NCBI GenBank assembly: GCA_020525365.1
Contig: JAIZOF010000001.1
Location: 744,502-808,501 of the forward strand
Source: Sulfurovum sp.
Lineage (GTDB): Bacteria > Campylobacterota > Campylobacteria > Campylobacterales > Sulfurovaceae
DNA: 64,000 bases
Direction of reading: 5' to 3'
The position numbers and the translations under genes were made by a program. Every line of letters starts with the position of its first letter. The stretch's first letter is position 1. Shown here piece by piece: positions 1 through 64,000 of the stretch. The notes under the pieces were generated by a model. It saw only the letters and a program-made list of their open reading frames with translations. It made no database searches and had not been told where the DNA came from.

Positions 1-132
1 AGACAGCCCCACACCTATGTGAAAGTAGAGAGTAGCTATGGTCATGATGCTTTTTTAGTGGAGATAGAGAAGTTTGATCAACATATTAGAAATATTTTAT
101 GTATCAAAAAGGGTAGGCACAATGAAAACTGA
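1..132 (+). CDS. metX: Homoserine O-acetyltransferase, C-terminal end (partial)
   Basis: Reading frame 1 is open from the window edge to a TGA at 130-132, giving 43 residues. They include the stretch SYGHDAFL, which matches the C-terminal catalytic-histidine motif of alpha/beta-hydrolase homoserine O-acetyltransferases (methionine biosynthesis, cytoplasmic). The rest of the gene lies upstream of the window. Its end overlaps the xseB start by 11 bases, so the two are probably co-transcribed. Assignment rests on this short motif only; a homoserine O-succinyltransferase-type MetX would look the same here. Confidence 0.7.
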   Translation, partial: RQPHTYVKVESSYGHDAFLVEIEKFDQHIRNILCIKKGRHNEN

Positions 133-334
133 AACATTTGAAGAGAAGCTTGAATACTCTAAGAGGGTACTTGAAAAGTTAATGGATCCAGAGATTACGC
201 TTGAGGAGTCTATCAAGCTTTATGAAGAGGGACTTCAAGGTATCAAGGAGGCACAGAAGATGATCGAGGAGGCAAAAATAAAGGTCTCTGTGATCGATCA
301 AAAAAATCAGAATCTTGAAGTAGATGTGCAATGA
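122..334 (+). CDS. xseB: Exodeoxyribonuclease VII small subunit
   Basis: This 70-residue protein is the small subunit of exonuclease VII, which with XseA degrades single-stranded DNA into oligonucleotides in the cytoplasm. The sequence has the family pattern: FEEKLEYSKRVLEKL, then a PEITLEESIKLYEEG motif and a helical C-terminal half rich in Lys/Glu. The ATG at 122 is chosen over the upstream in-frame ATG at 74 because it gives the usual N-terminus (MKTETFEEKL) and normal family length, and because 74 lies inside metX. The stop overlaps the start of the next gene (ATGA), which suggests translational coupling. Confidence 0.9.
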   Translation: MKTETFEEKLEYSKRVLEKLMDPEITLEESIKLYEEGLQGIKEAQKMIEEAKIKVSVIDQKNQNLEVDVQ

Positions 335-1134
335 AGAAGCTTGTAGTTGCTGCCTTACAGCTCCCAACATTGGGAATGAATGCAACCCGTTTGGAGTTCT
401 ATCTTAAGAAAGCAACTGAGCGTGGTACACAAGTAATGTTGCTTGGAGAATATGTTCTCAATCATTTTTTTAAAGAACTGGCAATAATGTCAAAAAGTAT
501 GATTAAGGCACAGACTAAGAGGCATCTTCAATTACTCAAAGAGCTTTCTATAGATTATGATATAGTCCTTATTTCCCCCATTATTCTTGTAAAGAGTGAT
601 GGTTACTATAAAACAATTGTCAAGATTACTCCTAAGAATACTAGTTACTATGAACAGCAAATACTCATTCCCTATGAACATTGGAATGAGAAGATTTTTT
701 TCTCCAATAAGGTCAAACCATTTAAAGATCCAATGGTTTTTAGGTTACAAGGTTTTAAAATTATGGTGATGGCAGGGTTTGAGATGCATTTTGATTTATT
801 TTGGCAGAAGGTGATGGAGAAGAAGGTTGATTTGGTATTGCTACCGACTGCTTCAACATTTGATTCACATAATCGTTGGCGTGAAATTATTAAGACTAAA
901 GCATTTTTACATGGTTGCTTCATCTTACGTGCTAATCGACTAGGCGAATATGTGGACAAAGGGACGAAGTGGCATTTCTATGGTGACACAATGCTTGTTT
1001 CACCAAAAGGTGAAGTAGAGATGATGCTTGAGGACAAAGAGTCTATGTTGATAGAAGAGATAGATAAAAAAGAGATCACTGAGCACCGGAAGATATGGAA
1101 ATTTGAAAAAATACTTAGGGAGCACAAGGAATGA
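331..1134 (+). CDS. Nitrilase-superfamily (carbon-nitrogen hydrolase) protein lacking catalytic residues
   Basis: The 267-residue protein has the overall nitrilase fold pattern: MKKLVVAALQLPT at the start, a Glu at position 40 in LLGEYV that matches the catalytic Glu, and a C-terminal GDTMLVSPKGEV segment. The other two catalytic positions look changed. Where the family has Lys in Y-x-K-x-x-L the protein has Gln109 (YEQQIL), and where the family has the Cys of CYDLRFPE it has Gly149 (AGFEMHFD). This suggests a non-hydrolytic or altered family member. It overlaps xseB and the next gene by four bases on either side, so it belongs to a tight operon. Substrate unknown. Confidence 0.8.
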   Translation: MKKLVVAALQLPTLGMNATRLEFYLKKATERGTQVMLLGEYVLNHFFKELAIMSKSMIKAQTKRHLQLLKELSIDYDIVLISPIILVKSDGYYKTIVKITPKNTSYYEQQILIPYEHWNEKIFFSNKVKPFKDPMVFRLQGFKIMVMAGFEMHFDLFWQKVMEKKVDLVLLPTASTFDSHNRWREIIKTKAFLHGCFILRANRLGEYVDKGTKWHFYGDTMLVSPKGEVEMMLEDKESMLIEEIDKKEITEHRKIWKFEKILREHKE

Positions 1135-1802
1135 CACCAGAAGTATATTTTGATCGCCAAATACAGCTATGGGGAGAGGCGACACAGAAATCTTTAGAGA
1201 AAAAGAAGATTGCTATTATTGGTTCAGGTGGACTAGGATCGACACTAGCACTAGCACTAGGTACCTCAGGTATTGGTGAAATTCATCTTATTGATTTTGA
1301 TACAGTCTCTATCCATAATATTCATCGACAGATTGCATTTGCATTAGACGATGAAGGAAAAAATAAAGCTAAGTGTATTGTTAATCTACTAGAGAAAAAA
1401 AACCCTTTTATTAAGGCTGTTGCTTTCAATATATCTTTTGAAGATTTTAAAGAGATGGGCAACTGCTATGACCTTATTCTTGATGCAACAGACAACCTAT
1501 CTGTACGTGGAGAGATAGATAAGTATGCTAAGCAGATAAAGATACCATGGATTTATGCTTCTGTAGAGGAGTTCAACGGGCAGGTCTGCTTTTTTGATAA
1601 GGCAGATTTTAAGATCTTCAATATTTCTGATCGTAAGCCAGGAGGTGTTACTGCACCAATTGTGATGCATATAGGGTCACTTCAGGCAAATTTGGCACTA
1701 CGTTATTTGGCTGGACTTCCTGTTGTGAAAGACAAGCTCTACTACCTTTGTTTTAATGAAGAGGGAGAGTTGGTGACACAGAAATTTGGGATGCCTAAGT
1801 AG
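1131..1802 (+). CDS. ThiF/MoeB/HesA-family E1-like adenylyltransferase
   Basis: The 223-residue protein has the E1-like nucleotide-binding pattern: IAIIGSGGLGS near residue 32, IDFDTVSIHNIHRQ near residue 60, and LDATDN near residue 119. Family members adenylate the C-terminal glycine of a small sulfur-carrier protein (ThiS, MoaD or similar) in thiamine, molybdopterin or related sulfur-transfer pathways. The paired CxxC zinc-binding cysteines of many MoeB/ThiF proteins are not seen. No ThiS/MoaD-like gene is next to it, so the partner cannot be named. It is the last gene of the overlapping xseB-nitrilase-thiF string. Confidence 0.82.
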   Translation: MTPEVYFDRQIQLWGEATQKSLEKKKIAIIGSGGLGSTLALALGTSGIGEIHLIDFDTVSIHNIHRQIAFALDDEGKNKAKCIVNLLEKKNPFIKAVAFNISFEDFKEMGNCYDLILDATDNLSVRGEIDKYAKQIKIPWIYASVEEFNGQVCFFDKADFKIFNISDRKPGGVTAPIVMHIGSLQANLALRYLAGLPVVKDKLYYLCFNEEGELVTQKFGMPK

Positions 1803-2092
1803 TAAAAATGAGATCAGACTAACAGATTGAAAGATTTAACCAGAAGCCAATTGTGTTTTTATAATATATGGGAAAACTATAGGTTTTGTAAATTGTGTAT
1901 TGGGCTCTTCCCAAAAAAATAAAAAAATCTGTTGAGTATTTGATTGTAATAATTTTTACACCCAATTGTAATTACGATATGAATATCTCTGTACCCGTTT
2001 CCCTTAATGCTAATGTGTTAGAATATAGATATCGATAGCTATACTCTTTTCTTTCGAAATATAGAAACAAATACTAAAAAAAAGGATAATTT
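1803..2092 (+). other. AT-rich spacer between the thiF-like gene and ridA
   Basis: About 290 bases without a credible gene. It contains a TAGAAT box at 2019-2024 that could serve as the -10 element for ridA, leaving an untranslated leader of roughly 60 bases, and an AAAGGA ribosome-binding site just before the ridA ATG. No convincing terminator with a T-tract follows thiF. Confidence 0.4.
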
Positions 2093-2488
2093 ATGATAAG
2101 ACAGATTACAACTAATGAGGCGCCACAGGCTATAGGACCATACTCTCAGGCGATTGTAGCCAATGGATTGGTTCATACGTCTGGGCAGATTGCACTCATG
2201 CCAGATGGCAAGATGGAGGAGAGAGGAATCGAGTATCAGGTCAAGCAAGTTCTAAAAAATCTTTACTATGTTCTTAAGGCAGCAGGTTCTAGTTTTGATC
2301 ATGTCATTAAAACAACTATCTATTTAGCAAACATGGATGACTTTGCAAAGGTGAATGAGATATATGAGCACTATTTTGCTGATCATAAACCCGCACGCAG
2401 TACTGTAGCAGTTAAAACACTCCCAAAAAATGCTTTGGTTGAGATTGAGTGTATTGCATTTGCAGATCAGCATGTTGATTTTGGTTAA
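2093..2488 (+). CDS. ridA: RidA family reactive enamine/imine deaminase
   Basis: This 131-residue protein is a RidA (YjgF/YER057c/UK114) family member, which hydrolyses reactive 2-aminoacrylate-type enamines released by PLP enzymes. Visible family features are the QAIGPYSQA segment near the start, SGQIAL, and the ARSTVAVKTLP...VEIECIAF region that carries the conserved active-site Arg and Glu. Length is typical. It has its own upstream spacer and is separated from rplU by an 84-base gap containing a promoter, so it is probably transcribed alone. Confidence 0.92.
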   Translation: MIRQITTNEAPQAIGPYSQAIVANGLVHTSGQIALMPDGKMEERGIEYQVKQVLKNLYYVLKAAGSSFDHVIKTTIYLANMDDFAKVNEIYEHYFADHKPARSTVAVKTLPKNALVEIECIAFADQHVDFG

Positions 2489-2525
2489 TTTGTGTAGTTT
2501 CAAAAAATATTAAACATTGATTGGG

Positions 2526-2531
2526 TATAAT
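2526..2531 (+). promoter_or_regulatory. Candidate -10 box (TATAAT) for rplU-rpmA
   Basis: A perfect TATAAT preceded by TGGG lies 42 bases before the rplU start, in the gap after ridA. There is no clear -35 TTGACA, as is common in Campylobacterota. Confidence 0.65.
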
Positions 2532-2572
2532 CACAAACTTTTTTAAAATATATAGACAGTAAAGGGTTTGCA

Positions 2573-2878
2573 ATGTACGCAATCATTAAAGCAAGTGGTC
2601 AGCAATTTAAAGTTCAAGAGGGTGATATCATCTGTTTTGATAATATGGGTCTTGAGCCAAAAGCAACAGTAGAATTTACAGAAGTTCTTGCGCTTAATAA
2701 TGGTGAATTGACAGTAGGTACTCCTCTCATAGAGAACGCAGTGGTTAAAGGTGAGGTGATTAATGAAGGAAGAGATAAGAAAATAATCATCTATAAGAAA
2801 AGAAGAAGAAAAGATTCAAAACTTAAAAGAGGTTTCAGAAGAGACTATACTAGAGTTAGAATTACTAAAATCGCATAG
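2573..2878 (+). CDS. rplU: 50S ribosomal protein L21
   Basis: This 101-residue protein has the L21 signature: [18 protein letters not shown] at the start, then a basic segment [28 protein letters not shown] at the end that binds 23S rRNA. L21 is a 50S subunit protein. Its partner L27 (rpmA) follows after 29 bases, the near-universal rplU-rpmA pair. Confidence 0.98.
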
Positions 2879-2907
2879 TTTTAAGTATACAATAGAAGGA
2901 GAAAAAT

Positions 2908-3162
2908 ATGGCACACAAGAAAGGTCAAGGGTCTACTCAGAATAACCGTGATTCCGCTGGACGTCGTCTTGGCGTAAAAAAATATGGTGGTGAAAGAGTA
3001 ATCCCTGGAAATATCATCATTAGACAAAGAGGAACAAAAGTTAAGCCTGGTAATGGTGTAGGTATAGGTAAAGACCATACAATTTTTGCACTTGTTGAAG
3101 GTATAGTCAAGTTTGAAAACCATAGCAGAAGCCAAAAAAGAGTTTCAGTTATTTCAGCATAA
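2908..3162 (+). CDS. rpmA: 50S ribosomal protein L27
   Basis: This 84-residue protein begins [22 protein letters not shown], the standard L27 N-terminus whose flexible tail reaches the peptidyl-transferase centre. There is no extra cleavable N-terminal extension of the Firmicutes type. A strong AGAAGGAG-type ribosome-binding site precedes the ATG. It forms an operon with rplU, and obgE follows after a gap with its own promoter. Confidence 0.98.
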
Positions 3163-3176
3163 GTATACCTCTTAAG

Positions 3177-3195
3177 CAATCCAGTTTTTGGATTG
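3177..3195 (+). terminator. Weak hairpin after rpmA
   Basis: A six-base-pair stem (CAATCC / GGATTG) with a seven-base loop lies 15 bases past the rpmA stop. No run of T follows directly, so termination is uncertain. Confidence 0.3.
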
Positions 3196-3328
3196 TACCC
3201 TCTCTCATTTTTCAAAATATTACATTCTTATTTTATTTTTTCTATCATACGTCATGACTTGTCTTGGAAAGCGATTATATTAGGTGTCTCATCGTTTGGT
3301 GCATTATATCAAAACGGATGATTTTAGA

Positions 3329-3342
3329 TATAATTTTATAAT
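3329..3342 (+). promoter_or_regulatory. Two tandem TATAAT boxes upstream of obgE
   Basis: TATAAT occurs at 3329-3334 and again at 3337-3342, 57 to 70 bases before the preferred obgE start. Either could be the -10 element for the obgE-proB-fmt-birA-parAB string. Confidence 0.55.
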
Positions 3343-3398
3343 TTATTTTTCCATCTCTAATAAAAGAGTGGTTTTGTACTATGAAAAGGTTAAATTAT

Positions 3399-4526
3399 AT
3401 GTTTGTAGATAGTGTAGATCTGATCATCAGTTCTGGCAAAGGTGGTGCGGGCGCAATCTCGTTTTGGACAGAGAAATTTGTTATTAAGGGTGGACCTGAT
3501 GGTGGAGATGGTGGAAGAGGCGGCTCTGTCTTTTTAAAAGTAGATAATAATACTGATACTCTCTCTGGACTACGTGGACGTAATCATATTAAAGCAGAGA
3601 ATGGTCGCCCAGGTGAAGGACGTAAAAAGTATGGACGCAAAGGAAAGGATGTAACCATCATAGTACCTTCTGGTACTGTAGTGATAGATGCAGAGACAGA
3701 AGAGGAGCTACTTGACTTGGTTGAAGAGGGGCAGATAGTGAAGTTTCTTGAAGGCGGTAAAGGTGGTTTGGGAAATATGCATTTTAAGAGCTCAACAAAT
3801 CAGCGTCCAACTTATGCACAGCCAGGGCTTCCAGGTATTACTAAACATGTACGCCTAGAGATAAAGCTCATTGCTGATGTGGGACTGGTGGGGTATCCTA
3901 ATGTTGGCAAATCGACACTTATTTCTACCCTTTCTAATGCTAGACCACAAGTAGCCAATTATGAATTTACCACACTAACACCCAAGTTAGGAGTTGTGCA
4001 TATTAGTGATTATAACTCTTTTATGATGGCAGATATTCCAGGCATTATTGAGGGGGCAAGTGATGGACGTGGTCTTGGATTGGCATTTCTTAAGCATATT
4101 GAGCGCACCAAAACACTACTCTTAATGATCGATGCAACCAACTATCGTGAGATGAAGTATCAGTATGAAACATTGTTGGTAGAGCTAGAACGTTACTCTC
4201 TGACATTAGCAAAACGTAGATATGCGATTGCCATAACTAAAATAGATTCACTTTCTCAAGATGAGGTCAATACTCTCACAGAGCAATTTCTTAAAGATAT
4301 TAACATTAAACCCAATGATGTATTGAAACAATACAAGATCAATACAGATTATGTTAGTTATGGATTTAAAGTTGATCATGGTATAGAACTACCTGAAAAA
4401 GAACCACTTTTTGTATTACCTGTCTCATCAGTGGCACATCTTAATATAGAAGTACTCCGCTATGCTCTTGGTGATTTTGTTAAGCATGTAGCAACCCAAG
4501 AAAAAGAAGAAAACAAGGAGGCATAA
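3399..4526 (+). CDS. obgE: GTPase ObgE/CgtA
   Basis: This is the essential Obg GTPase involved in 50S subunit assembly and stress control. Residues 1-158 form the glycine-rich Obg fold (for example [12 protein letters not shown]), followed by the G domain with GYPNVGKS at 165-172 and a DIPG motif near 213. The ATG at 3399 (MFVDSV) is chosen over the ATG at 3381 because it gives the standard Obg N-terminus and has AAAAGG nine bases upstream. The C-terminal part after the G domain is short and divergent, as in related species. The stop shares bases with the proB start (TAATG). Confidence 0.96.
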
Positions 4527-5299
4527 TGCGTCTAGTTATAAAGGTTGGCTCACATGTATTAACAGAGAATGGCAAAATTGCTAGAGAGCGAATGATGGCA
4601 CTGGTAGAGTTTATTGCCCAATTAAAAAAAGTAAACTATGAAATCATACTGGTTAGTTCTGGTGCAGTGGCAGCAGGATATACTCAATTACCACTTGATC
4701 GTAGCTCTGTTGCAAACCGTCAAGCACTTGCTGCCATTGGACAACCGTTATTGCTAAAAATGTATCAGGAGAAATTTGCAACATTTAATCTGCTCTGTTC
4801 GCAGGTACTACTTAGTGCCAATGTGTTTGATTCACATAGGGCAACCACTCATGCTAAAATTGCAATTGATACACTGCTTTCCAATGGTGTGGTACCGATC
4901 ATTAACGAGAACGATACCGTGAGTATTGAAGAGCTTGTTTTTGGTGACAATGATAGACTCTCCGCACATACAGCACACTATTTTGATGCAAAGATGTTGG
5001 TCATACTTTCAGATATTGATGCACTTTATGATAAGGATCCTAACTCCCACAATGATGCTATGGCGAGAAAAATAGTAGAGCATATTAGCAAAGATGAGCT
5101 CTGTGCATCCCATACCCCCAATAATGAATTTGCTACAGGGGGCATTGTAACTAAATTACAGTCTGCAGATTTTCTAATGAAGCATGGTAGGAAAATGTTC
5201 CTTGCATCAGGATTCAACCTTTCCGATGCTAAATCTTTCTTACTTGAGAATATACATAAGGGTGGAACACTCTTTGTAACCCAAAAAGGTAATCAGTAG
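4526..5299 (+). CDS. proB: Glutamate 5-kinase
   Basis: ProB phosphorylates glutamate to gamma-glutamyl phosphate, the first step of proline synthesis. The 257-residue protein has the amino-acid-kinase pattern: VIKVGSHVL at the start, VSSGAVAAG near residue 47, NENDTVS near 127 and a C-terminal [10 protein letters not shown] motif. It ends after the kinase domain and lacks the C-terminal PUA domain of the Escherichia coli enzyme, a known short form. The gene overlaps obgE at its start and shares one base with the fmt GTG start at its end. Confidence 0.95.
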
Positions 5300-6216
5300 T
5301 GAAAAAGAAGATTATCTATATGGGAACCCCTCATTATGCAGCAGAGATACTTAAAACACTGATTGAAACAAATGATATGATAGTGGAGCTTGTTGTTACG
5401 CAACCTGACCGTCCTGTTGGAAGAAAAAAGATAGTGACACCATCGCCTACCAAAGTAGTTGCCAAGAAAAATAGTATTTCTGTATTGCAGCCAAATAGGC
5501 TGAGTGACAGAGGGGTAGAGGAAGCAATGAATAAAGTCAACCCTGACTTTATTGTAGTAGCAGCATTTGGACAACTTCTTCCCAAGAATATTCTTAATAT
5601 TGCTCCTTGTATTAACCTGCATGCCTCCTTATTACCTCAGTATCGCGGTGCTTCACCAGTACACCAGTCTCTTCTGCATGGAGATAAAGAGACTGGTGTA
5701 ACCTCTATGTTAATGGAAGAAGGACTTGATACAGGTGATATTTTGAAGAGGAAAATATTTATTATTCCACCTGATATGCGACTATATGCTTTGATGGATC
5801 AGCTAACACAAGATGCTTGCGATGTGACACTTTCAACATTACGAAACTTTGATAGTATTATACCTCAACCACAAAATAGCAAAGAGGCAACACTCTGTAA
5901 GAAGATAAGAAAAAGTGATGGAGAGATAAGCTGTTCTGATGCAATTGAGGTTTACAATAAATATAGAGCTTTTGAAGGGTGGCCTGGTATTTTTACATCT
6001 AATGGTACAAAGTTAGACAATATTGTATTGATAGAAAAAAATCAAATATATACACCATTTGAGATACTCTCTTTTAAGAATAATGATATAGTTATTGGTT
6101 GTGGTATAGGAAGCTTAAAAGTTGGCACACTTCAACCTGTAGGAAAAAAACCAATGAGTGCAAAAGCTTACTGTGTAGGAAGGGGGTTGAAAGTTGGAGA
6201 TACACTCTTTTCGTAG
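5299..6216 (+). CDS. fmt: Methionyl-tRNA formyltransferase
   Basis: Fmt formylates initiator Met-tRNA using 10-formyltetrahydrofolate. The 305-residue protein has the formyltransferase catalytic triad: Asn106 and His108 in INLHASLLPQYRGASP, and Asp144 in GLDTGD. The start is a GTG at 5299, sharing its first base with the proB stop; it gives the usual MKKKIIYMGTP N-terminus. The C-terminal OB-like domain is present (about residues 205-300). Its end overlaps birA by 23 bases. Confidence 0.96.
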   Translation: MKKKIIYMGTPHYAAEILKTLIETNDMIVELVVTQPDRPVGRKKIVTPSPTKVVAKKNSISVLQPNRLSDRGVEEAMNKVNPDFIVVAAFGQLLPKNILNIAPCINLHASLLPQYRGASPVHQSLLHGDKETGVTSMLMEEGLDTGDILKRKIFIIPPDMRLYALMDQLTQDACDVTLSTLRNFDSIIPQPQNSKEATLCKKIRKSDGEISCSDAIEVYNKYRAFEGWPGIFTSNGTKLDNIVLIEKNQIYTPFEILSFKNNDIVIGCGIGSLKVGTLQPVGKKPMSAKAYCVGRGLKVGDTLFS

Positions 6217-6829
6217 ACTTCCTTCAACACAACATTATCTAGTTGAGGCACTAAAAAAGAAAAAATTACAAGCTCCAGTTGCTGTCATTACCCAAGAGCA
6301 ATATGCTGGTATTGGAAGTCGAGACAATGGATGGGAGGGCGAGCATGGAAATTTTTTTGCCTCAGTTGCCATCAAACTTATCAATCTTCCTAAAGACCTT
6401 CCTCTACCTTCAGCTTCTATCTATTTTTCATATATAATGAAAAAAGTCTTGCTGAACTACCATGAGGATGTGTGGCTTAAGTGGCCTAATGATTTTTATG
6501 TGGGAGAGAATAAAGTTGGCGGTACAATTACACAGAAAGTAGATGATGTTTTGGTATGTGGTATAGGGATTAATCTAAAAAAAAATCAAATAAATTATAG
6601 TGCTTTACAGACCAGTGTTTTACCAGAAGTGCTGCTTGAAAAGTACCTAAGTATATTACAGCAATATCCAACTTGGAAGCATATTTTTAGTAAGTATCAG
6701 GTAGAATTTGAAAAGAGCAGAAGGTTTTCGGTACATACAGAACAAGGCAGAAAGAGCTTGAAAGGTGCGCGTTTGTGCAAAGATGGTTCTTTGTATATTG
6801 ATGGAGAAAAGGTATTTAGTGCAAGATGA
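6194..6829 (+). CDS. birA: Biotin--[acetyl-CoA-carboxylase] ligase, monofunctional
   Basis: BirA makes biotinyl-AMP and transfers biotin to the carrier protein of acetyl-CoA carboxylase. The 211-residue protein has PSTQHYLVEA near the start, QEQYAGIGSRDNGW (the biotinyl-AMP loop, variant of GRGRRGRxW), LKWPNDFYVGENKVGG and GIGINL. It starts directly at the catalytic domain, without the N-terminal DNA-binding domain of E. coli BirA, so it should not repress biotin genes. Start is a TTG at 6194 inside the end of fmt with a purine-rich site upstream; the stop overlaps the parA start. Confidence 0.9.
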   Translation: MEIHSFRRLPSTQHYLVEALKKKKLQAPVAVITQEQYAGIGSRDNGWEGEHGNFFASVAIKLINLPKDLPLPSASIYFSYIMKKVLLNYHEDVWLKWPNDFYVGENKVGGTITQKVDDVLVCGIGINLKKNQINYSALQTSVLPEVLLEKYLSILQQYPTWKHIFSKYQVEFEKSRRFSVHTEQGRKSLKGARLCKDGSLYIDGEKVFSAR

Positions 6830-7614
6830 GTGAAATAATTAGTATAGCCAATCAAAAAGGAGGGGTGGGAAAAACTACCACAGCTGTTAATTTGGCAGCT
6901 GCTCTTGCCGAAAAGGAGAAGAGAGTATTGCTTCTTGATATAGATCCACAATCTAATGCTACAACTAGTTTGGGATTTAATAGAAGTGACTATGAGTACA
7001 ATATTTATCATGTACTTATAGGGAGCAAAAATCTTTCTGAAATTATTCTTAAAACACATCTTGAGTATCTTGATATAGCACCTTCTAATATAGGCTTGGT
7101 CGGAATTGAAAAAGAGTTCTATGATCCACATAAGAAAAATAGAGAGCTTGTACTCAAAGAAAAACTTAAGGAAGTAAAGGATAAATATGACTTCATTATT
7201 ATTGATTCACCACCAGCATTAGGTGCTATTACCATTAATGCTTTAAGTGCATCTGATTCAGTGATTATCCCTATTCAGTGTGAATTTTTTGCCCTTGAAG
7301 GTCTTGCGCAACTTTTAAATACAGTTAGCCTACTCAAAAAGACAATTAATCCAGAATTAAAGATTAAAGGTTTTTTACCAACAATGTACTCTACACAGAA
7401 TAACCTTTCCAAACAGGTTTTAGAAGACCTATCTCATCATTTTAATAATAAACTTTTTCATTTAGAGGAAAATTCTAAAGAGTATATTATGGTTCCAAGA
7501 AATATAAAGATTGCAGAATCACCCAGTTTTGGTAAACCTGTAATTGAGTATGCATCTAGCTCAAAAGGCTCAATAGCATACCGAGATCTTGCCACTGTAA
7601 TTGTGAGAGGGTAG
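6826..7614 (+). CDS. parA: Chromosome partitioning ATPase ParA/Soj
   Basis: A 262-residue ParA-type ATPase that drives segregation of ParB-origin complexes. The deviant Walker A motif KGGVGKTT is at 11-18, followed by LLDIDPQSNAT (Walker A') near 39 and IIIDSPPALG (Walker B) near 125. Length and lack of an N-terminal helix-turn-helix fit chromosomal Soj rather than plasmid ParA. It overlaps birA by four bases and is followed after two bases by parB, ahead of the ATP synthase operon, an arrangement common in Campylobacterota. Confidence 0.96.
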   Translation: MSEIISIANQKGGVGKTTTAVNLAAALAEKEKRVLLLDIDPQSNATTSLGFNRSDYEYNIYHVLIGSKNLSEIILKTHLEYLDIAPSNIGLVGIEKEFYDPHKKNRELVLKEKLKEVKDKYDFIIIDSPPALGAITINALSASDSVIIPIQCEFFALEGLAQLLNTVSLLKKTINPELKIKGFLPTMYSTQNNLSKQVLEDLSHHFNNKLFHLEENSKEYIMVPRNIKIAESPSFGKPVIEYASSSKGSIAYRDLATVIVRG

Positions 7615-7616
7615 CT

Positions 7617-8489
7617 ATGGCACTAGGTCGTGGATTGGGAGAGATCCTCTCTGAAGTAGAAGAGGCATACGAGAAGGACTTAAGTAATATTAATAGTTTT
7701 GAATTAGAGGCACAGGGTGCACGGATAGAGGAGTTACCCGTTGAGAAAATTTCACCCAATCCTTTTCAGCCTAGAAAACATTTTGATGAAGTAGCCCTAA
7801 AGGAATTAAGCCACTCCATTCAAACCCATGGTTTGCTTCAGCCTATTATTGTTATAGAAAAAGAAGATGGCTATTTGTTGGTTGCCGGTGAACGTCGTCT
7901 TCGTGCCCATAAGCTAGCACAGCTTTCTAGCATTAAATCAATTATTGTTAATGTGGAGATTGATGACTTCCGTATGCGGGAGCTTGCACTTATTGAAAAT
8001 ATTCAGCGTGAAAATCTCAACGCCATTGAATTAGCAAACTCCTATGCTGAATTGATTGAGGTACACAAGATTACCCATGATGAACTTGCAGACATTGTCT
8101 ATAAAAGCCGTTCACAGATTACCAATACGATACGTTTGCTTACATTGAGTGAATATGCAAAAAGACAGATTGCAGAGGGTAGGATTTCCCAAGGACATGC
8201 AAAGGTTTTGGTAGGCTTGGATGAAAAGAGGCAAAAGACCATAGTTGACTCTATTATTGGGCAAAAATTGAGTGTACGCGATGTAGAAAAAATGGTTAAG
8301 CAGAACAAGAATAGAGAGGATTTAACGAAAGATATCAAAAGACCCCTTTCGTTACTTGATGAATATGCCAATGAGATTGATACACATCTTCTTTTTAAAC
8401 ATAAATATAAAGCCAAAAGTATTGAAATATATTTCGAAAACACACAAGAGGTTGAGAACTTTCTTGCATTCCTCAAAAATCGTTCATAA
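7617..8489 (+). CDS. parB: Chromosome partitioning protein ParB/Spo0J
   Basis: A 290-residue ParB that binds parS sites near the origin and spreads as a CTP-dependent clamp. The N-terminal domain holds NPFQPRKHFD near 48, the CTP-binding motif GERRLR at 91-96 and ENIQRENLNAIE near 128. A helix-turn-helix domain (KSRSQITNTIRLLTLS) follows and a small C-terminal dimerisation domain ends the protein. No obvious parS palindrome was recognised nearby, but none was searched for exhaustively. Confidence 0.95.
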   Translation: MALGRGLGEILSEVEEAYEKDLSNINSFELEAQGARIEELPVEKISPNPFQPRKHFDEVALKELSHSIQTHGLLQPIIVIEKEDGYLLVAGERRLRAHKLAQLSSIKSIIVNVEIDDFRMRELALIENIQRENLNAIELANSYAELIEVHKITHDELADIVYKSRSQITNTIRLLTLSEYAKRQIAEGRISQGHAKVLVGLDEKRQKTIVDSIIGQKLSVRDVEKMVKQNKNREDLTKDIKRPLSLLDEYANEIDTHLLFKHKYKAKSIEIYFENTQEVENFLAFLKNRS

Positions 8490-8548
8490 TTAACCCCTAT
8501 CTCATCTATAAGATGGTAATATTTTGCGAAATTACTAGAGGAGTTTGA

Positions 8549-8971
8549 ATGCTTGATATACATATATCGTTGATAATATTTGTATTTGTGTTATTCCTAA
8601 TCCTTCTTGTTGTTTTGAATCGATTGCTACTTAAACCATTATTGAATTTTATGGATTCGCGTGACCATTCTATAGCAAAAGATCTCAAGGTGGCAAAGGG
8701 GATGAATAGCAATATTGATGAACTTAATGCTAAAGCAGAGGAGAATATCAGCAATGCCAAGAGTGAAGCTGCTGCAATTAGACAAAAGGCTATTGAAGAA
8801 GAAAAGATACTTGCCTTAAGTAAGATTGAGACCAAGCAGGGAGAACTAGATAAAGTATATGCGGAGTTTATGGAAAATTTGGTTGAGCAGAGACAGAACC
8901 TTAAAAATAAGCTTTTATCACAGATGCCTCTCTTTAAAGAGAGTCTAAAGGCAAAGTTTAGCAAGCTATAA
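8549..8971 (+). CDS. atpF': ATP synthase Fo subunit b' (first b-type subunit)
   Basis: A 140-residue b-type stator subunit: one N-terminal membrane helix (about residues 5-28, ending in LLKPLLNFMDSRD) followed by a long charged coiled coil. Campylobacterota carry two different b-type genes in tandem, b' and b, which probably form a heterodimer as in cyanobacteria. This is the first of the pair and opens the atp operon, 59 bases after parB. AGAGGAG precedes the ATG. Confidence 0.9.
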   Translation: MLDIHISLIIFVFVLFLILLVVLNRLLLKPLLNFMDSRDHSIAKDLKVAKGMNSNIDELNAKAEENISNAKSEAAAIRQKAIEEEKILALSKIETKQGELDKVYAEFMENLVEQRQNLKNKLLSQMPLFKESLKAKFSKL

Positions 8972-8981
8972 AAGGATAAAT

Positions 8982-9530
8982 GTGAAAAGATTACTATGGA
9001 TATCTCTACTTTTTTTGCCTCCCTTGCTTTTGGCAAGTAATGGAAATGGTGGAGAGGTAAATCACTATTTGGCACAGACAGGGAGAGAGAATGACTTTTG
9101 GCCTAGAGTGATTAACTTTACAATTTTTGCGGTACTGCTTTGGTATCTTGTTGCTAGTCCTATCAAGGATTTCTTTATAGGTAGGAGTGAAAGAATTGCA
9201 TCACAACTAAAAGAGACTGAAGAGAAGTTACAGGTAGCCAAAGAGGAGAAGAAAGAGGCACAGGCAAGGCTTAAAGAGAGTATCAAGAAAGCTGACCAAA
9301 TTATTAAAGATGCAAAAAAAGAAACCTTGATACTTGCAAAGAAGATAGCAGAAGCAAATAAGCAAGAGCTAGAAGCAATACAAAAACAATTTGAAGAAAA
9401 GATTGTGTTTGAAGAGCGTAAGGCAACAAGAGAAGTTATTGATGAGGTATTGAGTGAAAATATTACAATAGATGACATTGTACTTGATGAAGCCAAGGTT
9501 ATCCATATTATTTCAGGGAAGGTGGCCTAA
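8982..9530 (+). CDS. atpF: ATP synthase Fo subunit b
   Basis: The second b-type subunit, 182 residues, starting with GTG at 8982 after an AAAGGA site. It appears to have a signal-like first hydrophobic stretch (LLWISLLFLPPLLLAS, about residues 3-18), then a membrane helix around 42-60 (VINFTIFAVLLWYLV) and a long Lys/Glu/Ala coiled coil. The extra N-terminal hydrophobic segment is known for epsilonproteobacterial b subunits. It links Fo to F1 through delta. Confidence 0.93.
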   Translation: MKRLLWISLLFLPPLLLASNGNGGEVNHYLAQTGRENDFWPRVINFTIFAVLLWYLVASPIKDFFIGRSERIASQLKETEEKLQVAKEEKKEAQARLKESIKKADQIIKDAKKETLILAKKIAEANKQELEAIQKQFEEKIVFEERKATREVIDEVLSENITIDDIVLDEAKVIHIISGKVA

Positions 9531-10058
9531 ATGGAAGAGTTGATTGCTAAACGCTATGTGACCGCACTCACATCTGCAAGTAAAAATATTACTTCTATCA
9601 CCAAAATTTTAAATGTATTGACAGAAGTAATTAGCAATGATGAAGTGATGACAATATTAAAATCACCAATTATTTTAACTGAAAAGAAGACAGAGATGAT
9701 TCTTTCAGCGATAGGCGATGGGGCAGATGTAACATTAACAAACTTTATTAAAATACTTGGCGAAAATAAAAGGCTTGATCTTATTCCAGCCATTACAACA
9801 GTTTTAAATAAGGAACTTCAGAAATCTTCCAATAAATATGAAGGTGTGATAAAAAGTGCTAAAAGACTTAGCAAGGAAGACCTTTCTAAACTAGAAGAGA
9901 TACTCGAAAACTATTCTGGAGCAAAGATTAAACTTAAGCAGCAAAAAGACTTACCAGATAGTCTTCGCATATTGGTAGATGATTTAGGTATTGAGGTAAA
10001 CTTCTCTAAGCAGAGGGTTAAGGAACAACTAATTGATTTCATTAAGAAATCATTATAA
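9531..10058 (+). CDS. atpH: ATP synthase F1 subunit delta
   Basis: A 175-residue delta (OSCP-like) subunit joining the b stalk to the top of F1. It begins [13 protein letters not shown], the conserved N-terminal helical bundle motif, and ends with the [19 protein letters not shown] beta segment typical of the C-terminal domain. It begins at the base after the atpF stop and is followed after 13 bases by atpA. Confidence 0.95.
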
Positions 10059-10071
10059 GAAAGGAGTAGTA

Positions 10072-11586
10072 GTGGCAGTAAAATTGCAAGCAGATGAAAT
10101 AAGTTCTATCATCAAAGAGAGAATTGAGAATTTTGAGATTGATATTAATATCAATGAAATAGGAAAAGTTGTAGGTATTGCAGATGGTATTACAACTGTA
10201 TATGGTCTAAATAATGTTATGGCTGGTGAAGTTGTAGAGTTTGAGAACGGTGCAAGAGGCCTTGTTTTGAATCTAGAAGAGGCAAATGTTGGCGTTGTTG
10301 TTCTGGGAACAAGTGCAGGTATTAAAGAAGGTATGAGTGTCAAAAGGCTTGGAGAGCTTCTCAAGACACCAGTAGGCGAAGGGTTGATGGGAAGAGTAGT
10401 GAGTCCTCTTGGAGAGGCACTTGATGGCAAAGGTGCAGTTGAATTAACTGAATATCGGTTTATTGAAGAGAAGGCACCTGGTATTATGGCACGTAAATCT
10501 GTTCATGAGCCTCTTCAGACAGGGATTAAAGCAATTGATGCACTTGTGCCAGTAGGTAGAGGACAGAGAGAGTTAATTATTGGTGATAGACAGACAGGAA
10601 AGACAACACTTGCAATTGATACAATTATCAATCAGAAAGGTCAGGATGTTGTATGTATTTATGTTGCCATTGGTCAGAAGCAATCTACAGTTGCGGCAAC
10701 TGTTAAAAAACTTGAAGAACATGGCGCAATGGATTATACAATTATTGTTAATGCAGGTGCTTCTGATTCTGCAGCACTTCAGTTTCTAGCACCATATGCT
10801 GGTGTTACCATGGCAGAATACTTTAGAGATAATGGTAGGCATGCAGTAATCTTCTATGACGATCTCTCTAAACACGCTGTTGCATATAGAGAGATGTCAC
10901 TTATTCTTAGAAGACCTCCAGGTCGTGAAGCATATCCTGGAGATGTTTTCTATCTACACTCAAGATTGCTTGAAAGGGCTGCAAAGCTTAATGATGATCT
11001 TGGTGCAGGCTCAATTACTGCATTTCCAATTATTGAAACACAAGCAGGTGATGTTGCAGCATACATTCCAACAAATGTTATCTCTATTACGGATGGTCAA
11101 ATTTTTCTTGAGACAGATCTTTTTAACTCTGGTATTAGACCTGCGATTAATGTTGGTCTTTCTGTATCAAGAGTTGGTGGTGCTGCACAGATTAAAGCAA
11201 CAAAACAGGTTTCTGGTACACTAAGACTTGACCTTGCATCATTCCGTGAGCTTCAAGCATTTGCACAGTTTGCTTCTGATCTTGATGACCACACAAGAGC
11301 ACAGCTTGAGCGTGGACAGAGAATGGTTGAAGTACTTAAGCAGGGACCATACTCTCCAGTACCTATTGAAAAACAGGTAGTAATTATTTTTGCAGGCGCT
11401 AATGGCTATCTTGACGATATTCCTGCTTCTGCTGTAGTAAAGTTTGAGGCAGAGCTTATGCCATTTATGGAAGCAAAATATATGAATGTGCTTGATATGA
11501 TAAGAAATGATAAAAAGATTACAGATGAGACAGATACTGAATTGAGAAAAGCAATCGAAGATTTTAAAACTTCATTTGCGGTATAA
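10072..11586 (+). CDS. atpA: ATP synthase F1 subunit alpha
   Basis: The regulatory nucleotide-binding subunit of F1. The P-loop GDRQTGKT is at about 171-178, and the arginine-finger region [18 protein letters not shown] is present. The GTG at 10072 is preferred over an in-frame ATG at 10033 because AAGGAG lies five bases upstream of it, it gives the usual [16 protein letters not shown]-terminus and 504 residues, and it avoids overlapping atpH. Confidence 0.97.
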
Positions 11587-11598
11587 GAAAGGCTAGTT

Positions 11599-13901
<2,303 letters not shown>

Positions 13902-13930
13902 GCTTAGTTCTTATCTAACAAAGGATACTT

Positions 13931-14317
13931 ATGGAACTAATGAAGCTTGAAGTTGTCACACCTAATGGTGTAATTTTTAATGATAAAATTCGACAAGTAA
14001 CGTTACCGGGATCTGAAGGAGAATTTGGAGTACTTCCTGCTCATGCTACACTTGTTTCTCTACTTGATACTGGAGTGATTGAGATTGTTAGGGCCAATGG
14101 AGTTGAATTAGCAGTCGCTATTAACTCTGGATATGTCAAGGTTGATGAAGAGAAGACTACCTGTATTGTTGATGGTGCTGTAGCTTTTAGTGGAGAAGAT
14201 AATGATCTTGCTAAAGCGCTTAACGAGGCAAAAGAGCTTCTGAAAAAAGCAGAGTCTTCTAACACCGTTATTGCAGCAGCAGTAAGTAAAGTAGAACAAA
14301 TTGGAAAGTCTTTCTAA
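13931..14317 (+). CDS. atpC: ATP synthase F1 subunit epsilon
   Basis: The 128-residue epsilon subunit with an N-terminal beta-sandwich (LEVVTPNGVIF, LPGSEGEFGVLPAHA) and a C-terminal helical hairpin that can inhibit ATP hydrolysis. The ATG at 13931 has AAAGGA five bases upstream; a second in-frame ATG at 13940 is possible. It is the last atp gene here; tolQ begins immediately after its stop. Confidence 0.95.
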   Translation: MELMKLEVVTPNGVIFNDKIRQVTLPGSEGEFGVLPAHATLVSLLDTGVIEIVRANGVELAVAINSGYVKVDEEKTTCIVDGAVAFSGEDNDLAKALNEAKELLKKAESSNTVIAAAVSKVEQIGKSF

Positions 14318-14318
14318 G

Positions 14319-14885
14319 TTGAATTCATTCTTTAATTATTTTGCTAGCAGTAGCGCAATCACTATATTTGTACTACTGTTATTGTCTATTTACTTCATTG
14401 TAACATTTTGGATCTTTCTAGACCGTTACTACATACTAAATTCCCGAATTTTATCTGAAGCACATTCACTCAAAGCACTTTATACGAATCAGTCAAGATC
14501 AGCGGCAAGAAATTCACTTATTTTTACTTATCTAACAAGGGTTAGTAAGCCCAATAAGGCTATACTTGAAGCAGCAATCTCTGATGCTTTACGTGTTTCG
14601 ACAAAAGGATTGACGTGGCTCTCCATTATTGCTTCAACCTCTCCTTTTATTGGACTCTTTGGAACAGTTATTGGGATACTGGAGACTTTTTCAAAGCTTG
14701 GTTCGCAGTCTTCTGCCTCTCTTAGTGTGGTGGCACCAGCAATTTCTGAGGCACTGATTGCCACAGCGGCAGGTATTGCTGTGGCAATTTTTGCCTATAG
14801 CTTTCACCTTATTCTTAAGCGTAAAGCCTATGAGCTCTCCTCTTTGTTGACTTCACAATCAGAAGTGATTTTATCGCAGGCTTAA
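14319..14885 (+). CDS. tolQ: TolQ/ExbB/MotA-family proton channel
   Basis: A TolQ-type inner-membrane proton channel subunit that, with TolR, energises TolA to keep the outer membrane attached during division. About 188 residues, with a first membrane helix around ITIFVLLLLSIYFIVTFWIF and two more in the C-terminal half, including the conserved SIIASTSPFIGLFGTVIGI and LIATAAGIAVAIFAY segments. Start is uncertain: TTG at 14319 lies just after the atpC stop with GGAAAG ten bases upstream; an alternative TTG at 14301 overlaps atpC. ExbB is possible, but the order tolQ-tolR-tolA remnant after atpC favours Tol. Confidence 0.85.
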   Translation: MNSFFNYFASSSAITIFVLLLLSIYFIVTFWIFLDRYYILNSRILSEAHSLKALYTNQSRSAARNSLIFTYLTRVSKPNKAILEAAISDALRVSTKGLTWLSIIASTSPFIGLFGTVIGILETFSKLGSQSSASLSVVAPAISEALIATAAGIAVAIFAYSFHLILKRKAYELSSLLTSQSEVILSQA

Positions 14886-14897
14886 AGGATTGAAATA

Positions 14898-15245
14898 ATG
14901 TTTTCTTGGGATGATAGTCCAGATCTAAACATTACACCTTTAGTTGATGTCATGCTAGTACTAATGGCAATTTTGATGATTACTGCACCTACAATCAATT
15001 TTCAAGAGCAAATTGATTTACCCCAAGGTTCTAAAACAGTTAAGGTAGTTAAGCCCAAAACACTTACTATCCGAATGGATAAGAATCAAAAAATTTATCT
15101 AAATAGAGATACATTTACATTAGCAACTTTTGCGGATGATTTTATTAACAAATCTATCTCCATGGATAAAAGTTCTGAGGTTTATATCCGTGCTGATGAA
15201 CATTTGCGCTATAGGGATATCATGTATTTACTCAAAAAGTATTAA
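14898..15245 (+). CDS. tolR: TolR/ExbD-family protein with a frameshifted C-terminus
   Basis: A 115-residue TolR/ExbD protein: a short cytoplasmic start with DLNITPLVDVMLVLMAILMIT (membrane helix with the proton-carrying Asp), then a periplasmic domain ending VYIRADEHLRYRDIMYLLKKY before a TAA. The family normally continues with a last helix-strand of the type LLKxIKxAGFxxIxLVT. Reading with one A fewer in the A5 run near 15232-15236 gives LLKSIKRQGLKGITY, matching that pattern. The gene therefore looks truncated by a one-base insertion, real or a sequencing error. Confidence 0.8.
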   Translation: MFSWDDSPDLNITPLVDVMLVLMAILMITAPTINFQEQIDLPQGSKTVKVVKPKTLTIRMDKNQKIYLNRDTFTLATFADDFINKSISMDKSSEVYIRADEHLRYRDIMYLLKKY

Positions 15246-15279
15246 AAGGCAGGGTTTGAAAGGTATCACTTATAACATT

Positions 15280-16001
15280 ATGATTCAAAAATCATTAAAA
15301 TATGTTTGGGAATTATTGTTTCGATAGAGTATCTATTTTGTTGTTGTTGGAGTATTTTTATTTTACTTTAAACTATAGGCATATAGAAGGAAAAAAAAAC
15401 ATTATGTAAAAAGATGAACATCGTATCAAATAACACTTTCTTCGCCAAGAGAACACTATCCTCAATAAGAAGAACATAAGTAAAACCTAAAAAACCTAAA
15501 AAAGTTAAAAAAGTTAAAAAAAGTTAAAAACCTAAAAAGTTAAAAAGTTAAAAAGTTAAAAAGTAAAAAGATTTTAAAGATCTCTTCCGTGGCAAAACAG
15601 ATTCAAAACCACCAAACTAAAGATTAACGTGAGCCCTCTCCGAGTCCAAACAACTTTTTGAGAAAAAAGAGAAATCACTAAGTGCAATTGAGCATATTAG
15701 AAATTCATTAAAAAAGCAGAAAGAGATGGATAGTGGTGTGGAAGATGCTTATCGCGCACATGTACAGGAGATGCTTGAAGGGTGGCCTACACAAAGTAAT
15801 TTTGCTGGAGAGAAGGTGAAGGTGCATCTTATGATAGACCCAGATGGACACTTTGAGTTTATGATTAAACGTAAGTCAGCCGATTCAAATTTTAATATAG
15901 CATTAGAAGAGTATTTAAAGCAACTTCAAAAGCTTGGTTTTGGTCCACATAAAGGAAGTCGAGCCTATCTTTTTGAAGTGCATTTTATAGCCAAAGATTA
16001 A
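15280..16001 (+). pseudogene. tolA: Broken tolA/TonB-like gene (degenerate 5' half, intact C-terminal domain)
   Basis: The 3' part is open from about 15633 to 16001 and encodes a helical segment followed by the TolA/TonB C-terminal domain (VKVHLMIDPDGHFEFMIKRKS, then LEEYLKQLQKLGFGP). The 5' part has pieces in other frames: a hydrophobic stretch near 15328 (SIYFVVVGVFLFYF) matching the TolA membrane anchor, and a Lys/Pro-rich stretch near 15484-15570 matching the periplasm-spanning linker, interrupted by several stops. The pieces are in the right order for one TolA-like protein, so several indels must separate them. An internal ATG at 15726 could still express 91 residues, without an anchor. 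Its end overlaps the convergent mscS gene by four bases. Confidence 0.75.
15484..15570 (+). repeat. A-rich short tandem repeat (AAAAAGTT / CCTAAAAA units)
   Basis: Imperfect repeats of eight or nine bases, alternating runs of four to seven A with GTT or CCT. In an intact tolA this would code the Lys-Val/Lys-Pro linker. The varying A-run lengths break the reading frame, and such runs are prone to slippage and to sequencing error. Confidence 0.75.
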
Positions 16002-17203
16002 TCTTTAACTGGTCTTTGTATTGGTGCAGGTAGTGACTCCACATAAATACTTTGTGAAGGAAAGGCAAAACTACTGTCATTACTTTCAACAATCTGCATA
16101 ATCTTAAGATGAATATCCTCTCGTATTTCAAGGTATCTTCCCCAGTTTGTTGTCACAGTAAAGGCATAAATGAAAATATTCAATGATGAACCCCCGAAAG
16201 AGTCAAAATAGATCATTGGCATATCTTCTTGGCTGATACCTTTATGGTTTTTGAGCATTGTCTCAATCTCTTCTTTAATCTTAATGATCTGTTTCGAGGT
16301 TGTACTATAGGTCAATCCTACATACATCTTAATACGGCGAATACCTCTGCGAGAGAAGTTTTCTATGGGTTGGTTGGCAATCAATTGATTGGGTACAGTA
16401 ATGAGAGTTTTTTGAAATGAACGTATTTTTGTAGTTCGCATACCAATATCTTCAACTACCCCCTCAACATTGCTAACCTTAATCCACTCACCAATACGAA
16501 TAGATTTATCTGCAAGCAGTGCAAAAGAACCAAAGAGGTTAGAGGCAGTATCTTTGGCAGCTAGAGCAAAGGCAAGACCACCTAAGCCAAGTGATGCAAT
16601 AAGAGCAGTGACATTGATGTTCCAGACAGTAAGTATAGTAGCAAGTCCAATACCCCCAATAAGAATCTTTAACAAAGTCAGTAAAAAATTCCCCATTTCT
16701 ATAGAGAGATCAGGGTTTAAGAAAGATGTTGCACGGTACAAAAGCCCACGGAGTACTTCAATCATGTTTAGTATAGCCCAAAAGAGCGTATAGACTAGCA
16801 TGGAATTGAGAAGGTTTTTAATAAAAAATGTCTCTTTGTAGGATAGAAGTAAAAAAAGATGTACCGCAATGATAATAAAAAGAAAGCGCAATGGCTGCTT
16901 AAGGGCTGCAATAATACGATCGTCGTAAATAGTTTTGGTGTACGCTGCAATTTTATATAAGAGAGTTAAAATAATATATGTAAAAAATTCTCTTAGCAAT
17001 AGCACAAGAATAAATACAATAGTAGCAGCGATGAGATTTGCTAATGGGATACCTAGTATCATCTTGGTCAAAAATGGGTATTTTGTATATAGGGGATCCA
17101 AGGATCCTTGGATCTGCCATAGAATCGAATGATCGATTGTATTAACTTCTTGAGGAATTTTTTCTACAATTTGTTGTGTTGATGTGTTCACATCTAAAGG
17201 CAT
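15998..17203 (-). CDS. MscS-family mechanosensitive ion channel
   Basis: A 401-residue inner-membrane channel that releases solutes on hypo-osmotic shock. There are several membrane helices in the first 200 residues (for example MILGIPLANLIAATIVFILVL near 47), then the pore-lining TM3 and beta-domain signature LGLGGLAFALAAKDTASNLFGSFALL near 200-225, IRIGEWIKV, and an alpha/beta C-terminal domain. The protein is larger than E. coli MscS (286 residues) because of extra N-terminal helices. Convergent with the tolA remnant, four bases shared. Confidence 0.9.
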   Translation of the reverse strand: MPLDVNTSTQQIVEKIPQEVNTIDHSILWQIQGSLDPLYTKYPFLTKMILGIPLANLIAATIVFILVLLLREFFTYIILTLLYKIAAYTKTIYDDRIIAALKQPLRFLFIIIAVHLFLLLSYKETFFIKNLLNSMLVYTLFWAILNMIEVLRGLLYRATSFLNPDLSIEMGNFLLTLLKILIGGIGLATILTVWNINVTALIASLGLGGLAFALAAKDTASNLFGSFALLADKSIRIGEWIKVSNVEGVVEDIGMRTTKIRSFQKTLITVPNQLIANQPIENFSRRGIRRIKMYVGLTYSTTSKQIIKIKEEIETMLKNHKGISQEDMPMIYFDSFGGSSLNIFIYAFTVTTNWGRYLEIREDIHLKIMQIVESNDSSFAFPSQSIYVESLPAPIQRPVKD

Positions 17204-17268
17204 ACACTATTCCTTTTTTACACAATTTTACTATAATCATTGAAATAGATTTGAAAAAGGGTTGCATT

Positions 17269-18015
17269 GTGCTAAGAAAGATTATAACGGTTTTAGGCTT
17301 AATGGTATTGATGAACAATACATTATTGGCACAAATACTACATGCAAAGTATAAAGTTACCTATGGAATTATAGGTAAAGTAGGGACTGCTCAAGCAACT
17401 CTAAAAAAGAGTGGTTCTCGCTACCGCATACATATTGATATGGCAGCAACTGGTTTGGCAAAATTTCTCAGTGGTAATCGAAAAGAGAAACATATCTCTA
17501 TAGGACATATTAGGAAAGGTATTATGATAAGTGACCGCTATGAGGTTACAAGGGAATATCGAGACACCAAAGTAGTTAAATATTATGAAATCGATCATCG
17601 TCACAAACGTGTGCATAAAGTGTATAAAGAGTATAAAGAAGGGAAATTGGTCAAAGAGGAGAATCAAATACTTGACTTTTATGCCTCTAATGACCTGCTA
17701 ACACTCTATTTTAATTTAAATTATCTTCTGCCCAATAAACAAAAACCAGGGCAATATGAATTTATGGCAGTTGGTGCAGAGAAGCAACACGGAAGAATAT
17801 CAGTTCTTATACCATCTCATCGGGAGATTTCATCATACAAAGATGATCTAGGTAAGGGAGCGGCATGGTACGCTACGGTTATTATTCACCAAAGAATATT
17901 TATGAGCAAAGAGGGAAGGCTTCAGATTGCTGTAGGCAAAGATGGAGTTACGCAAATTGCCCTTCTTAAGGATCTCATTCTATTTGGAGATATTCGTGCA
18001 AAGAGGTTTAAATAA
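17269..18015 (+). CDS. DUF3108-type periplasmic protein
   Basis: A 248-residue exported protein of the DUF3108 kind; function unknown. The GTG at 17269 is chosen because AAAGGG lies seven bases upstream and it yields a clean signal peptide (LRKIITVLGLMVLMNNTLLA then QILHAKY). An in-frame ATG at 17176 would extend it over the divergent mscS start and bury the signal peptide. The mature part is predicted to be mostly beta strands, with a short basic region (HRHKRVHKVYKEYKEGK). It reads divergently from mscS. Confidence 0.75.
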   Translation: MLRKIITVLGLMVLMNNTLLAQILHAKYKVTYGIIGKVGTAQATLKKSGSRYRIHIDMAATGLAKFLSGNRKEKHISIGHIRKGIMISDRYEVTREYRDTKVVKYYEIDHRHKRVHKVYKEYKEGKLVKEENQILDFYASNDLLTLYFNLNYLLPNKQKPGQYEFMAVGAEKQHGRISVLIPSHREISSYKDDLGKGAAWYATVIIHQRIFMSKEGRLQIAVGKDGVTQIALLKDLILFGDIRAKRFK

Positions 18016-18151
18016 CTTAGTATTCTATAGCTTATCATTATAAGAGCTTATTCAATTTTTCTCAGCATCGAACACTACCCCTTATGATACACTTCTACAA
18101 AAAATGAAGGATGTGTATACATTTCTACATATTTAAACATGAGATAATTAC

Positions 18152-19054
18152 ATGAAAGAAAAGATTAAAAATATGGATAGAGGTATTTTATTAATGCTTC
18201 TTGCCTCTCTAACCTTTGCTATAATGGGTGGATTTGCCAAGCTACTTACACAGCAGATGCCTGCACTTGAAGTAACCTTTTTTCGAAATATTTTTGGTGT
18301 GGTCATTATTGCTGTTGCTATTTGGAAAACCCCACTTAAGCAGCAAGGAGGTAAACCAGTTTTACTTTTTTTCCGTGGAGTTATGGGATTCTTGGCACTG
18401 CTTGCCTATTTTTATATTATGGGTCATATTCCCTTGGGCGAAGCAATCACCTACAATAAGACCTCTCCACTCTTTGTTGCTTTTTTTGCATGGATTTTTC
18501 TTAAAGAAAAACTACATTGGAGTGCAATTATTGCATTAATTCTTGGATTTTCAGGCATTGTTCTCATTGCTCAGCCTCAAGGTGGTGTGTTTGATAAGTA
18601 TGACATACTCGGTATTTTCTCTGGTATTGGTGCGGCACTTGCCTATACTTCCATACGAGAATTACGTCAATATTATGATACCCGTGCTATTGTAATGAGC
18701 TTTATGCTACTTGGTACACTCGGACCGTTACTTTTTATGGCAATAGGTAGCATGTATGAGGTGCCACAGGAGTGGGATTGGATTATTGCACCTTTTATAA
18801 TGCCACAAAAGGTACAGTGGCTCTATATTGTAGCAGTGGGTACCAGTGCAACCATCTCTCAATTACTAATGACTAAAGCATATGAACTGACCAAGGCAGG
18901 GGTTGTCGGAACCATTAGCTATACTAATATTATTTTTGGAATGTTTATCGGGATTGTCTTGGGTGATCCCATTCCCTCTTTTTTAACCGTTTTGGGTATA
19001 ATATTAGTTATTATGTCTGGGCTAATTGTGGCATTGGTCAAAGAGAAGCCATAA
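18152..19054 (+). CDS. EamA-family (DMT superfamily) transporter
   Basis: A 300-residue inner-membrane protein with ten predicted helices arranged as two EamA repeats: the first starts [21 protein letters not shown], the second [21 protein letters not shown]. The RhaT/YdcZ-like drug/metabolite exporters have this layout. [28 protein letters not shown] near residue 95 is a typical helix-3/4 signature. Substrate cannot be told from sequence. It is ten bases upstream of kdsA and may share its transcript. Confidence 0.9.
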
Positions 19055-19064
19055 AAGGATACTG

Positions 19065-19865
19065 ATGATTTTAATTGCTGGACCTTGTGTTCTTGAGAGC
19101 CGTGATAATGTAATGCGTATTGCTGAGTCACTTAATAAATATCATGAAGACTGTACTAAAAATTTTTATTTTAAAGCAAGCTTTGATAAAGCTAATCGTA
19201 CCTCGCTTGACTCATTTCGTGGACCAGGACTTGAAGAGGGTCTAAAAATGCTTGCCGAGATTAAAGAGCAGTTTGGGTATAAAATACTCACCGATGTACA
19301 TGATTATACACAACCTCAAGCAGTGGCAGAAGTAGCCGATGTACTTCAAATACCAGCATTTTTGTGTCGTCAGACTGACCTATTGATTGCAGTAGCAAAG
19401 ACTGATGCGGTGGTGAATATCAAGAAAGGGCAGTTTCTTGCTCCTGCAGCAATGGAGCATTCGGTCAAGAAGATACTTAAAACCCGTGGTTTTGAAGGAA
19501 AGGTAAGTTATAAAAATGCACAGAAGTATAAGGTATGGCTAACTGAGCGGGGTACAACATTTGGTTACGGTAATCTTATTGTTGATATGCGAGGCTTGGT
19601 AACTATGCGAGAGTTTGCTCCAGTTATCTTTGATGCAACCCACTCGGTACAGATGCCAGCATCTGGAGGAACAAGTAGTGGTGGAGATAGCTTGTTTGTC
19701 CCATATCTCTCGAGAGCGGCAGCTTCTGTAGGTGTGGATGGCTTCTTCTTTGAGACTCACTTTGACCCAAGTATTGCGCTCAGTGATGGTCCCAATATGA
19801 TACAATTACAAAAACTAGACACACTCATTGAACAGATTGATACAATTAGATTAATTGTAGAATAA
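19065..19865 (+). CDS. kdsA: 3-deoxy-8-phosphooctulonate synthase (KDO-8-P synthase)
   Basis: KdsA condenses phosphoenolpyruvate with arabinose 5-phosphate to give KDO 8-phosphate for lipopolysaccharide. The 266-residue protein has IAGPCVLES at its start, [11 protein letters not shown] near residue 40, DVHD, and [10 protein letters not shown] near 187. The ATG at 19065 with AAAGGA five bases upstream is chosen; an upstream ATG at 19026 lies inside the EamA gene. First of a kdsA-ribH-nusB-mqnC string. Confidence 0.96.
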
Positions 19866-19940
19866 TGATCAAAATAGATTTTTTTGTGTTATGTGGCACG
19901 AGCATATAAATTTATAAATATACCATTACAAAGGAATAGA

Positions 19941-20411
19941 ATGAAAATTGTAGAAGGAAATCTCTCTGTAGATAAGAGTAAAAAAGTGGCAATTATTAAT
20001 GCACGTTTTAATCATTTCATTACTGATAGACTGGTAGATGGAGCCAAAGATGCATATGCAAGACATGGTGGAGATCCAAAAACACTTGATCTCATTTTGG
20101 TACCTGGGGCATTTGAAATCCCATTTGCACTTGATAAAGCATTGACTTCAGGAAAATATGATGCTGTCTGTTGTCTTGGTGCGGTTATTCGAGGCGCAAC
20201 ACCTCATTTTGACTATGTCTCAGCAGAGGCAACTAAAGGTGTAGCAAATATTACACTTAGGCATGGTAAACCAGTAACTTTTGGTGTATTAACGGTTGAT
20301 AATATAGAGCAAGCAATAGAGAGAGCAGGTACAAAAGCAGGGAACAAGGGTACTGAGGCAATGGTAGGATTGATAGAGTTAATGAACCTTTATGGTGAGA
20401 TGGAAAACTAA
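19941..20411 (+). CDS. ribH: 6,7-dimethyl-8-ribityllumazine synthase
   Basis: RibH condenses the pyrimidinedione and dihydroxybutanone phosphate precursors in the penultimate step of riboflavin synthesis, usually as a 60-subunit or decameric shell. The 156-residue protein has [37 protein letters not shown] (catalytic His region) and FGVLTVDN. The ATG at 19941 with AAAGGA upstream is preferred to an in-frame ATG at 19884. Its stop shares a base with the nusB start (TAATG). Confidence 0.97.
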
Positions 20412-20803
20412 TGGCAACACGACATCAGGCTAGAACAGTAGTAGTGGGATTGCTCTATGCTTATGACCTTGGTAATGAAAACATTGCAAAGTTCTCTGAT
20501 GAAATTCTTGAAGAAGATAAGATACGCAACAAACAGAAAGTGTTTTCCTATCAACTGTTTGATGGTACTATTGAAAACCTCAAAATACTTGATGCTGAGA
20601 TACAAAAATATCTAACAGACTGGGATTATGATAGTATTGGAAAAGTTGAGAAAGCAATCTTACGTCTAGGGGCATATGAGATTCTTGTAGCCAAGACAGA
20701 CCGTGCTATTATCATTAATGAGGCAGTAGAGCTTGCAAAGGCTTTGGCGGACGACAAGGCTCCAAAGTTTATTAATGGTGTATTGGATGCAATTGGAAAA
20801 TGA
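20411..20803 (+). CDS. nusB: Transcription antitermination factor NusB
   Basis: NusB binds boxA RNA with NusE (S10) in rRNA antitermination complexes. The 130-residue all-helical protein starts [17 protein letters not shown], the conserved arginine-rich first helix, and ends with INEAVELAKALADDKAPKFINGVLDAI, the family signature. The ribH-nusB pairing is widespread. Four-base overlap with mqnC. Confidence 0.97.
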   Translation: MATRHQARTVVVGLLYAYDLGNENIAKFSDEILEEDKIRNKQKVFSYQLFDGTIENLKILDAEIQKYLTDWDYDSIGKVEKAILRLGAYEILVAKTDRAIIINEAVELAKALADDKAPKFINGVLDAIGK

Positions 20804-21867
20804 CAACAAATATGATAAAAAAACGTATGACTATCGATGAAGCAGTCGATCTTATCGAAAATACTGACCTTAAAACATTGGGGAAGATGGCATTAGAGCG
20901 AAAGTATGAGTTGCATCCTAAGAAGGTAACAACCTTTGTGGTAGATCGCAATATTAACTACACCAATATTTGCTGGGTTGATTGTAAATTTTGTGCTTTT
21001 TATACATACGAGAAGAGAGAAGATGCTTATATTCTTAGTTTTGATGAAATTGATCAGAAGATTGAAGAATTGCTTTCTATTGGTGGTACGCAGATACTCT
21101 TTCAAGGTGGAGTGCATCCCAAACTAGAAATCGAGTGGTATGAAGACCTTATCGAGCATATCCACCAAAAGTATCCACAGGTAACCATTCATGGGTTTTC
21201 TGCAATTGAGATTGACTATATTGCGCGCCGTTCCCATCTCTCTATCTCTGAAGTATTGGCACGACTTAAAGCTAAGGGACTTAGTTCTATTCCTGGTGCA
21301 GGAGCAGAGATATTATCTGATCGTGTACGTGATATTATTGCACCAAAAAAATTGGATAAAGATACATGGCTAGAAGTTCACAAAGAGGCACATAAATTGG
21401 GGATAAAGTCCACTGCAACAATGATGTATGGAACAGTAGAGACGACACAAGAGATTGTTGAACATTGGGACTATGTACGCCAGCTTCAAGATGAAACAGG
21501 TGGTTTTAGGGCATTTATTATGTGGAGTTATCAAAGTGACAATACACAGCTCAAGCGTGAGCTGCCTACTATTGTTAAAACTACTCCCAATCAGTATTTG
21601 CGTTACCTTGCTGTTGCAAGACTCTTTTTGGATAATGTACCTAATATTCAAAGTTCATGGGTAACACAGGGAAGTTATATTGGGCAGATGGCACTACTTT
21701 TTGGGGCAAATGACCTTGGATCAACAATGATGGAAGAAAATGTTGTTTCTGCTGCTGGTGCAAAGAATGAGATGAACCAAGAGGAGATGATACGACTTAT
21801 TAAAGATATTGGTGAGAATCCCGCCAAGCGTAATACGGCGTATGAGATATTGGAGCGCTACTATTAA
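20800..21867 (+). CDS. mqnC: Cyclic dehypoxanthinyl futalosine synthase (radical SAM)
   Basis: MqnC is the radical SAM enzyme that cyclises dehypoxanthinyl futalosine in the alternative (futalosine) menaquinone pathway. The 355-residue protein has the radical SAM cysteines C58xxxC62xxC65 after FVVDRNINYTNI, and a C-terminal SSWVTQG...LLFGANDLGSTMMEENVVSAAG segment that separates MqnC from MqnE. It points to menaquinone-based respiration. An alternative ATG lies four codons in. Confidence 0.92.
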   Translation: MTTNMIKKRMTIDEAVDLIENTDLKTLGKMALERKYELHPKKVTTFVVDRNINYTNICWVDCKFCAFYTYEKREDAYILSFDEIDQKIEELLSIGGTQILFQGGVHPKLEIEWYEDLIEHIHQKYPQVTIHGFSAIEIDYIARRSHLSISEVLARLKAKGLSSIPGAGAEILSDRVRDIIAPKKLDKDTWLEVHKEAHKLGIKSTATMMYGTVETTQEIVEHWDYVRQLQDETGGFRAFIMWSYQSDNTQLKRELPTIVKTTPNQYLRYLAVARLFLDNVPNIQSSWVTQGSYIGQMALLFGANDLGSTMMEENVVSAAGAKNEMNQEEMIRLIKDIGENPAKRNTAYEILERYY

Positions 21868-21873
21868 AGTTCT

Positions 21874-21895
21874 TAATCTAAAATAATTTAGATTA
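21874..21895 (+). terminator. AT-rich hairpin after mqnC
   Basis: A perfect nine-base-pair stem (TAATCTAAA / TTTAGATTA) with a four-base ATAA loop lies seven bases past the mqnC stop. There is no T-run after it, so it may be a weak terminator or only an RNA 3'-end stabiliser. Confidence 0.4.
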
Positions 21896-21944
21896 TACGG
21901 TATAGTAACCTCCTCTCTTTATTGATAGGTATAAGGAAGTGTAT

Positions 21945-23282
21945 ATGTTTTTTTCAATGAAAGTATTATTACAACGTAGTGTAGATCAAAACTATTTACT
22001 AAAAAATATTATACTGATAATCTTTTTATCGCAAGGAATTCTGATGGCAGAAACTGTACAAAAAATCACTTATAAAGATACTAAAATTCCTATTGTATTT
22101 GAGACAGGAAATTTTGTACCCATTATTTCTATGCAATTGGTTTTTACCAATGCTGGACACCTTTCCAATGAGAAAGATGGGCAAGCAGATATGAGTGCAA
22201 GAATACTTAACGAAGGTACCAAAAAAGAAGGGGCAGTTGGCTTTGCTAAGAAGCTTGATGCACATGCAATTGAGCTTTCCGCACATGTAGGGCGTGAAAG
22301 TTTTGTTATTGAGCTCTCTGCACTTAAGGGTGAGTTTGAATATGGTGTAGATCGCCTTAAAGAGCTACTTGAGAATCCTAATTTTACCCAAGAGGCACTT
22401 GCGCAGGTTAAGCAACAGAAGATTGGTCAACTAACACAAAAAAAGAGTGATTTTGATTACATCGCCTCAACTGGTTTGCGTCAGGAACTTTTTAAAGGTA
22501 CTCCTTTGGCACGTTCTTATAATGGGACAATGGATAGTGTTAAAGCAATGAAGATTGTAGATATTGAACATTTTCTTAAAACCCATCTGGGCTATAACAA
22601 TCTTGTAGTAGTGGCAGGTGGTGATATTGATTTTGATAAGATACAACATTATTTATTACAAGTTTTGCCATTACTTCATAAAAGCAAGACCACACCTACT
22701 AAATTCGTTAGAGCTTCGGATAACAATAGAACTAGATTGATTAAGAAAGATACACAGCAAGCATATATTTACTTTGGTGCACCATTTGATTACTCCTATA
22801 AAGAGAAAGATCAGTATAAGGCTAAGATTACAGAGTATCTTCTTGGTGGAGCAGGGTTTGGGAGCCGTCTTATGGAGGAGTTACGCGTTAAACGTGGTCT
22901 AACTTATGGTGCATATTGTGTACTTCGACGTACCAAGTATAGTTCTTATCTTAGTGGTTACCTTCAGACCAAGCTTTCGACACAAGATGAGGCAGTCAAA
23001 CTGGTACAAAAAGTAATTAAAGATTTTGTTGCTAAGGGAATTAGTGCAGAGGAGCTTAAGGCTGCCAAAGAGTTTCTTGTAGGCAGTGAACCACTACGTA
23101 CTGAAACTCTTTCTCAGAGACTTAATCGTGCCTATAGTGAATACTATTATGGTAGACCTTTGGGTTTCAGTCAAGAGCAACTTAAAAAGATAGAGAAAGT
23201 AACACTTAAAAAGATAAATAGCTTTATTAAAGTCCATTCTGAGCTAACTGATCTTTCGTTTGTTGTTGTAACAAAGAAATAG
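21945..23282 (+). CDS. M16-family peptidase-like protein without the HxxEH zinc motif
   Basis: A 445-residue secreted-type protein with a signal-like hydrophobic stretch (NIILIIFLSQGILMA) and the two-lobed M16 layout; the second lobe has LLGGAGFGSRLMEELRVKRGLTYGAY near residue 300, a clear M16 C-terminal signature. At the place of the active-site HxxEH the protein reads GQADMSARILNEGT, so it should not bind zinc. Family members of this kind pair with an active M16 subunit. The ATG at 21945 has AAGGAA six bases upstream; a GTG at 21939 is also possible. No active partner is adjacent. Confidence 0.85.
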   Translation: MFFSMKVLLQRSVDQNYLLKNIILIIFLSQGILMAETVQKITYKDTKIPIVFETGNFVPIISMQLVFTNAGHLSNEKDGQADMSARILNEGTKKEGAVGFAKKLDAHAIELSAHVGRESFVIELSALKGEFEYGVDRLKELLENPNFTQEALAQVKQQKIGQLTQKKSDFDYIASTGLRQELFKGTPLARSYNGTMDSVKAMKIVDIEHFLKTHLGYNNLVVVAGGDIDFDKIQHYLLQVLPLLHKSKTTPTKFVRASDNNRTRLIKKDTQQAYIYFGAPFDYSYKEKDQYKAKITEYLLGGAGFGSRLMEELRVKRGLTYGAYCVLRRTKYSSYLSGYLQTKLSTQDEAVKLVQKVIKDFVAKGISAEELKAAKEFLVGSEPLRTETLSQRLNRAYSEYYYGRPLGFSQEQLKKIEKVTLKKINSFIKVHSELTDLSFVVVTKK

Positions 23283-23390
23283 GTATTTGATTTTTAAAAT
23301 GATTGATGTATTGGCTTGTTGAGATAGTTTTTATCTAATCTAAAAATATGATAATATGACATCTTTCTTTTGTTTCTGTTAAACCTTTGT

Positions 23391-23396
23391 TATAAT
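23391..23396 (+). promoter_or_regulatory. Candidate -10 box (TATAAT) for recG
   Basis: TATAAT lies 38 bases before the recG ATG in the 151-base gap after the M16 gene; no clear -35. Confidence 0.5.
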
Positions 23397-23433
23397 CTAA
23401 CACTAACATCATTAACTTCGAATGGGGTGAGAT

Positions 23434-25275
23434 ATGCAAGAGGCAAAAGATCTGTTTAGAAAACTTAAGATCTATTCGCTGCTTGATTTAGCACTCATCA
23501 TTCCTGTCTCCTATAATGATACAACACTAAGCTGTTCACTTAATATTGGTAAAAATACTACACTTGAAGCCAAGGTGATTCGAAGCAATATTAGAAATGG
23601 TAAGTTGCATGTGACATTTGAATTACCTGCATTTGAAAATTGTTATCTTTCATCACTTTTTTTTCGTACTACCCCTTATCACCACAAGCTTTTTGAGCTA
23701 GGTTCTCATCATTATATTCAGGGAAGACTAGAGAAGTATAGAGGGTATTTTCAGATGTCTCAACCACGCTCTATCAAGAAGATTGGGAAACTTACTCCAA
23801 AATATAAAACTGTACTCAAAGAGAGTGAAATATGCTCTTTGATTAAACTTTATATAACAGAAAAGAACCTTTTTAATGAGGGGCTTGACTCCAGAGAAGT
23901 GGCTATACTGATGCATATACACTTTCCTAATACCATTGAAGAGGTCCATTATAAGGGAAAATTCAAGCCTGAGATTATCTCTGTGTTGAAGTTTGTTGAG
24001 GCATACAATCATCTAAAAAAACTTAGAGGCAAGCGGATAGATTTTCCTGCCATTGTTCCATTGAAAGGAAAAATAGAGAATTTTGTCAAGAAGCTACCTT
24101 TTGTATTGACCCATGAGCAGCAAGAAGTCATTGCTGATATTAGAACCGATCTTGCCAGAAAAGATAAGGCTACTAAACGTATGGTGGTTGGAGATGTAGG
24201 TTCAGGAAAAACCATCATTATTCTTGCTGCAGCAATGATAGCATTGCCATATAAGAGTATCTTGATGGCACCCACATCACTGTTAGCAATTCAACTCTAT
24301 GGGGAGGCACAAAAATATCTACCCAGTTATATTAATATTGCACTTGTGGTACAAGGAAATATGGAGGGAGACTGTATGACGGCAGACTTTATTATTGGTA
24401 CCCATGCACTGCTTTATAAGAAAGATCTACCACAAGTTGCACTGGTAATGGTGGATGAGCAGCATCGTTTTGGTGCAAAGCAACGACAGATGTTAGAGGA
24501 AAAGGTTTTAGGCCTAGAAGCTGATGATTTATCTTCTCAATATTTAGAACAAAAACCTCACTATATCCAGTTTTCTGCTACACCTATCCCTCGTACACAA
24601 GCAATGATGGAGAGTGAACTGATTAATGTCAGTCTCATTGCTACCACACCTTTTGAGCGTAAGGTAAGTACTCATATTGTGGGGAGATCAGGGTTTCCAA
24701 AATTACTTGAGCACATAAAGAAGGAGATTTCACAAAAGCATCAGGTTCTTATTGTCTATCCATTAGTAGAGGAGAGTAGAGAAATACCTTATCAGTCATT
24801 AGAGGAGAGCAGGGGGTTCTGGGAGGAGCGCTTCGAAAATGTTTATGTTACCCATGGTAGAGACAAGGAGAAAGAAGAGGTGCTACTTGATTTTAGAAAA
24901 AAAGGGGATATTTTACTTGCTACGACAGTGATAGAAGTAGGTATTTCCTTAGAGAGGTTAACACTTATTGTTATTGTTGGTGCAGAGCGATTAGGACTAG
25001 CAACACTGCATCAGTTACGTGGACGGGTAGGAAGAAATGGGCTAAAGAGTTGGTGTTACCTTTTTTCTAACATACCACAAAGTGAACGACTAAAAAAGTT
25101 TTCTCAGACTACTAATGGTTTTGATATTGCTAAGCTTGATCTTAAATTTCGAAACAGTGGCGATATTATTGATGGCACCATTCAAAGTGGTCAAAAATTT
25201 AAATGGCTTGATATGGCTGAAGACGAAGTGGTGATAGAGACTGCAAAAATACGACTTCGTAGTTTAGAATCCTGA
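23434..25275 (+). CDS. recG: ATP-dependent DNA helicase RecG
   Basis: RecG is a double-strand DNA translocase that remodels stalled forks and branched DNA. The 613-residue protein has an N-terminal wedge/OB region, Walker A GDVGSGKT at about 253-260, the DEQH box at 341-344, FSATPIPRTQA (motif III) near 375, and the C-terminal motifs LATTVIEVGISL and HQLRGRVGRNG. It is shorter than the about 690-residue E. coli protein, as is usual for Campylobacterota. Convergent with the DUF481 gene, one base between the stops. Confidence 0.95.
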   Translation: MQEAKDLFRKLKIYSLLDLALIIPVSYNDTTLSCSLNIGKNTTLEAKVIRSNIRNGKLHVTFELPAFENCYLSSLFFRTTPYHHKLFELGSHHYIQGRLEKYRGYFQMSQPRSIKKIGKLTPKYKTVLKESEICSLIKLYITEKNLFNEGLDSREVAILMHIHFPNTIEEVHYKGKFKPEIISVLKFVEAYNHLKKLRGKRIDFPAIVPLKGKIENFVKKLPFVLTHEQQEVIADIRTDLARKDKATKRMVVGDVGSGKTIIILAAAMIALPYKSILMAPTSLLAIQLYGEAQKYLPSYINIALVVQGNMEGDCMTADFIIGTHALLYKKDLPQVALVMVDEQHRFGAKQRQMLEEKVLGLEADDLSSQYLEQKPHYIQFSATPIPRTQAMMESELINVSLIATTPFERKVSTHIVGRSGFPKLLEHIKKEISQKHQVLIVYPLVEESREIPYQSLEESRGFWEERFENVYVTHGRDKEKEEVLLDFRKKGDILLATTVIEVGISLERLTLIVIVGAERLGLATLHQLRGRVGRNGLKSWCYLFSNIPQSERLKKFSQTTNGFDIAKLDLKFRNSGDIIDGTIQSGQKFKWLDMAEDEVVIETAKIRLRSLES

Positions 25276-25276
25276 G

Positions 25277-26029
25277 TCACTTGAACTTGTATTTAAGTGA
25301 GATTATTGATGAAATATCTGTCTTTTTAATATTGTGATAGGGTGTAGCATTATATTTGTGGTTAATATCTAGACCTAGAAAGAGATTTTTGGTGAGTGTT
25401 GTATCTAGTTGGAGTACTTCAAAGATACGGTAATCTAAGAATTCTTCCATATTGGGCTGATAGAACCCTAGATAAGTCACAGAGACATGCTCATTGAGAT
25501 TCTTGGTAAACGAGAGATAGGTATTTATTTTTGTTCTTTTGTAGAGAGGATTTAGTAATGTGATGGTATTGGGCTCCATATAGGAGTAGAAGAGTCCAAG
25601 ACCAATATAGCATGTGTCAAAAAAGTTAGTAATTTTTCGGCGGATATTGGCACCAGCAATATTACGCACATTGACAGATTGAAATTTATTGGACTCAGTT
25701 TGCACAAAGAGCTCATAGTCATAAGGTGTTTTTTGAATATTGTGAATGTATCGTAGATGAAAAAGCCCATTATTTTTATTTGTATTATCATTAGTCTCAC
25801 CATAGGCAGATAGGGCAAGCGAATAGAGCATCCAGAACTGCTTGTGGTACTCTGTCTTAAGTTCAAGGTGCATGGCTATAGAATTGGTATTACCAGAATT
25901 GAAGGTTCCTCCAACACTAACCTCTCCAGCAAATCCTCTCTTTTTTCCTATTTCAGGTGGCTCAAGTGAAACAAAACCATAAGAGAATGAGCAGAATGTG
26001 ACAGTGAGCAGAGTAAGCTTTTTAAACAT
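25277..26029 (-). CDS. DUF481-type outer-membrane beta-barrel protein
   Basis: A 250-residue exported protein with a signal peptide (MFKKLTLLTVTFCSFSYG) and alternating beta strands with aromatic residues through to the C-terminus (LKYKFK), as in salt-inducible DUF481 outer-membrane proteins. GFAGEVSVGGTFNSGNTNS near residue 32 is the family's typical first strand pair. Role unknown. An eight-base G tract lies about 106 bases upstream of its start. Confidence 0.8.
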   Translation of the reverse strand: MFKKLTLLTVTFCSFSYGFVSLEPPEIGKKRGFAGEVSVGGTFNSGNTNSIAMHLELKTEYHKQFWMLYSLALSAYGETNDNTNKNNGLFHLRYIHNIQKTPYDYELFVQTESNKFQSVNVRNIAGANIRRKITNFFDTCYIGLGLFYSYMEPNTITLLNPLYKRTKINTYLSFTKNLNEHVSVTYLGFYQPNMEEFLDYRIFEVLQLDTTLTKNLFLGLDINHKYNATPYHNIKKTDISSIISLKYKFK

Positions 26030-26134
26030 AGATTTTCCTTCTGGTTGTTACGAAATCATACAGGAAAATAGATAAAATATATTATATTATTTTTTTAGAA
26101 AACTTAATTGGAAAAAGAGAAGATTGGATAAAGA

Positions 26135-26142
26135 GGGGGGGG
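26135..26142 (+). repeat. Poly-G tract (G8)
   Basis: Eight consecutive G in an AT-rich intergenic stretch, between the DUF481 start and the hpf stop. G tracts of this length in Campylobacter are hypermutable by slippage; here it lies in the possible promoter or leader region of the DUF481 gene. Confidence 0.85.
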
Positions 26143-26147
26143 AGTTG

Positions 26148-26174
26148 AACACTCAGCGTTTTACGATGAGTGTT
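26148..26174 (-). terminator. Hairpin just after hpf
   Basis: An eight-base-pair perfect stem (AACACTCA / TGAGTGTT) with an 11-base loop begins six bases beyond the hpf stop on the minus strand. On that strand the stem is followed by a C-rich run, not T, so it is at best an imperfect terminator. Confidence 0.4.
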
Positions 26175-26179
26175 TTCTG

Positions 26180-26713
26180 TTAATAGAGTCCAAATTTTCC
26201 ATCAACCCTCTTATACATAACACGCATATTGCCATCATAGTCATTAAAGACAATAAACTGGCGTTTCTTTTCACTTCTGAGTGCTTCGATAGCTTCATCA
26301 AAGTCAAGTGGTTTGTGCAGTTCAAGATCCATTGGGACAATTTCAACCTCCTCTATGCCGATTTCGGTAGCTGCTTCGGCATCCTCTCCAAGGTCAGCAA
26401 AACTCATAATTTTATGATTTTTAATTTTATCTGCATGGCGCCTGAGTCCTTTTTTAACACGTTCAGCTGCAAGATCAAGTGCAGCATAAACATCCTTTCC
26501 ATACTCAGTAATAATAATGGTATTTTTATCCTTAAGATTGATCAAAAACTCAACACGAAAACCCTTTTTTCCATTTTTTTCATCAGCAGAGACAACAACA
26601 CTTGAGGAGATGATGTTGAGGTTATACTTACCAAATCCATCCATTAATGTATATGCATATGCCTTAATAGTATCTGTGAGTTCGAAATGTCGTCCAGTAA
26701 TACTTTTATTCAT
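26180..26713 (-). CDS. hpf: Ribosome hibernation promoting factor, long form
   Basis: Long HPF (177 residues) dimerises 70S ribosomes into inactive 100S particles under starvation. The N-terminal S30AE-like domain (MNKSITGRHFELTDTIKAYA... to about residue 105) is followed by an acidic linker and a C-terminal dimerisation domain with KRRQFIVFNDYDGNMRVMYKRVDGKFGLY-type sequence (KKRQFIVFNDYDG here). Separate from its neighbours by 98 and 150 bases, so probably its own transcript. Confidence 0.95.
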   Translation of the reverse strand: MNKSITGRHFELTDTIKAYAYTLMDGFGKYNLNIISSSVVVSADEKNGKKGFRVEFLINLKDKNTIIITEYGKDVYAALDLAAERVKKGLRRHADKIKNHKIMSFADLGEDAEAATEIGIEEVEIVPMDLELHKPLDFDEAIEALRSEKKRQFIVFNDYDGNMRVMYKRVDGKFGLY

Positions 26714-26811
26714 GATAAATCCTTAGTATTGAAGTATAAAGAAGAATCTAAAGTCATTCTTTATACCCTATTGTAGCCGATATGGCTTAATAGGGAGTGA
26801 ATATAGAGGGG

Positions 26812-27465
26812 TTATTGATTAGGTTGGTTTACAATTTGTGCATAACCAGTTTCAGGCTGTATTTGAATGGTAAATGAGTCTCCATCAGATAGGGTAAAAG
26901 TGAATCCACAACTATTTCCTATATAGCTCCTGTGATTTGGTTGAGTGCTAGCACCATAGCCCTGATGTGGTCTGCCTAGATGATCAAAACCAATATGTGC
27001 TGTTGTATCACGACCACATGTGTTTTCAGCAAGATGTACACCATATTTTCTTCCTACTAAAATATTTGGACTTATATTGGAAGCATCACAGTTTCCACCA
27101 TTTGTCATATACATTGGTTTTCCATTAGCAGGGTCTATGGCAGACTCTTTCAATGCAAAAGTGCCCCTACTATTCATATTGTTATCGCTACCAATACGGT
27201 AAAAGAGTGTACCATCACTACATGTATTGAACATGATTTTCCACCATCTTTGTTCCCATTTTGAATTAGTTGACATATGCTTATTATCAAGTAGAGCAAG
27301 ATGCTGTGTATATCGAATGGCAGAGAGAATATTATCAGCAGCTTCTTGCTTGAAATCACGATCCATTCTTGACATAGAAAGTTTTGTAAGTATACCAAGT
27401 ATGACAATGACAATAACAAGTTCAAGTATAGTAAAAGCAGAATGTCTATATAGTTGCATCTTCAT
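26812..27465 (-). CDS. Prepilin-like protein (last gene of the pilin cluster)
   Basis: A 217-residue type IV prepilin/pseudopilin. A short basic leader (MKMQLYRHSA) is followed by FTILELVIVIVILGILTKLS, with the methylated Phe at +1 and Glu at +5 after the predicted prepilin-peptidase site. The globular part contains several Cys (CSDG, NCDAS, TCGRD, SCGFT) that could form disulfides. The fourth and last prepilin-like gene of the operon, separated by three bases from the one before. Minor-pilin role inferred. Confidence 0.87.
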   Translation of the reverse strand: MKMQLYRHSAFTILELVIVIVILGILTKLSMSRMDRDFKQEAADNILSAIRYTQHLALLDNKHMSTNSKWEQRWWKIMFNTCSDGTLFYRIGSDNNMNSRGTFALKESAIDPANGKPMYMTNGGNCDASNISPNILVGRKYGVHLAENTCGRDTTAHIGFDHLGRPHQGYGASTQPNHRSYIGNSCGFTFTLSDGDSFTIQIQPETGYAQIVNQPNQ

Positions 27466-27468
27466 CCT

Positions 27469-27951
27469 TTATATCTTCTGAACAGAACGTCTGTGCACAG
27501 TTAGCCATGAACCAGAAGGGTTTTCAGGATCCTTGTATCGTGCATAGACATCAATGAGTATGGTTAGTGGAGTACGTTGCGTAATAACATCCTTGGTTGT
27601 ATTGAGTCGGGTTCCATAGCATGAACCTAGGTTGATACTATTACCAATGTAGTTAATATTGACAGTGATTTGGTATCCATTGCCTGTTGCAGGAGTACCA
27701 ATGGTCCCATTGATGTCAGTAAGGCAATTTACTCCTACTCCATGGCGATTATTTCCTGTTACTGCCAGTATTGCGTACTCAGTATAACTTTTAGCGTAGA
27801 GCTCTGCTTGTTCATGTTGATACTGAGCAGTGGTAATCTTAACAGTTTTGCCACTAAGTGCCATTACAAATGCTGATATACTTCCCATGATAACAATGAC
27901 GAAGATAGCAGTAATCATGGAAAACCCATTTCTCATATGAATATATTGCAT
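27469..27951 (-). CDS. Minor pilin-like protein (PilX/MshP type N-terminus)
   Basis: A 160-residue protein with MRNGFSMITAIFVIVIMGSISAFVMAL at its start: a Gly before Phe as in prepilin cleavage, but Thr instead of Glu at +5, the pattern often seen in PilX/MshP-type members. The rest is a small domain with two Cys (NCLTD, SCYGT). It shares one base with the upstream gene and is part of the same transcript. Assembly into a pilus is inferred from context. Confidence 0.78.
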   Translation of the reverse strand: MQYIHMRNGFSMITAIFVIVIMGSISAFVMALSGKTVKITTAQYQHEQAELYAKSYTEYAILAVTGNNRHGVGVNCLTDINGTIGTPATGNGYQITVNINYIGNSINLGSCYGTRLNTTKDVITQRTPLTILIDVYARYKDPENPSGSWLTVHRRSVQKI

Positions 27952-28775
27952 CAGAATATAACCTTTTCTTTACAAGTATGTACAGTACTGTCGCCTATAG
28001 GCTCTTCTTTACAGATTTTTATACGCAAAGATCCTTCATTTCCTTTAAAGCGAAAGTTAGTAACATTTTTCAGCAACAAGCTTTTATTATCTCCGAGTCT
28101 AGCCATTGGAGTAGGCATAAAGTTATAGTAGAGAAAGAGATCGCCATTTTCTATGGTGATTGCATAAGAAGACCATGCCAGTTTGTAGCGTTCATACATA
28201 TTTGAACCACTAGGAATCCCACTACCATTTAGATGAATAGTTTGATTATCGATATTTGCAATTTGATAGAATGTTCCATCAGGAAAATAGATATATGTAT
28301 TGTTGGCAACAACACCACCAAGATTACTAACAACAGTGGTAACTAGGTTAAGGTTTGACCCTGGTGTTATAAGTTGTCTTTCAGATGAGGCTTGAAGGTC
28401 AATAAAGCCACTCCAGCCCGGTTTTATATTAGTATTAGTACGTGCTTCAAAACTATCTCCATCATAGGCAACCCACTGAAGGCGGTCAGAGTTTATACTA
28501 GTAATATTGTTAATGGGTACCAAAGTAGCACTTGTTCCTGTACCATTGTTTGCATAGACAGTACCAGGAATAGCATAGCGAAGACGATTAGCTATTTGGT
28601 TGAGAGCAAGTTCAGTTTTGATGGCAGCACGGTACTGGGCACGTTGAACAATGTAGCTCTCATAAACATTGGCAATAATTTCTGCACCAATAGAGGCAAC
28701 AATTCCAAGTATGACAGTAACAAACACTACTTCAAGCATAGTAAAAGCATAGCGCATATGTTGTGTTTCTCTCAT
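27951..28775 (-). CDS. Prepilin-like protein (MshO-like position)
   Basis: A 274-residue prepilin with a leader MRETQHMRYA and hydrophobic helix FTMLEVVFVTVILGIVASIGAE (Phe +1, Glu +5). The globular part includes a TLVPINNITSINSDRLQWVAYDG region and ends with several Cys-containing residues (CKEEP, HTCKEKVIF). Its place and size resemble MshO, a minor component of MSHA-type pilus operons. It overlaps its upstream neighbour by four bases. Confidence 0.82.
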   Translation of the reverse strand: MRETQHMRYAFTMLEVVFVTVILGIVASIGAEIIANVYESYIVQRAQYRAAIKTELALNQIANRLRYAIPGTVYANNGTGTSATLVPINNITSINSDRLQWVAYDGDSFEARTNTNIKPGWSGFIDLQASSERQLITPGSNLNLVTTVVSNLGGVVANNTYIYFPDGTFYQIANIDNQTIHLNGSGIPSGSNMYERYKLAWSSYAITIENGDLFLYYNFMPTPMARLGDNKSLLLKNVTNFRFKGNEGSLRIKICKEEPIGDSTVHTCKEKVIF

Positions 28776-29473
28776 GGCATGACTCTTTTTTCAAATTCAC
28801 GTCCACCAATATTGCAACTGAAAGCCTGAAGAGTGATATTTTTTCCATTTAGTTCCTTGGCAGCGCTAGTACTAGTAAGGGTAACAGTAAGACGTTTGAT
28901 ATTGCTAGTTAAGCCAGATGACAAGGTAGTGCTTGGTGCATAATGTACTAAAGGAGCACCATAGGTAGCATCATCGTTAATATAGGCAATAGTAGTGTTA
29001 ATTTGAACAGTTGTATTTTCGAGATAATCTTGTCCACCATTGCCACTAAGATTTACAAGGCTACTTGTGCTACCAAAATCATCAATATCATCAAGATCCC
29101 CTCCATCAGAACCAATGGCAGAAGCATTTAGCTCTATATTGCCACAAAGGAATGTACGTGAGTTGCTCCCAATAGGAACACCAAAACGTCGGTGATTAGT
29201 TGCCACATTAAGTTCACTGTCTCCATTGGTAACATGCAGTACAGGGGGGATACATGATGTATTGGCATCATTATCATCCCATGGATAGGTCATGACTATG
29301 TTTATTCGTGAGACTGCTTCATGAATACTTTCCTGCTGGAGCACTACGTTAGCACTTTGTGTTGCAGTGCTAATAAGCATGGGAGCAGACATCATTACAA
29401 TACCCATAATTACTAATGCAAAAATGAGTTCTATCATGGCAATGGCAGAACGAAAAGGGGATATATGTATCAT
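28772..29473 (-). CDS. Prepilin-like protein (MshD-like position)
   Basis: A 233-residue prepilin: leader MIHISPFRSA, then IAMIELIFALVIMGIVMMSAPM with Ile at +1 and Glu at +5. The mature domain has SRINIVMTYPWDDNDANTSC, a motif found in minor pilins that begin a pilus tip complex. It starts immediately after the stop of the big MshQ-like gene and overlaps the next gene by four bases. Confidence 0.82.
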   Translation of the reverse strand: MIHISPFRSAIAMIELIFALVIMGIVMMSAPMLISTATQSANVVLQQESIHEAVSRINIVMTYPWDDNDANTSCIPPVLHVTNGDSELNVATNHRRFGVPIGSNSRTFLCGNIELNASAIGSDGGDLDDIDDFGSTSSLVNLSGNGGQDYLENTTVQINTTIAYINDDATYGAPLVHYAPSTTLSSGLTSNIKRLTVTLTSTSAAKELNGKNITLQAFSCNIGGREFEKRVMP

Positions 29474-32400
29474 TTACCAGTCTAACCTTTCTGTTTTTTT
29501 GGTGTTGATATCATCACCTACAACATGACCAGTCTTTCCTTCTCCTGTCCAGTGTCCAGTTTTAAGGAAGCGAACACGATAGAGTGATGTAGGAATATCA
29601 TCATTATCTTTGTTGTAGATGAGCCAAAGGTTTGTATCGGTGGGCAAATTGGTTCTGAGGCCAATGCTAGCACTTACAGGTGCAACACCAGTAATGTTAA
29701 TGTTGCTATCGATACCTTTACTGGTAGTATTGATTTGCGGTGTAGTATCATTAATGGTTATGGTACCATTGGTAGGGTTTGGTGTACCAAGTTCAAGTGT
29801 AATGTTGCCATCATTTTTTGTTTGCATATCGTGCGATGTAGAGATAAACCAACGATAGTCATTTGTTGCAGCTGTCAAGTCAATACCTGGGCAATTGGTA
29901 GTGGAGATCCATTTACTGCAATAAACCTGTATCATAATAGGTGTTTTGATGCTATTTTTCGTATCGGTATATAGGTACTTTGTTGGTTTTATTCTTGCAT
30001 ACAAGAATGTAGCATCATGGGATGGTGATATAGAGTTATTGTTGTCTTCTGTATCTCCATCACTAATATTAAGATCAGTAATATGAAACTTAAATGGATT
30101 TACTGGCGCATTATATGCTCTATCAAAATTCAGCTGTACTCCAAGTAAGGCCGATCCATTATGGTCAGTATTAAAAACACTCTTAGGTATATTAGATGAG
30201 GGTGAAGCAATTACAACACTACTTCCTAAAGTAGCAGATCTATTTCCTCCATTGACCAGAGATGAGTCATCGTACCATCGGTACAGTATGCTTGAAAGAT
30301 TTCCAGGATTTATACTTGTGGGTGTTGTGTTGTTAATTTGGTAACCAATTGTGAAATGGGTTAAATTGTTTGCATAACATCCAGCATTATAGTTCTTAGT
30401 TGTTGTTTTCTGTTTAGCGGCTGCTGTGACATTTAATTCAAGTAGTGCAGTCATAAAGGTATTAATTTGATCATGTATACGATATAGGCTTTCATTGGCA
30501 GCAAGGTAGGTAAAATTTATATCAGTTGTTTCATGATGATCGTGTAGTTTAACATTTGTTACTTCAAAGTGATGAGGAATAAAAGATCTATTTACCACAG
30601 CACTTCCTATTTGACGATAGATGGTGCCCCAATAATTTTGGCTATCATGCGTTGTTTGATTAAAATCTGTATCATCAAAGTCAACGTAGGCAAAATCTGT
30701 ATTGGACTGTTCGGACAATAGAAGCTTTAGGTTGCCTATTTCACTGTAAGTAAGGTCTATTTTAGCCCTCCCATTAACGAAACTACCATGAACTTTTTTT
30801 AATGTACCAGTGATACAATTTGTGTTGCTTTCACTATAATTAAGTGAAGGAGATGCTCCTCCAATATTAATAGGTTCATTGAGGTGGTTTGGTAAATATG
30901 ATAATGGAAGGGAAGATGCTCCTCCAATATTAATAGATTCATTGTAGTTTAGAACATCATTTCCCTTACCATCAACAGCATGAATAATAAGAGGAAATGT
31001 CTCTCCTGCACGTATGATACTAGTATTGATATCAATTGTAAAGTGGTCTGGACGAACCGCAAAGCTATCACTACTGAATGTCTCTCTCCATCCAATAGCA
31101 TTAATTGTTGAATCAGGCGTTACATTGCGAGGGTCAATATTGGAACATTTTGTATGAGGATAAAGCGTGTAAGCAGTCCCATTGTAATCTGCGCAGAAGC
31201 GGAAGACAACTTTTGTATTTGCTACTGCAGAAGACACATTGAAAGATTTATTGCGTAAACTGTGTACCTCAAAATTGATAGGAGGGTTGTCAAGTGGTGA
31301 AACAATATACTCATACTCTTTTGGTTTACCTGCTTTTGGCTTTATTAATCCATAGTATATTTGTGTTGCACCATTTTTAGTTTCCAGTGCAGTTTGTGAT
31401 GCGTTTATACTTGCTAATGTAAGGCTAAATGAAGTATTGACTATCTTTGTGGAGATATTTCTGTCTGAAATATTTCTGTTAGTATCCCAAGCATCAAAGG
31501 GACCTGTTTTGTAACTTTGTACGCTACCAGATAGACAATTTCCACGTAGCCTTATCCAGCCTATTTCGTGTATATTATTTGCACCACCTGTACTTCCGGT
31601 AATAGCATATCGAACATAATCTGGAGTAGCACCTTGTTTATATCGTGAGTCCTTTGCATCAAATTGATTAATAATAGTACTCCAATTATTTCCTCTATCT
31701 AAACTTCTTTCCAGTTTAATATAGAGATGACTTGAGTCTCTTGCATCTACAGTCATTTTGTAGCGTCCAGAGTAGTAATTGTTACTATTTTTCTTGGCTA
31801 AAGGATTATTTCTTGACAATGTGACACCATCTAAATACTCATAACCTTGTTTTCTGTATACTGATGGTGTTCCATAACTATAGTTTCCGTCACCTCTAAT
31901 TGCAACTGCCCCAGGTCTAAATCCTACACCCCCATTTCTACCTTCACCGGAGCTACTGTAATTTCCATACTCATCTAATCCAAGACCTAGCCAACCCCCT
32001 TGAAATCCCACATGTGCACCATCACTGAAAGCATCTTTTTGTGCATACCCCAGCGATCCCCCCATTGCTCCTGGTTCAGGAGATTCTCCACCAACCTTTG
32101 AATCATACAGAATACTAGCAATACCATCTGCTCCATTCCTACTCCAGCTATCAGTACCACCATAGGCATAGTAATCAAATTCAATAATAATTAAATTTTG
32201 GTGTGTGGAAAATTTGTAGTTTCTGGTAATAGCAGAGGCAATCTTGTAGTCAGCAGGTGTTAGTCTTAAGCGGTTTTCTCCATGGACATTCACAACTCTT
32301 GGACTATATTCTTGGCTCCCAGATGGTAAGTTTGATTGCGAAAGTACTTTCCATCTACCGTTAAGTCCATTATCAAAATTATCTTCAAAACAGACAGATG

Positions 32401-32842
32401 CATCAGTCTGTTCTTTAATGAAGATTTTTGTACGGTTACCATCACCAATACATACCCCACCTGAAGAATCTGCTAGTTGTATGAAAAAATATTCATTAAA
32501 TTCTATTGCAGAATCATTCCATATTTGTATGGGAATTGTTGCACTTGTTGTTTGAGCAGCGATTGTGACTACACCATTAGAAATAGGTACATAGTCACCA
32601 TCCTCTGCTTTTGCGGTACCATCTTCAGTATAGTAGTGTACTCTAGCATCATGATTGAGAGCTTTAGATAGTTTGATGGTTATATTGACTGTTTTAGTGG
32701 TTCCATTGGCATAAATATCCTCGCTGACTTCATACTGTGTTTTATCGAACTTTGCCTTACTGCATGCATTTGCATATATGGTATCTAGTAGCAGAAAGGG
32801 AAACAACAGCCATATAAAAAGAAGTTTTAGATATTTTTGCAA
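29474..32842 (-). CDS. Large MshQ-like secreted protein (Calx-beta, lectin-like and DUF6701-type regions)
   Basis: A 1122-residue exported protein with a signal peptide (about residues 1-25). Regions in order: a Calx-beta-like domain at about 28-150 (EDGTAKAEDGDYVPISNGVVTI is its signature); a lectin-like concanavalin-fold region at about 155-440 (EFDYYAYGGTDSW..., NGADGIASILYD, YRKQGYEYLDG); a beta-rich linker; and a C-terminal region resembling DUF6701 of MshQ, ending in RVRFLKTGHWTGEG. It opens a five-gene operon with four prepilin-like proteins, so it could be a pilus-tip adhesin. Domain limits are approximate; ligand unknown. Confidence 0.8.
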   Translation of the reverse strand: MQKYLKLLFIWLLFPFLLLDTIYANACSKAKFDKTQYEVSEDIYANGTTKTVNITIKLSKALNHDARVHYYTEDGTAKAEDGDYVPISNGVVTIAAQTTSATIPIQIWNDSAIEFNEYFFIQLADSSGGVCIGDGNRTKIFIKEQTDASVCFEDNFDNGLNGRWKVLSQSNLPSGSQEYSPRVVNVHGENRLRLTPADYKIASAITRNYKFSTHQNLIIIEFDYYAYGGTDSWSRNGADGIASILYDSKVGGESPEPGAMGGSLGYAQKDAFSDGAHVGFQGGWLGLGLDEYGNYSSSGEGRNGGVGFRPGAVAIRGDGNYSYGTPSVYRKQGYEYLDGVTLSRNNPLAKKNSNNYYSGRYKMTVDARDSSHLYIKLERSLDRGNNWSTIINQFDAKDSRYKQGATPDYVRYAITGSTGGANNIHEIGWIRLRGNCLSGSVQSYKTGPFDAWDTNRNISDRNISTKIVNTSFSLTLASINASQTALETKNGATQIYYGLIKPKAGKPKEYEYIVSPLDNPPINFEVHSLRNKSFNVSSAVANTKVVFRFCADYNGTAYTLYPHTKCSNIDPRNVTPDSTINAIGWRETFSSDSFAVRPDHFTIDINTSIIRAGETFPLIIHAVDGKGNDVLNYNESINIGGASSLPLSYLPNHLNEPINIGGASPSLNYSESNTNCITGTLKKVHGSFVNGRAKIDLTYSEIGNLKLLLSEQSNTDFAYVDFDDTDFNQTTHDSQNYWGTIYRQIGSAVVNRSFIPHHFEVTNVKLHDHHETTDINFTYLAANESLYRIHDQINTFMTALLELNVTAAAKQKTTTKNYNAGCYANNLTHFTIGYQINNTTPTSINPGNLSSILYRWYDDSSLVNGGNRSATLGSSVVIASPSSNIPKSVFNTDHNGSALLGVQLNFDRAYNAPVNPFKFHITDLNISDGDTEDNNNSISPSHDATFLYARIKPTKYLYTDTKNSIKTPIMIQVYCSKWISTTNCPGIDLTAATNDYRWFISTSHDMQTKNDGNITLELGTPNPTNGTITINDTTPQINTTSKGIDSNINITGVAPVSASIGLRTNLPTDTNLWLIYNKDNDDIPTSLYRVRFLKTGHWTGEGKTGHVVGDDINTKKTERLDW
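30851..30944 (-). repeat. Two-copy repeat inside the MshQ-like gene (63-base offset)
   Basis: A 31-base element at 30851-30881 recurs at 30914-30944 with one base change, exactly 63 bases away, so in frame (21 codons). It encodes the doubled motif NIGGASSLPLSY / NIGGASPSLNYS in the protein. Confidence 0.85.
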
Positions 32843-33010
32843 TGCCCTACCTTTATTTTATATCCTTGTTTTTATCACAATCTAAAAAAGTACTAAATAA
32901 AGTTTGATATACTTATACTTCTTTTTTACTTTATTTTGCTAATTATTCAGTTTTTATTATAACAATATTTTTATTAAGAGATTTTTGGGTTTTCAGAAGA
33001 AGAGTGATCG

Positions 33011-33040
33011 ATATCAATATATTTTTCGATATATTGATAT
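33011..33040 (-). terminator. Long AT-rich hairpin after nhaC
   Basis: A perfect 12-base-pair inverted repeat (ATATCAATATAT / ATATATTGATAT) with a six-base loop lies 17 bases past the nhaC stop, upstream of the MshQ-like gene. No T-run follows on the minus strand. It may end nhaC transcription or be a protein-binding palindrome controlling the pilin operon. Confidence 0.45.
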
Positions 33041-33056
33041 TGTTTCCCTTTAAATA

Positions 33057-34436
33057 TTATAGTGTAATCCACCCTGCCATTAAAAACCCAATTGCTGCTA
33101 ATCCACCACCAATTAATGCATATGGTAACTGCGTTCGTACATGTTTAACATGATCACAACCTGCTGCCATAGAGCTAATGATAGTAGTATCTGAGATGGG
33201 AGAAGCATGGTCGCCAAAGATGCCACCAGAAATGACTGCAGCAATGACAAGGGAGATGTCAAGTCCCATGGTGGCACCTAGTGCTAGGGCAATGGGCATC
33301 ATGATAGAGAAAGTACCCCAGCTTGTACCAGTACTAAACGCTGTTGCTGAAGAGACAAAAAAGATAAGCATAGGCATAAGTATAGGCGAGATGTTTCCAT
33401 GCAGAAGATGAGCAAGGTATTTGGCAGTACCAAGGTCACCGATGACCTTACCAATAAAGATGGCAAAGAGTAAGATGGTGGCAATAGGAAGCATCTCTCC
33501 CATACCTTGAAAGAGCCCATCGAAATAGGTACGGTGTTTTAGTTTTCCACTTACAATATAGTAAGGATACATTACTGCTAGTGTAATAATGGTAGCATAA
33601 TAGACCGCAGTAGATCCTGACCCTTTGAAAATATTACCTTTTCCAGTTATGTAGAGTCCTACAGGAACAGCAAATATCATTACTAGTAGCGGTAATAACA
33701 TAGGAAAGAGTGCAGGGGTGATATCTTTGGTGGAGTGTTCAGGGTGATAAGGATATGGCTTGGCATGTTTCATTGGACCAATGTGCCAATTGGTGGAGAT
33801 AACCACCAGCACCAGCAATAGGGTGAAAATGGCATAGAAATTATAAGGCAATGATGCTACCAGCAGTGTGATTCCGTCACCCTCTATGACATGTGTTTCA
33901 ATAGCAGTAGCAATAAGTCCTAGCAGCAATGCACCCCAGGCATTTAGTGGAATAAGTGAACAGATGGGTGCAGAAGTAGAGTCACAAATATAGGCAAGTT
34001 TCTCACGACTTACTCCATTGCGATCACACAATGGCTTAGCAGCAGTACCAGCAACCAATGAGGTGATGGAGGATTCAATAAATATTACTACCCCAATGGT
34101 ATAGGCAAGCAACATTGCCCCTTTGGGAGAGTTTATCTTTTTAGATTTTTCATCAAGATAGGCTACAAAATACTCTACTGAATTACTTAGTGTCAATAGC
34201 TTAATGATTGCACCAACAAAAAGAGAAAAGAGTAGAGTTTTAGTGATCCATCCTTCACTAAACTGACTGACAATACCATTAAAAAGTGCTTCCAGTGCAA
34301 CAATTGGATGATAACCGTTAAGTACGAGAAGTCCAGTAAAAATACCACCCATCAAAGAAATAATAACATCTTTTGTTATAATGGCTAGAAGGATTGTTAA
34401 AAGTGGAATCACAATAGAGAAGATGCCATATTCCAT
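33057..34436 (-). CDS. NhaC-family Na+/H+ antiporter
   Basis: A 459-residue inner-membrane transporter of the NhaC family (ion transporter superfamily), with about ten to twelve helices. Recognisable segments are FIESSITSLVAGTAAKPLCDRNGVSREKLAYICDSTSAPIC near residue 120-160, and the repeat-half SSATAFSTGTSWGTFSIMMPIALALG...GGIFGDHASPISDTTIISSMAAGCDHVKHV near 360-440. Ion specificity (Na+/H+ or malate-coupled) cannot be told. It reads divergently from the L,D-transpeptidase gene, 46 bases between the starts. Confidence 0.9.
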   Translation of the reverse strand: MEYGIFSIVIPLLTILLAIITKDVIISLMGGIFTGLLVLNGYHPIVALEALFNGIVSQFSEGWITKTLLFSLFVGAIIKLLTLSNSVEYFVAYLDEKSKKINSPKGAMLLAYTIGVVIFIESSITSLVAGTAAKPLCDRNGVSREKLAYICDSTSAPICSLIPLNAWGALLLGLIATAIETHVIEGDGITLLVASLPYNFYAIFTLLLVLVVISTNWHIGPMKHAKPYPYHPEHSTKDITPALFPMLLPLLVMIFAVPVGLYITGKGNIFKGSGSTAVYYATIITLAVMYPYYIVSGKLKHRTYFDGLFQGMGEMLPIATILLFAIFIGKVIGDLGTAKYLAHLLHGNISPILMPMLIFFVSSATAFSTGTSWGTFSIMMPIALALGATMGLDISLVIAAVISGGIFGDHASPISDTTIISSMAAGCDHVKHVRTQLPYALIGGGLAAIGFLMAGWITL

Positions 34437-34482
34437 CTATATATACCTTTAGAGAATTTGTTATTTTAAGGATTATAGCACA

Positions 34483-35175
34483 ATGCAAAAAATATTAATC
34501 ATATTTATTACACTAAGTACACTTATCTATGCTAAAATATCTACTACTAGGCAGCTTCTTGTTGTTACTACCAAAGGTTGGAATGATAATAATGGCATAC
34601 TTCAACGCTATGAAAAAGATGTTCAAGGATGGCACAAGGTAGGTAAAGTTATTTATATTAAACTTGGACACAATGGATTAGGGTGGGGCAGAGGATTGCA
34701 CACTATTCCTAAAGATGCTATATATATTAAGAAAGAGGGAGATGGCAGATCCCCTGCAGGCATCTTTTCTCTTAAGCAAGCATTTGGATATGCACCTTTT
34801 AATGCAAACTACCCCTATAGTATCTATAAGGAGACTGACCATTGTGTTGATGATGTGCATTCAAGGTTTTATAACAAGATTATTGATAGTACAAAAATAA
34901 ATATGGACTATACAAGTAAAGAATATATGAAGTTCCCTAAAAACTACTATAAATATGGCATTGTAGTTAATCATAACCATATAGATGAAACTGGTGCTAT
35001 CCCTGGTGCAGGGTCATGTATTTTTATCCATATCAAAGAGGTACCTACAACGGGGTGTACAGTAATGAAGGAGAAGGAGATAAAAGAGATTATTTGGTGG
35101 CTTGAGGCGAGGAAACATCCACTTTTGATACAAGGGACAAAAGAGGCAGTAGGGAGGCTATGGAAGCAAATTTGA
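34483..35175 (+). CDS. L,D-transpeptidase (YkuD family)
   Basis: A 230-residue exported protein with signal peptide MQKILIIFITLSTLIYA. It has the ErfK/YkuD pattern: IKKEGDGRSPAGIFSLKQAFGY near residue 85, and a catalytic segment with His183 and Cys192 in HIKEVPTTGCTVM. Such enzymes form 3-3 peptide cross-links or trim cell-wall peptides in the periplasm; in curved relatives (Pgp2/Csd6) a carboxypeptidase affects cell shape. Specific activity cannot be assigned. Confidence 0.88.
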   Translation: MQKILIIFITLSTLIYAKISTTRQLLVVTTKGWNDNNGILQRYEKDVQGWHKVGKVIYIKLGHNGLGWGRGLHTIPKDAIYIKKEGDGRSPAGIFSLKQAFGYAPFNANYPYSIYKETDHCVDDVHSRFYNKIIDSTKINMDYTSKEYMKFPKNYYKYGIVVNHNHIDETGAIPGAGSCIFIHIKEVPTTGCTVMKEKEIKEIIWWLEARKHPLLIQGTKEAVGRLWKQI

Positions 35176-35202
35176 ACACCTGACTAGCATCTCTTCTTTG
35201 CT

Positions 35203-35862
35203 CTAATAAAGAGTATAGTTTACATTAAATATAATTTTTGTTTTTGTTTTAGGATGGGGGTAGTCTTTGTAGGCAATTTGAATTACAGAAATAGTATTTT
35301 TGTCAAGTGTTTCATAACCCATGGGCTTAATGAGTTTAAGATTACTGATATCGCCGTTAGGATATAGATAAAAAGAGACAACATTTGTTCCTTGTTGTCT
35401 AGTATGTATTGCGATACTGGGGTAACCGTTGAGGACTAGTGTATTTTGGGTAATACGGTATATCTCAAAGAGGTGGTCTTTAATAAACCTTTGCTGTGTT
35501 TTGGTAAAGGTATAGAATACTTCTCCGTAGAGACTTTGTATTAAGGGACTATTTCTTGATGAAGGTTGATTTTTGTTTCTTGTCCATTTTGGATTACGAA
35601 GTAAAGCATTAACAAGCTTATCTTTAGGATATTTTTGGACAATCTTCTTTTTAAAAAACTTCTTCTTGACAATATTGTTAGATGGAATAGGTATCGATTG
35701 AGACGGTGTAAATTGCGAGAAGCTCAAGGTTATTTTTTTCTTGTTTTGCACAGAAGGAAGCTTAAATTTTAGTGCATCAAAAGAGAGAAAAAGAAGTAAG
35801 AAAATGAAGAGATGAAGTAAAAATGAGAGTACAAAACCCTTTAACATGCGATTGTTCCTCAC
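35203..35862 (-). CDS. TonB-family protein
   Basis: A 219-residue protein with one N-terminal membrane anchor (GFVLSFLLHLFIFLLLFLSF), a basic linker around residues 63-75 (KKKFFKKKIVQKYPK) and a C-terminal TonB/TolA-like domain (VVSFYLYPNGDISNLKLIKPMGYETLDKNTISVIQIA). TonB transmits ExbB/ExbD-derived force to outer-membrane receptors. No exbBD gene is adjacent, so its partner is elsewhere. Divergent from hemL with overlapping promoters. Confidence 0.85.
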   Translation of the reverse strand: MRNNRMLKGFVLSFLLHLFIFLLLFLSFDALKFKLPSVQNKKKITLSFSQFTPSQSIPIPSNNIVKKKFFKKKIVQKYPKDKLVNALLRNPKWTRNKNQPSSRNSPLIQSLYGEVFYTFTKTQQRFIKDHLFEIYRITQNTLVLNGYPSIAIHTRQQGTNVVSFYLYPNGDISNLKLIKPMGYETLDKNTISVIQIAYKDYPHPKTKTKIIFNVNYTLY

Positions 35863-35878
35863 ATTTTAGTCCCTGTAG

Positions 35879-35901
35879 TGTATAATCTTAAGAATTATAC
35901 A
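35879..35901. promoter_or_regulatory. Overlapping divergent -10 boxes between tonB and hemL
   Basis: An inverted repeat TGTATAAT-N7-ATTATACA places a TATAAT on the plus strand at 35881-35886 (hemL, start 33 bases on) and another on the minus strand at 35899-35894 (tonB, start 32 bases on). The symmetry suggests either mutually exclusive promoters or an operator. Confidence 0.6.
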
Positions 35902-35918
35902 TAAAGAGGATTAATACT

Positions 35919-37211
35919 ATGATATACAATAAGTCTGTAGCAGCATTTGAAGAAGCATATAAGGTTATTCCTGGAGGGGTAGATTCTCCAGTGAGAGCAT
36001 TTAGTGGTGTAGAAGGCACGCCCCCATTTATAGAGAGGGGTGAAGGTGGTTACCTTTATGATATTGATGGTAACCGATATATAGACTTTGTGCAGAGTTG
36101 GGGACCACTTATATTTGGTCATTGTGATAGCGATATTGAGGCATCAGTGATTCAATCAGTTAGAAGAGGGTTGAGTTTTGGTGCACCGACAACCGTTGAG
36201 ACAGAACTAGCCGAAGAGATTGTTGCACTTTTTGATACCATTGATAAAGTACGATTTGTGAGTTCAGGAACAGAAGCAGTAATGAGTGCATTGCGCTTGG
36301 CACGTGGATTTACAGGGCGTGATGATATTGTAAAATTTACAGGATGCTATCATGGCCATTCTGACTCTCTATTGGTACAGGCAGGTTCAGGTCTAGCAAC
36401 TTTTGGAAGTCCAAGTAGCCCAGGTGTACCAGGAGATTTGACTAAACATACACTTTTGGCAACCTATAATGATCTTGCATCAGTTGAGAAGTGTTTTACA
36501 GATTCAGAAGGGGGTATTGCTTGTGTAATCATTGAGCCTATTGCTGGGAATATGGGACTTGTGCCTGCTGATGAGATCTTCCTTGAAGGGCTGAGAACAC
36601 TTTGCAATACACATGGTGCATTACTAATTTTTGATGAGGTAATGAGTGGTTTTAGAGCCTCTTTAAAGGGAGCACAAGGTATTACACGGGTAAAGCCAGA
36701 CATGGTGACACTTGGTAAAGTTATTGGTGCAGGTATGCCTGTGGGAGCATTTGGTGCACGTACAGAAATTATGGCACACCTTTCTCCTGAAGGACCGGTT
36801 TATCAGGCAGGGACACTTAGCGGGAACCCTGTAGCAATGGCAGCAGGACTGGCTAGCCTTAGAAAACTTAAAGCCAACCCAGCTATTTACGTAGAACTTG
36901 GAAATAAAGCAAAAAAACTGGTTAATGGGTTTAAAAAAGCTGCCGATGCTGTCAATGTACCAATAGTAGTAGATGTACGAGGCAGTATGTTTGGTTTCTT
37001 CTTCTCCAGTAAACCAGTAAAGAACTTCTCCGATGCAATAGAGAATGATCAGAATCTTTTTGCCAAGTTTCATAAAGGTATGCTTGATAGAGGTATCTAT
37101 CTTGCTTGTTCTTCATTTGAGACAGGTTTTATCTCTACGGTTACTACCGATGAGATGATTGATGATGCAATTAAAGCAGCATATGAAACACTTGTGGAGA
37201 TTGTAGCCTAA
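35919..37211 (+). CDS. hemL: Glutamate-1-semialdehyde 2,1-aminomutase
   Basis: HemL converts glutamate 1-semialdehyde to 5-aminolevulinate, the C5 route to heme. The 430-residue PLP enzyme has [10 protein letters not shown] near residue 19, [19 protein letters not shown] near 143, [12 protein letters not shown] and the PLP-binding Lys267 in [13 protein letters not shown]. The AGAGGA site precedes the ATG. It shares one base with atpZ, the next gene. Confidence 0.97.
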
Positions 37212-37516
37212 TGGTAGAACAAAAAGAAGAGCCAAAGTTTAAAAAAATAGTTAATGCTGCTGATGGTTTAAGTCTTGGCATCTCTATTGTTGTTGCTGTA
37301 CTTATTGGTATTGGCATAGGGGTATTGCTTAAATCGTGGACGGATGAGATATGGACACTTTGGATAGGGGTATTGATTGGTATTGGTGCAGCAGTTAATA
37401 ATGTCTATATTGCTTATAAAAAACAGAAAGCCTCACTTGATGAACTTGCCAAAGATCCACGCTACAGATACGGCAGGGAGATTAGGTCTGATGAAGATGA
37501 TGATGAAGACTATTGA
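37211..37516 (+). CDS. atpZ: AtpZ/AtpI-family small membrane protein
   Basis: A 101-residue protein with two membrane helices (SIVVAVLIGIGIGVLL and IWTLWIGVLIGIGAAVNNVYIAY) and the pattern of AtpZ (former DUF/AtpI-like family), thought to form a Ca2+/Mg2+ channel or assist c-ring assembly of the ATP synthase. The C-terminus is very acidic (SDEDDDEDY). It lies far from the atp operon, joined to hemL, as in related species. Confidence 0.8.
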   Translation: MVEQKEEPKFKKIVNAADGLSLGISIVVAVLIGIGIGVLLKSWTDEIWTLWIGVLIGIGAAVNNVYIAYKKQKASLDELAKDPRYRYGREIRSDEDDDEDY

Positions 37517-38018
37517 CTGGAACATGCTTCGTGGACTACTTATTATAGATGGGTTGCTTATTTTTGTTTCGGCAACCTTTTTTAGTATGAGTACACTACT
37601 CAACACCCAAATAGGATTTCTCTCTGCCACATTAGTGATATTTGCTTCCATAAAAAGCTATAAGCATATGGTTAACACAAGAGTAGAAAATGAGATTATT
37701 GCAATGGATATTGATAAAGATATTGTTGACAAACTCGATGATCCGTATGATCTTTATTCTGAAGATATCGAAGAAGAAAAACAGCATTTTAAGACCAATA
37801 GCCGATCTCTTTCTGAGGTAGTTAAAGATACTAAACCCACACTCTCTATCTACCGTATTGGTGCATACCTGCTACTCGTTTTAGGGTTTTTGTATCTTAG
37901 CCACCATGATTTCTTGCAACTACCTGCATACCTCTTATCGCTAGGTTTGTCACCACTAACTATTGTGGTATTGCTGATATACAACAAAGCAGTCTACAGT
38001 GAAGATGTAGTAGAATAG
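37503..38018 (+). CDS. Membrane protein of unknown function
   Basis: About 171 residues with two helices at the start (LLIIDGLLIFVSATFF; GFLSATLVIFASIKSY), an acidic soluble loop, and two helices near the end (IYRIGAYLLLVLGFLYL; AYLLSLGLSPLTIVVLLIY). No family recognised. The start is uncertain: ATG at 37503 overlaps atpZ by 14 bases; ATG at 37524 (MLRGLL) follows the atpZ stop, but neither has a clear ribosome-binding site. Gene order hemL-atpZ-this suggests shared expression. Confidence 0.65.
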   Translation: MKTIDWNMLRGLLIIDGLLIFVSATFFSMSTLLNTQIGFLSATLVIFASIKSYKHMVNTRVENEIIAMDIDKDIVDKLDDPYDLYSEDIEEEKQHFKTNSRSLSEVVKDTKPTLSIYRIGAYLLLVLGFLYLSHHDFLQLPAYLLSLGLSPLTIVVLLIYNKAVYSEDVVE

Positions 38019-38036
38019 TTTTTGGAGGATTTAAGG

Positions 38037-38747
38037 ATGTATCGCATTTCTCTTTTGATAGCCATATTATTAAGTGGCTGTAGTGCTACCTTCCTGATGT
38101 CACAGCAAGACCAAGCTAAGCCTTCACAATCACTTCATGCAGTGCTACATATTATTGATAAACCTATTGATTTTGGGAAGAGGCGTATTGCGTTAACTAA
38201 AACCTATATCAGAAATCATTATGGCAAAACGGTGGATAGTATTACCATTGTACCAAAGATTATTTTGCTCCATTATACTGCTATTGACTCATTTGAGGAA
38301 TCCTATAATACCATGAGACCTGAAATGCTTGGCGGTTCACGTAATGATATTGCTAAAGCCTCTGCACTTAATGTTTCGGTACAGTTTCTTGTTGACAAAA
38401 ATGGTACCATCTATCAACTGATGCCTGAAACCCAAATGGGACGGCATGTGATTGGATTGAATTATTATGCTATAGGTGTAGAAAATGTTGCCAAAGATGC
38501 TCACTCGCTCACTCCTGCACAAGTTAAGGCCAATATTGCACTAGTGAAGTATCTTAAAACCAAATACCCAACTATCAAATACCTCGTAGGACACCATGAG
38601 TACCGTCGTATGGAGCAGACTAAATTGTGGCTAGAAAAAGACAAGGGGTACCGTACGATAAAGTATGATCCAGGAGAGATATTTATGCAAAAAGTAAGAG
38701 CTGGCGTTAGAAATCTAAACCTTAAAATGCCTCCTAAGAGCTATTGA
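38037..38747 (+). CDS. N-acetylmuramoyl-L-alanine amidase, lipoprotein (AmiD/AmpD type)
   Basis: A 236-residue amidase_2 enzyme that cuts the bond between MurNAc (or anhydro-MurNAc) and L-Ala in peptidoglycan. The N-terminus LLIAILLSGCSATF is a lipobox, so it is lipid-anchored and periplasmic (AmiD-like), unlike cytoplasmic AmpD. Zinc-ligand regions visible are LLHYTAID near residue 79 and GHHEYRR near 184; ALNVSVQFLVDKNGTIYQL is a family signature. The ATG at 38037 has GGAGG eight bases upstream. It starts the cell-wall recycling block. Confidence 0.88.
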   Translation: MYRISLLIAILLSGCSATFLMSQQDQAKPSQSLHAVLHIIDKPIDFGKRRIALTKTYIRNHYGKTVDSITIVPKIILLHYTAIDSFEESYNTMRPEMLGGSRNDIAKASALNVSVQFLVDKNGTIYQLMPETQMGRHVIGLNYYAIGVENVAKDAHSLTPAQVKANIALVKYLKTKYPTIKYLVGHHEYRRMEQTKLWLEKDKGYRTIKYDPGEIFMQKVRAGVRNLNLKMPPKSY

Positions 38748-40267
38748 TGCATTCAGCTTTTTCAGTACTTGACTGGACGGTATTTGGTGTTTATTTCTTT
38801 ATTTTGATACTAACTTCTGCTATCTTTAGTCGTATCAAGGTTAAAAGTACCCGTGACTATTTTATTGGAGACAACTCTGTACCAATGTTTGCTGTAGCAA
38901 TCTCGGTATTGGCAACTTCACAGTCAGCAGCAACCTTTCTTGGTGGTCCTGAGTACAGTTATAGTAAAGATCTTACCTTTATTGGTTTTTACGTTTCAGC
39001 ACTTTTAGCAATTGTTTTTGTTGCCAAGGTACTCATTCCTCGTTTTTATGCCATCAAAGCGGTTACTGTTTATGAATTACTTGAAAAGTGCTATGGAAAA
39101 AAGGCAAAAAAACAGGCAGGAGTCATGTTTCTTGCTGGACGGCTTTTTGCTTCGGGGGCAAGACTCTATATAGGTGCACTTGCTATCTCAATGATACTTT
39201 TTCTTGATATTACGACCTCCCATATGGCACTCTCTATTGCCATATTAATGTTTGGAGCATTGTCATATGCATACTTTGGTGGAGTGAAGTCTGTAATTTT
39301 CTCAGATATTATTCAAGCAGTAACCTATATAGGAGCAGGAGTTTCGGTATTGGTTTACCTCTATATGAGTCTCAATGGTGACCTTGGTACAATTTATCAA
39401 ACCCTTCAGATGGACAGTAAGTTGAAATTTATAGATACCTCTTTTTCAGGTAGTTTTAGTATTTGGGCATTATTTGGTGGCTGGCTACTACTTAATATTG
39501 CTGCTTACGGAATGGATCAGGATATGACACAGCGTGCATTGGCATGCAAAGACACCAAAGAGGCACAGCATTCACTGATGATGAGTATCTATATGACTAT
39601 TCCAGTGGCTATCTTATTTCTTTTTATTGGACTACTGCTTTATCTCTTTTATAGACACCCTGAACTCTCAGGGTTCAAGACTGATGTGGTACAAAAATTT
39701 AATGGAGAGAAGATTACTATTTTTATGTATTATATTCTCCATGAGATGCCTGAAGGTATGCGTGGACTTGTAACTATTGGTGCAGTAGCTGCAGCATTGA
39801 GTAGTTCAAACTCTGTATTAAGTGCCATGGCATCGGTTGCAATAGAGGATCTCTATAAGCCATGGAGACAGAAGCAGGGTATATATGATGAAATGCACTT
39901 TATCAAAGCAGGACGTATAGCAGTACTTCTATTTGCTATAGCACTTTCACTCATGGCAATGCTAAGTTACTACTGGCAACGCTATACTAATTTGCCACTT
40001 TTAAGTTTTGCGCTTGGTGTCATGGCATTTGCCTATACAGGATTACTTGGAGTATATGGTGCAGCTATTTTTACAACACGAGGGTCAGCTGAAACTGTAC
40101 CGCTAGCACTCATAGGTGGATTTGTAACGGTATTGCTTTTGCAGCCGTATATACTGGGTAGTATGCTTAGCTTCAAACTAGGGTTTGCATGGCAGATTGT
40201 TGCAGGAACGGTAGTAGCATTTGGGGTGATGATGACAAAACAAAAGAGAGAGAAACATGGCATATGA
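38747..40267 (+). CDS. Sodium:solute symporter family transporter
   Basis: A 506-residue SSS-family permease (about 13 helices). The family signature is visible in VKSTRDYFIGDNSVPMFAVAIS near residue 31, FLGGPEYSYSKDLTF near 63, and a GARLYIGALAISMILF stretch near 136. The gene shares its first base with the amidase stop and its end overlaps anmK by 11 bases. That tight link suggests the substrate is a cell-wall sugar, for example MurNAc or anhydro-MurNAc; this is an inference from context only. Confidence 0.88.
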   Translation: MHSAFSVLDWTVFGVYFFILILTSAIFSRIKVKSTRDYFIGDNSVPMFAVAISVLATSQSAATFLGGPEYSYSKDLTFIGFYVSALLAIVFVAKVLIPRFYAIKAVTVYELLEKCYGKKAKKQAGVMFLAGRLFASGARLYIGALAISMILFLDITTSHMALSIAILMFGALSYAYFGGVKSVIFSDIIQAVTYIGAGVSVLVYLYMSLNGDLGTIYQTLQMDSKLKFIDTSFSGSFSIWALFGGWLLLNIAAYGMDQDMTQRALACKDTKEAQHSLMMSIYMTIPVAILFLFIGLLLYLFYRHPELSGFKTDVVQKFNGEKITIFMYYILHEMPEGMRGLVTIGAVAAALSSSNSVLSAMASVAIEDLYKPWRQKQGIYDEMHFIKAGRIAVLLFAIALSLMAMLSYYWQRYTNLPLLSFALGVMAFAYTGLLGVYGAAIFTTRGSAETVPLALIGGFVTVLLLQPYILGSMLSFKLGFAWQIVAGTVVAFGVMMTKQKREKHGI

Positions 40268-41333
40268 ATACTATATAGGCATGATGTCAGGCACCTCTAT
40301 GGATAGCATTGATGTAGTATTGTGTGGCCTCGATGAAACCTCTTGTAAACTACTAGCAAGCTATGAGCACCCTTTTCCCACTATACTAAAAGATGAAATT
40401 ATTACAACAATACAAGATAATGTACCAATTCAGACTATAGGTGCACTAGATCATAGACTTGGTTTGCTCTTTTCTGAGGCAGTAAATACCTTTATAGATA
40501 AAAAAGAGATCAATAGGGAAGATATTGTTGCTATAGGTTCACACGGGCAGACACTTTGGCATGAGCCACTGGGAAATACACCATTTACAATGCAATTAGG
40601 CGATCCTAATATTATTGTAGCAAAAACAGGATTGAAGGTTGTAGCAAATTTTAGACACAAAGATATGGCTTTTGGTGGAAGTGGGGCACCTCTTGCACCA
40701 GCATTCCATCAGTTTCTTTTTGATAAAAGCAGTACGATGTGTATTGTAAACATAGGAGGAATTGCCAATATTACAGTACTAGGAGAACAACTACTTGGTT
40801 ATGATATTGGTCCAGGGAATATGTTAATGGATGCATGGATACAAGAGCATCAGGATCAAAGATATGATGAAAATGGTGTATGGTCAAAAAATGGTAGTGT
40901 AAATTATACCTTACTTGATATGATGATGGCAGACAGCTATTTTGCACAACCATATCCTAAAAGCACAGGTCGGGAAAAGTTCAATATTGCTTGGCTAAAT
41001 AAGCATATCAGTACCCAGTACCCAGTACCCAATGCCATTGATATTCAGCGTACTCTTTTGGAATTAACTGCTCAAAGTATCTCCAATGAAGTGCTTAAGT
41101 TTAGCCCCGATATGCTATTGCTTAGTGGTGGAGGTGCAAATAATATTTTTCTCATTGAGCGTATTGCTACACTCATGCCCAACATACAGGTGAGCATCAT
41201 AGAACAGAGAGACTGGATAGAGGGAATGATGATGGCATGGTTGGCATATAAACGAATTCATGAAGTACCAATTAATCTCAAAGAGGTAACGGGAGCAAAA
41301 GAAAATACTATTTTAGGTATAGTGTATATATGA
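40257..41333 (+). CDS. anmK: Anhydro-N-acetylmuramic acid kinase
   Basis: AnmK opens the 1,6-anhydro ring of anhMurNAc and phosphorylates it to MurNAc 6-phosphate, using ATP. The 358-residue protein has GMMSGTSMDSIDVVL near residue 8, AIGSHGQTLWH near 95, IVNIGGIANIT near 162 and ILLLSGGGANN-like LLLSGGGANNIF near 285. Length fits. The gene contains a three-copy seven-base repeat at 41011-41031. Confidence 0.95.
   Translation: MAYEYYIGMMSGTSMDSIDVVLCGLDETSCKLLASYEHPFPTILKDEIITTIQDNVPIQTIGALDHRLGLLFSEAVNTFIDKKEINREDIVAIGSHGQTLWHEPLGNTPFTMQLGDPNIIVAKTGLKVVANFRHKDMAFGGSGAPLAPAFHQFLFDKSSTMCIVNIGGIANITVLGEQLLGYDIGPGNMLMDAWIQEHQDQRYDENGVWSKNGSVNYTLLDMMMADSYFAQPYPKSTGREKFNIAWLNKHISTQYPVPNAIDIQRTLLELTAQSISNEVLKFSPDMLLLSGGGANNIFLIERIATLMPNIQVSIIEQRDWIEGMMMAWLAYKRIHEVPINLKEVTGAKENTILGIVYI
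41011..41031 (+). repeat. Tandem heptanucleotide (GTACCCA)x3 inside anmK
   Basis: Three exact copies of a seven-base unit in the coding region. Because seven is not a multiple of three, loss or gain of one copy would shift the anmK frame. Confidence 0.9.
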
Positions 41334-41395
41334 AAGTTTATACAGTAGGTATTAATTGATCAATTATAAGGTAAACAATAAACAAAAAATGATAC

Positions 41396-42346
41396 ATGAA
41401 GAATAAGAAACCAAATATAAAACTCACAGAGTGGTTGGAACACTATAAGGTCAATAGCGAACTTATTCCACTTGCCGGAGATGCAAGTTTTAGAAAGTAT
41501 TATCGTGTAGCAGATAATTTTCATAGAGGGATTGTCATGGATGCTTCAATGCAGCCTGAAAGTGTTGAGCCTTTTATTAATATTGCTCATCTCCTTTTTG
41601 AAACAGGAGTACGTACACCTAAGATCAATGCCTTTGATGCAGAACAGGGATTTATTTTTATGGAAGATGTGGGTAATACACATTTTTATGATGTAGTAGA
41701 AACTGAAAAAGAGACTATTTATCCAAAGGCTATTGACACTATTGTTAAAATGCAATATGTTGATGTCAGAGGGCTACCCTTGTATGACCATGATTTTCTA
41801 TTTTTTGAGATGGAACTTATGGAGGAGTGGTATTTGAAAAAGTATTTAAGTAAAATACTTTCAGTCAAAGAAAAAACACAATTAAACACAATGCTGGATC
41901 AAATCACCAATGTAGTACTTGAGCAACCACAGGGATTTTTTGTACATCGTGATTACCACTCACGCAACTTAATGTTTAACCATGATGATGCACTGGTTGT
42001 GATAGATTTTCAGGATGCTAGAGTGGGGTCACTTACCTATGATTTAGTCTCTTTGCTACGCGATGTTTATGTAGAGCTTGATCCCAAAGAGGTAGAACAG
42101 ATGGCACTATACTTTCGAGATGCTAAAGGACTCAACGTAGATGATGCAACTTTTATGAAGTGGTTTGATTTTACTGGACTACAACGTCATATTAAAATAC
42201 TTGGTATTTTTGCACGCCTTGCATTACGTGATGGAAAAGAAAGTTACCTAAAGAATATACCTATGACACTGAAATATATTATGCAGATAGTTTCAAAATA
42301 TGATGAGATAAATCCTCTTAAAATATTACTAGACACAACACAATAA
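41396..42346 (+). CDS. amgK: N-acetylmuramate/N-acetylglucosamine kinase AmgK
   Basis: AmgK phosphorylates MurNAc (and GlcNAc) at the anomeric carbon, giving MurNAc alpha-1-phosphate for MurU. The 316-residue protein has the aminoglycoside-phosphotransferase-like fold: PLAGDASFRKYYRV near the start, the catalytic loop HRDYHSRN at 184-191 and the metal-binding IDFQDAR at 203-209. PLAGDASFRRYYRV-type starts are typical of AmgK. The specific assignment is supported by anmK upstream and murU downstream. Confidence 0.88.
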   Translation: MKNKKPNIKLTEWLEHYKVNSELIPLAGDASFRKYYRVADNFHRGIVMDASMQPESVEPFINIAHLLFETGVRTPKINAFDAEQGFIFMEDVGNTHFYDVVETEKETIYPKAIDTIVKMQYVDVRGLPLYDHDFLFFEMELMEEWYLKKYLSKILSVKEKTQLNTMLDQITNVVLEQPQGFFVHRDYHSRNLMFNHDDALVVIDFQDARVGSLTYDLVSLLRDVYVELDPKEVEQMALYFRDAKGLNVDDATFMKWFDFTGLQRHIKILGIFARLALRDGKESYLKNIPMTLKYIMQIVSKYDEINPLKILLDTTQ

Positions 42347-42400
42347 TAAGCACTAATTGGCTAAAATACCCCCCTTAACAGTCTTAAAAAAGGTTTGGTC

Positions 42401-44659
42401 ATGGCAAAAAGTAGAGATTTTTTACGCAGAATTGTTGAAGAGGATCTCAAATTAGAAAAATATAGTGAGATTGTAACACGATTTCCTCCAGAGCCTAATG
42501 GCTTTCCTCATATTGGACATGCCAAATCAATTACCATTAATTTTGGTATTGCTAGAGATTACGGTGGATACTGTCATCTAAGAATGGATGATACCAATCC
42601 AACGACTGAAGATACCAAGTATGTAGAGGCAATCAAAGATGCTGTAGAGTGGTTAGGCTTTAAGTGGAACAGTAAAGTGCACTATACCTCTGACTATTTT
42701 AACAGACTGTATGCGTATGCAATAGATCTTATCAAAATGGGAAAGGCTTATGTAGATAGTCTAAGCGAAGAAGAGATGAGAGAGTATCGTGGTACAGTCA
42801 CAGTACCAGGAAAACGAAGTAAATATGCACAACGCAGTATTGAAGAGAATCTTGATCTATTTGAAAAAATGAAAAATGGTGAGTTTGCAGAGGGTGCACA
42901 TATTCTCAGAGCTAAAATTGATATGGCATCACCTAATATGAAAATGCGTGACCCACTGCTTTACCGCATACGTCATGCACATCACTATCGTGCTGGTGAT
43001 AAGTGGGCAATTTATCCAATGTATGATTTTGCACACTGTCTTTCTGATTATATCGAAGGAATTACTCACTCACTTTGTACATTGGAGTTTGAGAATAACC
43101 GTGAGATTTATGAGTGGGTTATTGAGACACTTAAACTCAAGTCTCCACGACCATATCAATATGAGTTTGCTAGACTTAATATCAACTATACGGTAATGAG
43201 TAAACGAAAATTGCTTGAGTTGGTAGAAAAGAAAGTTGTTAGTGGATGGGATGACCCGCGTATGCCTACTATTGCAGGCTACAAGCGAAGAGGCTATACT
43301 CCTGAATCTATTCTTGCTTTTTGTGACCAGATAGGAGTTGCTAAAGCCAATTCGGTAGTGGATATTTCTCAGCTTGAATTTTGTATACGAGATGACCTCA
43401 ATCTTAAAGTACCACGTGTAATGTGCGTAATGGAGCCACTCAAGGTCACTATTATTAATTATGAAGGAAGAGAAGAGATAGAAGCCTCCTATTATCCTCA
43501 TGATGTCCCTAAAGAGGGCATGAGAAGATTACCGTTTTCTAATGAGATATATATCAATCGTGAGGACTTTAATGAAAATCCACCTAAAGGGTATTTTCGA
43601 TTGACACCCGATCAGCCTGTACGTTTGAAGTATGCTTATATTATTGTCTGCAAAGAAGTGGTAAAAGACAAAGAGGGCAATATTGTTGAGATAAAGGCAG
43701 AGTATTATTCTGATTCTAAAAGTGGTTCAGATACCAGTGGCATTAAAGTTAAAAGTGCTATTCAGTGGGTAGAGGAGAGTAGTGCAAAGCAGATAGAAGT
43801 GAGACTTTATGATAGACTCTTTCAGACAGAAGCACCACAAGGGGTTGAAGATATTAACCCTAACTCCTTAAAGATTATTAAAAATGCACTTATTGAACCA
43901 GCTGTTGTGATAGAAAAACCTGATGTACGTTTTCAGTTTGAAAGAGAGGGATATTTTTTTGTGGAACCAGTAGATTATACCGATAGGGCACCTGTCTTTA
44001 ATAAGATTGTTTCACTTAAGGATTCGTGGGGAAAAAAGAAAAAATCCTCTCAGAAAAACCTTAAAGGGTTAAAGAAAAAATTACAAAAAAATATGCAAGT
44101 AGAGGGTGAAGTAGTGCCCATGAATACAGATGAGAAGATATTGTTTAATAGATATATCAATGTGTTGAATCTAAATAGCACTGTTGCGGAGATGATTGCA
44201 AGAGATAAGCAACTCTCACAATTTTTTGAGGAGACACTTAAGGCATATAATGCACCTGCAAGCATTGCCAATTTTGTTGTAAATGAGGTTGCAAGAGAGA
44301 TCAAGAAGGGCAATGTGCTAAAGTTTGCACCACAACAACTTGCTGTACTGGTGAAGATGATAGACGATGAGATTATCTCAACCAAAATTGCAAAAGAGAT
44401 ATTTGAGACAATGTGTCAAGAGGAGATTGACCCTATAGCTTATGTAGAAGAGAATGGGCTCAGGCAGATAAGTGACCCTGCCGATATCCTGCCCATCGTT
44501 GATGATGTTATTGTCAAAAATCCTGAAAATGTACAGAAGTATAAAGATGGCAATCAGAAGCTTTTTGGTTTTTTTGTGGGTCAAGTACTGAAGGCAACTG
44601 AAGGGAAAGCAAACCCAACAGTAGTAAATGATTTAGTACAACAACGTTTAGAAGAGTAG
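42401..44659 (+). CDS. glnS: Glutaminyl-tRNA synthetase with a YqeY-like C-terminal domain
   Basis: GlnRS charges tRNA-Gln directly with glutamine. The 752-residue protein has PPEPNGFPHIGH (HIGH at 37-40) and VMSKRK at 265-270 (KMSKS equivalent), then the beta-barrel anticodon-binding part to about residue 540. A Lys-rich linker (about 544-575) leads to a GatB/YqeY-type helical domain (about 580-752), as described for Deinococcus GlnRS. Many Campylobacterota lack GlnRS and use GatCAB. ATG at 42401 has AAAGG seven bases upstream. It lies between amgK and murU. Confidence 0.95.
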   Translation: MAKSRDFLRRIVEEDLKLEKYSEIVTRFPPEPNGFPHIGHAKSITINFGIARDYGGYCHLRMDDTNPTTEDTKYVEAIKDAVEWLGFKWNSKVHYTSDYFNRLYAYAIDLIKMGKAYVDSLSEEEMREYRGTVTVPGKRSKYAQRSIEENLDLFEKMKNGEFAEGAHILRAKIDMASPNMKMRDPLLYRIRHAHHYRAGDKWAIYPMYDFAHCLSDYIEGITHSLCTLEFENNREIYEWVIETLKLKSPRPYQYEFARLNINYTVMSKRKLLELVEKKVVSGWDDPRMPTIAGYKRRGYTPESILAFCDQIGVAKANSVVDISQLEFCIRDDLNLKVPRVMCVMEPLKVTIINYEGREEIEASYYPHDVPKEGMRRLPFSNEIYINREDFNENPPKGYFRLTPDQPVRLKYAYIIVCKEVVKDKEGNIVEIKAEYYSDSKSGSDTSGIKVKSAIQWVEESSAKQIEVRLYDRLFQTEAPQGVEDINPNSLKIIKNALIEPAVVIEKPDVRFQFEREGYFFVEPVDYTDRAPVFNKIVSLKDSWGKKKKSSQKNLKGLKKKLQKNMQVEGEVVPMNTDEKILFNRYINVLNLNSTVAEMIARDKQLSQFFEETLKAYNAPASIANFVVNEVAREIKKGNVLKFAPQQLAVLVKMIDDEIISTKIAKEIFETMCQEEIDPIAYVEENGLRQISDPADILPIVDDVIVKNPENVQKYKDGNQKLFGFFVGQVLKATEGKANPTVVNDLVQQRLEE

Positions 44660-44667
44660 CCAAAAAG

Positions 44668-45339
44668 ATGCAAACTATGATTCTTGCGGCTGGATTGGGT
44701 AAACGTATGAGACCATTAACCAATCATACGCCTAAGCCACTACTTGAAGTTCACGGTATACCGTTAATTGTTTGGCATTTGAAGAAGCTGGCACACTATG
44801 GTTTTAAAGAGGTAATTATTAATATTGCACATCTAGGTTACAAGATACCTGAAGTATTGGGAGATGGTTCAAAGTGGGGACTTTCTGTTGTATACTCTGA
44901 TGAGCAGGAGGAGGGTGGTCTTGAGAGTGCAGGAGGGATTGTAAAAGCATTACCATACCTTTCTAAGAGTGACCCTTTTTTTGTCATAAATGGTGATGTA
45001 TGGACAGATTATAATTTTGACCCCAATAGAATATTAGAAGATGATATTTTAGCACATCTTATTCTTGTACCCAATCCAAAACATAATCCAAAGGGTGATT
45101 TTACATTACTTGATGGTAAGGTATATGATAGTAGGCAATATACCTTTTCGGGGATAGGGTATTACTCACCAAAACTCTTTAAGGGTGTTCCATATGGCAA
45201 AAGTGCACTTGCTCCTTTGCTGCGTACTGCAATGCTTGAAGGAAAAGTTAGTGGAGAGCTTTATATGGGAGAATGGTATGATATTGGAACACCAGAGCGT
45301 CTAAAGATGCTTAATACCCATTTTTGTACTAACAACTAA
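44668..45339 (+). CDS. murU: N-acetylmuramate alpha-1-phosphate uridylyltransferase MurU
   Basis: MurU makes UDP-MurNAc from MurNAc alpha-1-phosphate and UTP, completing the shortcut that bypasses MurA/MurB (and so fosfomycin). The 223-residue nucleotidyltransferase has LAAGLGKRMRPLTNHTPKPLLEV at its start, ESAGGIVKALPYL near 90 and a VINGDVWTDYNF motif near 107. Size and motifs fit MurU better than the longer GlmU or RfbA. Eight bases after glnS; its end overlaps the convergent HAD gene by 11 bases. Confidence 0.9.
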   Translation: MQTMILAAGLGKRMRPLTNHTPKPLLEVHGIPLIVWHLKKLAHYGFKEVIINIAHLGYKIPEVLGDGSKWGLSVVYSDEQEEGGLESAGGIVKALPYLSKSDPFFVINGDVWTDYNFDPNRILEDDILAHLILVPNPKHNPKGDFTLLDGKVYDSRQYTFSGIGYYSPKLFKGVPYGKSALAPLLRTAMLEGKVSGELYMGEWYDIGTPERLKMLNTHFCTNN

Positions 45340-46153
45340 GGGTTGAGAGGTATTTTGCAACAGCATCTTCATCATTACTGTGTGGAAGAATGATATTGGC
45401 AACAGACTTTACTTCATCAAGTGCATTAGAAACTGCCACTGATGTACCTGCAAGCTCAAACATTCCCACATCATTGATCGAGTCTCCAAAGACTGTTACA
45501 TCAGACAGGTCACACCCTAAGTATTCGACAACTTTTTTCAATGCACAGGACTTATCACCTTCTGGGTGGAGTAAAGTCAAAAACCAGCCACCACCATATT
45601 TTTCTGGTGACATTTTTGCTTCTACCACATCACCAAAACACTCTTTTATTGCTTGATAGAGTGGACGTAACTGCGTCTCATTTCCAAAGTAGACAATTTT
45701 GAGATTCTCTTCCATTGTACGGTTAGTGGGGTTAAACTGCATACGCGGGTCATCTTTATAGCCCTTGAGTACCTCTTTTTGATAACTATTTAGACGACGA
45801 GGATAGAGAAAAGTTTCATTAATATTTTTATCTTTGATACCAATGATAAAGGGGTCAATATTGTATTGCAGACCAAGTTCTACAATGGCATCACCTAGTA
45901 CTTTGTCAATACTTTTAAGATCAATAATTTTTTGTTCAGGGGTAATAATAATGGCACCATCAAGAAGAATCATGGGAGCATTGATATGTAGTTGCGAGAG
46001 TAACTCTTTAGATTTGGTAAAACTGCGTGCTGTTGCCACCCCCATTGTAGCATACCGAGCAGTATGGTTCCATGTCTGAATACTAAATGGGCTCAGTGTA
46101 AGATCAGAACGAAGAAAAGTATGATCTAAATCAGTAATGTAAACAGAGCGCAT
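45329..46153 (-). CDS. HAD-superfamily (Cof-type) phosphatase
   Basis: A 274-residue HAD hydrolase: nucleophile Asp8 and acid/base Asp10 in ITDLDHTFL, a C2-type cap domain in the middle, and the C-terminal GDSINDVGMFELAGTSVAVSNA motif. Cof-type enzymes dephosphorylate sugar phosphates and similar small molecules. It lies convergent to murU; a role as MurNAc 6-phosphate phosphatase, needed between AnmK and AmgK, is conceivable but unproven. The downstream nnrS gene on the opposite side is three bases away. Confidence 0.85.
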   Translation of the reverse strand: MRSVYITDLDHTFLRSDLTLSPFSIQTWNHTARYATMGVATARSFTKSKELLSQLHINAPMILLDGAIIITPEQKIIDLKSIDKVLGDAIVELGLQYNIDPFIIGIKDKNINETFLYPRRLNSYQKEVLKGYKDDPRMQFNPTNRTMEENLKIVYFGNETQLRPLYQAIKECFGDVVEAKMSPEKYGGGWFLTLLHPEGDKSCALKKVVEYLGCDLSDVTVFGDSINDVGMFELAGTSVAVSNALDEVKSVANIILPHSNDEDAVAKYLSTLSC

Positions 46154-46156
46154 ACT

Positions 46157-47344
46157 TTATGCCAATCTTTTACCATAAATAAGTACAGCAAAAAATCGTA
46201 TTGCCCAAAGGGTAAACATGATTATCCAAACAGTAACAGAGATATCAAAAAAAATCATGAAGTTCCATCCAAATGCTGCAGCAAGAGAGACAAACAGGCG
46301 CACAATGACAACCAATTGTGTCCAGTTAAACAGTACCTTCTCCCACATGCCCACTTGCATTATATTGCCAGAGTGCCCAATGGTTACGCGGGTACCAAAC
46401 CCAATCAATATGGTAAAGACAAAACCTAGCATAAGAATATGAATATCAAGAAAGAGAAAGTTGGTACCTGCAATGAGTGTTGTTAGATTTGTCATGGCAC
46501 CAAAAATGAGTGCAACAGGTATCCAGTAGAGTGCTAGATGGAGGATCCAAAGTAGAGGATTGGGGTTAGGGAAAGGGAGGTTCCATCTAAGTATTTCTTT
46601 ACCTATAATGTAAGCAAGAATGATGTCAACAATAAAAGAACCATTAGTATGGATGCTTTCAATGATGACATGCAATAGCAGAAGAGTAAATATTATTTTA
46701 AGTAGACTAAGATTTTTTTCTACCATGCAATGAGAAAAGAAGGGCACCATACGTTGTGCAACAGAGAAAGTTAGCGGGAAGATATAAAGGTAAATACCAG
46801 CTTCTAATGCAACATTAATCATGGGTGCATAAAAAAGTGATCCTACAATAAAAATAAAGTGTGACAAAAGCCCAAAACCCATTGCAGTTAAGATCCAAAA
46901 TATATCATGATTGTCAGCCATAGCACTATTTCTATAAATATTTTGAAGAATATTAAATACCATGACATGTCCAATAAAAAGTATAAGCATACCAGTATAA
47001 GAAAAGAGAGGTGAGATTATGCTTCCAAATAGGAACAGCATCGTACCAAGACAGTAGAGACCAAAGACCTGCATATAACGTTTTTTTTCAATGGGTGGTG
47101 TAGAAGTGAAGCGTGGAAAAGTTGTAAATAAAAAGGCTACAAATGCTGGTGTAAAGAACAGGTAGAGCATACTGTAGCCATGAAAATTAGATGCAGGTAT
47201 TTCTAAATTAGTGATACCTTTATAGGAGAGCATAAAAATAAGCATGGCAATAATTGCATTGATGAATGCCAAGAGAAAAAAGGGTTGATGAGGTTGCAAG
47301 AAAAAGTAGTGTGACTCAGTTTTTTTATGAAATTGCATATGCAT
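46157..47344 (-). CDS. nnrS: NnrS-family membrane protein
   Basis: A 395-residue inner-membrane protein with about 12 helices and the NnrS start FFLQPHQPFFLLAFINA; NnrS proteins bind heme and copper and are linked to nitric oxide tolerance and denitrification. A HSGNIMQVGMWEK segment near residue 337 is typical. An alternative ATG two codons in is possible. It lies upstream of the HAD gene on the same strand, three bases apart. Confidence 0.9.
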   Translation of the reverse strand: MHMQFHKKTESHYFFLQPHQPFFLLAFINAIIAMLIFMLSYKGITNLEIPASNFHGYSMLYLFFTPAFVAFLFTTFPRFTSTPPIEKKRYMQVFGLYCLGTMLFLFGSIISPLFSYTGMLILFIGHVMVFNILQNIYRNSAMADNHDIFWILTAMGFGLLSHFIFIVGSLFYAPMINVALEAGIYLYIFPLTFSVAQRMVPFFSHCMVEKNLSLLKIIFTLLLLHVIIESIHTNGSFIVDIILAYIIGKEILRWNLPFPNPNPLLWILHLALYWIPVALIFGAMTNLTTLIAGTNFLFLDIHILMLGFVFTILIGFGTRVTIGHSGNIMQVGMWEKVLFNWTQLVVIVRLFVSLAAAFGWNFMIFFDISVTVWIIMFTLWAIRFFAVLIYGKRLA

Positions 47345-47450
47345 GGATTACCTTTTTTGTGGGCATCATAACAAAAGCATTTTAAAGTACGATTGAGGCA
47401 TATCAAGAAATACCCATAGATTATTGATATACCCCCATGGAAGTAATAAC

Positions 47451-48185
47451 TTATTTAAGGTTAGGTCTTGGTGTCTTGTCTGTTATGCTTGGAAGCTGTG
47501 GATACGAAATAATAGGCTTTCTGCCTTTAAGTGCACCCAAAAATACAATAATTTTCTCTACGTCTGCATCGGAAATATCTTTACCAAGTTGTGTTCTCCC
47601 CATCTCTTGAATTGCCTCCTTGAGCGACCAGATGGCACCATTGTGGAAGTAGGGTGCAGTTTGGGTAATGTTTCTCAGTGTTGGTACTTTAACCATACCA
47701 TTTTTATTGCCCTTAAAGTCACCAACATTAGCATATTTGTATGGACGAACAAGTGGGAACTTCTGCATGCTTCCACCTAGAGCAATGCCAGTATGACATG
47801 CAGTACAACCTATGTCAATAAAGGTGTTAAGTCCCTCCTTCTCGGCATCCGTTAAAGCATCTTTTTTTCCATTGAGGAAATCATCAAAGCGTGATGGTGT
47901 AACCAATGTTCTTTCAAAGATGCCAATGGTTTTTGTGATGGTTTCAAAGTCTATCTTTACATTGTTGCCATAAGCTTTTTTAAATTCAGCTATATACGCA
48001 GGCATGGAGTTAATTCTTGCCTCAACAAGTGTAGGTGGTGCGGCCATTTCTGGTACTGCTTGCATGGGACCTTTTGCTTGATCTTCAAGGGTAGGACTTC
48101 TTCCATCCCAGAACTGTTTTTGTGCAAAAACAGCATTATAAACAGTAGGAAAATACTTTTGTACTATCTGGATATGGGAATCAAA
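47451..48185 (-). pseudogene. Di-heme cytochrome c peroxidase, C-terminal remnant
   Basis: The open frame matches the second heme domain of bacterial di-heme cytochrome c peroxidase: FWDGRSPTLEDQAKGPMQ near its start, DIGCTACHTGIALGG with the CxxCH heme site, and VPTLRNITQTAPYFHNGAIWSL. The first 130 or so residues, including signal peptide and first CxxCH, are missing: the frame meets a TAA at 48186-48188, just where another gene begins. An internal ATG at 48065 could start a 204-residue fragment, but without a signal peptide it would not be exported. Probably a dead fragment. Confidence 0.8.
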
Positions 48186-48187
48186 TT

Positions 48188-49264
48188 ATGCTTTTTGAGC
48201 ATAAAGACAATAGCACAAAGTTTAACCTTTTAAAGATATACCATCAAGGAAATAATGCTTTTTATGATTGTAAAAGAAATATAATCATTGCTTTGCAAAA
48301 TAAAAAGAGAAGGCTAAAAGAGGGAATTTTAATTTACAACATTAGCAACAATTCACAAAAACTATATGAAACAAATAGTGGATTTAATGGCATTATTGCT
48401 AAGTATAAAGATGGATTTATCTATAGCACCAGCAAAACCAAACTAAACAAAGTCAATAATAATCAATTTGGTTATATCCCAAAAAATAAAATATTTTCAA
48501 AAAGTTTGATTTTAAATAGCAAAAATAACGAATTGTGGTATCACTATACAGAAGATAGGTTTTTCGACTTAAACAAAAGGAGTGTAATCAAAACCTATCC
48601 ATTTGGTATGTGGAAAATTTCCGAAATAATCAATCATGACCTATATGTTTATGCTGGAGATTTTTTAAAAATAAACCTAATAAACAAAAAAGCAACAAAC
48701 CTATGGAGTATTGACCACCATATGTTAAAGCAAAATACAAAAGAGCTAAAATTACCCAAAGCAAGAGTTGGGCTTTTTGTAAATGGTGTCTATTTCATCA
48801 TAACATCTTCCAAGAGTTGGGATACGGTTACAAATAGGAACAACACAAAAGCAGTCAAATTTAAAAAAGGTGCCATATATCAAATTAAAAATCAAAAACT
48901 TTCATTTACAACCCTATTACCTTTTGATGATATTGTTTATGCCAATAGTCCAGATAAAAAGTATTTATATATTTTTACAAAATCTAGAAAAGTAATCAAA
49001 TACCATATTGAGAAAAATAAAATAGTACAAATATATAAATTGAACATTCATTTAGATCAAAAATTTGAATTAGCAACTGTTGGGTTTACTGATGATAATT
49101 TTATCATATCATTTGAAGAGGATAGATACAGAAATGCCTATATCGTATTAGCAAATAAAAATTTTACACATTTTAGCAAACCTTACAATATAAGAATGGG
49201 CGGCATAGACATAGCCACTCAAAAAAGTATTCATACAAACCATATGAGGGTGAACAATCTGTGA
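48188..49264 (+). CDS. Uncharacterised 358-residue protein, probably beta-rich
   Basis: No family recognised. The translation alternates short polar and aromatic beta-like segments with Asn/Lys-rich turns, roughly as in a beta-propeller (NNELWYHYTEDRFFDLN; YAGDFLKINLINKKATNLWS; KYLYIFTKSRKVIKYHI). No signal peptide and no clear ribosome-binding site before the ATG at 48188; the frame is open upstream to 48149, antisense to the peroxidase remnant. It may therefore be a truncated gene. Codon use is more AT-rich (many AAA, AAT, ATA) than in its neighbours, suggesting foreign origin. Confidence 0.6.
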   Translation: MLFEHKDNSTKFNLLKIYHQGNNAFYDCKRNIIIALQNKKRRLKEGILIYNISNNSQKLYETNSGFNGIIAKYKDGFIYSTSKTKLNKVNNNQFGYIPKNKIFSKSLILNSKNNELWYHYTEDRFFDLNKRSVIKTYPFGMWKISEIINHDLYVYAGDFLKINLINKKATNLWSIDHHMLKQNTKELKLPKARVGLFVNGVYFIITSSKSWDTVTNRNNTKAVKFKKGAIYQIKNQKLSFTTLLPFDDIVYANSPDKKYLYIFTKSRKVIKYHIEKNKIVQIYKLNIHLDQKFELATVGFTDDNFIISFEEDRYRNAYIVLANKNFTHFSKPYNIRMGGIDIATQKSIHTNHMRVNNL

Positions 49265-49329
49265 AAAGAACAGCTGTCTCGTTTAAGTTGTTGCCTATTT
49301 TTTGAGGTTATTTTGTCTGGAGATGAAAA

Positions 49330-49485
49330 ATGCAATATTTTACCATTACTTTAGTTTTAAGCGTACAACTTTTTGCAAATAACCTATATTGGTATAACGA
49401 TAATCAAAAAATACAAAATTCCATAAGTATTATAAAGATAGCAAAAAATAATCAAAGATACTCGACACTTTTTATAGCTATATAG
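49330..49485 (+). CDS. Short exported peptide or gene remnant (51 residues)
   Basis: An ATG at 49330 opens 51 codons with a signal-peptide-like start (MQYFTITLVLSVQLFANNLYWY). GGAG lies nearby upstream. A second-frame stretch follows (DTFYSYIDRFSDKLKKIIK to a TAA near 49522), so it may be the shattered start and end of one secreted protein. The whole stretch 49265-49584 holds only this, plus a promoter for the next gene. Confidence 0.4.
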   Translation: MQYFTITLVLSVQLFANNLYWYNDNQKIQNSISIIKIAKNNQRYSTLFIAI

Positions 49486-49553
49486 ATAGATTTTCAGATA
49501 AGTTGAAGAAAATCATCAAATAATTAAATATGATAATATATATATTTTAATGT

Positions 49554-49559
49554 TATAAT
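49554..49559 (+). promoter_or_regulatory. Candidate -10 box (TATAAT) for the YeeE/YedE pair
   Basis: TATAAT lies 26 bases before the start of the first YeeE-like gene, with a GGAGG ribosome-binding site at 49571-49575. Confidence 0.55.
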
Positions 49560-49584
49560 AGTAAAAAAGTGGAGGATTGAGAAT

Positions 49585-50091
49585 ATGAATAGATTTCCAT
49601 GGTGGGCAGGCGGTATCTTGATGGCTGGTTTGCTTCTAATGACATTTTCGATACTTGGTGCGGATAGACCGTTGGGTGCCTCAACCTATGTACCGTACTT
49701 TGCGGGGGTTTTGTTTGATTTGAGTCCTGAAAAGTATAGCTATCTCAAAGAGATAGAGAACCCTGGAGCATGGGAAGGTGTTATGTTGCTTGGTGTATTT
49801 TTTGGTGGCTTTGTCACTTCCGTATTTATTACCAAGAGCTTCCGTATCTCTTTGATTCCAACAGGATGGAAGAAGTACAAAAATAATTCAGTACCCTCTA
49901 GACTATTTTGGAGTTTTGTATCAGGCTTTATGATGATTATTGGTGCAAGACTGGCAGGTGGATGTACATCTGGACACTTCATATCAGGTATGAGCCAGAT
50001 TGCAATCTCTTCAATGATTTTTGGTGTAGGGGTGATGATCTCTCTTGTGATTACCGGAAGACTCTTCTATAATATGAAGGAGAAAAAATAA
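49585..50091 (+). CDS. YeeE/YedE-family sulfur transporter, first half
   Basis: A 168-residue membrane protein with helices near 8-26, 60-80, 112-132 and 140-160, and the family motif ARLAGGCTSGHFISGMSQIA near residue 121 with its conserved Cys. YeeE/YedE (TsuA-like) proteins move thiosulfate or other sulfur compounds across the inner membrane through Cys relay. It shares one base with a second half-size gene; together they equal one full-length transporter. Confidence 0.85.
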   Translation: MNRFPWWAGGILMAGLLLMTFSILGADRPLGASTYVPYFAGVLFDLSPEKYSYLKEIENPGAWEGVMLLGVFFGGFVTSVFITKSFRISLIPTGWKKYKNNSVPSRLFWSFVSGFMMIIGARLAGGCTSGHFISGMSQIAISSMIFGVGVMISLVITGRLFYNMKEKK

Positions 50092-50732
50092 TGGGTACTA
50101 CTATTACAACAGCAGCCAACAATGACCTTGTATCACGTATAGCACAGATGTTTGAGAATGTAATCCATCAGGGTCATGGTTCATTAGCACTCGTTTTTCT
50201 GATTGGTGTAATTTTTGGTGGAATCATCCAATATACACGCGTAGATAAGTTTGAGAAAATTGCAGGGTTTGCGATGCTTAAAGATACAATTGTCCCTAAG
50301 ATGCTTTTTTTAACAGTAGGACTGGCAAGTATTGGGATTTACTTTATGATTGAGGCAGGGTATGCGCACTATCACGTTAAACCCATTATATTGTCTGGTC
50401 TTATTATTGGTAGTATACTTTTTGGTATTTCTATGGCAATCTTTGGGAAGTGTCCAGGGACTGGTCCTGTCTCTATTGCTGAGGGACGTATTGATGTTCT
50501 TGTTGGTGCAATTGGTGGATTGTTTGGCGGGTTAATTTTTACACTCTATTATGACGATATTTTCAAGCCCTTGATGGGAGAAAGCATGGGTAAGCTAATT
50601 TTGCCAAATCTTTTTCCAGGGCATGAGCATCTGGTAGTATTGATTTTTGGTGTGGTGGTTACATTGGTGGCAATATTTATCCCTAAAGTAGAACTTCTTG
50701 ACGAAGCAGACTCTCCTAAGTCTTCTAAGTAG
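50091..50732 (+). CDS. YeeE/YedE-family sulfur transporter, second half
   Basis: A 213-residue membrane protein with several helices and the counterpart motif IFGKCPGTGPVSIAEGRIDVLVGAIGGLFGG near residue 118. As in other two-gene YeeE/YedE sets, the two proteins probably act as one pore. The gene starts on the last base of the first half. A hairpin follows 177 bases further on. Confidence 0.85.
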   Translation: MGTTITTAANNDLVSRIAQMFENVIHQGHGSLALVFLIGVIFGGIIQYTRVDKFEKIAGFAMLKDTIVPKMLFLTVGLASIGIYFMIEAGYAHYHVKPIILSGLIIGSILFGISMAIFGKCPGTGPVSIAEGRIDVLVGAIGGLFGGLIFTLYYDDIFKPLMGESMGKLILPNLFPGHEHLVVLIFGVVVTLVAIFIPKVELLDEADSPKSSK

Positions 50733-50908
50733 TTTTCAAGAGATAGAAAGCATTAGACTTGAGCCAGTATGTGGCACCTGTATTGGTGTGCCAATATGGG
50801 GGCTTCTCTTCTTTTGTATCATTTCTTAGTAAATCACGTATATTTTTGAAATGGGTAGTCCTCTATTATTTGAAGATTTTGAAGAGAAATGTGCCAATTA
50901 AGACACTT

Positions 50909-50937
50909 TTATAACCCCTTCTCTTTTTGGGTTATAA
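50909..50937. terminator. Bidirectional hairpin between the YeeE pair and yaaA
   Basis: A perfect nine-base-pair stem (TTATAACCC / GGGTTATAA) with an 11-base loop rich in T. It overlaps the last two codons of yaaA on the minus strand and could end transcription from both sides, although no T-run extends past the stem. Confidence 0.55.
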
Positions 50938-51669
50938 CTCAATATCATAAATAATTTCAGTTCTATTCTTTTGTATTTGTATTTCATTAATGCGTAGTCC
51001 TTCAATAGGCAAATGCATAAATGCATCGATACACTTTACACCCGTTTTGGCAATTTCACGTAGCACAAGACCACGATATGCTTTTGCCCAGTGGCTAACC
51101 ACCTTTCCCTCTTTTATAAATTTCAATGTGGTGTAAGGCTTGGTAGGCCTATAAAACTTATCATAAAAACCTGCACGTAGATCGAGTATTTCTTCATCTT
51201 CAAGGTAAGCTTCCATCAGCGGTGAACCATGTTCATGGTAGAATTTTTCTACTTTAATCTCCCCCACAGCTACTCCTTGCTTGAGACGGTACTCTGGAAT
51301 AAGGTCATCTGCACGTAAAAATCCAAAGAGATTAGAGCAGAGAATGACATGATTGTCAATATAGTGCTGTGCATCATCTGAAAGATTTATATAGTCTAAG
51401 TAATCAAAAGCTACACCAGTGTAGCGTTCGATAGCTTTCATTGCTGGCTCATGGATAATATCTTTTATATGTGACTGGATATCTATCTCTTTCTTGAGAC
51501 CAAACATGGTACTTAGCACTTTCATATCACTCTTTTGAAGAATATTCATATAGGTATGTAATAATTTTTTACGATAAGGGAATAGTGTGGGGAAAAGTAG
51601 ATTTTCAAGTTTAAATGATATGTCACCACCATACCTTTTGGTTTCACTGGGTGCAAGAAGTATTTTCAT
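50932..51669 (-). CDS. yaaA: YaaA family protein (peroxide stress)
   Basis: A 245-residue YaaA (DUF328) protein; the E. coli member lowers free iron and limits oxidative damage to DNA. The family pattern is visible: MKILLAPSETK at the start, ERYTGVAFDYLDY near residue 82, LFGFLRADDLIPEYRL near 114 and a SHWAKAYRGLVLREIAK stretch near 190. Monocistronic by position. Confidence 0.92.
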   Translation of the reverse strand: MKILLAPSETKRYGGDISFKLENLLFPTLFPYRKKLLHTYMNILQKSDMKVLSTMFGLKKEIDIQSHIKDIIHEPAMKAIERYTGVAFDYLDYINLSDDAQHYIDNHVILCSNLFGFLRADDLIPEYRLKQGVAVGEIKVEKFYHEHGSPLMEAYLEDEEILDLRAGFYDKFYRPTKPYTTLKFIKEGKVVSHWAKAYRGLVLREIAKTGVKCIDAFMHLPIEGLRINEIQIQKNRTEIIYDIEL

Positions 51670-51756
51670 AAATAATACCCTTTGGAAAGATTATAGTGTT
51701 GTGATTGTAGTATGAAGTAGGTAAAAAAGCAATTTTTGATTTTTTTAGAAAAAACC

Positions 51757-51785
51757 TTGACTTTTTAAAGCTTTTTGCCTATAAT
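51757..51785 (+). promoter_or_regulatory. Strong sigma-70 promoter for the tRNA-tuf cluster
   Basis: TTGACT at 51757-51762 and TATAAT at 51780-51785 with a 17-base spacer, the best consensus promoter seen in the window. It lies 41 bases before the first tRNA. Confidence 0.85.
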
Positions 51786-51826
51786 TCCCGTCCATTTTAA
51801 GTGTAAGTTACTTTTAATGTGATGGT

Positions 51827-51902
51827 GCTGGTGTAGCTCAGCTGGTAGAGCAGCTGATTTGTAATCAGCAGGTCGGGGGTTCAAGTCCCTTCACCAGCTC
51901 CA
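51827..51902 (+). tRNA. tRNA-Thr (UGU)
   Basis: A 76-base cloverleaf with encoded CCA. The acceptor stem is GCTGGTG / CACCAGC; the anticodon stem GCTGA / TCAGC holds loop TTTGTAA with anticodon TGU, which reads ACA. First of four tRNAs under a strong promoter. Confidence 0.97.
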
Positions 51903-51951
51903 TAAATATCATTATCAGTGTTTGACCAGTAAAGAGACAAACATTATATGT

Positions 51952-52037
<86 letters not shown>

Positions 52038-52059
52038 TGTTAAGTCACATATAAAAGAC

Positions 52060-52136
<77 letters not shown>

Positions 52137-52262
52137 TAACTGGGAGCTGTGTGAATTATCTACTTAACAGAAATTACTTCACATATTAAGCTTTCCAAAC
52201 AATATTAATTTTTCAGTCTATCTTACAAATAGTTTTATTTGGTGATTGTATTGATTGTTTAT

Positions 52263-52337
<75 letters not shown>

Positions 52338-52344
52338 GGTAAAG

Positions 52345-52386
52345 TATGGACAAAAGTATTACAGTTATGTAATAGTTCTGTCCATA
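52345..52386 (+). other. Two-tier hairpin between tRNA-Thr and tuf
   Basis: An outer stem TATGGACA / TGTCCATA (eight pairs) encloses an inner stem TATTAC / GTAATA with a six-base loop. No T-run follows. It may be an RNA processing signal separating the tRNAs from the tuf message. Confidence 0.45.
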
Positions 52387-52427
52387 TGGGTTTAGGGTCA
52401 CTTGATGTACTCTTAAGAAGTTTTGGC

Positions 52428-52433
52428 TATAAT
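52428..52433 (+). promoter_or_regulatory. Candidate -10 box (TATAAT) for tuf
   Basis: TATAAT lies 38 bases before the tuf start, giving tuf a likely promoter of its own. A TTGATG at 52402 is too far (20 bases) for a good -35. Confidence 0.6.
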
Positions 52434-52470
52434 ACTGCCTTTAAAACAACATTTAAGCTAGGAGAAAAGC

Positions 52471-53679
52471 ATGGCTAAAGAAAAATTCGAACGAACCAAA
52501 CCGCATGTTAATATCGGTACCATTGGTCACGTTGACCACGGTAAAACTACATTGACTGCTGCAATTACTGCTGTACTTGCAACAAAAAATGATACTGCAC
52601 TTATGGATTATGATCAGATTGATAATGCTCCTGAAGAGAGAGAAAGAGGGATTACGATTGCGACTTCTCACGTAGAGTATGAAACTGATACAAGACACTA
52701 TGCTCACGTAGACTGTCCAGGTCACGCTGACTACGTTAAAAATATGATTACAGGTGCTGCCCAAATGGATGGTGCAATTCTTGTTATTGCTTCAACTGAT
52801 GGTCCAATGGCTCAGACAAGAGAGCATATCCTTCTTTCTAAACAAGTAGGTGTACCGTATATCGTTGTTTTTCTAAATAAAGAAGATCAACTTGATGACG
52901 AAGACAAAGAAGAGATGCTTGAGCTTGTAGAGATGGAAGTACGTGAACTTCTTTCTGAATATGACTTCCCAGGCGATGATACTCCAATTGTAGCTGGCTC
53001 TGCATTCAAAGCACTTGAGGAAGCAAAAGCTGGTAAGCTTGGTGAATGGTCTGAAAAGATTATTGAACTAATGAGTCAAGTTGATACATATATTCCTGAG
53101 CCAGTACGTGAAACAGACAAAGAGTTCCTTATGCCAATTGAAGATATCTTTACTATTCAAGGGCGTGGTACAGTTGTAACTGGTAAAGTTGACAGAGGTC
53201 AGGTATGTGTAGGTGATGAAGTTGAAATCGTTGGTCTTAAGGATACCCAAAAAACAACTGTAACAGGTGTTGAAATGTTCCGTAAAGAGATGGACTGTGG
53301 TCAAGCAGGTGATAACTGTGGTGTTCTTATTCGTGGTATTGCTAAAGAAGAAGTACAAAGAGGTATGGTTCTTTGTAAGCCAGGATCTATTACACCACAT
53401 ACAAAGTTTGAAGCAGAAGTTTATGTACTAACCAAAGAGGAAGGTGGTAGACATACACCATTTTTCAATAACTACAGACCTCAGTTCTATGTACGTACAA
53501 CAGATGTAACTGGTTCTGTTCAGCTTCAAGAAGGTACAGAGATGGTTATGCCAGGAGACAATGTTAAGATTGATGTTGAACTTATTGCACCAATTGCTCT
53601 TGAAGAAGGTACAAGATTTGCTATCCGTGAAGGTGGTAGAACTGTTGGTGCAGGTGTTGTTTCCAAGATCATCGCTTAA
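52471..53679 (+). CDS. tuf: Elongation factor Tu
   Basis: EF-Tu brings aminoacyl-tRNA to the ribosome as a GTP complex. The 402-residue protein has GHVDHGKT near residue 18, DCPGHADY near 81 and NKED near 136, followed by the two beta-barrel domains ([25 protein letters not shown]). One tuf copy lies here; another could exist elsewhere. AGGAG precedes the ATG. Confidence 0.98.
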
Positions 53680-53688
53680 GACCCCATT

Positions 53689-53718
53689 GCAGAAAGAAGT
53701 CATTCTTCCTGCTTTTTT
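53689..53718 (+). terminator. Intrinsic terminator between tuf and rpmG
   Basis: A ten-pair stem with one mismatch (GCAGaAAGAA / TTCTTcCTGC), a GTCA loop and six T directly after. It starts ten bases past the tuf stop. Because rpmG follows within 14 bases, it probably acts as a partial terminator that lowers downstream expression relative to tuf. Confidence 0.8.
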
Positions 53719-53731
53719 ATAGGAGATAACT

Positions 53732-53884
53732 ATGAGAGAAACAGTTCACCTTGGATGTGAGAAGTGTACAAGACGCAATTATCACACTACAAAGAACAAA
53801 AAGACGACAACAGAAAAGCTTGCATTGAAGAAATATTGCAAGTGGTGCAAAGAGCACACTATTCATAAGGAGATGAAACTGTAA
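53732..53884 (+). CDS. rpmG: 50S ribosomal protein L33
   Basis: A 50-residue L33: [20 protein letters not shown] at the start and [15 protein letters not shown] at the end. Both CxxC pairs of the zinc-binding form are present. AGGAG is five bases before the ATG. Position between tuf and tRNA-Trp/secE is standard. Confidence 0.96.
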
Positions 53885-53905
53885 TAGGTTTCACTCTTTT
53901 TCTTT

Positions 53906-53981
53906 AGGCCAATAGCTCAGTTGGTAGAGCACTGGTCTCCAAAACCAGGTGCCGGGGGTTCGAGTCCCTCTTGGCCTGCCA
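53906..53981 (+). tRNA. tRNA-Trp (CCA)
   Basis: A 76-base cloverleaf with encoded CCA; acceptor stem AGGCCAA / TTGGCCT, anticodon CCA in loop CTCCAAA. It is co-transcribed between rpmG and secE. Confidence 0.97.
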
Positions 53982-54000
53982 TAATAAAAGGTAATAGACT

Positions 54001-54180
54001 ATGGGAAAAATTTCAACATTTATAGCTAATGCACAAGCAGAGCTTCATAAAGTAATATTTCCAACTAAAATACAAGTAAGACAAGCATTTTTAGCAGTTA
54101 TTCTTGTGGTGACTGTCATTTCAATATTTTTAGCACTGGTTGATTTAATGATGTCGGCCATCGTATCTACAGTTTTATAG
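54001..54180 (+). CDS. secE: Preprotein translocase subunit SecE
   Basis: A 59-residue single-span SecE, the small clamp subunit of the SecYEG channel. It has an amphipathic segment (NAQAELHKVIFPTKIQVRQ) with the conserved KV.FPT motif and one membrane helix (AFLAVILVVTVISIFLALVDLMM). Eight bases before nusG. Confidence 0.96.
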   Translation: MGKISTFIANAQAELHKVIFPTKIQVRQAFLAVILVVTVISIFLALVDLMMSAIVSTVL

Positions 54181-54188
54181 GATAGATA

Positions 54189-54719
54189 ATGGCATTTCAA
54201 TGGTATGCAATCCAAACATATGCAGGTAGCGAGCAGGCAGTTAAGCGTGGTATTGAACAATTGATTGCAGATTATGGTCTTGAAGAGAAGGTAGAGCGTA
54301 TTGTTGTACCTACAGAAGAGGTTATTGAAGTCAAGAATGGTGAAAAGAAAATTACAGAACGAACACTTTATTCAGGTTACGTATTTGCACAGATAGACCT
54401 GGATACTGACTTATGGCACAAGATTCAATCTTTACCAAAAGTATCTAGATTTATTGGTGAACAAAAAACACCAACCCCTCTTACTGAAGCAGACATCAAG
54501 GTAATCTTAGAAAAGATGGATCAGAAGGTTGCTCCTCGTCCAAAAGTTGATTTTGAAACAGGTGAAATGGTGCGTATTATTGATGGACCTTTTGCAAACT
54601 TTACAGGTATGGTTGAAGAGTACGATCTTGACCATGGAAAACTAAAGTTAAATGTTTCTATTTTTGGTAGAAATACGCCAGTCGAGATTCTCTATACTCA
54701 AGTAGAGAAGATTATATAG
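54189..54719 (+). CDS. nusG: Transcription termination/antitermination factor NusG
   Basis: A 176-residue NusG: N-terminal domain starting MAFQWYAIQTYAGSEQAVKRGIEQ, and a C-terminal KOW domain (GEMVRIIDGPFANFTGMVEEYD). It binds RNA polymerase and couples it to Rho or the ribosome. Confidence 0.98.
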   Translation: MAFQWYAIQTYAGSEQAVKRGIEQLIADYGLEEKVERIVVPTEEVIEVKNGEKKITERTLYSGYVFAQIDLDTDLWHKIQSLPKVSRFIGEQKTPTPLTEADIKVILEKMDQKVAPRPKVDFETGEMVRIIDGPFANFTGMVEEYDLDHGKLKLNVSIFGRNTPVEILYTQVEKII

Positions 54720-54757
54720 GACCCACTAGTGGTCAAATTAAACTAAAGGAAGAATAG

Positions 54758-55183
54758 ATGGCAAAAAAGATAGCTGAAAAGTTTAAGATGATGATCCCTG
54801 CGGGTCAAGCTAATCCATCACCACCAGTAGGCCCAGCACTTGGTCAGCGTGGTATTAATATTATGGAGTTTTGTAAAGCATTTAATGAGGCAACAAAAGA
54901 TAAGATGGGGTTTAAGATTCCTGTCGTTGTCACTGCCTATGTCGATAGAAGTTTTACTTTTGAAACAAAGCAACCACCAGCAAGTGACCTTATCCTTAAG
55001 GCGGCAGGTTTAAAAAAAGGAACCGATAATCCACTTTTAAATAAAGTTGGTTCGATTACAAAAGCAAAGCTTGAAGAGATTATCGACCAAAAGATTTCAG
55101 ATTTGAACACAACAAACAGAGAGGCAGCAGCAAGAATTATTGCTGGTAGTTGTAGAAGTATGGGTATAGAGATTGTAGATTAA
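54758..55183 (+). CDS. rplK: 50S ribosomal protein L11
   Basis: A 141-residue L11 with [34 protein letters not shown] at its start (here [20 protein letters not shown]) and the rRNA-binding C-terminal domain. L11 forms the GTPase-associated centre with L10-L7/L12. Confidence 0.98.
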
Positions 55184-55216
55184 CTACAAGTACTGCCCAG
55201 AAAATATTTATATTAA

Positions 55217-55222
55217 TATAAT
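55217..55222 (+). promoter_or_regulatory. Candidate -10 box and small hairpin before rplA
   Basis: TATAAT at 55217-55222 is followed by a six-pair hairpin CCACAT / ATGTGG at 55228-55249. Both lie in the 88-base rplK-rplA gap, so rplA may have its own promoter. Confidence 0.4.
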
Positions 55223-55271
55223 CTAAACCACATGATTTAAAAGATGTGGGAGCATAAAAGCGGAGAAAATA

Positions 55272-55976
55272 ATGGCAAAAAAATTAAGCAAAAGAAGACA
55301 AGCACTACTTGAAAAGGTAGATGTGACAAAACAGTACAATGTAGATGAAGCAATGGATTTATTGAAAGATCTTAAATCTGCAAAATTTGATGAAACAGTT
55401 GAAGTAGCACTCAACTTGAATGTCGATCCAAGGCATGCTGATCAAATGGTGAGAGGATCTATTGTTCTTCCTCATGGAACGGGCAAAAATGTAAGAGTAG
55501 CGGTATTTGCAAAAGATACAAAAGCAGATGAGGCAAAAGCAGCAGGTGCTGACTTGGTTGGATCTGATGAGCTGATTGAGCAGATTCAGGCAGGAAATAT
55601 TAATTTTGATATAGTTATCTCTACACCTGATATGATGGGTGTTCTTGGTAAAGTAGCAAGGGTACTTGGTCCAAAAGGTCTAATGCCAAATCCAAAGACA
55701 GGAACCGTTACAATGGATATTACCAAAGCAGTTGAAAATGCCAAGGGTGGACAGGTTAATTTTCGTGTTGATAAAAAAGGAAATATCCATGCAGGTATAG
55801 GAAAGATCTCTTTCGATAAAGAGAAAATTAAAGAGAACTTTAATACATTTATTGAAGCAATCAACAAGGCAAAACCTGCATCTTCAAAAGGTAGATATAT
55901 TACAAATGCAGCAGTATCTTTGACAATGAGCCCATCTGTGACACTTGATACTACAGAAATAATGGAAATTAAATAA
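55272..55976 (+). CDS. rplA: 50S ribosomal protein L1
   Basis: A 234-residue L1: [17 protein letters not shown] at the start, [14 protein letters not shown] near residue 74, and [27 protein letters not shown] near 117-143 (rRNA-binding signature). It forms the mobile stalk at the ribosome E site and often represses its own operon. Confidence 0.98.
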
Positions 55977-55984
55977 TATAAATT

Positions 55985-56165
55985 TTACTTTACGGGGAAT
56001 ACATTTCTCCGTATCTAAATTTTCATCGGTAAAAGTGTAACTTTTACGGTTGAAGACTTAGGTCTTGATCTTAGACTGAAGATAGTAGGGGCGAAAGCTT
56101 AATTAGTCTGTGCGAAATCACAAATGAGTATGGATTCATACACCCTATTAGAAGGTCGGAAGGAG
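55985..56165 (+). ncRNA. L10-type ribosomal protein leader
   Basis: The 194-base gap between rplA and rplJ holds a structured leader: a CGGGGA / TCTCCG-type stem near 55994-56013, a stem GTAAAAGT / ACTTTTAC near 56031-56050, and purine-rich bulged segments further on (AGGTCTTGATCTTAGACTGAAG). Such leaders bind the L10(L12)4 complex and repress rplJL. The exact fold was not computed; the assignment rests on position and the visible stems. Confidence 0.6.
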
Positions 56166-56170
56166 TAGAA

Positions 56171-56662
56171 ATGACAAGAACTAGAAAAGAAGAACTAGTA
56201 GCAGAGATGACAGCAGAGTTCAAGGATGCTGGTGCGATCATCGTCTGTAATTACAAGGGTATGACTGTTGAGGCTCTTGAGACTGTGCGTAACATGGCAC
56301 GTGAAGAAGAGACCAAAGTTAAGGTCATCAAGAACCGTCTTGCTTCTGTTGCATTGGAAAATGCAGGTTGTGAAGCATTGGAACTTAAAGATACAAACCT
56401 TGTAATCTGGGGCGACACACAGGTACTTCCTTGTAAGGTTGCCGATAAAGCAGCCATTCAGTTCAAAGAACACTTTTCGATTAAATCAGGTTTGATCGAA
56501 GGCAAGATTGCATCTATGGATACCATCAATGCGATGGCTAAACTTCCAACAAGAGATGAACTACTTGGTATGCTTCTTAATGTTTGGAATGCACCAATAC
56601 AGAACTTTACTATTGGATTAAAAGCACTTGCTGATAAAAAAGAAGTGGAAGAAGAGGCATAA
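56171..56662 (+). CDS. rplJ: 50S ribosomal protein L10
   Basis: A 163-residue L10: MTRTRKEELVAEMTAEFKDAGAIIVCNYKGMTVEAL at its start (the L10 signature) and a C-terminal helix (residues about 140-163) to which L7/L12 dimers attach. AAGGAG precedes the ATG. Confidence 0.98.
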   Translation: MTRTRKEELVAEMTAEFKDAGAIIVCNYKGMTVEALETVRNMAREEETKVKVIKNRLASVALENAGCEALELKDTNLVIWGDTQVLPCKVADKAAIQFKEHFSIKSGLIEGKIASMDTINAMAKLPTRDELLGMLLNVWNAPIQNFTIGLKALADKKEVEEEA

Positions 56663-56673
56663 TGTATGCGATG

Positions 56674-56693
56674 AGAGCCGCAGGCTCTTTTTT
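56674..56693 (+). terminator. Intrinsic terminator/attenuator between rplJ and rplL
   Basis: A six-pair GC-rich stem (AGAGCC / GGCTCT) with a three-base loop followed by six T, 12 bases after the rplJ stop. As rplL must be made in excess of rplJ, a full stop here would require a separate rplL promoter downstream; otherwise it is leaky. Confidence 0.75.
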
Positions 56694-56747
56694 AGCAGGA
56701 GATAACTCTTGCAATATTTTGAAAATTGTTTATAAAAGGATAAAACT

Positions 56748-57122
56748 ATGGCAACGACTAAAGAAGATGTATTAGAGTTTATTTCTAATCTTTCTGTACT
56801 TGAGCTTTCTGAGCTTGTAAAAGAATTTGAAGAGAAGTTTGGTGTAACTGCACAAGCAACTGTTGTGGCTGCTGCTGGTGGTGCTGCTGCTGGTGAAGCT
56901 GCTGAGGAGAAGACTGAGTTTGATGTTGTTCTTACCGATGCTGGTGGGAAGAAGATTAATACCATTAAAGTTGTTAGAGCAATTACTGGTCTTGGACTTA
57001 AAGAAGCAAAAGCTGCTGTTGAAGAGACTCCATCTGTACTTAAGGAAGGTGTCTCTAAAGAGGAAGCAGAAGAGTTTAAAAAACAGATTGAAGAAGCAGG
57101 TGCTTCTTGTGAACTTAAATAA
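56748..57122 (+). CDS. rplL: 50S ribosomal protein L7/L12
   Basis: A 124-residue L7/L12: N-terminal dimerisation domain ([29 protein letters not shown]), an Ala/Gly hinge, and the conserved C-terminal domain ([36 protein letters not shown]). It recruits translation factors and is the only multicopy ribosomal protein. Confidence 0.98.
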
Positions 57123-57139
57123 TTACTATGATTTTAAAG

Positions 57140-57161
57140 ACTTCAAGCATAGGCTTGAAGT
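57140..57161 (+). terminator. Hairpin in the rplL-rpoB gap (likely attenuator)
   Basis: A perfect nine-pair stem (ACTTCAAGC / GCTTGAAGT) with a four-base loop, 18 bases past the rplL stop, followed by a short T-rich stretch. It resembles the E. coli rplL-rpoB attenuator in position and would reduce RNA polymerase gene expression relative to L12. The remaining gap to 57329 shows no other element. Confidence 0.6.
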
Positions 57162-57287
57162 TTAGTTATATCTACCTCAACTAGATATACCGATAAGCTA
57201 TTCGGAGACATTTCATACCCTCCTCTAATAGTTTCTTTGTGTATCTATATAACATATGAACTTTATTGTTCATTATTAGACATCTAA

Positions 57288-64000
<6,713 letters not shown>

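Follow-up and report, generated by a model that had tools for sequence, protein, structure and literature searches.

To judge from sequence comparison, five tightly packed genes in the genome of a Sulfurovum sp. are likely to constitute an operon that encodes the tip module of a type IV pilus of the MSHA (mannose-sensitive haemagglutinin) kind. Within the window, which is the whole 64,000-nucleotide stretch of DNA analysed here, five minus-strand ORFs lie head to tail at positions 26812-32842 (C1:771313-777343 in the coordinates of the genome itself) in the order Q-D-O-P-C. Q and D abut with a gap of 0 bases, D and O overlap by 4, O and P overlap by 1, and P and C are separated by 3, in agreement with the five genes of one direction and near-zero spacing described in an initial, sequence-only reading of this DNA. 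That reading had also recognised an MshQ-type protein with four minor-pilin-like proteins, and the latter can now be named MshD, MshO, MshP and MshC. The features of the block, in window coordinates, are as follows.

29474..32842, minus strand: mshQ-type adhesin gene, 1122 aa, with signal peptide, Calx-beta, L-type lectin and DUF6701-type C-terminus
28772..29473, minus strand: mshD-like minor prepilin, 233 aa; hhalign against gammaproteobacterial MshD 97.8, or 91.7 without the N-terminal helix
27951..28775, minus strand: mshO-like minor prepilin, 274 aa; top match gammaproteobacterial MshO, 96.6 at full length; globular part 7.8, weak but top
27469..27951, minus strand: mshP-like minor prepilin, 160 aa, Thr at +5; top match gammaproteobacterial MshP, 91.9, driven by the N-terminal helix
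26812..27465, minus strand: mshC-like minor prepilin, 217 aa; hhalign against gammaproteobacterial MshC 99.2, or 93.1 without the N-terminal helix
32456..32755, minus strand: Calx-beta domain, aa 30-129; PF03160, E 8.1e-12
31535..32404, minus strand: predicted L-type (legume-like) lectin domain, aa 147-436, from profile and fold; invariant residues in 21 of 21 relatives
29477..31534, minus strand: DUF6701-type C-terminal region, aa 437-1122, the part kept through genus and order
32843..33056, minus strand: intergenic region, putative operon promoter

Direct Pfam and NCBIfam searches named nothing in the window proteins apart from Calx-beta and weak prepilin matches. The intergenic region at 32843..33056 is probably the seat of the candidate operon promoter; a promoter scan ahead of mshQ returned sites no more numerous than in shuffled sequence. 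Between an antiporter gene and mshQ, window positions 33005-33045 hold an AT-rich palindrome (ATATCAATATA...TATATTGATAT), perhaps a terminator.

The remainder of the pilus genes

The sequence-only reading suggested a genome search and depended on type IV pilus or T2SS machinery being encoded somewhere; the search found such machinery in a genome of 1.47 Mb that is 99.9% complete. An MSHA assembly cluster, I-J-K-L-M-N-E-G, is located at C1:586335-595285, about 176 kb from the window block, its genes being named from their order, length, the MshL model TIGR02519 and the ATPase and platform families. All of the genes that are mandatory in the Denise model (MshE, G, L and M) are present, with MshL split. 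Two major-type prepilins occupy a separate locus (C1:569901-571075), where the N-terminal helix alone points tentatively to MshA/MshB. In addition, the genome contains two PilT-sized ATPases, a gene for a prepilin peptidase near C1:709.8 kb, and a separate T2SS-like cluster carrying five pseudopilins of its own. In G095, a genome from a different family of the order, I-J-K-L-M-N-E-G comes directly after Q-D-O-P-C, with two pilins next; because both sets are joined there, the window block appears to belong to the MSHA system and to be detached in its own genome. The initial proposal, a tip complex for a pilus whose genes lie at another site, is therefore right about the position of those genes, but the block seems to be the dispersed tip module of MSHA itself and not an extra complex on an unrelated pilus. 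G095 also has two MshL genes over the cut-off (at its C1:867485 and C1:1071495), of which only the first was seen linked to Q-D-O-P-C.

The block is syntenic in the genus, usually with hpf (S30AE) next after it, and its recurrence in this form in most of the relatives examined indicates that the five-gene arrangement is not due to chance; some loci of the genus lack mshC or have it at a distance. The MshD model was matched in 91 of 100 relatives, many of the weak matches covering the N-terminal helix only. When strong matches were considered, MshL and MshD co-occurred (68/18/3/11, p 5e-5), in a statistic that ignores relatedness and genome completeness, and the MshD model was matched in all 31 MshL-bearing genomes of the genus that are at least 90% complete.

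The state of these genes raises the somewhat unlikely alternative that the genome is decaying and has kept the module as a relic, with the five genes intact and the pilus dead through a broken mshL and a pilin locus in degraded DNA. An exact 118-bp tandem duplication at C1:590004-590240 (L043:7004-7240) splits mshL and breaks its frame, the 7.8-kb region around the major pilins is gene-poor (21% in ORFs of at least 100 aa, compared with 91-94% elsewhere), and the genome is small. However, the five window genes and seven other assembly genes are all open, and since the duplicate copies are identical, the duplication must be either very recent or an assembly error. With mshL broken, this strain may fail to produce the pilus, unless the assembly is at fault; the MshL of relatives is intact where listed over the cut-off. 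The gene-poor stretch (C1:565001-572800, L072:1-7800) contains both major-type prepilins and an apparent argG fragment (L072:6821-7066), and an apparently intact argG is found at L072:14004. Elsewhere, the relative G022 (C97, C257) gives a weak, GspD-level MshL match together with mshD and mshQ fragments containing stops, a possible case of whole-system decay.

The MshQ-type protein and its lectin domain

The MshQ gene starts with a TTG codon after AAGGTAGGG, and the protein has a Sec-type signal at its N-terminus. The Calx-beta domain noticed initially is significant (PF03160, E 8e-12, residues 30-129). The window MshQ gives no direct Pfam match to DUF6701, and the proposed DUF6701-type end finds indirect support in a full-length relative (L007) that exceeds the PF20419 cut-off and in a profile-profile match of residues 437-1122 to the gammaproteobacterial MshQ C-terminus (probability 97.8, E 1e-12). 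Pfam and NCBIfam searches of Q returned no PilY1-type domain.

Residues 147-436, the region first described as lectin-like, recur at about 37-57% identity in a few Campylobacterota and in the MshQ of gammaproteobacteria, and the profile of this domain matches legume lectins. Of the 21 members, 18 match the L-type lectin family PF18483 with E <= 1, the best of them at 7.9e-12, and the window domain itself scores 24.1 bits, under the curated cut-off of 78.3. Structure prediction of the 1122-residue protein, which the sequence-only reading had called for, yielded the carbohydrate-binding type of fold on which that reading had staked its adhesin: the predicted lectin part aligns with legume lectins, among them a mannose-binding one (Z 20, rmsd 2.9, 207 residues aligned), so that MshQ is modelled as containing a legume-lectin jelly roll. 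Long beta-proteins (C5, sperm axoneme, macroglobulins) made up most of what the first whole-protein fold search matched; these matches were dismissed as meaningless, and therefore only the lectin matches of that search were used. D239-G240, G261-G262 and D290-E291-x-G-N294 are invariant in 21 of 21 relatives; the key residues of the corresponding ADG, GG and DEYGN motifs are unchanged throughout, and in the lectin PAL both ADG and GG have aligned counterparts. By likeness to L-type lectins generally, these motifs are presumed to form the site for sugar and calcium. The window domain has its fold (at a Z of about 20) and the motifs ADG, GG and DxYxN in common with L-type lectins such as legume lectins, VIP36/ERGIC-53 and the SraP adhesin; it differs from them in sharing 12-16% identity and in sitting on a pilus adhesin as a putative ligand-binding domain.

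Among 200 genomes of the class, 6 carry the lectin domain, as do 11 of 119 genomes of a gammaproteobacterial order, and the same L-type lectin occurs in 11 of the 30 best-scoring gammaproteobacterial DUF6701 loci. Recent transfer of the domain between phyla is unsupported, as the tree separates campylobacterial from gammaproteobacterial sequences (support 83/84). Within the library searched, no literature linking MshQ to L-type lectins was found. Among relatives, the N-terminus of MshQ carries a triple Calx-beta, cadherin-like, Big_9, DUF11, CUB or lectin domain; as far as can be read from the sequences, these N-terminal domains are freely swapped between species within a module that is itself syntenic in the genus. 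Most relatives have an MshQ that lacks the lectin domain, so that pilus assembly cannot depend on it. At one locus (L052, genome G047), two MshQ-type genes lie close to a single pilin block, which suggests adhesin duplication.

It is possible, and we put it forward tentatively, that MshQ is a general, exchangeable receptor-binding tip in which a constant DUF6701 dock is combined with swappable adhesive cassettes, with the L-type lectin as the cassette that binds sugar in several lineages, spread over two phyla; this might explain the mannose-sensitive binding of some MSHA-type pili. A different role, as mainly an assembly or priming factor whose N-terminal domains are structural spacers and bind no true receptor, seems quite unlikely. 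It would fit the C-terminal location of the conserved part of MshQ and the finding that loss of mshQ in Vibrio cholerae, where MshQ is regarded as a putative adhesin, lowers surface MSHA and leaves retraction unaffected (PMC7096442). The N-termini, however, are built from a variety of folds already known from adhesion (Calx-beta, cadherin-like, CUB, L-type lectin), the residues of the presumed sugar and metal site of the lectin are invariant across its relatives, and swapping of mshQ in V. fischeri alters colonisation of the squid host (PMC4094467).

The four minor prepilins

Four of the five window proteins begin with a type III prepilin leader followed by a hydrophobic segment, as first read, and the one with Thr instead of Glu at +5 proves to be P; the residue before the cleavage site is Ala, not Gly, in three of the four. 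Each prepilin was aligned from 16-18 campylobacterial loci and compared by hhalign with alignments of gammaproteobacterial MshA, B, C, D, O and P and with the T2SS pseudopilins of its own genome. Every prepilin had a single, different best gammaproteobacterial match (C 99.2, D 97.8, O 96.6, P 91.9), so that the comparison with MshC/D/O/P/Q profiles proposed at the outset produced a one-to-one pairing of D, O, P and C alongside the MshQ C-terminus match. After removal of the N-terminal helix, D (91.7) and C (93.1) were still unambiguous and O retained its top match at a weak 7.8, while P no longer retrieved MshP, its best match being gammaproteobacterial D at 27. The MshO and MshP assignments are accordingly probable ones, drawn mainly from the N-terminal helix, gene order and length. 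Glu at +5 is absent from all 18 campylobacterial and all 10 gammaproteobacterial MshP members, which makes Thr at this position in P a family trait and not an oddity, and position, length and the Glu-less +5 further support P as MshP.

It is highly improbable that the minor prepilins belong to the type II secretion system of the genome with MshQ as a secreted substrate, a reading favoured by the existence of the T2SS-like cluster and by weak matches of two prepilins to GspH and GspK models, and membership in that GspC-K cluster was rejected because the cluster already has its five pseudopilins, because all four prepilins score higher against MshC/D/O/P than against its own GspG/H/I/J/K (by a smaller margin for P, at 92 for MshP and 78 for GspG), and because G095 joins the block to MSHA assembly genes.

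A model of the pilus tip and its relation to known systems

If the five genes do encode an MSHA tip module, the peptidase would cleave the prepilins, which would then assemble in the inner membrane into a short complex that primes the fibre, like the GspH-I-J-K and FimU-PilV-PilW-PilX sets, onto which the MshE motor would add the major pilin. MshQ would cross the inner membrane by means of its Sec signal, dock onto the priming complex through its conserved DUF6701 C-terminus and pass the MshL secretin with the growing fibre, so that Calx-beta and the L-type lectin would be displayed at the tip. In that position the lectin may bind, probably with calcium, a glycan on the surface of a host or other cell or in the matrix of a biofilm or particle, and the cell could be drawn in when the pilus retracts; exchange of N-terminal domains between species would change the target of the pilus. 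Both the tip location and the sugar binding of MshQ are what we infer from these comparisons. PilY1 and FimU-PilV-PilW-PilX of type IVa pili likewise comprise four minor pilins and one large non-pilin adhesin; the PilY1 system works alike, and the window Q differs from it in having a DUF6701-type C-terminus.

Compared to the gammaproteobacterial MSHA genes mshC-D-O-P-Q, the window block has the same five components by profile, shares the D-O-P order, and has in common an MshP without Glu at +5 and an MshQ with a DUF6701-type C-terminus. It differs in its overall order (Q-D-O-P-C, not C-D-O-P-Q), in its position beside hpf at about 176 kb from the assembly genes, and in a Q C-terminus that has diverged so far that Pfam does not match it directly. 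Strains of Shewanella are reported to differ in MshQ length (PMC7439477). MSH systems have been reported earlier in Epsilonproteobacteria and treated as multi-locus, in an account whose consulted portions mention neither MshQ, the tip module nor its domains for this group (Denise et al. 2019, PMC6668835). Given these reports and the standing of MshQ as a putative adhesin, the kind of system is already known; the present example is marked by a detached and reordered tip locus, with the L-type lectin as the sharpest testable point.

MSHA adhesion is named for its mannose sensitivity, and in the literature found the protein that holds the sugar has only been proposed, namely MshQ as a putative adhesin. 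An L-type lectin that keeps its presumed site residues, on a DUF6701-type MshQ, offers a small, expressible domain for a test of glycan binding. Sulfurovum indicum upregulates mshL on elemental sulfur, and flagella are reported to be absent from the genus (PMC10045233); in such a flagella-less group, pili of this kind could be a main means of attachment.
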